Source of the DNA: a virus
IMG/VR virus record: IMGVR_UViG_3300045996_001044
Span: 1-26,097 of that record
Strand: one strand, 5' to 3'
Length of the DNA stretch: 26,097 bases
Shown here: piece by piece, positions 1-26,097 of the stretch
Position numbering within the stretch: position 1 is the stretch's first letter
Layout of the letters: each line of letters starts with the position of its first letter
Notes under the pieces: model-generated
What the model saw: only the letters and a program-made list of their open reading frames with translations
The model's database searches: none
What the model was told of the DNA's origin: nothing
Made by a program: the position numbers and the translations under genes

Positions 1-20
1 TAGTTTAGATTCTTTGGCTC

Positions 21-26
21 TATCAT
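21..26 (+). promoter_or_regulatory. Leaderless -10 element for the left virion operon
   Basis: TATCAT ends exactly six bases before the ATG at 33, and no Shine-Dalgarno sequence precedes that ATG. Seven other start codons in this window share the same TAnnnT-N6-ATG geometry. Transcription would begin at or next to the A of ATG and give a leaderless mRNA for 33-3529. No clear -35 is visible, and only 20 bases of upstream sequence are available. Confidence 0.55.
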
Positions 27-32
27 TAGCGT

Positions 33-1475
33 ATGGCTATTCTCCCCGTTAACGCTCCTGCTAAGCGGCGTCGCCCGCTACTTCCGCCGCGTGGCAAGGG
101 TCGTTATGAAACCCTTAAGACTAGTGTAAAGCTCAAGCCTGGACAGAGCCTTGGCTTCGCTAAGGGTTCCGGGTACTACGCTCGTGGGGTTCCTTCGCCG
201 GTACGGCGTCCGGCCCCTAGCCGTGTTGCCCCCTCTCCCACTCGCGTTCCAGTAGCTAACCCCCTGCTTGCTCAGGCCCAAACCACGGTTCAGGGTCTTT
301 TTAGTCCTCTTATTCAGAAGCTCGCTCAGGAGCGGATTGCTGCTGAAACTCGGATGCGGCAGGCATACGAAGCTCATGGACAGGGCCTACAGAGCGCCCT
401 TCAGGATACGGCCGCGCCTATCGCGGGCGCGTATGACGCTGCTCTCGGTCAGGGCGCGAAGGTTAACGAAGCTATCGCTAACCGCATTGCCGGTCAGGGG
501 TCGGGAGACCTCGCCTCTAAGCTCGCTCAGATCGGAGCCGATCCTTCGGTTGCGGCTCAGGCCGCTCAGGTAGCCACTAACGCTGGTAACGCCGCTTTCG
601 CTAGTGGCGGTGCTGATCTTCAGAGTCTTATCGGTCAGCGCGGTGCTGCGCTGTCTTACGCTGCGAAACTTCCGGGTATTGGTCGTTTGGCTACTAATCA
701 GGACTACCAGGGTGCTTTGGCTCAGGCTCGTGGGCAGTTCGGAGAGAGGGAGAGGGCACTTCAGGAAGAGGCGGTGTCTACTGCCTGGGATCATTACACG
801 AATCTTCGCCAGGAAGGTATTGAAAAGAACGCCGCACGCGCTGAAATGAAGCAGGCGGAGGCGGATCGTCGCTCGCAGGAGCGCATGGCGTTCGCTGCGC
901 TTCGGGCTACCGCCCAGACCAAGGCTCAGGAAGCGCAGATTGAGGCGCAGATTCGCGCTCAGGAGCGCCAGTGGGAGATTGAGGATATGAATACTCAGCG
1001 TCAGTGGGACGTTGAGGACAACATCTTTAAGGCGGAGACCTCGCCCCGGTCTCAGCCGAAGCTCACCGGGCCTTCTAGCCAGAAGTTTATTACTGTTAAC
1101 GGCAGGGTTGTCAGGAACCCTAACTATCGGGCACCGGCCCCGAGGGGCAAGGGCGCTAGTGGTTCTAAGGACAACTGGCAGACTCCCGGCTCTGCGAAGC
1201 GTAACCGTGTTATCTCTCGCGCCACGAGCGCGGTAATGCTTGCTGGCCCTGAGGGTGGGATTCGGTTTACGCCAGAGGTTCTCGCTCGACTCCGCAAGTA
1301 TCCTATGTCTGCCGACGCGATTATCAATACGGCTATCAATACAGCTATTCGGGCAGAAATCGGTAACAACGTCAATTCCCCGGCTGCTAAGGCGATCCGC
1401 GCGAAGGTTCGCCAACAGCTTTCGGGCAAGGCGTGGACAGCCGCAGACGGTCGTAACTATACTTTTAGGGCATAA
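33..1475 (+). CDS. Putative internal virion / ejection protein (480 aa)
   Basis: I do not recognise a named family. The N-terminal ~70 residues are basic and Pro/Arg/Ala rich and look disordered. Residues ~85-235 are Ala/Gln-rich helix. Residues ~240-330 form a long charged helical stretch rich in E, Q, R and A, likely coiled coil. The C-terminal ~150 residues are basic with short structured patches. Size, helix content, basic ends and a position directly before another basic 684-residue protein and near a muralytic enzyme resemble podovirus inner-core proteins ejected with the DNA; this role is inferred. The start is fixed by TATCAT-N6-ATG and lacks a ribosome binding site. The stop overlaps the next ATG (TAATG at 1473-1477), so the two genes are translationally coupled. 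Alternatives are a tail-fibre-associated or other minor structural protein. Confidence 0.55.
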   Translation: MAILPVNAPAKRRRPLLPPRGKGRYETLKTSVKLKPGQSLGFAKGSGYYARGVPSPVRRPAPSRVAPSPTRVPVANPLLAQAQTTVQGLFSPLIQKLAQERIAAETRMRQAYEAHGQGLQSALQDTAAPIAGAYDAALGQGAKVNEAIANRIAGQGSGDLASKLAQIGADPSVAAQAAQVATNAGNAAFASGGADLQSLIGQRGAALSYAAKLPGIGRLATNQDYQGALAQARGQFGERERALQEEAVSTAWDHYTNLRQEGIEKNAARAEMKQAEADRRSQERMAFAALRATAQTKAQEAQIEAQIRAQERQWEIEDMNTQRQWDVEDNIFKAETSPRSQPKLTGPSSQKFITVNGRVVRNPNYRAPAPRGKGASGSKDNWQTPGSAKRNRVISRATSAVMLAGPEGGIRFTPEVLARLRKYPMSADAIINTAINTAIRAEIGNNVNSPAAKAIRAKVRQQLSGKAWTAADGRNYTFRA

Positions 1476-3529
1476 TGCCTGTTGAGCGTCAGAAAAAGCC
1501 TCGTGCCTCCGGTAAGGGAGGGGGGCGGAGCGCGCCCAGGGGCACCGGGCGTCTTGACGCTATCGGTAGTTTCCTCCGGGATCGTGGACGTGAAATTGAG
1601 GATATCGCTGTAGGTATTCCTACCGGGTTGTACACAATCGGTAGCGCCGCTGCGAGGCGCGACGAAGAGGAGCTTCGGAGCATCGCTAGGGCTGCTGCTG
1701 TTGGTTCCTACAACGATCTTCGCCACCCACTTCGCAATCCTACTAGTACGGCTCTGACGGTTCTCGGTCTCGCTTCCCTCGGCGGAGGGACGGCTGCTCG
1801 TGCTGTTGCCGGTGCAGGTAAGGCTAGGTCTACTCGTTCGCTCTCAAAGGGCGTAAGGGCGGCTGCGCGTAAGCCGCAGTATGAGCGGCGTGTCAAGGGT
1901 ATTCAGCGCGAGCGCGATCTTCCCCGGCGCTACAAGGACAAGACGACTGGACGCATGATCGAGGTCAAGGCTCCTCGCCCCGGTCGTAAAGAAATGGCTA
2001 TGTCGGCTTCACCGAACCCGATCTACCGGGCTGCTCGTGGTATGTCGATTGATCGTGCTTACGATATCTCCGCCAAGCGGGCGGCTGCGGTGGCGGCTAA
2101 GCCGAAGCTTCACAAGGAAGCGAAGGTGCTTAAGTACGACTCCAAGGAATACAAGAACATTATCAAGGGTGCTAGGACTAGCGCGGGAACCAAGCGCAAG
2201 GTGCGCGCTGCGGGGTACGACGCTATCGAGCATAAGAACGGCAACCTGACCGTCCTTAACCGCAACGTAGTCAAGCCTACCCGGAAGGGTTCTTACGCAC
2301 GCAACATTGAGCGGCGTACTCTTGACCAGCGTAAGCGTTACGGTAAGCAGGTAGAGTCGGCGGGCGTCCCGAAGGGCCGTAAGCCCGATTCGTCTCTTGC
2401 TACTGAAATCTGGCAGGCTCCCGCGAACGCTCTGCGCCTGACGATGTACACCCGGCCACGGTATTACGCTCAGAACCTTGCCGGTACGTCAGCGATGCTC
2501 GCGGCTCAGGGGCCGCTCGCGACCATGCGGAGTATCCCCCAGGTACGAAAGCTTAAGAAAACTGACAAGGAGACCTATGATCGTTTGCTTGCGATGATGG
2601 GAGAGACCGGTACTGGCTCTATTGATATGAGTAACATCGGTACTCGCGGTCTGTCGGCGCTCTCACACAAGGCATCTGACCTCGCCAACCGTCCTGAGTC
2701 CAAGATGAGGCTCGTGGCCGCTATGACGGCGGCTCGCCGCATGGGCCTCGATCAGCCTAGGCTTGCCCGCACGCTCAAGCAGCCTCAGGGCAACCCTTAT
2801 CAGCTACTCGCTCAGCGGGCTAACGAAGCGGTCGGAGACTACTCCCGCATCGGTGGTAGCGGCGGCTTCGGTAATCTTGAATCTAAGTTCGTGCGCTCCG
2901 GTCTGCCGGTGTTCTACCCGATGACCAAGGCGTTCACCCGCTACGCCGGTCGGTTCCCCGGCGAGCACTCGGCGCTTACCGCAGGATTGGCCCAGATTGG
3001 GCAGCAGGGCCGTGAGACTCAGAACGAGGCTTTCGGCGGGCCTATCCCGCCTTGGTCTCCGTACCTGATTCCTTACGGCGATGACGAAACGCTTAACCCG
3101 CAGAACGTTTATCCGTTCTCTCCTGGCGCAGACGTTATCCGCCAGTTGGCGCAGGGTCTCCCTGGCGCTGAGGGCCACGTTACTCTTAATCCTACTCAGA
3201 TTTTCGGCCCCGCACCGGAGCTTGCTTACGGGATGCTGACGGGTAAGAACCTTCAGACCGGGTTTGAGATTCCCCAGGTGGAAAAGTACGGTCGTTTCGG
3301 TGGCGCTGCAATGGAGCAGGGCCGCAACCTTATTCCTTTCGGGGATATGTTCTACCCGCACGAGTCCAAGGCGTTCGGTCGGCCTACGATTGAGGAGCGG
3401 CTTGGTCTGAGCGCGCTAGGCCCGACGTTCTATCCGCGCCCTACGGACTACGGGGTTCTCAGGCAGCAGGGCGGGACTGGCGATGCAAAGCCGAAGAAGC
3501 GGAAGCGGAAGGTTCGCAGGCAGCTTTAA
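1475..3529 (+). CDS. Large basic virion-associated protein with ADP-ribosyltransferase-like element (684 aa)
   Basis: The protein is very basic at both ends: R/K/G-rich residues 1-30, and a lysine/arginine run at residues 672-682 that suits nucleic-acid binding. Residues ~231-270 contain a patch (K-R-K-V-R-A-A-G-Y-D-A-I-E, then G-N-L-T-V-L-N and V-V-K-P-T) resembling the last strands of ADP-ribosyltransferase domains in phage polyvalent proteins. The upstream NAD-binding part is not obvious. Residues 313-345 (W-Q-A-P, M-Y-T-R-P-R-Y-Y, N-L-A-G-T) resemble the 'R-P-r-w-x-x-N-l-x-G' segment seen in large injected phage proteins. The C-terminal third is proline- and glycine-rich. Coupling to the preceding helical protein suggests both are carried in the virion and delivered on infection. 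Function is inferred from composition and context, not from a confident family match. Confidence 0.5.
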   Translation: MPVERQKKPRASGKGGGRSAPRGTGRLDAIGSFLRDRGREIEDIAVGIPTGLYTIGSAAARRDEEELRSIARAAAVGSYNDLRHPLRNPTSTALTVLGLASLGGGTAARAVAGAGKARSTRSLSKGVRAAARKPQYERRVKGIQRERDLPRRYKDKTTGRMIEVKAPRPGRKEMAMSASPNPIYRAARGMSIDRAYDISAKRAAAVAAKPKLHKEAKVLKYDSKEYKNIIKGARTSAGTKRKVRAAGYDAIEHKNGNLTVLNRNVVKPTRKGSYARNIERRTLDQRKRYGKQVESAGVPKGRKPDSSLATEIWQAPANALRLTMYTRPRYYAQNLAGTSAMLAAQGPLATMRSIPQVRKLKKTDKETYDRLLAMMGETGTGSIDMSNIGTRGLSALSHKASDLANRPESKMRLVAAMTAARRMGLDQPRLARTLKQPQGNPYQLLAQRANEAVGDYSRIGGSGGFGNLESKFVRSGLPVFYPMTKAFTRYAGRFPGEHSALTAGLAQIGQQGRETQNEAFGGPIPPWSPYLIPYGDDETLNPQNVYPFSPGADVIRQLAQGLPGAEGHVTLNPTQIFGPAPELAYGMLTGKNLQTGFEIPQVEKYGRFGGAAMEQGRNLIPFGDMFYPHESKAFGRPTIEERLGLSALGPTFYPRPTDYGVLRQQGGTGDAKPKKRKRKVRRQL

Positions 3530-3626
3530 CCCTCTCCCGCTCACAGAACCTCTCAAAACTAATACGCTCATGGTTCAACGCTGCGCTCCAAGCAAGCAGC
3601 AGCTTGGCGTCTCTCGTGTTATCCAT
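3459..3626 (-). CDS. Small protein converging on the virion operon (55 aa)
   Basis: The ATG at 3626 overlaps the stop of the upstream minus-strand gene (ATGGATAA), with AAGG nine bases upstream, so coupled translation is plausible. Residues 1-33 (starting MDNTRDAKLLLAW) read like a normal charged helix. The last ~23 residues are Ser/Ala/Arg rich and lie antisense to the 3' end of the 684-residue gene, overlapping it by 71 bases. No family is recognised. It may be a real gene whose tail overlaps its convergent neighbour, or a chance reading frame in an otherwise 89-base gap. Confidence 0.4.
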   Translation of the reverse strand: MDNTRDAKLLLAWSAALNHERISFERFCERERVKAACEPSASASSALHRQSRPAA

Positions 3627-3876
3627 TCTCAAGGGCCTTGAGGATCGTATCCATGATAAAACGAGTTGACTTGCGCTCATAGTGGCTATCCCAAGTATTT
3701 CTATGGAAATCGTCTAGGTTCTCAAAACCCTCATAATCAAGCCACCATTGCGAAGGCGCAGGATCGTCTGACGAAACCTCGATCCAAACTTCGTGACCGT
3801 TAGAAAGCTCAACGAGAATTTCTGAGCGGTAATACTTATCTTTTGTCTTATCTTGGAAATGTCGGATGATTGGCAT
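3619..3876 (-). CDS. Hypothetical acidic protein (85 aa)
   Basis: A compact, tryptophan- and acid-rich protein: MPIIRHFQDK, then an alternating strand-like segment containing E-I-L-V-E-L and E-V-W-I-E-V, then W-W-L-D-Y-E-G-F-E-N and a C-terminal helix. It could be a small alpha/beta fold. No family is recognised. It lies just downstream of the tRNA. TAGAAA sits six bases before its ATG, a near miss to the TAnnnT-N6-ATG rule. GAAAG five bases upstream could instead be a weak ribosome binding site. It overlaps the next minus-strand candidate by eight bases. Confidence 0.7.
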   Translation of the reverse strand: MPIIRHFQDKTKDKYYRSEILVELSNGHEVWIEVSSDDPAPSQWWLDYEGFENLDDFHRNTWDSHYERKSTRFIMDTILKALENG

Positions 3877-3911
3877 ACAGTCTTTCTACCCGTTCACGCG
3901 AAAACGAAACA

Positions 3912-3982
3912 TGCCGTGGGCTGGACTTGAACCAACACCTGCCGAGTTACAGTCGGGTATGCAGCCTTTACACCACCACGGC
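3912..3982 (-). tRNA. tRNA-Tyr (anticodon GTA)
   Basis: On the minus strand a full cloverleaf can be drawn. A 7-bp acceptor stem (GCCGTGG with CCACGGC) is followed by discriminator A. The D arm is GTGT/ATAC with GG in its loop. The anticodon arm CCGA/TCGG carries loop CTGTAAC, giving anticodon GTA. The T arm is GTTGG/CCAGC with loop TTCAAGT. The 3' CCA is not encoded. The anticodon stem has four good pairs and an unpaired C-C at its outer position, so it is slightly degenerate. GTA reads both tyrosine codons, so the benefit may be extra tRNA dose or replacement of a host tRNA damaged during infection. Confidence 0.93.
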
Positions 3983-3991
3983 GCAGAATTC

Positions 3992-3997
3992 TCTATA
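3992..3997 (-). promoter_or_regulatory. Putative -10 element for tRNA-Tyr
   Basis: TATAGA, preceded by GGTAGGGG on the minus strand, lies nine bases before the mature tRNA 5' end. A start about seven bases downstream would leave an almost processed 5' end. The G-run just before the -10 also occurs before the elements at 24925 and 13721. No convincing -35 is seen. Confidence 0.4.
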
Positions 3998-4013
3998 CCC
4001 CTACCGTCGAAGC

Positions 4014-4256
4014 TTAAACTTCTACGGTGTTAGCCTCAGCAGGAACCTCAGCCGCGTTGTATTTAACGCCAATAAAAGGTTCCACCTGAGGCGAGATATA
4101 GCCGATACCTAGATAGGCGGCTAGAGCGCCCGCGCCAGCGGAGACAAGCTTAACGTAAGGATTGTCAATCCAGATCGTTCCCGCAACAGCCGACACGGCG
4201 AGAACCATCTGCAAGAATCCTCTTAAAGCAAAACGAGCTTTAATAGTCTTGAACAT
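4014..4256 (-). CDS. Putative holin (80 aa, two membrane segments)
   Basis: The start is placed at MFKTIKARFALRG, because the longer reading frame only adds unlikely residues. It has a basic N-terminus, a first hydrophobic helix at ~residues 14-30, a short polar turn (WIDNPYVK), a second hydrophobic helix rich in Ala/Gly at ~37-56, and a polar acidic tail. This size and layout, with the 'R-G-F-L-Q-M-V-L-A-V' opening, matches small phage holins common in actinophages. It lies close to the two-domain lysin and to the amidase, as expected for lysis. The start overlaps the upstream gene by 17 bases with AGGA just ahead, suggesting coupling. An alternative is an unrelated small membrane protein. 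Confidence 0.6.
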   Translation of the reverse strand: MFKTIKARFALRGFLQMVLAVSAVAGTIWIDNPYVKLVSAGAGALAAYLGIGYISPQVEPFIGVKYNAAEVPAEANTVEV

Positions 4257-4449
4257 CGTCCTGCATCCTATCATACCGAATCTGCTCTCTGATACCGGCC
4301 AAGATAAGGTGAGTAACAGCAAGAGCGGCCTGCTCGATAAGGCTATCGTCTGCGTCCTCGTGCAGCGTCATACTGAAATTCACGGGCACCATGACGGTGA
4401 TTCCGTCAAAGGTTAGCTCAGCGGTTCCGTCGAAAACCATACTAGGCAT
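4240..4449 (-). CDS. Hypothetical soluble protein upstream of the holin-like gene (69 aa)
   Basis: The N-terminal half is strand-like (MVFDGTAELTFDGITVMVPV) and the C-terminal half is acidic and helical. There is no membrane segment or known motif. It shares a 14-base divergent intergenic region with the plus-strand lysin. On the minus strand TAAGAT-N6-ATG places the -10 six bases before the start, with no Shine-Dalgarno. It overlaps the holin-like gene by 17 bases, so it is probably co-expressed with it. Function unknown. Confidence 0.65.
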   Translation of the reverse strand: MPSMVFDGTAELTFDGITVMVPVNFSMTLHEDADDSLIEQAALAVTHLILAGIREQIRYDRMQDDVQDY

Positions 4450-4451
4450 CC

Positions 4452-4461
4452 TACAATCTTA
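4452..4461. promoter_or_regulatory. Overlapping divergent leaderless promoters
   Basis: The plus-strand -10 TACAAT (4452-4457) is exactly six bases before ATG 4464. The minus-strand -10 TAAGAT (4461-4456) is exactly six bases before ATG 4449. The two hexamers overlap by two bases, so polymerase can probably occupy only one at a time. Neither start has a ribosome binding site, in line with leaderless transcripts in both directions. Confidence 0.6.
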
Positions 4462-4463
4462 CT

Positions 4464-5483
4464 ATGGCTAGTGTTGCTCCGCTCATCCGTCGTCTCGCCC
4501 CTCACTATGGGATAGACGCCCGTGCTGCGATTGCGGTGGCACTCGGAGAAGGGGGGCTTCGGAATCGTACCGGGGACGTTGGGGATCTAGCAGGAGGCGG
4601 AAGCTACGGGCCATTTCAGCTTTACGCTCGCGGAGCATTGCCAAGCCAATTTCGTGGAAAGCCTCAAGTAGCAGATCAGTGGGCATGGTCTCCTCAGGGT
4701 ATCAAGTACGCGCTAGGACGGATGCAGGCTGCGGGAGCTTCAGGGCTTCGTGGGCCTGCGGCTGTTGAAGCTATTATCCGCAAGTTTGAGCGTCCTGCTG
4801 CTCCCGACAAGTCTGTCGCCGCCGCCCTAGCTAGGTTGTCAAGTATCGGTGCCGGGGGGAGCGCCCCTACGGGAAGGAGTGACCCTGCGGGCGCTTCAAG
4901 GAGCGGGTTCATCACGCCCTCTCCAACCCCCGGCATGGTTCCTTCTACCCGGTCTAACCCACTCCGAAACATGCTTGCTAGTGGTCTAGCTCGCGGTGAG
5001 AACATCTATTCTCTTATCCAGCAGTTGCCCGCGGTCGCGGCAATGCAACCGCCTGTACGCCCCCAGAGGTTCAGTGGGCCGTCTCCCGGCCCGATGCCCC
5101 TTAGAACGGCTCCTAGCGGCCCTAGCGTGGCTCCTAGCGGGGGCTTCGGTGCCCCTGTTGAGCTTATCCACGATCCTGTTGGAAGTATTTTCGACGGAGT
5201 ACGGTCTACCAAGGCTTACGGCGGGCACGATAAACACGTTCACTACGCCTCAAAGACCGCTGCGGAAATGCTTAGAGCTATTAACATTGCTCGTCAGCTT
5301 GGCCTAAGTGTTCGGGAGAATCCGTATACGGATAAGGTTGATCCTGTTCATACAAAGAACTCTCACCACTATCAGTTGTTTCCGGGTCTGTACCAAGGAA
5401 GGAAGCTAGGTAGAGCGGCAGATATTTCGGGCAATCCACAGGCAATGAAATCTCTGTATCAGCGCCTTGCCGGAATCCGATAG
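4464..5483 (+). CDS. Virion-associated lysin: lysozyme-like plus peptidase-like domains (339 aa)
   Basis: The N-terminal domain (~1-115) has the lysozyme/lytic transglycosylase pattern: a likely catalytic Glu29 in A-L-G-E-G-G, followed by S-Y-G-P-F-Q-L at 47-53. A long Pro/Ser/Gly linker (~130-230) follows. The C-terminal domain (~235-339) carries G-G-H-D-K-H-V-H-Y-A (~252) and H-T-K-N-S-H-H-Y ... G-R-A-A-D-I-S (~294-322), the His/Asp clusters of M15-type zinc peptidases, here with the HxH cluster first. It would cut peptidoglycan glycan strands and peptide stems. Strand and neighbours fit a particle-borne enzyme that opens the wall for DNA entry, while the separate amidase serves lysis; a role in lysis cannot be excluded. 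The start is set by TACAAT-N6-ATG. The 3' end has a gene-like frame antisense to it. Confidence 0.8.
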   Translation: MASVAPLIRRLAPHYGIDARAAIAVALGEGGLRNRTGDVGDLAGGGSYGPFQLYARGALPSQFRGKPQVADQWAWSPQGIKYALGRMQAAGASGLRGPAAVEAIIRKFERPAAPDKSVAAALARLSSIGAGGSAPTGRSDPAGASRSGFITPSPTPGMVPSTRSNPLRNMLASGLARGENIYSLIQQLPAVAAMQPPVRPQRFSGPSPGPMPLRTAPSGPSVAPSGGFGAPVELIHDPVGSIFDGVRSTKAYGGHDKHVHYASKTAAEMLRAINIARQLGLSVRENPYTDKVDPVHTKNSHHYQLFPGLYQGRKLGRAADISGNPQAMKSLYQRLAGIR

Positions 5484-5577
5484 GACGCCCGCAATCAATA
5501 CAAGGATCAGTAGCGCGAGGAAATCCCCAAAAGACTTCAGCCCCGCAGTTTAAACAAGTAGGATTACTTGCCGCCAA
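5281..5577 (-). CDS. Zinc-ribbon protein antisense to the lysin 3' end (98 aa)
   Basis: From a TTG at 5577 the frame gives a clear zinc ribbon, C8-x2-C11-x14-C26-x2-C29 (C-L-N-C-G-A-E-V-F-W and P-C-I-D-C-G-R-P), lying almost exactly in the 80-base gap between the lysin and amidase stop codons. It then continues for ~67 acidic, proline/tyrosine-rich residues antisense to the lysin gene. The start codon overlaps the amidase 3' end by 14 bases, like other coupled pairs here. No strong Shine-Dalgarno is visible (GAGAG is 11 bases away). The ribbon is convincing; the long tail may be real or a by-product of the opposite strand. The role is unknown; such ribbons bind nucleic acid or proteins. Confidence 0.55.
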   Translation of the reverse strand: MAASNPTCLNCGAEVFWGFPRATDPCIDCGRPIGFRQGADTEISLPVDCPKYLPLYLASFLGTDPETTDSGESSLYEQDQPYPYTDSPEHLGQADEQC

Positions 5578-6214
5578 GACGGATAAACTCTCGCCAGTTA
5601 GCGGTGTTCTTAAGCTCCGCCCAGGACATACCAGCGGCGCGCTGCTTGAGAATCCAAGCGCGCAAAGCGGCAAGGCGCTTCGTAGGATCGTACCCGACGA
5701 TAGCCCTTTCAAAAGCAGCAGACTTGTGGTACGCATAAATCTCGTCACCAGGGCAAGCGGTCTGCATATGATCGCGGTGTCCGTCAAACGTCATTTCGAC
5801 GGTGCCGTTCATACCGTAACGCCTAACAAACTCGCGGCCTACGTCCACCATCGCAAGACGGCCCTGGTAGGTCAGATCATCGCGGAGCTTGGAGTCATCG
5901 CCCAGGAAGCAAGCGGCTAGCGTGTAGCTGTTAGCCTCACCGGTAGCAGCGGTGCGGATACCCCACCCGCGCCCGACAAAGACATAGCCGTGCTTGCAGA
6001 GAACGAACGAATAAGCGATATCCGCCCAACCCTGAGTAACCATATGGTAACGCTGAATCCCACGTACACGAGCGGCGCAGTTAGCGTGGTCGGCCTGCTC
6101 ATCGGCGTCTGCCGCAGAGTAGTGGTACACTAGCCGCTTAATAGCGGAGGGAGGGAGAGGGGTAGCGTACTTGAACGGCATTGCTCCCCACTGAGGACGG
6201 GTAACGAGCTTCAT
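5564..6214 (-). CDS. N-acetylmuramoyl-L-alanine amidase, endolysin (216 aa)
   Basis: This is an amidase_2/PGRP fold that cleaves the lactyl-L-alanine bond of peptidoglycan. Motifs visible: L-V-Y-H-Y-S-A with zinc ligand His31, W-A-D-I-A-Y-S-F at 63-70, G-R-G-W at 81-84, and G-H-R-D-H-M-Q-T-A-C-P-G at 145-156 with His146 and Cys154 as likely zinc ligands. Residues ~172-216 form a helical tail with no recognised wall-binding repeat. There is no signal peptide, so release would rely on a holin. The start is at MKLVTRPQWG, because TACGAT-N6-ATG precedes it without a Shine-Dalgarno. A longer frame adds 14 unlikely residues. The promoter overlaps the end of the upstream gene, giving lysis its own transcript. 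Confidence 0.9.
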   Translation of the reverse strand: MKLVTRPQWGAMPFKYATPLPPSAIKRLVYHYSAADADEQADHANCAARVRGIQRYHMVTQGWADIAYSFVLCKHGYVFVGRGWGIRTAATGEANSYTLAACFLGDDSKLRDDLTYQGRLAMVDVGREFVRRYGMNGTVEMTFDGHRDHMQTACPGDEIYAYHKSAAFERAIVGYDPTKRLAALRAWILKQRAAGMSWAELKNTANWREFIRLGGK

Positions 6215-6216
6215 GG

Positions 6217-6579
6217 CTACATCGTAGCAGGAATGATGTTGACCGGAATCCCGCATTGAGTCGCAATGCGAATCATATGCTCGGTTCCTTTGCTAACACC
6301 GTCCCAGATCGCCACGCATTGATCTACGTTTTCGATAGCGGCCATTTCAACGTTACGAATATATCCAGCAGCTTTGCCGTGCTTCGTCCAGTCGGCAGGG
6401 TAAGCCCACTCGGTAATGTCTTTTTCATGGGCAATCTGCCCCGCGAGTTGGTCGGCGCTGTTCCTACAGTCGCCGTGAATAATCTCGTCAATCGGCCACC
6501 ATTGCTTAAGCTCTTCCTCAAGAAGATACTTATGATGCGGTGAAGCGTAGCCTCTTGTGCCGCAAACGATTACTCTCAA
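6217..6579 (-). CDS. DUF2493 / YspA-like SLOG-family protein (120 aa)
   Basis: It begins M-R-V-I-V-C-G-T-R-G-Y, a Rossmann-like first strand and loop. I-I-H-G-D-C-R-N-S-A-D-Q-L-A follows, then A-D-W-T-K-H-G-K-A-A-G-Y-I-R-N and the closing D-G-V-S-K-G-T-E-H-M-I-R-I-A / G-I-P-V-N-I-I. This order is the signature of DUF2493 (cpYpsA-related SLOG domain), thought to bind nucleotides or their derivatives, with no settled reaction. It starts with TTG, preceded by AGAAGG at good spacing, and shares TTGA with the stop of the upstream gene. It sits in a block of nucleotide and DNA metabolism genes. Confidence 0.85.
   Translation of the reverse strand: MRVIVCGTRGYASPHHKYLLEEELKQWWPIDEIIHGDCRNSADQLAGQIAHEKDITEWAYPADWTKHGKAAGYIRNVEMAAIENVDQCVAIWDGVSKGTEHMIRIATQCGIPVNIIPATM
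6221..6226 (-). promoter_or_regulatory. Leaderless -10 element for the amidase gene
   Basis: TACGAT followed by GTAGCC and ATG on the minus strand. The element sits inside the last codons of the upstream SLOG-family gene and would drive the amidase separately from the replication operon. There is no Shine-Dalgarno before the ATG. Confidence 0.55.
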
Positions 6580-6947
6580 AGCACACCTTCTTCGTCTAGT
6601 TTGATAAACGCATAGAAGTTCTCTAGGTCGATCTTGAATCGCTTTCTAAGTCGGGGGTTTCGTCGTAGGTATCCTGGCGAGAACGTTGGGTAAACCAGAG
6701 CGTCGTCTGACCACTGACTACTATGCAACTCTCCATGATGTTGTGTAAGTCCAGACCGTCCGGTAATCTCACCATAAGCCGATGCTCCGAAGGTGAGAAC
6801 GTAACACTTGCCTTTACCGTAGAGGTCTCTGGGGTCACGGAGTACCTCTAACTCGCCTCTGCGGAAACCCGCTTTGCGGAGTGCAATGACAAGCTGTTTG
6901 CTTTGTTGTGAATAATCATCTAGGTCTTGTCCGTAGACGTAAATCAA
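6576..6947 (-). CDS. Uracil-DNA glycosylase-superfamily-like protein, short form (123 aa)
   Basis: Residues 49-115 resemble the second half of family 4/5 uracil-DNA glycosylases: Y-V-L-T-F-G-A-S-A-Y-G at 49-59, H-H-G-E-L near 70, Y-P-T-F-S-P-G-Y-L-R-R-N-P at 86-98, and a closing D-L-E-N-F helix. The usual first half, with the water-activating G-E-A-P-G-x-x-E/D motif and iron-sulfur cysteines, is missing; the family normally runs ~190-220 residues. Residues 1-40 are short and different. It may be a reduced, possibly non-catalytic member that binds uracil or DNA, or a decayed gene. TTG start, TTGA overlap with the upstream stop, weak ribosome binding site. Confidence 0.6.
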   Translation of the reverse strand: MIYVYGQDLDDYSQQSKQLVIALRKAGFRRGELEVLRDPRDLYGKGKCYVLTFGASAYGEITGRSGLTQHHGELHSSQWSDDALVYPTFSPGYLRRNPRLRKRFKIDLENFYAFIKLDEEGVL

Positions 6948-7180
6948 AGCGGTAGCTTAACTACTGAAATACCACGTCTCCCGCAATGCGTACAATAAAA
7001 GGTGCGCTCACTATGCGGATCGCAACAGAATTTCGTTTTCTCATTACGGCAACACTGACTTTCAAGAATCCACTTAGCCTCACCAGCGCACCCCGGATAA
7101 TCTTTCCAGTCGCAATGAGGGATGAGGTCATCCCAATTGATCGTTTCTCTCTGCTCGTGTTCTAGCTCAACTCCCTGCAT
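6944..7180 (-). CDS. Cysteine-rich putative zinc-binding protein (78 aa)
   Basis: Eight cysteines: C23, C31, C43, C44, C52, C53, C63 and C66. The end F-Y-C-T-H-C-G-R-R-G is a typical zinc-ribbon knuckle. The N-terminal ~20 residues are acidic and helical. The start was chosen at M-Q-G-V-E because AAGGA lies seven bases upstream; an ATG two codons earlier is less well placed, and the longer frame is a shadow of the previous gene. Overlaps that gene by 14 bases. Function unknown; probably a structural zinc protein. Confidence 0.65.
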   Translation of the reverse strand: MQGVELEHEQRETINWDDLIPHCDWKDYPGCAGEAKWILESQCCRNEKTKFCCDPHSERTFYCTHCGRRGISVVKLPL

Positions 7181-7493
7181 CGTCATATCCTTGCACTCCC
7201 TTCCCTGCGTTAATGCTATCGAGCGCGCTCTTAGCGTACCTGTCACCTTCCGCCGCGCGGCTCTCAAGCTCTTCACGGTAAGCCCGCACACACTCTTTGC
7301 CCAAAGACTCGTCCTTTGAAACCTCAGGGTGCTTGTAATTCCCTGTATGAATATCCCACACCTTTGTAAGAGGTTCGTTAGGGATTTCGTAATGCTCTCG
7401 CACGGCCTTTGCGTCTCGCAAAAGAGCCTCTCCGACTGCCTGCGGATCACGTAAGTCTCTCAAAACTCCCCCATAATTACTCCGATAGTCCAT
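7167..7493 (-). CDS. Hypothetical charged protein (108 aa)
   Basis: From M-D-Y-R-S-N-Y the protein is hydrophilic and mostly helical, rich in E, R, K and D, with D-P-Q-A-V-G-E-A-L-L-R-D-A-K-A-V-R near the start and Y-R-E-E-L-E-S-R-A-A-E-G later. No family is recognised. The start is uncertain: ATG 7493 lacks a ribosome binding site and lies inside the tiny membrane gene, while a TTG at 7463 has GGGGGAG very close and overlaps that gene's stop (TTGA). Confidence 0.6.
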   Translation of the reverse strand: MDYRSNYGGVLRDLRDPQAVGEALLRDAKAVREHYEIPNEPLTKVWDIHTGNYKHPEVSKDESLGKECVRAYREELESRAAEGDRYAKSALDSINAGKGVQGYDDAGS

Positions 7494-7534
7494 AAAATTA
7501 CACCAATAATACCAATGAAAATGACAAGTTCCAC
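7460..7534 (-). CDS. Tiny single-span membrane protein (24 aa)
   Basis: GTG at 7534 shares its first G with the TAG of the HD gene (TAGTG), and AAGGA lies nine bases upstream. The product is an almost pure membrane helix: one acidic residue near the start, about 19 hydrophobic residues containing I-G-I-I-G-V-I-L-W, and M-G-E-F at the end. Good start signals make it a real candidate despite its size. It could be a regulator of membrane proteins or a lysis accessory; nothing in the sequence says which. Confidence 0.5.
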   Translation of the reverse strand: MELVIFIGIIGVILWTIGVIMGEF

Positions 7535-8094
7535 TAGAACAATTCCTTATATCGGTGCATGAATTCGTACTCGGCATCCCTCGGATTAAGCGGAGAAATC
7601 CAGACACGAGGACTGAAATCCTCTGGAATCTGCTCGTGCAAAACAGGAGGCATAAGCTGTTGAATCTCAGTCCAGAGCATTTCGTTATCTGCCTCTCTAA
7701 CGGAGAGAGGGAGAGCTATGAGGGCATGAATTGCAGGGGCTTCTAGTTCAAACGCCTTTGCAATAGCGAGCATTAGCGTATCCTCAATCCCTTCATACTG
7801 CTTACCCCATTCGGTAAACCGCTTAATCGGACGGGCTAGATCGGAAGCGTAAACTTCAGTAGCGTCGTGCAGAAGGCCCCACTTAGCATCCTTCTCGTCG
7901 CAAAGCTCAGACACGTAAACGGCGTGCTGCGCCACGCTGTAGAAGTCCTCGGTATGCCCCGTGTAGCGGCATTGCCGCGCCAGCGAATGAGCAATATCCT
8001 CAATGCAAATCTGCTCAGGGTCGGGATCGAGCGGGCGAATAATCTTCCCCGAATAGGTCACGATAGCGTCCTTCGGAACGATCTTAGTTTTCAT
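7534..8094 (-). CDS. HD-domain phosphohydrolase, YfbR-like 5'-deoxynucleotidase (186 aa)
   Basis: Motifs in order: I-E-D-I-A-H-S-L-A at 31-39, Y-T-G-H-T-E-D-F-Y-S-V-A-Q-H at 44-57, the metal-binding L-L-H-D-A-T-E at 74-80, V-Y-A-S-D-L-A-R-P-I-K at 81-91, and A-D-N-E-M-L further on. This is the pattern of the YfbR/phage HD hydrolases that dephosphorylate deoxynucleoside monophosphates. Metal ligands would be the histidines of the second motif and His76-Asp77. In infection it would adjust nucleotide pools for phage replication. It sits directly after the DUF6378-like gene (ATGA overlap). Confidence 0.85.
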   Translation of the reverse strand: MKTKIVPKDAIVTYSGKIIRPLDPDPEQICIEDIAHSLARQCRYTGHTEDFYSVAQHAVYVSELCDEKDAKWGLLHDATEVYASDLARPIKRFTEWGKQYEGIEDTLMLAIAKAFELEAPAIHALIALPLSVREADNEMLWTEIQQLMPPVLHEQIPEDFSPRVWISPLNPRDAEYEFMHRYKELF

Positions 8095-8357
8095 ACCCCA
8101 TACCTTTCAAGGATTTTCTCATAGCAACGAGCGTAGCCTGCAATGTCCACTACGCTATCGCGATGATCGGGAGTCTGCGCGAGACGTTGAATCTTTACCA
8201 ACATCATGTAGAGCGCGTGCGAAAGAGCATCCTTAGTAGGATCAATTCCAAGGCTCTCTGCGGCATCGCCAACAGCCGTGAAGTCGTCCATAGGATGCCC
8301 GTAGGTAGCCTCACGCGGCCCGTCCACAAGCCCGCCCGCTTCCTCAAGAACTGTCAT
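8091..8357 (-). CDS. DUF6378-like phage protein (88 aa)
   Basis: The core G-P-R-E-A-T-Y-G-H-P-M-D-D-F is followed by a helix ending M-M-L-V-K-I-Q-R-L and by D-S-V-V-D-I-A-G-Y-A. These are the marks of a small all-helical family widespread in phages (DUF6378), of unknown activity and sometimes compared with MazG-like nucleotide hydrolases. The start M-T-V-L-E-E has GGAGG six bases upstream, whereas the longer frame adds an unlikely leader. It overlaps the upstream gene by 14 bases and the HD gene by four. Pairing with a nucleotidase suggests nucleotide metabolism. Confidence 0.8.
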   Translation of the reverse strand: MTVLEEAGGLVDGPREATYGHPMDDFTAVGDAAESLGIDPTKDALSHALYMMLVKIQRLAQTPDHRDSVVDIAGYARCYEKILERYGV

Positions 8358-8514
8358 GCTGCGCCTCCGCTTCGTCTGCCCAAGCCTGCTCGATAATAGC
8401 GTCGATATGAGGACTAAGAGAATTAGCAATGTCCTTCTGTCCAAGCGCCCGCAAAGCTCCGAGAGCCTCGGCCAGAGCTAGGACGGCAGTAAGTTCTCCT
8501 GCGCGAATCTTCAT
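8344..8514 (-). CDS. Small helical protein (56 aa)
   Basis: Reads MKIRAGELTAVLALAEALGA, then further Ala/Leu helix and an acidic end (A-D-E-A-E-A-Q-H-D). The ATG shares ATGA with the stop of the upstream gene. No family recognised. The helix-rich make-up suggests a small binding protein or oligomer. Confidence 0.65.
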   Translation of the reverse strand: MKIRAGELTAVLALAEALGALRALGQKDIANSLSPHIDAIIEQAWADEAEAQHDSS

Positions 8515-8687
8515 ACGTCCGACCTATGCAAAAACAAAGGAGCAAAGAAAGCACTAGCGAGTCCTGCAACCTCTTCCTCGATAGTGACCTCGTGAATTTC
8601 GGCAATACACTTGAGGAGGCTTAGAACCTCCATGCCCATGCGCTCAACGTAATCGTCAATCGCGAAATCAATAACTGCGTCGTTCAC
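8511..8687 (-). CDS. Small acidic protein (58 aa)
   Basis: GTG start with AAGGGGGA eight bases upstream, sharing GTGA with the previous stop. The first 40 residues are acidic and helical (starting MNDAVIDFAIDDYVERMGME). The last part, A-S-A-F-F-A-P-L-F-L, is hydrophobic but short for a membrane span. Function unknown. It fills what would otherwise be a gap in the operon. Confidence 0.62.
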   Translation of the reverse strand: MNDAVIDFAIDDYVERMGMEVLSLLKCIAEIHEVTIEEEVAGLASAFFAPLFLHRSDV

Positions 8688-9052
8688 TTGATCCCCCTTA
8701 CGGCCTTACGAAACGCTGCGTCAACATCGTTCCAGCTAGTCGTAACTGAATCATTAAACGTGTAGATAATTGGCTCTAGCACTCTCTTCATTACACCCTT
8801 TCTAGCAAAGGCGGAGGAGGAGATATGAGGGGTTCGGCCAAGCCCGAACCTGATAAGGGCATCCTTAGCCGCAAGCCGCTCCTCATTGTCCTTAGTTGCA
8901 GCGTTAATCGCGCCCAGGGCGCAGTAACACATACCAACCTTCTTCTTCCGACTAAGACGGCCCTTAATCCAGTGAGCGCCCTCGTCGTTCATCTTGTTTC
9001 GTGCCTCCGTCAGAATCTCTCTGACTCTTTCGGGTGATACTCCGTAAAGCAT
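8684..9052 (-). CDS. DUF6197-like protein (122 aa)
   Basis: Contains W-I-K-G-R-L, then M-C-Y-C-A-L-G-A-I-N-A-A (the diagnostic 'yCalGAl' core) and a closing T-F-N-D-S-V-T-T-S-W-N-D-V-D-A-A-F-R-K-A. This matches the small family DUF6197, found in actinobacteria and their phages, with no known activity. The start M-L-Y-G-V-S has GGAG six bases upstream and overlaps the exonuclease stop (TAATG). A start four codons earlier is possible. Confidence 0.75.
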   Translation of the reverse strand: MLYGVSPERVREILTEARNKMNDEGAHWIKGRLSRKKKVGMCYCALGAINAATKDNEERLAAKDALIRFGLGRTPHISSSAFARKGVMKRVLEPIIYTFNDSVTTSWNDVDAAFRKAVRGIK

Positions 9053-9627
9053 TATGGTCTCCATATCCGGGGAGCCTTCAGCGCCCCATGCTCGATTAGT
9101 GCAGCGCGTAGCTGCTTGTGCTGTATCACGTCAGATACTACCCGCTTTCGCGTTTTCTCAAACGAGTCCGGCAAAAGTCGGTTAGCGTCCCTCCACTCTT
9201 GCTGAGTCATATGGTGCTTAGGAGCCTCTAGGCCGTACATAGCGGCTAGCGCCTCCTGACTCATTGAGAGTCCATCACGGCGAATCAGATCATTCTTAGT
9301 GTCGCTCGTGAGCTTAGGGCTGAGGGGTTCCATGCCCCATTCCATAAGGGAACCGTTAATGATCGGCAGATCGTGGTTCCGAATATAGTGCCCGGTGACG
9401 ATATCGGCTTGATCGTAAACACAACAAAACCGTTCCAGTAAGAACACGGGATCGAAGTCGCCGTTCGCTCCAAGCAGTTCGTAGTCAACTTCCCTCTCCC
9501 CCTCCCACGACCAAGCGATAGCAGTAATCTCTGCCGTAGGCTTGCCGTCGTACCAATAAGAGAGTGGTCGGTTCTCAATATCGAAATCAAGAATCCGAAG
9601 CTCTCTTGTTGAGCGTTTAATCTTCAC
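9052..9627 (-). CDS. DnaQ-like 3'-5' exonuclease domain protein (191 aa)
   Basis: RNase H-like exonuclease motifs: I-L-D-F-D-I-E-N-R-P with Asp16 and Glu18 (motif I), V-T-G-H-Y-I-R-N-H-D-L-P-I-I with Asp86 (motif II), and V-V-S-D-V-I-Q-H-K-Q-L with Asp166 (motif III). These acidic residues would bind two metal ions and remove 3' nucleotides. It is a stand-alone domain, and no polymerase gene follows in this window, so it may proofread or trim recombination ends for a polymerase encoded elsewhere. GTG start within the previous gene (11-base overlap). Confidence 0.75.
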   Translation of the reverse strand: MKIKRSTRELRILDFDIENRPLSYWYDGKPTAEITAIAWSWEGEREVDYELLGANGDFDPVFLLERFCCVYDQADIVTGHYIRNHDLPIINGSLMEWGMEPLSPKLTSDTKNDLIRRDGLSMSQEALAAMYGLEAPKHHMTQQEWRDANRLLPDSFEKTRKRVVSDVIQHKQLRAALIEHGALKAPRIWRP

Positions 9628-9802
9628 GTTCTATCTCAAACACCGGTAGCTTGCCCATACCAATTTCAAAGGCAAGACGCTCAAGCTCAGGCTTCAGAAC
9701 AGACTCTTCCCACTCGATCCGCTCTAGCCTCTGCTTGAATTGAAACTCCGCCGTCAACGCTGCGCGGGCCTGCCTGAGTGCTGTTTTAGGATCGTTAGTC
9801 AT
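9617..9802 (-). CDS. Small coiled-coil-like protein (61 aa)
   Basis: A charged single helix: A-L-R-Q-A-R-A-A-L, F-K-Q-R-L-E-R-I-E-W-E-E and L-K-P-E-L-E-R-L-A. The ATG overlaps the previous stop (ATGACTAA), with GAAGGG just upstream. It could dimerise or bind a partner such as the exonuclease encoded next. No family recognised. Confidence 0.65.
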   Translation of the reverse strand: MTNDPKTALRQARAALTAEFQFKQRLERIEWEESVLKPELERLAFEIGMGKLPVFEIERED

Positions 9803-9995
9803 GGTTCCCTTCTAGCTCTCGGCGCTTTCTCTTAATGTCGTAAAGCGCCTTGCTCACGTAGACCTTATCAGAATTCCGCTCTGTCCAGGCTTTTTCCTGC
9901 TGCCTCTTACGCTTAGCCCCCTCGGGGGTTCTCCACTGGCCCGCGTAGAACACTCGCGCAGGAGTCTCTGCGACGGCACTAGTAGTAGTCGGCAA
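9795..9995 (-). CDS. Small basic protein (66 aa)
   Basis: The core F-Y-A-G-Q-W-R-T-P-E-G-A-K-R-K-R-Q-Q-E-K is strongly basic, and the end Y-D-I-K-R-K-R-R-E-L looks nucleic-acid binding. TTG 9995 was chosen because GAGG lies six bases upstream. An ATG at 10016 would add seven residues but has no ribosome binding site. No family recognised. Next to an HTH gene and an exonuclease gene. Confidence 0.6.
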   Translation of the reverse strand: MPTTTSAVAETPARVFYAGQWRTPEGAKRKRQQEKAWTERNSDKVYVSKALYDIKRKRRELEGNHD

Positions 9996-10299
9996 GTTCA
10001 CCCTCGTACCATGCATGGTTCATATCCATAGCGGTAAGTAGTTTGTCGGCCTCTTCGTGTGTCACGTATTCTTTCTCTCCTGCGATGATCTTTGTGACTA
10101 CCTTTTTCGACAACTTACTCCGTTCGGTTAGAATTTTCTCGTGCGGTATTGCCGTACCAGAAAGAAGCGGCCTTACTGAGCCGCTAATGTCATTCCTTAC
10201 TGTCTCGTTACCGTAGAGGGGAAAGGTGACTCCGTATCTTCGTTTCCATTCCTCAAAGATTTCCAAGATAAGGATGCTAGGGATTCCTTGGTTTTCCAC
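9979..10299 (-). CDS. Putative helix-turn-helix DNA-binding protein (106 aa)
   Basis: Residues ~55-92 (K-I-L-T-E-R-S-K-L-S-K-K-V-V, I-I-A-G-E-K-E-Y-V-T-H-E-E-A-D-K-L-L) follow the layout of a small HTH domain common in actinophages, where a recognition helix precedes a turn and 'x-x-A-D-k-L-L'. The first 50 residues have no clear motif. It probably binds DNA as a regulator or in replication. It starts with GTG after a 20-base gap holding TATGCT nine bases upstream, a possible weak promoter; no Shine-Dalgarno is seen. Confidence 0.6.
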   Translation of the reverse strand: MENQGIPSILILEIFEEWKRRYGVTFPLYGNETVRNDISGSVRPLLSGTAIPHEKILTERSKLSKKVVTKIIAGEKEYVTHEEADKLLTAMDMNHAWYEGELADYY

Positions 10300-10319
10300 C
10301 GAAAAGCAAGCATATCAAA

Positions 10320-10520
10320 CTAGCCGATCAAATCCATTTCGCTTACATGCCCGTAGGCAATGCGGATAAACTGACTCTCTGCCCAAAGAAACGCTGCTCT
10401 TGTCTCCTCGGAGATATCAGGATTATCGGCGCACATACGAGCGCAGAAAGCCTCCCCGATCAGAGCGTCCTTAATCAAGTACCCAACTGTTTTATCTTCC
10501 CAAGGCTTAAGGTCTGCCAT
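10320..10520 (-). CDS. Hypothetical acidic helical protein (66 aa)
   Basis: Starts MADLKPWEDKTVGYLIKDAL. Three cysteine/methionine residues near the middle (F-C-A-R-M-C-A-D) are followed by I-S-E-E-T-R-A-A-F-L-W-A-E. It overlaps the helicase stop by one base (TAATG), with GAGGG upstream. No family recognised; the coupling suggests a helicase partner, such as a loader, but nothing proves it. Confidence 0.65.
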   Translation of the reverse strand: MADLKPWEDKTVGYLIKDALIGEAFCARMCADNPDISEETRAAFLWAESQFIRIAYGHVSEMDLIG

Positions 10521-11269
10521 TACACCCTCTCAAAACAGACTGTATGAGGATTAAGTCGGATGCTAACGGGGGCCGGAATAGGCCCAAACCGGTTCTTGAC
10601 AACGTGAAGCTCAATCACGTCATCGTGCGAGTCCTCTTGCCAGAGGATCATTGCCAGGGCTGAGACCTCACCGATAACCTTGGTCTCCGAGTAGTCATAG
10701 CGCGTCGGCGGAGCCGCGCCTAGCGGGTCAGGCTGCTTCGTCTGCGCGAGCATAAGAAAACAGGTGTTTGTATAGGGCGCGTGGACGCTCATGCGCTTGA
10801 TCTTTCGATTCAAGTCCTCGCGACCATCCCAGGGGATATCATGTACGTGGTCGAGTACCACCAGATCAAACCCTGCTTTCATAACGCTAACAACTTCCTC
10901 TGCCGAGATACCCGGCTGCGAGATAACAGCGTCATGCTCTTGAATCCACGCCTTAGCCTCTTCGGGCGAAGGGAACGAGTGCTTAAACCGTTCAAAGATA
11001 TCGGCGGGAGTCATTTCGGTGGTCAGATACGCGCCGCTGTAGCCAGCGTCTAACACTTCTTTGAAAGCCTGCAACCCGAAGGCCGTCTTTCCGATGCCCG
11101 TATTCGCGCCCACTGACGTTGTACGGCCCTTCACGAGCGGGGGGATACTCTGTAGACCCCCATGGAAGGGAGTGGGCAGAACCTCGCCCTGGTCAGTGTT
11201 CTCTACTGCGTTAATCCACTCATCGGGGGATAGCAGGGGTAGCGTTGCTTCATCCATTGTCTCTTGCAT
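10520..11269 (-). CDS. DnaB-like replicative helicase, ATPase domain only (249 aa)
   Basis: RecA-fold motifs: Walker A G-A-N-T-G-I-G-K-T-A at 54-63, L-T-T-E-M-T-P at 82-88 (the DnaB H1a-like segment), Walker B L-V-V-L-D-H-V at 136-142, the Q-containing strand F-L-M-L-A-Q-T-K at 171-178, and V-V-K-N-R-F-G-P at 223-230 (arginine-finger region). It would hydrolyse ATP to unwind DNA at the fork. At 249 residues it lacks the N-terminal domain of ~450-residue DnaB proteins. A RadA/KaiC-type recombination ATPase is the main alternative. AGGAG precedes the ATG. Overlaps the endonuclease VII gene by 20 bases. Confidence 0.82.
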   Translation of the reverse strand: MQETMDEATLPLLSPDEWINAVENTDQGEVLPTPFHGGLQSIPPLVKGRTTSVGANTGIGKTAFGLQAFKEVLDAGYSGAYLTTEMTPADIFERFKHSFPSPEEAKAWIQEHDAVISQPGISAEEVVSVMKAGFDLVVLDHVHDIPWDGREDLNRKIKRMSVHAPYTNTCFLMLAQTKQPDPLGAAPPTRYDYSETKVIGEVSALAMILWQEDSHDDVIELHVVKNRFGPIPAPVSIRLNPHTVCFERV

Positions 11270-11549
11270 TATCTCCTCTCAGATAGTTAGCGGCTGACTC
11301 CAACCATTCTACCGTCATGTAACCTCGGAGCGCCGCGTTGCAACGGAAGCAGAGAATACCCCTGATTTCCAGGGTCTTATGATCGTGGTCAAGATGTAAT
11401 CGTTTTCCTCCTTCTCTAGGAGGTCGTTTACAAATTGCACAAACGCCGCTTTGCTCTTGAAGGATACTATCGTAAGTTCCGTCTCTGTCATACTGCCTCC
11501 TGAGCTTGATCCATTCGGGGTTTGCTTTACGTCGTCTACGCCTTGCCAC
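11250..11549 (-). CDS. Recombination endonuclease VII / HNH nuclease (99 aa)
   Basis: Two CxxC pairs (C37/C40 and C67/C70) hold a zinc. Between them L-H-L-D-H-D-H at 51-57 is the catalytic strand, followed by I-R-G-I-L-C-F-R-C-N-A-A-L-R. This is the endonuclease VII pattern ('vDHDH..g.vRGlLC..CN'). Such enzymes cleave branched DNA and resolve junctions before packaging. The arginine-rich N-terminus would aid DNA binding. GTG start with a weak GGTGG upstream. A 68-base gap separates it from the upstream nuclease. Confidence 0.9.
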   Translation of the reverse strand: MARRRRRKANPEWIKLRRQYDRDGTYDSILQEQSGVCAICKRPPREGGKRLHLDHDHKTLEIRGILCFRCNAALRGYMTVEWLESAANYLRGDNARDNG

Positions 11550-11617
11550 TTCGCCACCATATCACGGCGGCAACCCATTGAGCTTCCCTAGAAGGGTAGT
11601 CCTTGATATCAAAAGAC

Positions 11618-12409
11618 TTACAGCGCACAACACTCCGCTACGCCGCAGTACTTCCCTGCCCACTCGTGCATTGAGTTACCGGGCCAAGGGTTCCAAAGCC
11701 CGTACTCGGTCACGTGGAATTGAATCCGCTTCCACTCATCCCGAATCATAGTCTCGATCTTATCCGTGTCGATAAGCCCCAGGTGCAGGGGGTGAGAGGG
11801 AGAGTCAGGGACTACGATAGGGTCGTTCTTAGCCCGCGTGAGAACGTGAATCTCAGACGGCTTGCGCTTGACAAGCTGGTACACGCCCTGCTGGAAAACC
11901 CATTCCTTGTTAACCCGGACGCCTTTCCTACTGAAATATTTTGTGGACTTCCAATCAATTAATAGATTACTTAACTCTAGGTCGATCTTCAGATTGATCG
12001 GAAGCAGCACACCCTCAATCTCGTGGAAAAACTCCTGCTCGGCTGCTACCACGTCGTTAATCAGGTACTTGCCGACAAGCTCCCAATAGTGGTACATATG
12101 GCTCTTGTAGATATTCTCAGCGTCATCGGGTGAGACTTCCCATTCAACGATCTTGTCTCCAAGATTGTCCTTCCAGGGGTTTCCTAGCTCCTGCCCTGAA
12201 AAGAGCCGCTCAAGCCCTAGATGGACGGCGTTGCCGATTTCCAGGGCGGCGGAGGACGGCCCACGCTCTCCGAGAATGTAGTCCTGCTGCCACTGGCGCG
12301 GGCACCGCATATGCTTGCTGATAGACGATGCCGACAGATGCGGAGGCGCAGAAGGATCGTGCTGGTTCTCCTCAAGCCTCTTGATAAGAGCTTCAACGCC
12401 GCCGCTCAT
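11618..12409 (-). CDS. RecB/Cas4-like PD-(D/E)XK exonuclease (263 aa)
   Basis: Motifs: L-S-A-S-S-I-S-K-H-M-R-C-P-R-Q-W at 25-40, G-N-A-V-H at 59-63 (His63), K-I-D-L-E at 141-145 (Asp143), L-I-D-W-K-S-T-K at 150-157 (Asp152, Lys154) and Q-Q-G-V-Y-Q-L at 173-179 (QxxxY). C36 and the C-terminal cysteines C255, C260 and C261 are placed where Cas4/AddB-type nucleases hold an iron-sulfur cluster, although the spacing (C-x4-C-C) is unusual. It would digest DNA ends for recombination. There are no cas genes or CRISPR repeats nearby, so this is a phage recombination enzyme. AAGGGG precedes the ATG; 17-base overlap with the membrane gene before it. Confidence 0.85.
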   Translation of the reverse strand: MSGGVEALIKRLEENQHDPSAPPHLSASSISKHMRCPRQWQQDYILGERGPSSAALEIGNAVHLGLERLFSGQELGNPWKDNLGDKIVEWEVSPDDAENIYKSHMYHYWELVGKYLINDVVAAEQEFFHEIEGVLLPINLKIDLELSNLLIDWKSTKYFSRKGVRVNKEWVFQQGVYQLVKRKPSEIHVLTRAKNDPIVVPDSPSHPLHLGLIDTDKIETMIRDEWKRIQFHVTEYGLWNPWPGNSMHEWAGKYCGVAECCAL

Positions 12410-12581
12410 AGTTCCCCTTCAGAATGTCATAGACAGTAGAAAACACGATACCGAACCAGACTCCTAGCCCGAAATCAGAAACGGTGTAATCAAACGCTCC
12501 CTTCAGGAAGAAGTAAAGTACAGTGAACATTAGAGCGCCGAAGATCGCTGTAAGAACAGCCTCGGCAATGCGGTCAGTCAT
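12393..12581 (-). CDS. Small membrane protein, two spans (62 aa)
   Basis: From M-T-D-R-I-A-E-A: helix one A-I-F-G-A-L-M-F-T-V-L-Y-F-F-L (~12-26), a polar loop, helix two F-G-L-G-V-W-F-G-I-V-F-S-T-V (~37-50) and a basic tail ending R-R-R. The longer frame is a shadow of the previous gene. No Shine-Dalgarno; the start overlaps the previous stop by eight bases. It could be a second holin-like or anti-holin protein, but lies far from the lysis genes. Confidence 0.65.
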   Translation of the reverse strand: MTDRIAEAVLTAIFGALMFTVLYFFLKGAFDYTVSDFGLGVWFGIVFSTVYDILKGNYERRR

Positions 12582-12744
12582 CGGTAACGTCCTCGTCCAC
12601 CGTACCAGGGCGAGGGGGAGACTGAGCGATGCCGCGAACGCGATCTTCGTCAAGCAGAAACTCAAACAGGACGTAGGCCACGCGGCGAGCCTCACGCTCG
12701 TTCTCGGTGTCTACCTCGATAGTGAAGTCAATCAGAAAGCTCAT
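12574..12744 (-). CDS. Small acidic protein (56 aa)
   Basis: Starts MSFLIDFTIEVDTENEREAR; a strand then a helix, and an acidic Pro-rich tail. AAAGGAAG lies correctly before the ATG. It is the first gene after the inverted repeat at 12760-12823. The D-F-T-I-E-V plus E-A-R-R-V-A pattern recalls short DpnD-like proteins, but the match is weak. Function unknown. Confidence 0.65.
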   Translation of the reverse strand: MSFLIDFTIEVDTENEREARRVAYVLFEFLLDEDRVRGIAQSPPRPGTVDEDVTDD

Positions 12745-12759
12745 TACTTCCTTTCGTTA

Positions 12760-12823
12760 AGGGAGGGTAGTGACGGACTTCTACCGCCGACCCGTGGGCC
12801 TTCTCCTACTGACTACCCTCCCT
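12760..12823 (-). repeat. 12-bp perfect inverted repeat, candidate RNA element
   Basis: AGGGAGGGTAGT (12760-12771) and ACTACCCTCCCT (12812-12823) are perfect complements enclosing 40 bases, which also contain GC-rich complementary pieces. On the minus strand it lies between the OB-like gene and the ribosome binding site of the gene at 12744. No T-run follows on either side, so it is not a standard terminator. An RNA stem controlling stability or translation, or a protein operator, would fit. Confidence 0.6.
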
Positions 12824-12834
12824 ATCTTGTTGGT

Positions 12835-13317
12835 TTACCTACTAGCTAGAGCCTGAGCGCCCGTCTGAATCGCGTGCGCGGTCTCAGCCAGGGCTTTAAG
12901 AGTCTCCCCGTCCAGCGGGAAATTAAACTCCTGACCCGAAGCCACGAGAGCCTGCACGGCCTGACCAAAGGCCCACTGAGCCTGAATCGACTTCTGCTTA
13001 GCCTCCTGCGCCGGGTTAGGCGAGTCGGCATCCGTGCGCTTAGCTGTCGCACGACGCTTCGGCTTGTCCTCCTGAGGAGCAAGCTCAGCAACCGGAGAAT
13101 CCGGGTCGAGAATCTTGTTGAGGTAATAGTTATCGAACTCACCATTCCTCTTGAAACCGACCTCGGCCTGAATCTCCGTACCCGCAGACTCCAACGCTAA
13201 GTCTGCAAGTGCCTTCTTGTTGGTAGCAAGAACTCGGTCGTCTCCGACAAGCTCCACGTTGTACCAACTACCGTTGCCCTTGTTAACGTCAGCAACAGTG
13301 ATTGTCTCTACTGCCAT
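12835..13317 (-). CDS. OB-fold-like, possible single-stranded DNA-binding protein (160 aa)
   Basis: Residues 1-72 look like a beta-rich OB-type domain: E-T-I-T-V-A-D-V-N, G-S-W-Y-N-V-E-L, then A-G-T-E-I-Q-A-E-V-G-F-K-R and F-D-N-Y-Y-L-N-K-I. Residues 75-110 are a charged, disordered linker with K-R-R-A-T-A-K-R. Residues ~112-160 form helices rich in Ala/Gln. Placement beside nuclease and helicase genes fits a DNA-binding role. I cannot confirm the family, and a domain pairing OB fold and helix could have another role. ATG follows the previous stop directly (TAAATG). Confidence 0.55.
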   Translation of the reverse strand: MAVETITVADVNKGNGSWYNVELVGDDRVLATNKKALADLALESAGTEIQAEVGFKRNGEFDNYYLNKILDPDSPVAELAPQEDKPKRRATAKRTDADSPNPAQEAKQKSIQAQWAFGQAVQALVASGQEFNFPLDGETLKALAETAHAIQTGAQALASR

Positions 13318-13668
13318 TTATACATTCACCCCCTGCTTTTTATTCTCACGAGCAAGACGCCTTTGAGCGGCAATCTCCTCTTTCCAGATTTCCTCAAGAA
13401 GATCATACTCAACGTTTGCCACCCAATCGGAGTCAAACCCGAAAGCCTTAGGGTTCTCTGCGACCTTGCCGTTGAGAATCTCAAGGCCCCGATAGAAGCC
13501 TGATTGTCCCTGGCTTGCGTACACCTGACCAAGCACGCAAAGCTCACACGAGGCAAGGTCAAGCTTGGTAAGCGAAACCTTGTTAAACCAACCAGGGCGC
13601 TTCTCATTGAGAACCCTGATCCCTGCACGAACGCGCCTACGCGCCTTAGCGCGGATATTCTTATTCAT
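13318..13668 (-). CDS. Hypothetical phage protein with SCELCVLGQVY motif (116 aa)
   Basis: A very basic N-terminus (R-A-K-A-R-R-R-V-R-A-G-I-R) is followed by D-L-A-S-C-E-L-C-V-L-G-Q-V-Y at ~38-51 and G-F-Y-R-G-L-E. This reminds me of small conserved actinophage proteins of unknown activity. The C-terminal helix is charged (L-L-E-E-I-W-K-E-E). AAAGGGAG precedes the ATG. It is the first gene downstream of the promoter-like region at 13692-13726, so it may open the replication operon. Confidence 0.7.
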   Translation of the reverse strand: MNKNIRAKARRRVRAGIRVLNEKRPGWFNKVSLTKLDLASCELCVLGQVYASQGQSGFYRGLEILNGKVAENPKAFGFDSDWVANVEYDLLEEIWKEEIAAQRRLARENKKQGVNV

Positions 13669-13691
13669 TCTCTCCCTTTCTTTGGAGTTAG

Positions 13692-13726
13692 GCGGGGGAG
13701 CTTCCCCGCAAGCTACTTGCAGTATA
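13692..13726 (-). promoter_or_regulatory. Promoter, palindrome and hairpin before the replication operon
   Basis: On the minus strand: the -10 TATACT (13726-13721), then the perfect palindrome GCAAG-TAG-CTTGC (13720-13708) over the expected start site, then a GC hairpin GCGGGG...CCCCGC (13709-13692). The gene at 13668 follows. This is the only 75-base gap in the block, and it separates packaging/assembly genes from replication genes. The palindrome is well placed for a repressor. The hairpin could end the upstream transcript or fold in the leader, but no T-run follows. No good -35 is seen. Confidence 0.5.
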
Positions 13727-13743
13727 CCCTAAACCGCGAGACC

Positions 13744-14379
13744 TTAAACCTCTGTCTCGCCAGCGTACTTCGCCACGACCTCATCGTAGGTCTTAGCGTC
13801 CGGGATACGACGGTCTCCGCCGCCACCCCCGGCAGGCTCAAAGTCATGCGGGCCACGCTTAAGTTGCGCTTTGTACTCCTCAAGAGCCTCGTTCTTGATC
13901 TGGTCACGAATAGCAATGGCCTGCTTGACGCCTTCCTCAACAGCCTTGCGAGCATCGTTACCAATGCCCGGAGAACCGATAGCAGACTGAGCAAACGCTT
14001 CAGCCATTTTGCGGTCAAACTTGCCGTACTCCTGCTCATATCGATCATGGAGACTGTTTAGTTCCTTAGTGCCTGCTTCCTTAACCGAAGTCTCAAAGAC
14101 AGGAATCATCGGAGCAATCATCTGCTCGACTCTCTGATTGATATAAGTATCAATGTCAACGTCCTCAGGATCAGGCTCCTCAGGCTGCATAAGAGGCTGC
14201 ACAAGCTGAGCGAGTTGCTGCACGGCCTGCTGCGTGCGCGTCCACTCTTCCTGGGACGGTGCCCACTGAGGGGCTGCGGTTTCGGGGGCGGGCGGAGTAG
14301 TTACCTCCCCGTCCGGGGTAGTAATATCGGCGGGCGGATTCTCTCCGCCAGCCCCCTCTTCGTGTCGGAATCTAATCAT
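13744..14379 (-). CDS. Putative capsid scaffolding protein (211 aa)
   Basis: Acidic, Pro/Thr-rich residues 1-45; a Gln/Glu-rich helical core (~45-175) with Q-A-V-Q-Q-L-A-Q-L-V-Q-P-L-M, E-Q-M-I-A-P-M-I-P and a further long charged helix; then a glycine stretch (~186-191) and a short C-terminal segment. Composition, length and nearness to portal and terminase match phage scaffolding proteins, which shape the procapsid and are then lost. Usually the major capsid gene follows; here the next gene belongs to the replication block. The start has TAGGCT-N6-ATG and no Shine-Dalgarno. Confidence 0.65.
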   Translation of the reverse strand: MIRFRHEEGAGGENPPADITTPDGEVTTPPAPETAAPQWAPSQEEWTRTQQAVQQLAQLVQPLMQPEEPDPEDVDIDTYINQRVEQMIAPMIPVFETSVKEAGTKELNSLHDRYEQEYGKFDRKMAEAFAQSAIGSPGIGNDARKAVEEGVKQAIAIRDQIKNEALEEYKAQLKRGPHDFEPAGGGGGDRRIPDAKTYDEVVAKYAGETEV

Positions 14380-14385
14380 GTTCAG

Positions 14386-14391
14386 AGCCTA
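14386..14391 (-). promoter_or_regulatory. Leaderless -10 element for the scaffold gene
   Basis: TAGGCT, then CTGAAC, then ATG on the minus strand. The 14380-14452 gap around it also holds a nine-codon frame (start 14417, reading M-R-K-S-W-H-D-G-H) that I do not call. Upstream CGGTT ends five bases before the hexamer, as at 17077 and 13721. Confidence 0.5.
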
Positions 14392-14452
14392 TCACAAACC
14401 GACTTGCTTAGTGACCATCATGCCACGACTTACGCATACCTTTCACCGTCCT

Positions 14453-14698
14453 TTACGGGGGAGGCAACGGGTAATCGCAATACAAGAGCTTAAATTCACC
14501 CGTGTATTGGTTGTAGAAGATGCCGGTACGACCACCTGAAATACCAAGGCGGTACTGGCATCCGTCGTATAGCGGGCCTACCCACCCGTAACCTCCGCCA
14601 GAGTCAACAGGATAAAAACTAGGCTCCCAAGCAAGCGCGCTTGGCGCGGCCACAAGCAGAGCCAACGAGGAAACGAGACCAGCAATTAGTCGCTTCAT
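14453..14698 (-). CDS. Exported small protein C of three-gene cassette (81 aa)
   Basis: A signal peptide of ~23 residues (M-K-R-L, hydrophobic core, P-S-A-L-A cleavage site) leaves a mature protein of ~58 residues rich in Gly, Tyr and Pro, with two cysteines (C-Q-Y-R and L-L-Y-C-D), a possible disulfide. Y-T-G-E-F near the end recalls T-G-Q in its two upstream neighbours. The ATG shares ATGA with the previous stop. Function unknown. Export suggests action at the envelope or outside the infected cell. Confidence 0.75.
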   Translation of the reverse strand: MKRLIAGLVSSLALLVAAPSALAWEPSFYPVDSGGGYGWVGPLYDGCQYRLGISGGRTGIFYNQYTGEFKLLYCDYPLPPP

Positions 14699-14871
14699 GC
14701 GTACCAACACTGTCCCGTCGCGGCGCTGCAACACAAACGCTTACCATCCCAGGTAATCATGCAGGTAATCGTTGAGCCTCCCGGCCCATCCATGGGGTAT
14801 GCGTTTGCACTCGATACCGTACCAAGCAGCGCTAGAGCAGCAAGCGAGCTAACAATTAAACGCTTCAGCAT
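14695..14871 (-). CDS. Exported small protein B of three-gene cassette (58 aa)
   Basis: Signal peptide M-L-K-R-L to S-S-A-N-A (~24 residues), then a mature chain of ~34 residues with four cysteines (T-C-M-I, L-C-C-S and Q-C-W-Y), enough for two disulfides. A-T-G-Q-C-W near the end aligns with T-G-Q-E-Y-W in protein A. The ATG lies inside the end of gene A (ATGCTGA) and no Shine-Dalgarno is needed if translation is coupled. No lipobox cysteine directly follows the cleavage site, so it is probably released rather than lipid-anchored. Confidence 0.75.
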   Translation of the reverse strand: MLKRLIVSSLAALALLGTVSSANAYPMDGPGGSTITCMITWDGKRLCCSAATGQCWYA

Positions 14872-15017
14872 CGTACCCAATACTCCTGTCCTGTAAACGG
14901 ATCGCGATAGAGACAGCGAGGATAACCGTCGCCGCCAGGGTCTACCCAACTAGCCAGAGCGGTAGAGGGGGCCGCAAGCGTAAGAGCGGCAATGAGCACA
15001 ACAAGGATTCTCTTCAT
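14865..15017 (-). CDS. Exported small protein A of three-gene cassette (50 aa)
   Basis: Signal peptide M-K-R-I-L ... S-T-A-L-A (~22 residues) and a mature peptide of ~28 residues: S-W-V-D-P-G-G-D-G-Y-P, C-L-Y-R, F-T-G-Q-E-Y-W-V-R-C. Two cysteines could close a loop. It is the first of three related, overlapping genes. A leaderless -10 (TACACT-N6-ATG) gives the cassette its own promoter just behind the portal gene. Size and disulfides resemble secreted microproteins; targets are unknown. Confidence 0.75.
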   Translation of the reverse strand: MKRILVVLIAALTLAAPSTALASWVDPGGDGYPRCLYRDPFTGQEYWVRC

Positions 15018-15023
15018 GGTCTC

Positions 15024-15029
15024 AGTGTA
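15024..15029 (-). promoter_or_regulatory. Leaderless -10 element for the exported-protein cassette
   Basis: TACACT, then GAGACC, then ATG on the minus strand, in the 16-base gap after the portal stop codon. TACACTGAG also occurs at the plus-strand elements 21771 and 23308, so the same sigma factor may read all three. Confidence 0.6.
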
Positions 15030-15033
15030 GCAG

Positions 15034-17070
15034 CTATCCAGAGAGAGCCGAAACGTCCATTCCGCCCTCAGGCATCCCGCTTCCTAGCGGGTGCCCACCC
15101 GGCTCAGGTGCCGGTGTTGACGGCTGAGGCACCATCGCCCCTGCGGGCGGGGTAACGATAGCGTTAGTACGAGCAGACTCCTCATGCTCAAGGATATGCA
15201 TTTCAAAAGTGTCCACGAGCGCCTGCGCGTCCTCGTCGCCCATATCCACACGGGTCTGAGCCTCCATCTGAGCCTGCCTATGGACGTTAACATGCAATTC
15301 GTCATCGTCATACGGTGCCACCGGAGGGGCCTGAAGCGTATTCAAGATAACAGTGTTCTCAAGCTCTGCCCGATGGGCGTCAGCGTCACCGATAGACGCC
15401 GGGATAGCCTGCGGCTTACCAGCGTTGAGAGACTCCACGTACCACGTGAGGGGAAGCTTGCCGCCAGCGGCAGCCCAGATATCGTTAATCTTCTGAATCT
15501 CTGCGGCCTGCGAGCGAGGCATAGAACCTTCGTTAGTGCGCTTGAGCAGATACCGTGCCGGAATATCGTTAGCGTCAAAGACAAGCTCGTCAACGCGACC
15601 CTTCGGCCCCTCGATATCCATACGCTTACCTCTCGGCCAATTACGCATAAGCTCCAAGGTATCCCAACACAAATCTTCCATGACCTCCCGGAAGCTCTGC
15701 CCGATAGGATCGAGCTTAAGAGCATCGTTTTCAGTAAGCAGGGCCATAGCCGAGTAGGCCGAGACTCCTGAGGGGGCCTGCCCCATCGTGACTCCACGCA
15801 CGCCTAGGGCGCGCTCCACGCTCTCCACCTGATTGCGGATATCCTCCATGAACCACGCCCCCGGCTGAACGCCTGCCTGCGGCTGAGGGAGAGGCGCACC
15901 GGGGCGAACCTCCACGTACTCAAACGGCTCACCGGTCTTACGACGGGCAAGGCTCTGCTCCTCGATATAGACAACAGGCATGTTGCGGTCAATGATCGCG
16001 TTCAACTGCGTATGACGTTTGTTGTAAATCTTCTGGGGGCCAATGCCGTTCTCGATAAAAGCCTTACCCATAAACCGACCAGGGAGAACCTGCCAGCGGA
16101 AGTAATGCATACCCGTCTTAGGGCCAAGGGGATGATCGGTGAGAGGGAGACTGTCGCGCACGTCAAGCAGAGCGGTCTCCGTGAAAACCACCGTCCGGCC
16201 CTTCGGGTAAAGCTGATTCGGCTCATCGTATCCTGTGTACACAAAGGCTTTGTTTTCAAGCTTGGTAGCGGTGCCGTCCGTGCGGTAGCCCGCCGTAAGT
16301 GAGGCAGAGTTGTCAATCTCTTCCGCGATGACGTTCTCGGCAAGGTCGCCGTAGCGATGCTTAATCTCGGCCACGTCCACGGGCCGCTTAATCAGATGCC
16401 AGGGGAAGTCACGGGGATGATGGTAGCCCGGAGGCGGCAGGATATTCTCGGCGGTGAGAATCTCCCAACAGATTTTACCTTCCCTAAGCGTTCGGATAGT
16501 TGCGGTCTGACCGTTGCTTGCCTTTTCTGCCACGTACTTCGCGGCCTCGCCGGGATCGAGGATCGGCGTACCGTCCTTGTAGGGCACGTCACCGATGATT
16601 TCACCGTAGCGCCTGTCATAGCGGGCGCGAACGCCTAGCGTCCCGTCGATAGCAAGGTAGTTAAGGAAGTCCAATACATGCTGGTCGCCCTTCCATTCGT
16701 GATCCCAACCCCACCCGAAGGCAGCGTTCATAAACCTAGAGATAACCTCTGCCTCCGCGTGCTCCTGAGTAGCCAGGAAGGTAGGCTTGTAGTCATTGGA
16801 AGTAAGACGACCAACCACGGTCAGTAGGTACTGATCGAGCATGTTGGAAGTAACAAGCTCCACGCCGTTACGTTGAGAGACCTCCACGATCCTGCCGTCC
16901 CGCGTGTTGATATTCAGGTGCTGCTTGCCTGCGGCGAAGAGCCTGTTAATCCGAATCTGCTGTAGGTACGGACGCATTTCCTGCTCCGCCTCATGCTTAC
17001 GCTGAAGCCAAGGGGCCAACACGTCATTGACGACGTACCTGTTACCACTGATTACAACTTCGTCCGGCAT
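15034..17070 (-). CDS. Portal protein (678 aa)
   Basis: A large protein with the make-up of a portal subunit. A helical N-terminal region has R-K-H-E-A-E-Q-E-M-R-P-Y and R-I-N-R-L-F-A-A-G. A mixed wing domain follows, with G-T-L-G-V-R-A-R-Y and C-W-E-I-L-T-A-E-N-I-L-P-P-P-G. Later come the stem-like segment G-A-W-F-M-E-D-I-R-N-Q-V-E-S-V-E-R-A-L-G, G-V-S-A-Y-S-A-M-A-L-L-T-E-N-D, and an acidic Pro/Gly-rich tail. Twelve copies would form the ring through which terminase pumps DNA. The size is near that of P22-type podovirus portals. TAAACT-N6-ATG sets the start; AAAGGG touches the ATG and is too close to act as a ribosome binding site. Confidence 0.85.
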   Translation of the reverse strand: MPDEVVISGNRYVVNDVLAPWLQRKHEAEQEMRPYLQQIRINRLFAAGKQHLNINTRDGRIVEVSQRNGVELVTSNMLDQYLLTVVGRLTSNDYKPTFLATQEHAEAEVISRFMNAAFGWGWDHEWKGDQHVLDFLNYLAIDGTLGVRARYDRRYGEIIGDVPYKDGTPILDPGEAAKYVAEKASNGQTATIRTLREGKICWEILTAENILPPPGYHHPRDFPWHLIKRPVDVAEIKHRYGDLAENVIAEEIDNSASLTAGYRTDGTATKLENKAFVYTGYDEPNQLYPKGRTVVFTETALLDVRDSLPLTDHPLGPKTGMHYFRWQVLPGRFMGKAFIENGIGPQKIYNKRHTQLNAIIDRNMPVVYIEEQSLARRKTGEPFEYVEVRPGAPLPQPQAGVQPGAWFMEDIRNQVESVERALGVRGVTMGQAPSGVSAYSAMALLTENDALKLDPIGQSFREVMEDLCWDTLELMRNWPRGKRMDIEGPKGRVDELVFDANDIPARYLLKRTNEGSMPRSQAAEIQKINDIWAAAGGKLPLTWYVESLNAGKPQAIPASIGDADAHRAELENTVILNTLQAPPVAPYDDDELHVNVHRQAQMEAQTRVDMGDEDAQALVDTFEMHILEHEESARTNAIVTPPAGAMVPQPSTPAPEPGGHPLGSGMPEGGMDVSALSG

Positions 17071-17076
17071 CCCTTT

Positions 17077-17082
17077 AGTTTA
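17077..17082 (-). promoter_or_regulatory. Leaderless -10 element for the portal gene
   Basis: TAAACT, then AAAGGG, then ATG on the minus strand, in the 15-base gap before the portal gene. CGGTT lies five bases upstream of the hexamer, as before the elements at 14386 and 13721. Confidence 0.55.
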
Positions 17083-17085
17083 GAC

Positions 17086-17319
17086 CTAACCGAAGTTTTC
17101 ATCCTGCGCCGCCGCCTCGTAGGCTTGCTCCTCTAGAGAAAACTCACCCTCCTGGGGAAACATGAAGTCAAGCAGGAGGCGCATAACCGCCACCCCTGCA
17201 AGCTGCGCGGGGGTAATCTCCTCGGGGCTTTCAGCCTCCGAAATATCGGGAGTAAGATCGTACTCCACCTGAATCTGATCCTCTCCGGTGTCCTCAACTT
17301 TCAAAACAAAAGTAGCCAT
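17086..17319 (-). CDS. Small acidic protein (77 aa)
   Basis: Starts M-A-T-F-V-L-K-V-E-D-T. A strand-rich acidic first half with E-D-Q-I-Q-V-E-Y-D-L-T precedes a hydrophobic helix A-G-V-A-V-M-R-L-L-L-D-F-M-F and an acidic tail. The ATG overlaps the previous stop (TAATG), so the five-codon-longer frame is not preferred. No family recognised. Confidence 0.65.
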   Translation of the reverse strand: MATFVLKVEDTGEDQIQVEYDLTPDISEAESPEEITPAQLAGVAVMRLLLDFMFPQEGEFSLEEQAYEAAAQDENFG

Positions 17320-17576
17320 TAAACCTGCTCCCATCCTTGTAGTTGTAGTTTGAGTTCCTCGTCCTCTTCATCGTCCTCCTGCGCCACGGGGCGGGGAGGC
17401 GGAGTCCAAGTCTGATTTGCCTGATGCATGATCCTATCAAGAAGCTCTGTCTCCCGTGCGACGAACCGGTTTACCGACCGCTCAAGCTGCCGGGGGAAAT
17501 CCCGAATAGCCCGGTACTGGAAATAGGCTAGTACCGACAAAACGACTACAGTAATACTAAGCAGAAGGATTGCCAT
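17319..17576 (-). CDS. Single-span membrane protein with acidic tail (85 aa)
   Basis: Residues 2-20 (A-I-L-L-L-S-I-T-V-V-V-L-S-V-L-A-Y) are one membrane helix. A basic helix follows (R-A-I-R-D-F-P-R-Q-L-E-R), then a Pro-rich stretch and a strongly acidic segment (D-D-E-E-D-E-E). The layout is N-out, C-in. GGAGG precedes the ATG. Similar small proteins act as spanin-like or accessory membrane proteins, but nothing here settles this. Overlaps the previous gene by 20 bases. Confidence 0.7.
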   Translation of the reverse strand: MAILLLSITVVVLSVLAYFQYRAIRDFPRQLERSVNRFVARETELLDRIMHQANQTWTPPPRPVAQEDDEEDEELKLQLQGWEQV

Positions 17577-17973
17577 TAGTGGGTTCCTCCACGATTACCA
17601 TTTTGCTAGCCCTTTCCAACTTTGCGAGCTTCTCAAAATCGTCAACATCGAGATTCGCAAGGCCCAGAAACCTCTGCTGCCAGGACTGAATTTCGTCCTT
17701 CAGCTTTTCGTTCTCGTTCACAAGCTCAAGCTCACGGTGCGCGAAACTCTCCGTCTCGGTCGGAGTTGCGAGACCAACCAAGCGGCCCATCTGCTCAAGG
17801 CAGGAGGCGCAGAAGATAGCTGAAGCGATACCGATAAGCTCGCTCTCCTGCTCCATGCCTGCTCGCACGTTCACTTCTGCGAGGGTGTCAACAAAACCCC
17901 TATCGTTAGCTGACGTACCGCAAGCAAGACACGTACCGTAAGGCGGCGTGGCGTGCCAAAAAAACTGAGCCAT
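17557..17973 (-). CDS. Zinc-binding coiled-coil protein (138 aa)
   Basis: Two CxxC pairs (C15/C18 in T-C-L-A-C-G and C55/C58 in F-C-A-S-C) probably bind one zinc. A charged helix with heptad-like spacing follows at ~80-120 (L-V-N-E-N-E-K-L-K-D-E-I, D-D-F-E-K-L-A-K-L-E-R-A). AAAGGAAC precedes the ATG. It could be an adaptor or small DNA-binding dimer. No named family recognised. Confidence 0.68.
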   Translation of the reverse strand: MAQFFWHATPPYGTCLACGTSANDRGFVDTLAEVNVRAGMEQESELIGIASAIFCASCLEQMGRLVGLATPTETESFAHRELELVNENEKLKDEIQSWQQRFLGLANLDVDDFEKLAKLERASKMVIVEEPTNGNPSA

Positions 17974-18010
17974 TACGTTCCTTTCAGGTTAGGGGACACT
18001 CGGCCTAAGC

Positions 18011-18571
18011 TTACCGATTGTCCGAACGGTTTTCGTCGTCGGCGTCTCCGCCCTCAGGCCCCGTCGCAAGCTGAGCGGAAGGATCGCCCTGAGCGGTCTT
18101 GGGAGACTCGTCCGGGCCAAGGGCAGGGACAGGCTCGCCCTCTTCGTCGTCCTCGTCCACAACCACAACGCGCATCGGGGCAGGGCCAACGTCAACTAGA
18201 CCGGCCTCAAAAGCAGCGTCACGAGCCTTAAGCCGCTCGTTGAAAGCCTCGGTGGCTTCCTTGGCATCCTCCTGCTTTTCGTCGGCAGACTTAAGCATCG
18301 GGTTAGCAGACACGTCCAGGGCACGGCCCGAGAAGCTAGAGGCAGGCGGGGCCGGGTTGGCAAGGTCAGGATGGGGATGCACTCCAAGCTCCGGTGCAAT
18401 GTCCGGCTCTTGGTCGCGCGTCGGATCAATGTACTTACCGGGCTGACCGGTAGCCTTGTAAGCAAGCAGAGCCTCGTTCTGCTCACGGATAAACTCGGCG
18501 TCGGCATCCTCGCCGGGATGCTCGACCTCGACAATCTCCAAACCCTCGTCTGACTTCTTTGACTTAGCCAT
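18011..18571 (-). CDS. Acidic, mostly disordered protein (186 aa)
   Basis: Rich in D, E, P, A and G throughout: E-H-P-G-E-D-A-D-A-E-F near the start, a helical patch (~90-130) with E-D-A-K-E-A-T-E-A-F-N-E-R-L-K-A-R-D-A, V-V-V-V-D-E-D-D-E-E-G-E in the middle, and G-D-A-D-D-E-N-R-S-D-N-R at the end. No catalytic motif. It might be an assembly or DNA-mimic type protein, or a virion part; its acidity is the only visible clue. GAGG lies four bases before the ATG, and TATACT eight bases before it. Confidence 0.65.
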   Translation of the reverse strand: MAKSKKSDEGLEIVEVEHPGEDADAEFIREQNEALLAYKATGQPGKYIDPTRDQEPDIAPELGVHPHPDLANPAPPASSFSGRALDVSANPMLKSADEKQEDAKEATEAFNERLKARDAAFEAGLVDVGPAPMRVVVVDEDDEEGEPVPALGPDESPKTAQGDPSAQLATGPEGGDADDENRSDNR

Positions 18572-18579
18572 ATGTCCTC

Positions 18580-18585
18580 AGTATA
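18580..18585 (-). promoter_or_regulatory. Putative -10 element before the acidic protein gene
   Basis: TATACT lies eight bases before ATG 18571, with GAGG between them. Transcription would start within two bases of the ATG, so the message may be almost leaderless. The spacing differs by two bases from the strict group of eight. Confidence 0.4.
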
Positions 18586-18594
18586 GAGACCCGG

Positions 18595-18924
18595 TTAAAC
18601 CCGCTTGCCCTGGGGCTTACGATACCGTGCCTTAATAGCCTCAATATCCTCCGTATGCTCTAGGGGGAAGTGACCATCGTACTCAGGAGGATCGAAAAGC
18701 GGGTCTCCGTCAAGAATCTCTACAAAATTTTCGATAGCCTCAGTGTTAGTTGCAATTGATACGAAGCACCCTTCACCGGGCCAACAATACTTGTTTCCTG
18801 TAATACCCGACTCTACCCAATGTCGTGACCACTGATCGGTCTCGTCGTCAAAGTGGTAGTTTAGTGGAAGTAAACAAATCTCGCACTTGTGCTTAGAGAC
18901 CTTGCGCTGAGTCGTGATTGCCAT
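18595..18924 (-). CDS. Putative zinc-binding protein (109 aa)
   Basis: C14-E-I-C17 and Y-C47-W-P-G-E-G-C53 may hold a zinc; H23 or H35 could also take part. The remainder is acidic with several Trp/Tyr residues and a basic tail. AGGAG lies correctly before the ATG. The C-E-I-C-L-L-P-L start resembles HNH-type or recycling zinc knuckles, but the catalytic His motif of an HNH nuclease is not seen. Confidence 0.65.
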   Translation of the reverse strand: MAITTQRKVSKHKCEICLLPLNYHFDDETDQWSRHWVESGITGNKYCWPGEGCFVSIATNTEAIENFVEILDGDPLFDPPEYDGHFPLEHTEDIEAIKARYRKPQGKRV

Positions 18925-19078
18925 TTCTCTTACTCCTAATCAGATCGTCTAGCCATTGCAGGAACAGCGAGTAGAAAACCGCCCCTGCCACAAAGGCCAA
19001 GAACCAAGGGGCGCTCTCATCTGTAATAACGAGATACATAAGCCAAGCAAGCACAAAGTGGTCAATCAGCCGATGCAT
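18893..19078 (-). CDS. Small membrane protein, two spans (61 aa)
   Basis: Starts M-H-R-L-I-D-H-F with AAGGAG four bases upstream, a strong reason to prefer it to a frame six codons longer. Helix one is V-L-A-W-L-M-Y-L-V-I (~8-17), a short loop T-D-E-S-A-P follows, and helix two is F-L-A-F-V-A-G-A-V-F-Y-S-L-F-L (~26-40). The tail is basic. Function unknown; overlaps both neighbours. Confidence 0.68.
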   Translation of the reverse strand: MHRLIDHFVLAWLMYLVITDESAPWFLAFVAGAVFYSLFLQWLDDLIRSKRNGNHDSAQGL

Positions 19079-19346
19079 TGAACTCCTTAAGGGCACGACC
19101 GAAAGAGATATTCCTTCCGATCTTCTTGTTGTAGTTGTCCCTGCGCGAACATTGAGCGTCGCCCCTTGCCAACACCCGAAAATCCGGGCCGTAAATGATC
19201 GTTACAGTAATTCCGCCCTGCGGCTGCACGACTAGCCCCTCTTCCATAACGATTGAACGAGGAAGCGGATAATTCTCTCCGTTGCACCATCGGTAATGGT
19301 GCGTCCGAACCATGTAACCCTGCTCCTCAAGCTGTTCTCTGGTCAC
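19062..19346 (-). CDS. Hypothetical protein (94 aa)
   Basis: GTG start with GAGG well placed upstream. The core is beta-rich: G-Y-M-V-R-T-H-H-Y-R-W, V-V-Q-P-Q-G-G-I-T-V-T-I-I-Y-G, then K-K-I-G-R-N-I-S-F-G-R-A-L. It looks like a small folded domain. No family recognised. Overlaps neighbours on both sides (20 and 17 bases). Confidence 0.65.
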   Translation of the reverse strand: MTREQLEEQGYMVRTHHYRWCNGENYPLPRSIVMEEGLVVQPQGGITVTIIYGPDFRVLARGDAQCSRRDNYNKKIGRNISFGRALKEFNASAD

Positions 19347-19479
19347 GTCTCCTACCTCTCTTTCCCTTGTAGGGATGCTTAGCCTTCATTTCTCTTGACG
19401 ATTCCGCCGTCTCGTGACGACGGCTATACCATCCTGCCTCTTTTGCGTCCTTGCTAAACGCGAACTTCGGGGCTGTCAT
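19327..19479 (-). CDS. Very basic small protein (50 aa)
   Basis: Reads M-T-A-P-K-F-A-F-S-K-D, then E-A-G-W-Y-S-R-R-H-E-T and a closing K-G-K-R-G-R-R-R-D-Q-R. It is rich in Arg/Lys and may bind nucleic acid. It fills the ~107-base gap between two longer frames, overlapping them by 20 and 26 bases. GAGG lies about nine bases before the ATG. Function unknown. Confidence 0.55.
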   Translation of the reverse strand: MTAPKFAFSKDAKEAGWYSRRHETAESSREMKAKHPYKGKRGRRRDQRTA

Positions 19480-19702
19480 CTAGGAACCTCTTTCTGTTGA
19501 CGAAAAAGACGCTTCCGTGCGGGCAAGAAGTATCAGTAATGATTTCAAGCTCAAAGTGGTCTGCCATAGCCCAAAGCTCATTTGACTCCTGCATCGGGTG
19601 AACCACCAGGGTATCGAAATCCCTTTTCTTAAACAAAGGATCGTCCTTGACCTTCAGGATCATCTGACCAAGTAGATTCAGATTAATCCCCGACAACCCC
19701 AA
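19454..19702 (-). CDS. Hypothetical protein (82 aa)
   Basis: The chain reads as alpha/beta: I-N-L-N-L-L-G-Q-M-I-L-K-V, then F-D-T-L-V-V-H-P and L-E-I-I-T-D-T-S-C-P-H-G-S-V-F-F-V-N. No family recognised. The first TTG (19702) is very near AAGAAGGGG. A TTG two codons later (19696) has better spacing and may be the true start. Confidence 0.62.
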   Translation of the reverse strand: MGLSGINLNLLGQMILKVKDDPLFKKRDFDTLVVHPMQESNELWAMADHFELEIITDTSCPHGSVFFVNRKRFLDDSPEVRV

Positions 19703-19713
19703 ACCCCTTCTTA

Positions 19714-19902
19714 TTAGGTATGGCTCCTACTCTTTCCGGCCTGATATCGGCCTTGCTTAGGAAAATTCTTCTTAAACGAACCGGGACGGGTGTATCCGCC
19801 CGATGCCCACCTGACACGAACCTTCGCCTCACGGGAAGTCATCGTGTGAGCAGCCTGCCTAGCGGCAAGCCGCCCCTTGACCTTACTACCCTTAGTAATC
19901 AC
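19714..19902 (-). CDS. Small basic protein (62 aa)
   Basis: Rich in K, R, S and G, with no acidic patches: K-G-S-K-V-K-G-R-L-A-A-R-Q-A, then R-E-A-K-V-R-V-R-W and F-K-K-N-F-P-K-Q-G-R. GTG start shares one base with the previous stop (TAGTG). Likely a DNA- or RNA-binding or capsid-internal peptide; unconfirmed. Confidence 0.6.
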   Translation of the reverse strand: MITKGSKVKGRLAARQAAHTMTSREAKVRVRWASGGYTRPGSFKKNFPKQGRYQAGKSRSHT

Positions 19903-20144
19903 TAAACCGTCCTTACCTCAACATACTCATATTCGTAATCACAACGATCTTCAAGAAAGCGCCAAGCAGCCTTGCCGTCTGAATCCTCAAGGATTCGCTT
20001 AGCCTTCTCTTCGTCCTCGTCGTAATACCAATATCCGTCCTCGACGCGCCGCGCGAGTAGCTCTAACGCAGCATCGTCAAACTTGCCAGTCTCACTGGAA
20101 TACAGATGAGTCCCGTGCTTCTCGTGAGCCATAATCACGTCCAC
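19902..20144 (-). CDS. Hypothetical acidic protein (80 aa)
   Basis: GTG directly follows the terminase stop, with GGAGGGAG nine bases upstream; an ATG four codons later is an alternative. Very rich in Asp/Glu and Tyr: D-G-Y-W-Y-Y-D-E-D-E-E-K-A-K, then F-L-E-D-R-C-D-Y-E-Y-E-Y-V-E-V-R. It is not recognisable as a small terminase. Confidence 0.65.
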   Translation of the reverse strand: MDVIMAHEKHGTHLYSSETGKFDDAALELLARRVEDGYWYYDEDEEKAKRILEDSDGKAAWRFLEDRCDYEYEYVEVRTV

Positions 20145-21545
20145 TTAAACAAGCTCCCTCCATGAGGTTCCGCGCTCTGACCATGTGCCAAAGCTTCTAC
20201 GTCCGTTCCTACCCTCTCCCTCTCTTTCTAAAACATCGGTGGGATACACGCGAGCGGTGAGGAGATAACGAGCAGCAGCCATGCCGTGCCCGTGCCGGGT
20301 TTCCCAATAAGGATCAATAACCTCCCCTTCTACCGGATCTACCGGCGCGTACTTAATCTGTTCGATTAGCTCTTTGCAGTTATTCGTTACGAAAAGTCCA
20401 GGCGCTCCCATATCTCCCGCCCGCTCATGCCAGTCTGGAAAACTCCGTGAGGGGTCTGGACGTAGCATTTCGGCAATCCTGACGAATCCTGCCCTACGGT
20501 CATTGTTTGCGGGTACAAGGTAAATACCGTTCTTGGCGAACTCTGAATGGACTGTCTCTCCCTTTCCGTGGCTTCCAAAACCTGTGCGAGCCTGAATACT
20601 TGGATCGCATAGTGCGATGCTCGGATCGCCCCACGAGTTAGCCCTACGAGTAAGAATGTTGGATGCATGGTTTGAAATCAGCCCTGGTTGGTAATACTCG
20701 TCATAGATTACCGTAATCACTTCGGGCGAGAGAGCGGCAGCGTACCATGCCGTAGGATTGCTCGTGCCGTAGTCCATCGCTTCCCACCGCCGCCAATGCT
20801 GCGGCGCACGAATCTGGGGGATGACGTGCATGTTGGTATCAAAATGAGGGAACGCGGCGGAGTCGATAGCTTCCCACGATCCCTCGATAAGTCTTTCCTG
20901 AGTAGCTTCAGGAAGCTGTCTCAGAGCGGCCAAGTACGAATCTCGGTCAATGTGCGGGTTGTCGGTGAACGTCGCAGGAATAAAGATTCGATCAGGTGCC
21001 GGGTTAGTAATAAAGCGGTTACGAACCCAATAAGCGCCCATCCCAACAGGGTTACTAGCGCAACGAACGCGAAGCGGGATATTGCTTCCCTCAAGCCGCC
21101 TGAGCCGTGAGAACAAGAAAGTATAAGCATCGTCGTCTGGAAACTCTGTAATCTCGTCCCAACCGACAAACTGGAACTCGGCCGACTGATAGCGCCACTT
21201 GTCCTTAGGCGTTTGAATATATCCGAAGGTGAGCGAAGCGCCGGAAGGGAAGTGCCACGTATGGCGCTCGCGATCCCACTTAGCGGGAGTATCAGTGAGC
21301 CACTCGGCGGCTCTGTCCATGAGCGCGCCCGGTAGGCCAAGATCGGTGTACGAACGTCTAAAGAGAACGGCTGCATAGTTAGGTTGGTCAACGTACTGTA
21401 GCGCCGCCATGAGGAGCGCGTCGGTCTTGCCGCCTCCTGCCGCGCCTCCGTAGAACGCCTCAAGCCCGTCATACAAAAGAAACGCCGCCTGCTTCGGTGA
21501 CGGCTTGTGAGGGACGTAGGGTTTAGGAAGTCGGAGAACGGGCAT
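20145..21545 (-). CDS. terL: Terminase large subunit (466 aa)
   Basis: The packaging motor ATPase/nuclease. ATPase motifs: Walker A G-G-A-A-G-G-G-K-T at 33-41, Walker B F-Q-F-V-G-W-D-E at 124-131, coupling motif R-C-A-S-N-P at 161-166. Nuclease (RNase H-like) region: A-M-D-Y-G at 256-260 (Asp258), L-C-D-P-S at 312-316 (Asp314). The last expected acid lies where the protein has R-H-G-H-G-M-A-A-A-R-Y-L-L, so a His replaces the usual Asp, or the third acid is elsewhere. It cuts concatemers and drives DNA through the portal. GAGG sits seven bases before the ATG. No small subunit was recognised nearby; it may be divergent. Confidence 0.93.
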   Translation of the reverse strand: MPVLRLPKPYVPHKPSPKQAAFLLYDGLEAFYGGAAGGGKTDALLMAALQYVDQPNYAAVLFRRSYTDLGLPGALMDRAAEWLTDTPAKWDRERHTWHFPSGASLTFGYIQTPKDKWRYQSAEFQFVGWDEITEFPDDDAYTFLFSRLRRLEGSNIPLRVRCASNPVGMGAYWVRNRFITNPAPDRIFIPATFTDNPHIDRDSYLAALRQLPEATQERLIEGSWEAIDSAAFPHFDTNMHVIPQIRAPQHWRRWEAMDYGTSNPTAWYAAALSPEVITVIYDEYYQPGLISNHASNILTRRANSWGDPSIALCDPSIQARTGFGSHGKGETVHSEFAKNGIYLVPANNDRRAGFVRIAEMLRPDPSRSFPDWHERAGDMGAPGLFVTNNCKELIEQIKYAPVDPVEGEVIDPYWETRHGHGMAAARYLLTARVYPTDVLEREGEGRNGRRSFGTWSERGTSWRELV

Positions 21546-21556
21546 AGAGAGACCTC

Positions 21557-21562
21557 ATCGTA
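21557..21562 (-). promoter_or_regulatory. Putative -10 element for the terminase operon
   Basis: TACGAT on the minus strand, the same hexamer as at the amidase gene, but eleven bases before ATG 21545. The transcript would have a 5' end only a few bases long. It overlaps the region carrying the ribosome binding site of the plus-strand gene at 21583. Confidence 0.35.
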
Positions 21563-21582
21563 CCACGAGAGAGAGGGAGAGG

Positions 21583-21759
21583 GTGGCTACTACTACTAAG
21601 AAAAAGACTAAGGTTCTGAAAGGTCGGTTCGCTTGTGGCGCTACCCTGCCGTGGGCAGGTACGACGTTCGCCGCACGGCAAGCCAAGGCGTATGAGGAGG
21701 CTATGGGCCGCAAGCACGTTAACCGTTTCTCTGACTCTGAGTGGAATACCGCTGCCTGA
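21583..21759 (+). CDS. Small basic protein divergent from terminase (58 aa)
   Basis: GTG start preceded by the purine tract GAGAGAGGGAGAGG. Starts M-A-T-T-T-K-K-K-T-K-V-L-K-G-R-F; later F-A-A-R-Q-A-K-A-Y-E-E-A-M-G and F-S-D-S-E-W-N. Basic N-terminus then a helix, possibly DNA binding. No family recognised. It is the first gene of the right plus-strand block, and its stop lies just before the -10 element at 21771. Confidence 0.65.
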   Translation: MATTTKKKTKVLKGRFACGATLPWAGTTFAARQAKAYEEAMGRKHVNRFSDSEWNTAA

Positions 21760-21770
21760 GGGGTGTGTGC

Positions 21771-21880
21771 TACACTGAGTAGCGAGAGGGAGACGAGAGG
21801 TAGGCCAAAGTTGAATCCTACTTCTTGACTCCGGGGAACTAGGGGCGGTGCCGGATGGTGCCGCCCTTGGTTTATCTTTA
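21771..21880 (+). ncRNA. Candidate small RNA or attenuated leader
   Basis: A -10 element TACACT (21771-21776) is followed by ~100 bases with no gene, a hairpin AGGTAGG/CCTACTT (21798-21804 with 21817-21823) and an intrinsic terminator (21843-21879). A start near 21783 would give a transcript of ~95 bases. It may be an independent small RNA, or an attenuator before the downstream operon. No family recognised. Confidence 0.45.
21843..21879 (+). terminator. Intrinsic terminator
   Basis: GGGCGGTGCC and GGTGCCGCCC form a 10-bp stem (two G-T pairs) with a GGAT loop, followed by TTGGTTTATCTTT. It would end transcripts from the small gene at 21583 and from the -10 element at 21771. Confidence 0.7.
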
Positions 21881-21892
21881 GCCGCAAGTGGG

Positions 21893-22036
21893 TAGACTGT
21901 AGCTACTGACCGCGAAACCGTTTCCCCCGAGGCTAGGGGCACGCGGAGGGTTCGGTTAGAGCGGGTGGGTCTCGATTGTCTGTCGCGTACAGGATCACGC
22001 CGCGACCCGCAATAAAACAACTAGCAAGGAGGAGTA
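21893..22036 (+). promoter_or_regulatory. Promoter and structured leader of the right operon
   Basis: The -10 element TAGACT (21893-21898, after AAGTGGG) implies a ~130-base leader before ATG 22037. It can fold into CCGCG/CGCGG (21910-21914 with 21942-21946) enclosing a CCCC/GGGG hairpin, then GCGGGT/ACCCGC (21961-21966 with 22005-22010) enclosing CTGT/ACAG (21980-21992). A clean A-rich linker and GGAGG follow. The folding suggests RNA-level control; no known riboswitch class is recognised. This is one of the longest non-coding stretches in the window. Confidence 0.5.
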
Positions 22037-22255
22037 ATGCGTTTCGTTGCAAAGCCAGTTGAGCCGGTCGAGCGCGCGTTTGACGTGCTTGAACTTAGGG
22101 AAGATGAAATTAGGATTATTGCTTTTGCTCTTGAGAAGCATCGCCTGTATTTTCCCGAAGCACCGGGAACCAAAGAGCTTGAGAGGCGTTTCCGTCATTT
22201 CCGCGACTCGGAAGGCTTGCGGCCCCATGGCATGAAGGGAGCGTTTACCGACTAA
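22037..22255 (+). CDS. Hypothetical charged protein (72 aa)
   Basis: Strong GGAGGAG before the ATG. Helical and rich in R/E: F-D-V-L-E-L-R-E-D-E-I-R-I-I-A-F-A-L-E, then K-E-L-E-R-R-F-R-H-F. No family recognised. It opens an overlapping gene train read from the structured leader; its stop overlaps the next ATG. Confidence 0.68.
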   Translation: MRFVAKPVEPVERAFDVLELREDEIRIIAFALEKHRLYFPEAPGTKELERRFRHFRDSEGLRPHGMKGAFTD

Positions 22256-22422
22256 TGGACGCTGAGAGACTTCTAGAGGCTCTGCTTTTCGCGTATGAGA
22301 ACATGAAGGCGTTTAACATTCCTGCCCTTAGTGAAAACAATATCTCTGGCGTGTACAGCGGCAGACTGATTCTTTGTTTCGCTAACGGTCAGCAGTTTGA
22401 GATTACAGCGGAGGAGCTATGA
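22255..22422 (+). CDS. Hypothetical small protein (55 aa)
   Basis: Starts M-D-A-E-R-L-L-E-A-L-L-F-A-Y. A helix, then strand-like S-G-R-L-I-L-C-F-A-N-G-Q-Q-F-E-I, consistent with a small alpha/beta fold. The ATG overlaps the previous stop (TAATG) and its own stop overlaps the next ATG (ATGA). Confidence 0.65.
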   Translation: MDAERLLEALLFAYENMKAFNIPALSENNISGVYSGRLILCFANGQQFEITAEEL

Positions 22423-22658
22423 GTTACGACGACGACGATATTCGCGCGCTAGAAGTACGGGTGGGAGACCTTGAGGATCTACTTCGAGACTCTCTTGAGG
22501 TTCAGCACAAGCTTGCCGTGCAGACCTTGAGGCTCGCTCAGCAAGTGGAAAGCCACTTAAACGAAAAGCCGCGAGGGCTTACCCCCCCTGACTGTGCTGC
22601 TTGCACGGGAAGGGATACCGGCTACTTCTGCTCGGCGCATAGCTGGCATCAGTCGTGA
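22419..22658 (+). CDS. Coiled-coil protein with C-terminal cysteine cluster (79 aa)
   Basis: Residues ~5-50 form a heptad-like helix (I-R-A-L-E-V-R-V-G-D-L-E-D-L-L-R). The tail has C-A-A-C-T-G and F-C-S-A-H-S-W-H, possible zinc ligands (C-x2-C with Cys/His). It would dimerise. GGAG precedes the ATG. No family recognised. Confidence 0.68.
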   Translation: MSYDDDDIRALEVRVGDLEDLLRDSLEVQHKLAVQTLRLAQQVESHLNEKPRGLTPPDCAACTGRDTGYFCSAHSWHQS

Positions 22659-22810
22659 GTATCGTCTATCGAGTCTGTTACGGTTGGGCCTCTTACGTGG
22701 ATTGGGACACGGAGGAGGAAGCTGTTGCTCATTGGAAGGAAGTAAGAGAGCGTATTGATCCTAAAGCAATGATTCTCAAGATTGAGACTGAGGACATTAC
22801 TCCTCAATGA
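22655..22810 (+). CDS. Hypothetical small protein (51 aa)
   Basis: GTG start within the previous stop (GTGA). Reads M-S-I-V-Y-R-V-C-Y-G-W, then D-T-E-E-E-A-V-A-H-W-K-E-V and I-L-K-I-E-T-E. The strand-helix-strand layout resembles the DpnD-like protein at 24937. Function unknown. Confidence 0.6.
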   Translation: MSIVYRVCYGWASYVDWDTEEEAVAHWKEVRERIDPKAMILKIETEDITPQ

Positions 22811-23007
22811 GTACCGGTTGGCGTAAGAGTAGCCCCTGCCCTGTTTGCGGGGGCTACGCGGCGTACAAGAAGGAAAAACGTTGCCGTGGCTACGCTCGCA
22901 ACAAGGGCGATGGTGTGTATTGCGAAAACAAGAATCCGAGGAGAGACCCGATCTTTCCTCTGGGGTTCGCTCTCTGGTTCTGGCGAAAGGATGAGTATGA
23001 GTCTTAA
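22807..23007 (+). CDS. Primase-like zinc-ribbon protein (66 aa)
   Basis: S-P-C-P-V-C-G-G-Y-A-A-Y-K-K-E-K-R-C-R-G-Y, then G-D-G-V-Y-C, has the cysteine spacing of the zinc ribbon at the N-terminus of phage primases (template recognition), but no catalytic TOPRIM or primase domain follows. It may be a stand-alone zinc domain that works with a separate primase, or a regulator. ATGA overlap with the previous gene. Confidence 0.62.
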   Translation: MSTGWRKSSPCPVCGGYAAYKKEKRCRGYARNKGDGVYCENKNPRRDPIFPLGFALWFWRKDEYES

Positions 23008-23182
23008 AAGAGCAGACGTTATCGAGGTAGAAGGTCTCTATTGGATCGTGTTGACCAATGAGCCTGCGGGTACAAGAAATCTGTTTGAGCCTTTTGCGTA
23101 TAAGCGCGATGCTCGACGCATCGCTAACGCTTTGAACAGAGCTTGGCTGAGAGAGAGACGTTTGCTTAAGTCTGAGGAGTAG
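22997..23182 (+). CDS. Hypothetical basic protein (61 aa)
   Basis: The start M-S-L-K-R-A-D-V is chosen because AAAGG lies six bases upstream; the long alternative frame is a shadow of the previous gene. I-E-V-E-G-L-Y-W-I-V-L-T forms a strand pair, followed by a basic helix K-R-D-A-R-R-I-A-N-A-L-N-R-A. It may bind nucleic acid. Last gene of this sub-operon. Confidence 0.65.
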   Translation: MSLKRADVIEVEGLYWIVLTNEPAGTRNLFEPFAYKRDARRIANALNRAWLRERRLLKSEE

Positions 23183-23203
23183 CTTAGCTACTTAGTAGCT
23201 TAG
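23178..23203 (+). repeat. Direct repeat and palindrome after the sub-operon
   Basis: AGTAGCTTAG occurs twice (23178-23187 and 23194-23203), and AGCTAC-TTA-GTAGCT (23186-23200) is a perfect palindrome between the copies, followed by TAGAGCTTTT. It may be an operator, or a weak terminator. It begins the 247-base gene-free stretch 23183-23429. Confidence 0.45.
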
Positions 23204-23307
23204 AGCTTTTGTCGAATCTCTTTTCTACCCTCACTACTTCTCTCACTAATCAGTGTAGCACAACAAGCCAAAGGCACGAGAGAGGGTTTAGGAATCAGGG
23301 TTTCGGG

Positions 23308-23429
23308 TACACTGAGGGCCTACCGCCTTTCGCGGGGCGGCAACAAAGCACAAAGCTGCGGGACTCGGATGGTTTCGTAGGGCCGGTGGTTCATTAAGAG
23401 CGCGACCGGCTATAACGAAAGGAGCTTTA
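23308..23429 (+). promoter_or_regulatory. Promoter and folded leader of the second right sub-operon
   Basis: The -10 element TACACT (23308-23313), in the context TTTCGGG-TACACTGAG, implies a ~110-base leader. It contains CCGCC/GGCGG (23323-23340) and GCCGGT/ACCGGC (23382-23410), then AAAGGAG before ATG 23430. No family of leader RNA recognised. Positions 23204-23307 hold nothing else that I can identify. Confidence 0.45.
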
Positions 23430-23846
23430 ATGTTTGAGTATGTCGATAACAAGGTGACTGATCGGAAGGTGCTTGAGGAGACCGTGCTTCCGAAGGCGCT
23501 TGAGCAGGTTAATTCGATTCGCACGGCGCTGGCGATTGGCGACGGCGCGCTGAAGGAGCTTCCTAAGGGAAGCATTGGCGAAGCTCACCATTGCGTTCTT
23601 GCTCGCGCTCTGTCGAACGGCTGGAAGGCCGGGGTTTATCCCGGTGAGGAAATTTACTTTGAGCATCCCGGTCTTGGGTACGATGATTTCAGGCGGGCCG
23701 CAGAGACGCTTGAGGTTCTCGGGTTGAGCGTTGAGAGTTTCGGTGAAAGTTGGGTTTGTGTTGAGCCGACGCTTGAAATGTCTCAGCTTGCATGGGCGTT
23801 TGACGACGGCTTGATCCCTGAGCTTGTCCTTGAGGACGACTCTTGA
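23430..23846 (+). CDS. Hypothetical protein (138 aa)
   Basis: AAAGGAG precedes the ATG. Residues 1-70 are helical, with I-G-D-G-A-L-K-E-L-P and A-H-H-C-V-L-A-R-A-L-S-N-G-W. The rest looks alpha/beta: Y-D-D-F-R-R-A-A-E-T-L-E-V-L-G-L. Acidic overall. The form C-V-L-A-R-A-L recalls small regulatory phage proteins of actinophages. No firm family. Confidence 0.7.
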   Translation: MFEYVDNKVTDRKVLEETVLPKALEQVNSIRTALAIGDGALKELPKGSIGEAHHCVLARALSNGWKAGVYPGEEIYFEHPGLGYDDFRRAAETLEVLGLSVESFGESWVCVEPTLEMSQLAWAFDDGLIPELVLEDDS

Positions 23847-24085
23847 AGTATTACGATTCAGTTAAGATTCCTTCTCACGTATCGGTACGTGACGTAACTA
23901 CTGTTGCGGATTACTTGCGAGGGATCGGGTTTGTAGACTCGCCTATCGGTTTTGACGCAATCGGTTTTGGGTTTGAGGCTAACGATGCCTGGGATGCTGC
24001 TATGACGGCTGCGGAGATTCAGCAGGAGTTGGCTGCATACGGATTTGATTTTTCTGGTAACAAGTATTGTCTGAAGGAGGATTAA
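23843..24085 (+). CDS. Hypothetical acidic protein (80 aa)
   Basis: TTG start with GAGG seven bases upstream, overlapping the previous stop (TTGA). Helix with V-R-D-V-T-T-V-A-D-Y-L-R-G-I-G, then a Gly/Phe/Asp-rich middle and A-A-E-I-Q-Q-E-L-A-A-Y-G-F. Function unknown. Confidence 0.65.
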   Translation: MKYYDSVKIPSHVSVRDVTTVADYLRGIGFVDSPIGFDAIGFGFEANDAWDAAMTAAEIQQELAAYGFDFSGNKYCLKED

Positions 24086-24624
24086 TGACTAACGAGCAGA
24101 TGCTTCACCGTAATAACTGTTTGGAGTATCTTGGCGAGCGTACAGGCACCTATGAGTGGCGGTGCCTGCGCTACGCCGCCGCATGGGACAGGCTGCTTGA
24201 AATGGGCCTGCGCTCATCTGATCTGATCGTTGACGTGGGCGCGGGTATGTGCGACTTCGACCGCTATGCGCGTCAGGTTCGGAACTTCGACGGGCGCATC
24301 CTTCCCGTGGACGGTGCAATTGACGGAACGGATTTGAACGTCTGGACTCCTGGGTTCCTCGCAGAGTTTTTCGTTTGCTTGGAATTGATCGAGCATCTTG
24401 AGGCTCCTATTGATTTCTTGGAGCGGATCGAGACCCGCGCTACTCGCGGCATCGTTCTTACTACTCCTAACCCGGAGGTTGTGGACGTGCTGGCGATTGA
24501 CCGGACGCACCTTAGCCCGGTGTCTGCCGACACGCTTCGGGAAATGGACTACCGCGTAGCGGCGGTGCGGCTGTTCGGTAAGGACAAGGACACGCTGCTT
24601 GCCTGGAAGGGCGTGAATTGGTAA
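24085..24624 (+). CDS. Class I SAM-dependent methyltransferase (179 aa)
   Basis: Motif I I-V-D-V-G-A-G-M-C-D-F at 48-58 binds S-adenosylmethionine. Acidic loop P-V-D-G-A-I-D-G-T-D-L at ~74-84, then F-V-C-L-E-L-I-E-H-L at 96-105 (motif IV position), G-I-V-L-T-T-P-N-P at 122-130 and H-L-S-P-V-S-A-D-T-L at 142-151. The 'E-L-I-E-H-L ... T-T-P-N' pattern is that of UbiG-type small-molecule methyltransferases rather than a DNA methylase, whose D/N-PP-Y/F motif is missing. Substrate unknown. GGAGG precedes the ATG; TAATG overlap upstream. Confidence 0.75.
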   Translation: MTNEQMLHRNNCLEYLGERTGTYEWRCLRYAAAWDRLLEMGLRSSDLIVDVGAGMCDFDRYARQVRNFDGRILPVDGAIDGTDLNVWTPGFLAEFFVCLELIEHLEAPIDFLERIETRATRGIVLTTPNPEVVDVLAIDRTHLSPVSADTLREMDYRVAAVRLFGKDKDTLLAWKGVNW

Positions 24625-24920
24625 TGGAACGATGTAATTCGTTCGGTTGTGTGGGGCCTAAGGGACATAACCGTGGGCAGGCAGATGTTCCTGAGAACCA
24701 TCTTCTTCCCGTACTTCGGAGACCTTACGAAGAGGTTTATGGAGAGCTTCAGCTTTTGCGGGAGGGTCTTATTCGTTGCGCTGAGCTTGCCGGTGCAGAC
24801 GGTGAGGCGGTAGAGGCTGCACGGTCAGGCGCTATGGTTCAGCCTCACGTTATTACTTTCGCTACCGATGCTGTGAGACAGCTTCGGAAGGATTATGAGG
24901 AAGTTTCGGAACTCGACTAA
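24618..24920 (+). CDS. Hypothetical protein with N-terminal cysteines (100 aa)
   Basis: TTG 24618 has GGAAGGG seven bases upstream; ATG 24624 (TAATG overlap) is an alternative with worse spacing. C-N-S-F-G-C-V-G-P-K-G-H at the start could bind metal. The rest is an E/R/L-rich helix. No family recognised. Confidence 0.65.
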   Translation: MVMERCNSFGCVGPKGHNRGQADVPENHLLPVLRRPYEEVYGELQLLREGLIRCAELAGADGEAVEAARSGAMVQPHVITFATDAVRQLRKDYEEVSELD

Positions 24921-24924
24921 GGGG

Positions 24925-24930
24925 TAGACT
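24925..24930 (+). promoter_or_regulatory. Leaderless -10 element for the DpnD-like gene
   Basis: TAGACT, then TAGACC, then ATG. No Shine-Dalgarno precedes ATG 24937, while downstream genes of the same operon have one. It thus starts a new transcription unit inside the right gene train. Confidence 0.6.
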
Positions 24931-24936
24931 TAGACC

Positions 24937-25098
24937 ATGGTTTTTGAAATTAGCGTAGTGGAACTAGCTCATTCTGTTTACACGATTGAGGCTGAGTCTG
25001 AGGAGGCTGCTCGCAAGCGTCTCTCCGAGGGTTCATGGGACGGGTGGAGAGACCTTGGGCACGACGAACCGGAAATCGTTAAGATTGAGGAGGTTTGA
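24937..25098 (+). CDS. DpnD/PcfM-like small protein (53 aa)
   Basis: M-V-F-E-I-S-V-V-E-L, then Y-T-I-E-A-E-S-E-E-A-A-R-K-R-L and P-E-I-V-K-I-E-E-V. The strand-helix-strand plan with 'I-E-A-x-S-x-E-E-A' matches DpnD/PcfM-type small proteins, whose role is unclear. Leaderless start. Directly precedes the exported zincin-like gene. Confidence 0.65.
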   Translation: MVFEISVVELAHSVYTIEAESEEAARKRLSEGSWDGWRDLGHDEPEIVKIEEV

Positions 25099-25722
25099 AT
25101 GATTCGTAAATACTGGATATGGCTACTGGACGCTGTTGTGCTGCTGCTCATCCTGTACGCCGTGCTGTTTCCGCAGGGCGCGCACGCGGCCAATCAGCCG
25201 CATTGGAAGCTTGACGCTGCGGTTACGGCTGTTGCGGGGAAGCCGGTAGCGGCGTTCTGCGAAGTGGACTCGGAGCATTGGGCAGACCGTATTAGAACGA
25301 ACTTCGGCCCTGCTCAGTCTCCTTCGCTCCTGTTGGGCTACACCCTGCTTAGTAACCCTATCGTTTACCTGTCGCCACGGGTGTGTATCGCTCTCAAGCA
25401 GGCGTTGGAGCGAGGTATCACACTGGCAGGGGCTTACCCGGTCTCGCTTGCGCTCAACACTCTGGCGCATGAGGCTGTTCACCAGCGGGGAGTTATTAAC
25501 GAAGCTGTTACCGAGTGTCTCGCTAACCGTTATGTGCGTACACTTGCTGTAGCACATTTCGGCGTACCGGTTAAGGTAACCGTGAAGCGTATCGTGCGGG
25601 TGAGTGGGAGACTCGTGACCCGAACCGTTATGGTTGCTAACCCGTTGCTTACCCGTTTGACGGAGCTTGCTAAGTATTGGACTAGCACTAAGCCCGCTCA
25701 GTACCGTGGGGGTGTGTGTTGA
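25099..25722 (+). CDS. Exported HExxH metallopeptidase-like protein (207 aa)
   Basis: Residues 6-25 form a hydrophobic helix and A-H-A at 28-30 is a plausible signal-peptidase site, so the protein is secreted or anchored outside. T-L-A-H-E-A-V-H-Q-R at 121-130 is a zincin HExxH motif (His124, Glu125, His128), and I-N-E-A-V-T-E-C-L-A-N-R-Y follows, with Glu135 a likely third zinc ligand. Four cysteines (54, 96, 140, 207) might form disulfides. It would cut a protein or peptide outside the membrane; the substrate is unknown. GAGGAGG lies well before the ATG. No M-family assignment is certain. Confidence 0.7.
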   Translation: MIRKYWIWLLDAVVLLLILYAVLFPQGAHAANQPHWKLDAAVTAVAGKPVAAFCEVDSEHWADRIRTNFGPAQSPSLLLGYTLLSNPIVYLSPRVCIALKQALERGITLAGAYPVSLALNTLAHEAVHQRGVINEAVTECLANRYVRTLAVAHFGVPVKVTVKRIVRVSGRLVTRTVMVANPLLTRLTELAKYWTSTKPAQYRGGVC

Positions 25723-25892
25723 ACTTGGAAAAGTGGTATACGGAGAGGGTGCAGGTTCCCGGCCATGAAAAGCCAGTGACGTTGCGAGGGGATACCCCGC
25801 TTACTCTTTACAACAATTTAATTGATCTTGCTATTCGGGCTGAGGAAGCTGCTATGCGCGTTAAGAACGAGGCACCAGGGGATTTCGCATGA
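25719..25892 (+). CDS. Hypothetical small protein (57 aa)
   Basis: TTG start overlapping the previous stop (TTGA). Reads M-N-L-E-K-W-Y-T-E-R-V-Q-V-P-G, then P-V-T-L-R-G-D-T-P-L-T-L and a helical end. No family recognised; coupled to the zincin-like gene and to the next gene (ATGA). Confidence 0.6.
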   Translation: MNLEKWYTERVQVPGHEKPVTLRGDTPLTLYNNLIDLAIRAEEAAMRVKNEAPGDFA

Positions 25893-26053
25893 CCGACCAA
25901 GAGCGGATCGTGTGGCTTGAGGAAACACTAGAGATTATTTTGTATAACGTTACTAGCGATCTAGGCGGAAGGGTTATCGTCGTTCACGACGAACATGCCG
26001 TAGGTATTGACGCTTTCGTTAAGGACGCTCTAGCTGTTAGCAGGGAGGAGTAA
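25889..26053 (+). CDS. Hypothetical small protein (54 aa)
   Basis: Starts M-T-D-Q-E-R-I-V-W-L-E-E-T-L-E-I-I, then G-G-R-V-I-V-V-H-D-E-H-A-V and a final helix. Acidic. ATGA overlap upstream, and its stop overlaps the next ATG (TAATG). Confidence 0.62.
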   Translation: MTDQERIVWLEETLEIILYNVTSDLGGRVIVVHDEHAVGIDAFVKDALAVSREE

Positions 26054-26097
26054 TGAGAGACCATGAGTCACACGATGCGTCCTGTTACGTGTCTGTC
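26053..26097 (+). CDS. Start of a gene cut by the window end
   Basis: ATG at 26053 preceded by GGGAGGAG. Fifteen residues are visible (M-R-D-H-E-S-H-D-A-S-C-Y-V-S-V). Nothing more can be said. Confidence 0.55.
   Translation, partial: MRDHESHDASCYVSV

Follow-up and report, generated by a model that had tools for sequence, protein, structure and literature searches.

What could three very small genes for exported-type proteins do within the packaging/portal gene run of a phage, and how did they come to lie there? The question is raised by a cassette in the window, i.e. the whole stretch of DNA analysed here, a virus fragment of 26,097 bases.

The cassette and its surroundings

The three genes, of 50, 58 and 81 codons, overlap on the minus strand between 15017 and 14453, as initially annotated. 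Gene 1 (15017-14865) encodes a predicted exported microprotein of 50 aa, made of a signal peptide, MKRILVVLIAALTLAAPSTALA, and a mature chain of 28 residues with two Cys, SWVDPGGDGYPRCLYRDPFTGQEYWVRC. Gene 2 (14871-14695) encodes a predicted exported microprotein of 58 aa with a mature chain of 34 residues and four Cys, YPMDGPGGSTITCMITWDGKRLCCSAATGQCWYA, and gene 3 (14698-14453) one of 81 aa, with 58 mature residues and two Cys. These mature lengths, obtained with the A-x-A rule, the Cys counts and the gene overlaps (ATGCTGA and ATGA) all match the initial description. The mature chains are short and Gly/Tyr/Cys-rich; each has D-x(1,2)-G-G close to its start and a T-G-[QE] motif, so that the GG and T-G-[QE] said to be common to the three are literally there.

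The upstream neighbour (15034..17070, minus strand) had been labelled a portal protein; the label is backed by the protein's 24% identity (E 6e-15) to the portal annotated in Microbacterium phage Shocker. The downstream neighbour (13744..14379, minus strand, 211 codons) is a putative scaffold-like protein with homologs at the same place in the contigs L009, L022 and G005; the scaffold label, taken from position and composition only, is plausible. Family searches with this protein gave no match, and a proposed link to the post-portal genes of Shocker and of Cellulosimicrobium phage DS1 was dropped after a profile comparison without match.

A leaderless promoter had also been proposed in front of gene 1. 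A promoter-like extended -10 motif, TGCTACACTGA, does occur on the minus strand at 15022..15032, 4 nt before the ATG, as a match to the motif only. Near-matches to it number six in the window versus 1.6 expected, and an identical or similar one (TGGTATACTGA) stands before genes in related contigs, which makes a phage promoter producing a leaderless mRNA for the cassette plausible. The site was not flagged in a scan for the sigma-70 consensus, and no terminator-like site that could be the cassette's own was found on the minus strand between 13600 and 15300. Elsewhere in the window, two promoter-like TACACTGA motifs lie in opposite directions about 45 bases apart within 23250-23315 (23260 minus, 23305 plus), possibly as divergent promoters between gene blocks; a further TACACTGA motif occurs at 21768 on the plus strand.

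Signals for export and predicted folds

All three proteins have the features of Sec-type signal peptides, namely positive charge at the start, then a hydrophobic segment and an A-x-A site (A-L-A, A-N-A and A-L-A in genes 1-3), in agreement with the initial view of them as exported microproteins. A crude, home-made signal-peptide scan covering the 274 ORF families of the window gave scores of at least 40 to six families, half of which are the cassette genes; two of the other three are antisense or out of frame within longer genes. No Cys stands at the cleavage site, as a lipobox would have it. The products are probably exported and not lipidated, and would therefore remain in solution within the wall space or be released. 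Counted from sequence, the net charge of the mature chains at neutral pH is about -1, 0 and -2 for genes 1-3. A cationic antimicrobial toxin is unlikely, since the chains are neutral or slightly acidic.

AlphaFold models were built from two-sequence alignments and are of moderate confidence only. In gene 1, the model has a beta-hairpin at residues 34-49 (strands 34-38 and 45-49, block pLDDT 86-89); in gene 2, it has four short beta strands (block pLDDT 82-84 from residue 31). Foldseek searches with the cassette models returned no significant structural match, and the proteins themselves matched no family in Pfam, PHROGs, NCBIfam, PADLOC or PDB sequences. Hits of gene 2 to MmpS5 and to the proteasome (E 0.3-1) were set aside as being at chance level, despite a TC-x-IT-x-DG stretch that resembles a strand of MmpS5.

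A variable site in the nearest relatives

As judged from its portal, 24-27% identical to those of Shocker and DS1, the phage of the window is remote from isolated phages, and the same similarity suggests that its hosts are probably actinobacterial. Close relatives are found among IMG/VR contigs only, with portal identities of 57% (L008/L009) and 52-53% (L022, L023 and L024). The portal as a single query in IMG/VR gave no match and a genome-wide scan with the portal alignment gave no relatives; the terminase as query retrieved only unrelated phages with different portals, which were discarded. Two relatives encode an exported lipoprotein matching PHROG 478 (L028, 10459-10854, and L025, 1980-2396, both on the minus strand), the former also matching Pfam PF25682 (Mycobacterium phage VG64). 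These lipoproteins are consistent with actinobacterial hosts and are not seen in the window fragment.

The cassette is absent from the portal-to-scaffold gap of L009, L022 and L024. Unrelated small genes occupy the gap instead, at 11900-12160 in L009 (48 aa), 2700-3235 in L022 (73 and 110 aa) and 12127-12660 in L024 (73 and 77 aa), and none of them scored as having a signal peptide. The interval is therefore a variable cargo site, apparently a general one among these phages, and the cassette is cargo, outside the conserved head module.

A second cassette in a distant phage

Scanning virus contigs with gene 2 revealed one locus (L030), on IMGVR_UViG_3300045996_001067 (G014; 46,979 bp, 69% GC), which was also the sole match of the gene 1 alignment in IMG/VR. 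It consists of three exported-type genes in tandem, closely packed or overlapping on the same strand over about 0.6 kb. The gene 1 ortholog (9598-9783) shares 20 of 28 mature residues with its counterpart in the window, and the gene 2 ortholog (10001-10174) is identical at all 31 residues that run from DGPGG to its end; in shuffle tests, both reach the floor (p 0.0002). The middle gene (9786-10004) is exported-like, with a signal peptide less clear than those of the other two, and has no demonstrable homology to gene 3 (shuffle p about 0.30). Gene order is thus 1-3-2 there versus 1-2-3 in the window, if the middle gene is counted as the third.

The two phages are otherwise far apart. The terminase of the window has no match in the second phage, and the other proteins common to both are mostly 24-29% identical, apart from two short ones near 56%. 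There, RecB-like and HNH-like genes stand upstream of the cassette, which is away from the terminase, portal and capsid genes. Across the 34-residue mature chain of gene 2, 14 codon changes are silent, giving dN 0.05-0.07, dS 0.8-1.4 and dN/dS about 0.04-0.09, and GC3 (0.54 versus 0.86 in the two copies) tracks the composition of each genome. Genes 1 and 2 are shown to be coding, and not chance ORFs, by their conservation in a distant genome through silent substitutions, and the substitution pattern of gene 2 shows its mature peptide to be under very strong purifying selection.

The expectation that relatives carry related cassettes is borne out in part: direct relatives do not, and a distant phage has a homologous one, which is stronger evidence than presence in direct relatives would be. 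As in a moron or other cargo, close relatives lack the genes at this locus and the set recurs in another phage, homology of gene 3 being not demonstrable. Mobility is read from one homologous cassette, and the collection scans used exact short peptide patterns that can miss divergent ones. Other searches for relatives were negative: protein queries P0001 and P0003 against phages and IMG/VR; query P0002 against phages, and against plasmids apart from one noise match (E 0.7); and a profile of the three cassette proteins against 13 records of viruses that are related or distantly so. The one match of a genome-wide scan with gene 2, in a Thiogranum MAG, was rejected as out of frame within an esterase-like gene, and matches in phage nd12 and a Klebsiella phage (E about 2 or worse) as noise, the former being inside a 1.7-kb gene.

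Other window genes have counterparts in the same distant phage. An exported-type 207-aa protein (25099-25722, plus strand), whose signal peptide is strong and whose HEAVH motif is of the HExxH zinc-protease-like type, is possibly an exported metallopeptidase; its homolog (G014:19894-20331) has HESWH and adjoins a conserved 54-aa gene (window 25889-26053). A short hydrophobic protein (4014-4322, minus strand), holin-like by eye, is 56% identical over 73 residues to a G014 gene, and a 684-aa protein (1475-3529, plus strand) shares a region with a 1365-aa protein of G014 and a 743-aa protein of G005.

Relationships among the three genes

The initial annotation had read the common motifs as a sign of tandem duplication and divergence, the ancestor being taken here as one exported hairpin. 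Besides D-x(1,2)-G-G and T-G-[QE] in all three proteins, the mutual similarity of the signal peptides (shuffle p 0.0003-0.01) speaks for such an origin, and so does the DNA encoding the signal peptides of genes 2 and 3, whose similarity slightly exceeds that of recoded controls (p 0.012). Signal peptides, however, tend to resemble one another. In shuffle and profile comparisons, no similarity above chance emerges among the mature domains (shuffle p 0.06-0.63), and the profiles align signal peptides only, the alignment of genes 2 and 3 reaching a few residues into the mature chain. On this evidence, the claim of duplication is not upheld, and such an origin is unlikely.

Possible functions

The explanation preferred here, though tentatively, is that the cassette is mobile, moron-like phage cargo encoding three Sec-exported, disulfide-containing microproteins, with superinfection exclusion as their likeliest purpose. 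Their translation would be coupled on a leaderless mRNA; signal peptidase I would cleave the products, which would become small oxidised beta-hairpins beyond the membrane of the host, probably an actinobacterium. Remaining in the wall space or escaping from it, the non-lipidated peptides may bind a conserved envelope target, and so mask or jam the receptor or the DNA-entry route of competing phages; separate peptides would give two or three binding specificities. For exclusion speak signal peptides among the best of the window, the homologous cassette and hairpin models with pLDDT 82-89 in the mature parts. Against it, no link of family, fold or sequence to any exclusion protein was found (Pfam, PHROGs, NCBIfam, PADLOC, PDB and Foldseek), and the lipobox or anchor of Cor, Llp and Ltp is absent. 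A cassette that moves between distant phages and includes a near-frozen peptide is most simply explained if the peptides act on some conserved component of the host's envelope. The near-identity of the gene 2 peptide fits attachment to an invariant part of the host, and would be equally compatible with help in lysis or the blocking of an envelope enzyme; among the roles proposed initially, exclusion appears the best.

The first of these two options is an accessory of envelope attack or lysis, in which the peptides bind the wall or membrane late and aid the amidase endolysin or the disruption of outer layers, as a soluble equivalent of a spanin-type helper. The placement inside the packaging/portal gene run and the amidase endolysin (5564-6256) of the same phage are in its favour; short two-Cys hairpins could bind the wall, and there is a known case of a lysis module with which a standalone SH3 protein is linked (PMC13164509). 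It is nevertheless unlikely, as in the window the cassette adjoins neither the endolysin gene nor the holin-like ones, its site in the nearest relatives, phages that must lyse too, does not contain it, and in the distant phage it lies beside nuclease genes.

Small disulfide-stapled hairpins are also the classic shape of inhibitors, and the near-invariant peptide of gene 2 suggests that its target in the host is conserved. The peptides might then inhibit a host envelope enzyme or a stress/defence sensor (a protease, sortase or wall hydrolase) and thereby shield the infected cell or the assembly of virions. The lack of similarity to inhibitor families in Pfam, NCBIfam and PDB sequence searches weighs against this, and leaves it improbable.

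Action on other cells, by bacteriocin-like toxins or communication peptides, would agree with signal peptides lacking membrane anchors and with small Cys-containing chains, but has still lower standing given mature chains that are not cationic, searches of toxin families without match and no immunity or receptor gene recognised alongside. In arbitrium, a known phage signal system, the secreted peptide AimP has its own receptor gene, AimR (PMC11323111). No AimP/AimR-like pair is recognised at the cassette. Finally, that very short genes without family match are chance ORFs or uncleaved, unexported membrane anchors is hardly credible in view of their synonymous-biased conservation in a distant genome and the AxA cleavage sites in both gene 2 copies.

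Returning to exclusion, a bolder and more doubtful proposal is that of an undescribed, horizontally moving cassette secreting disulfide-stapled microproteins (in one of them, a sequence of 31 residues is near-invariant) to block a conserved actinobacterial envelope component, as a non-lipidated, multi-peptide system of superinfection exclusion or envelope takeover. If true, such soluble secreted peptides, conserved as a set that moves between phages, would open the outer face of actinobacterial (or other) hosts to study, the near-frozen gene 2 peptide pointing to a specific host target.

Comparison with known systems

The closest parallels are the Cor/Llp loci of phages T1, phi80, N15, HK022 and T5. 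The cor locus is a cassette of small exported or membrane genes common to otherwise unrelated FhuA-using phages, where Cor is encoded together with two membrane-associated genes (PMC13164509), and T5 Llp blocks FhuA (PMC9586334). Likeness lies in the small exported proteins, in the proposed block of further infection at the level of the envelope and in a small gene set present in otherwise distant phages (here the window and the G014 phage, homology of gene 3 being not demonstrable). Cor and Llp, however, are outer-membrane lipoproteins in phages of Gram-negative hosts, whereas the present cassette has no lipobox, its hosts are probably actinobacteria, and no sequence or fold match links it to them (Pfam, NCBIfam, PDB and Foldseek, with models of moderate confidence).

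Ltp of phage TP-J34 and gp41 of a Cutibacterium acnes phage are signal-peptide proteins of phages with Gram-positive hosts, for which a block of DNA entry has been proposed (PMC11480721). They resemble the cassette products as signal-peptide-bearing phage proteins, but are about 140-180 aa in length with a long non-cytoplasmic domain (repeated HTH domains in Ltp), in contrast to proteins of 50, 58 and 81 aa with 28-58 mature residues, paired Cys and no matching Pfam domain. With neither lipobox nor domain, the cassette would not be a member of the Cor/Llp or Ltp/gp41 families, yet it may work like them.

Phage small genes of unknown function form a very large pool (reviewed in PMC11323111). 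Within that pool, the cassette has no PHROGs family and is set apart by being co-inherited, of exported type and endowed with a near-invariant mature peptide.
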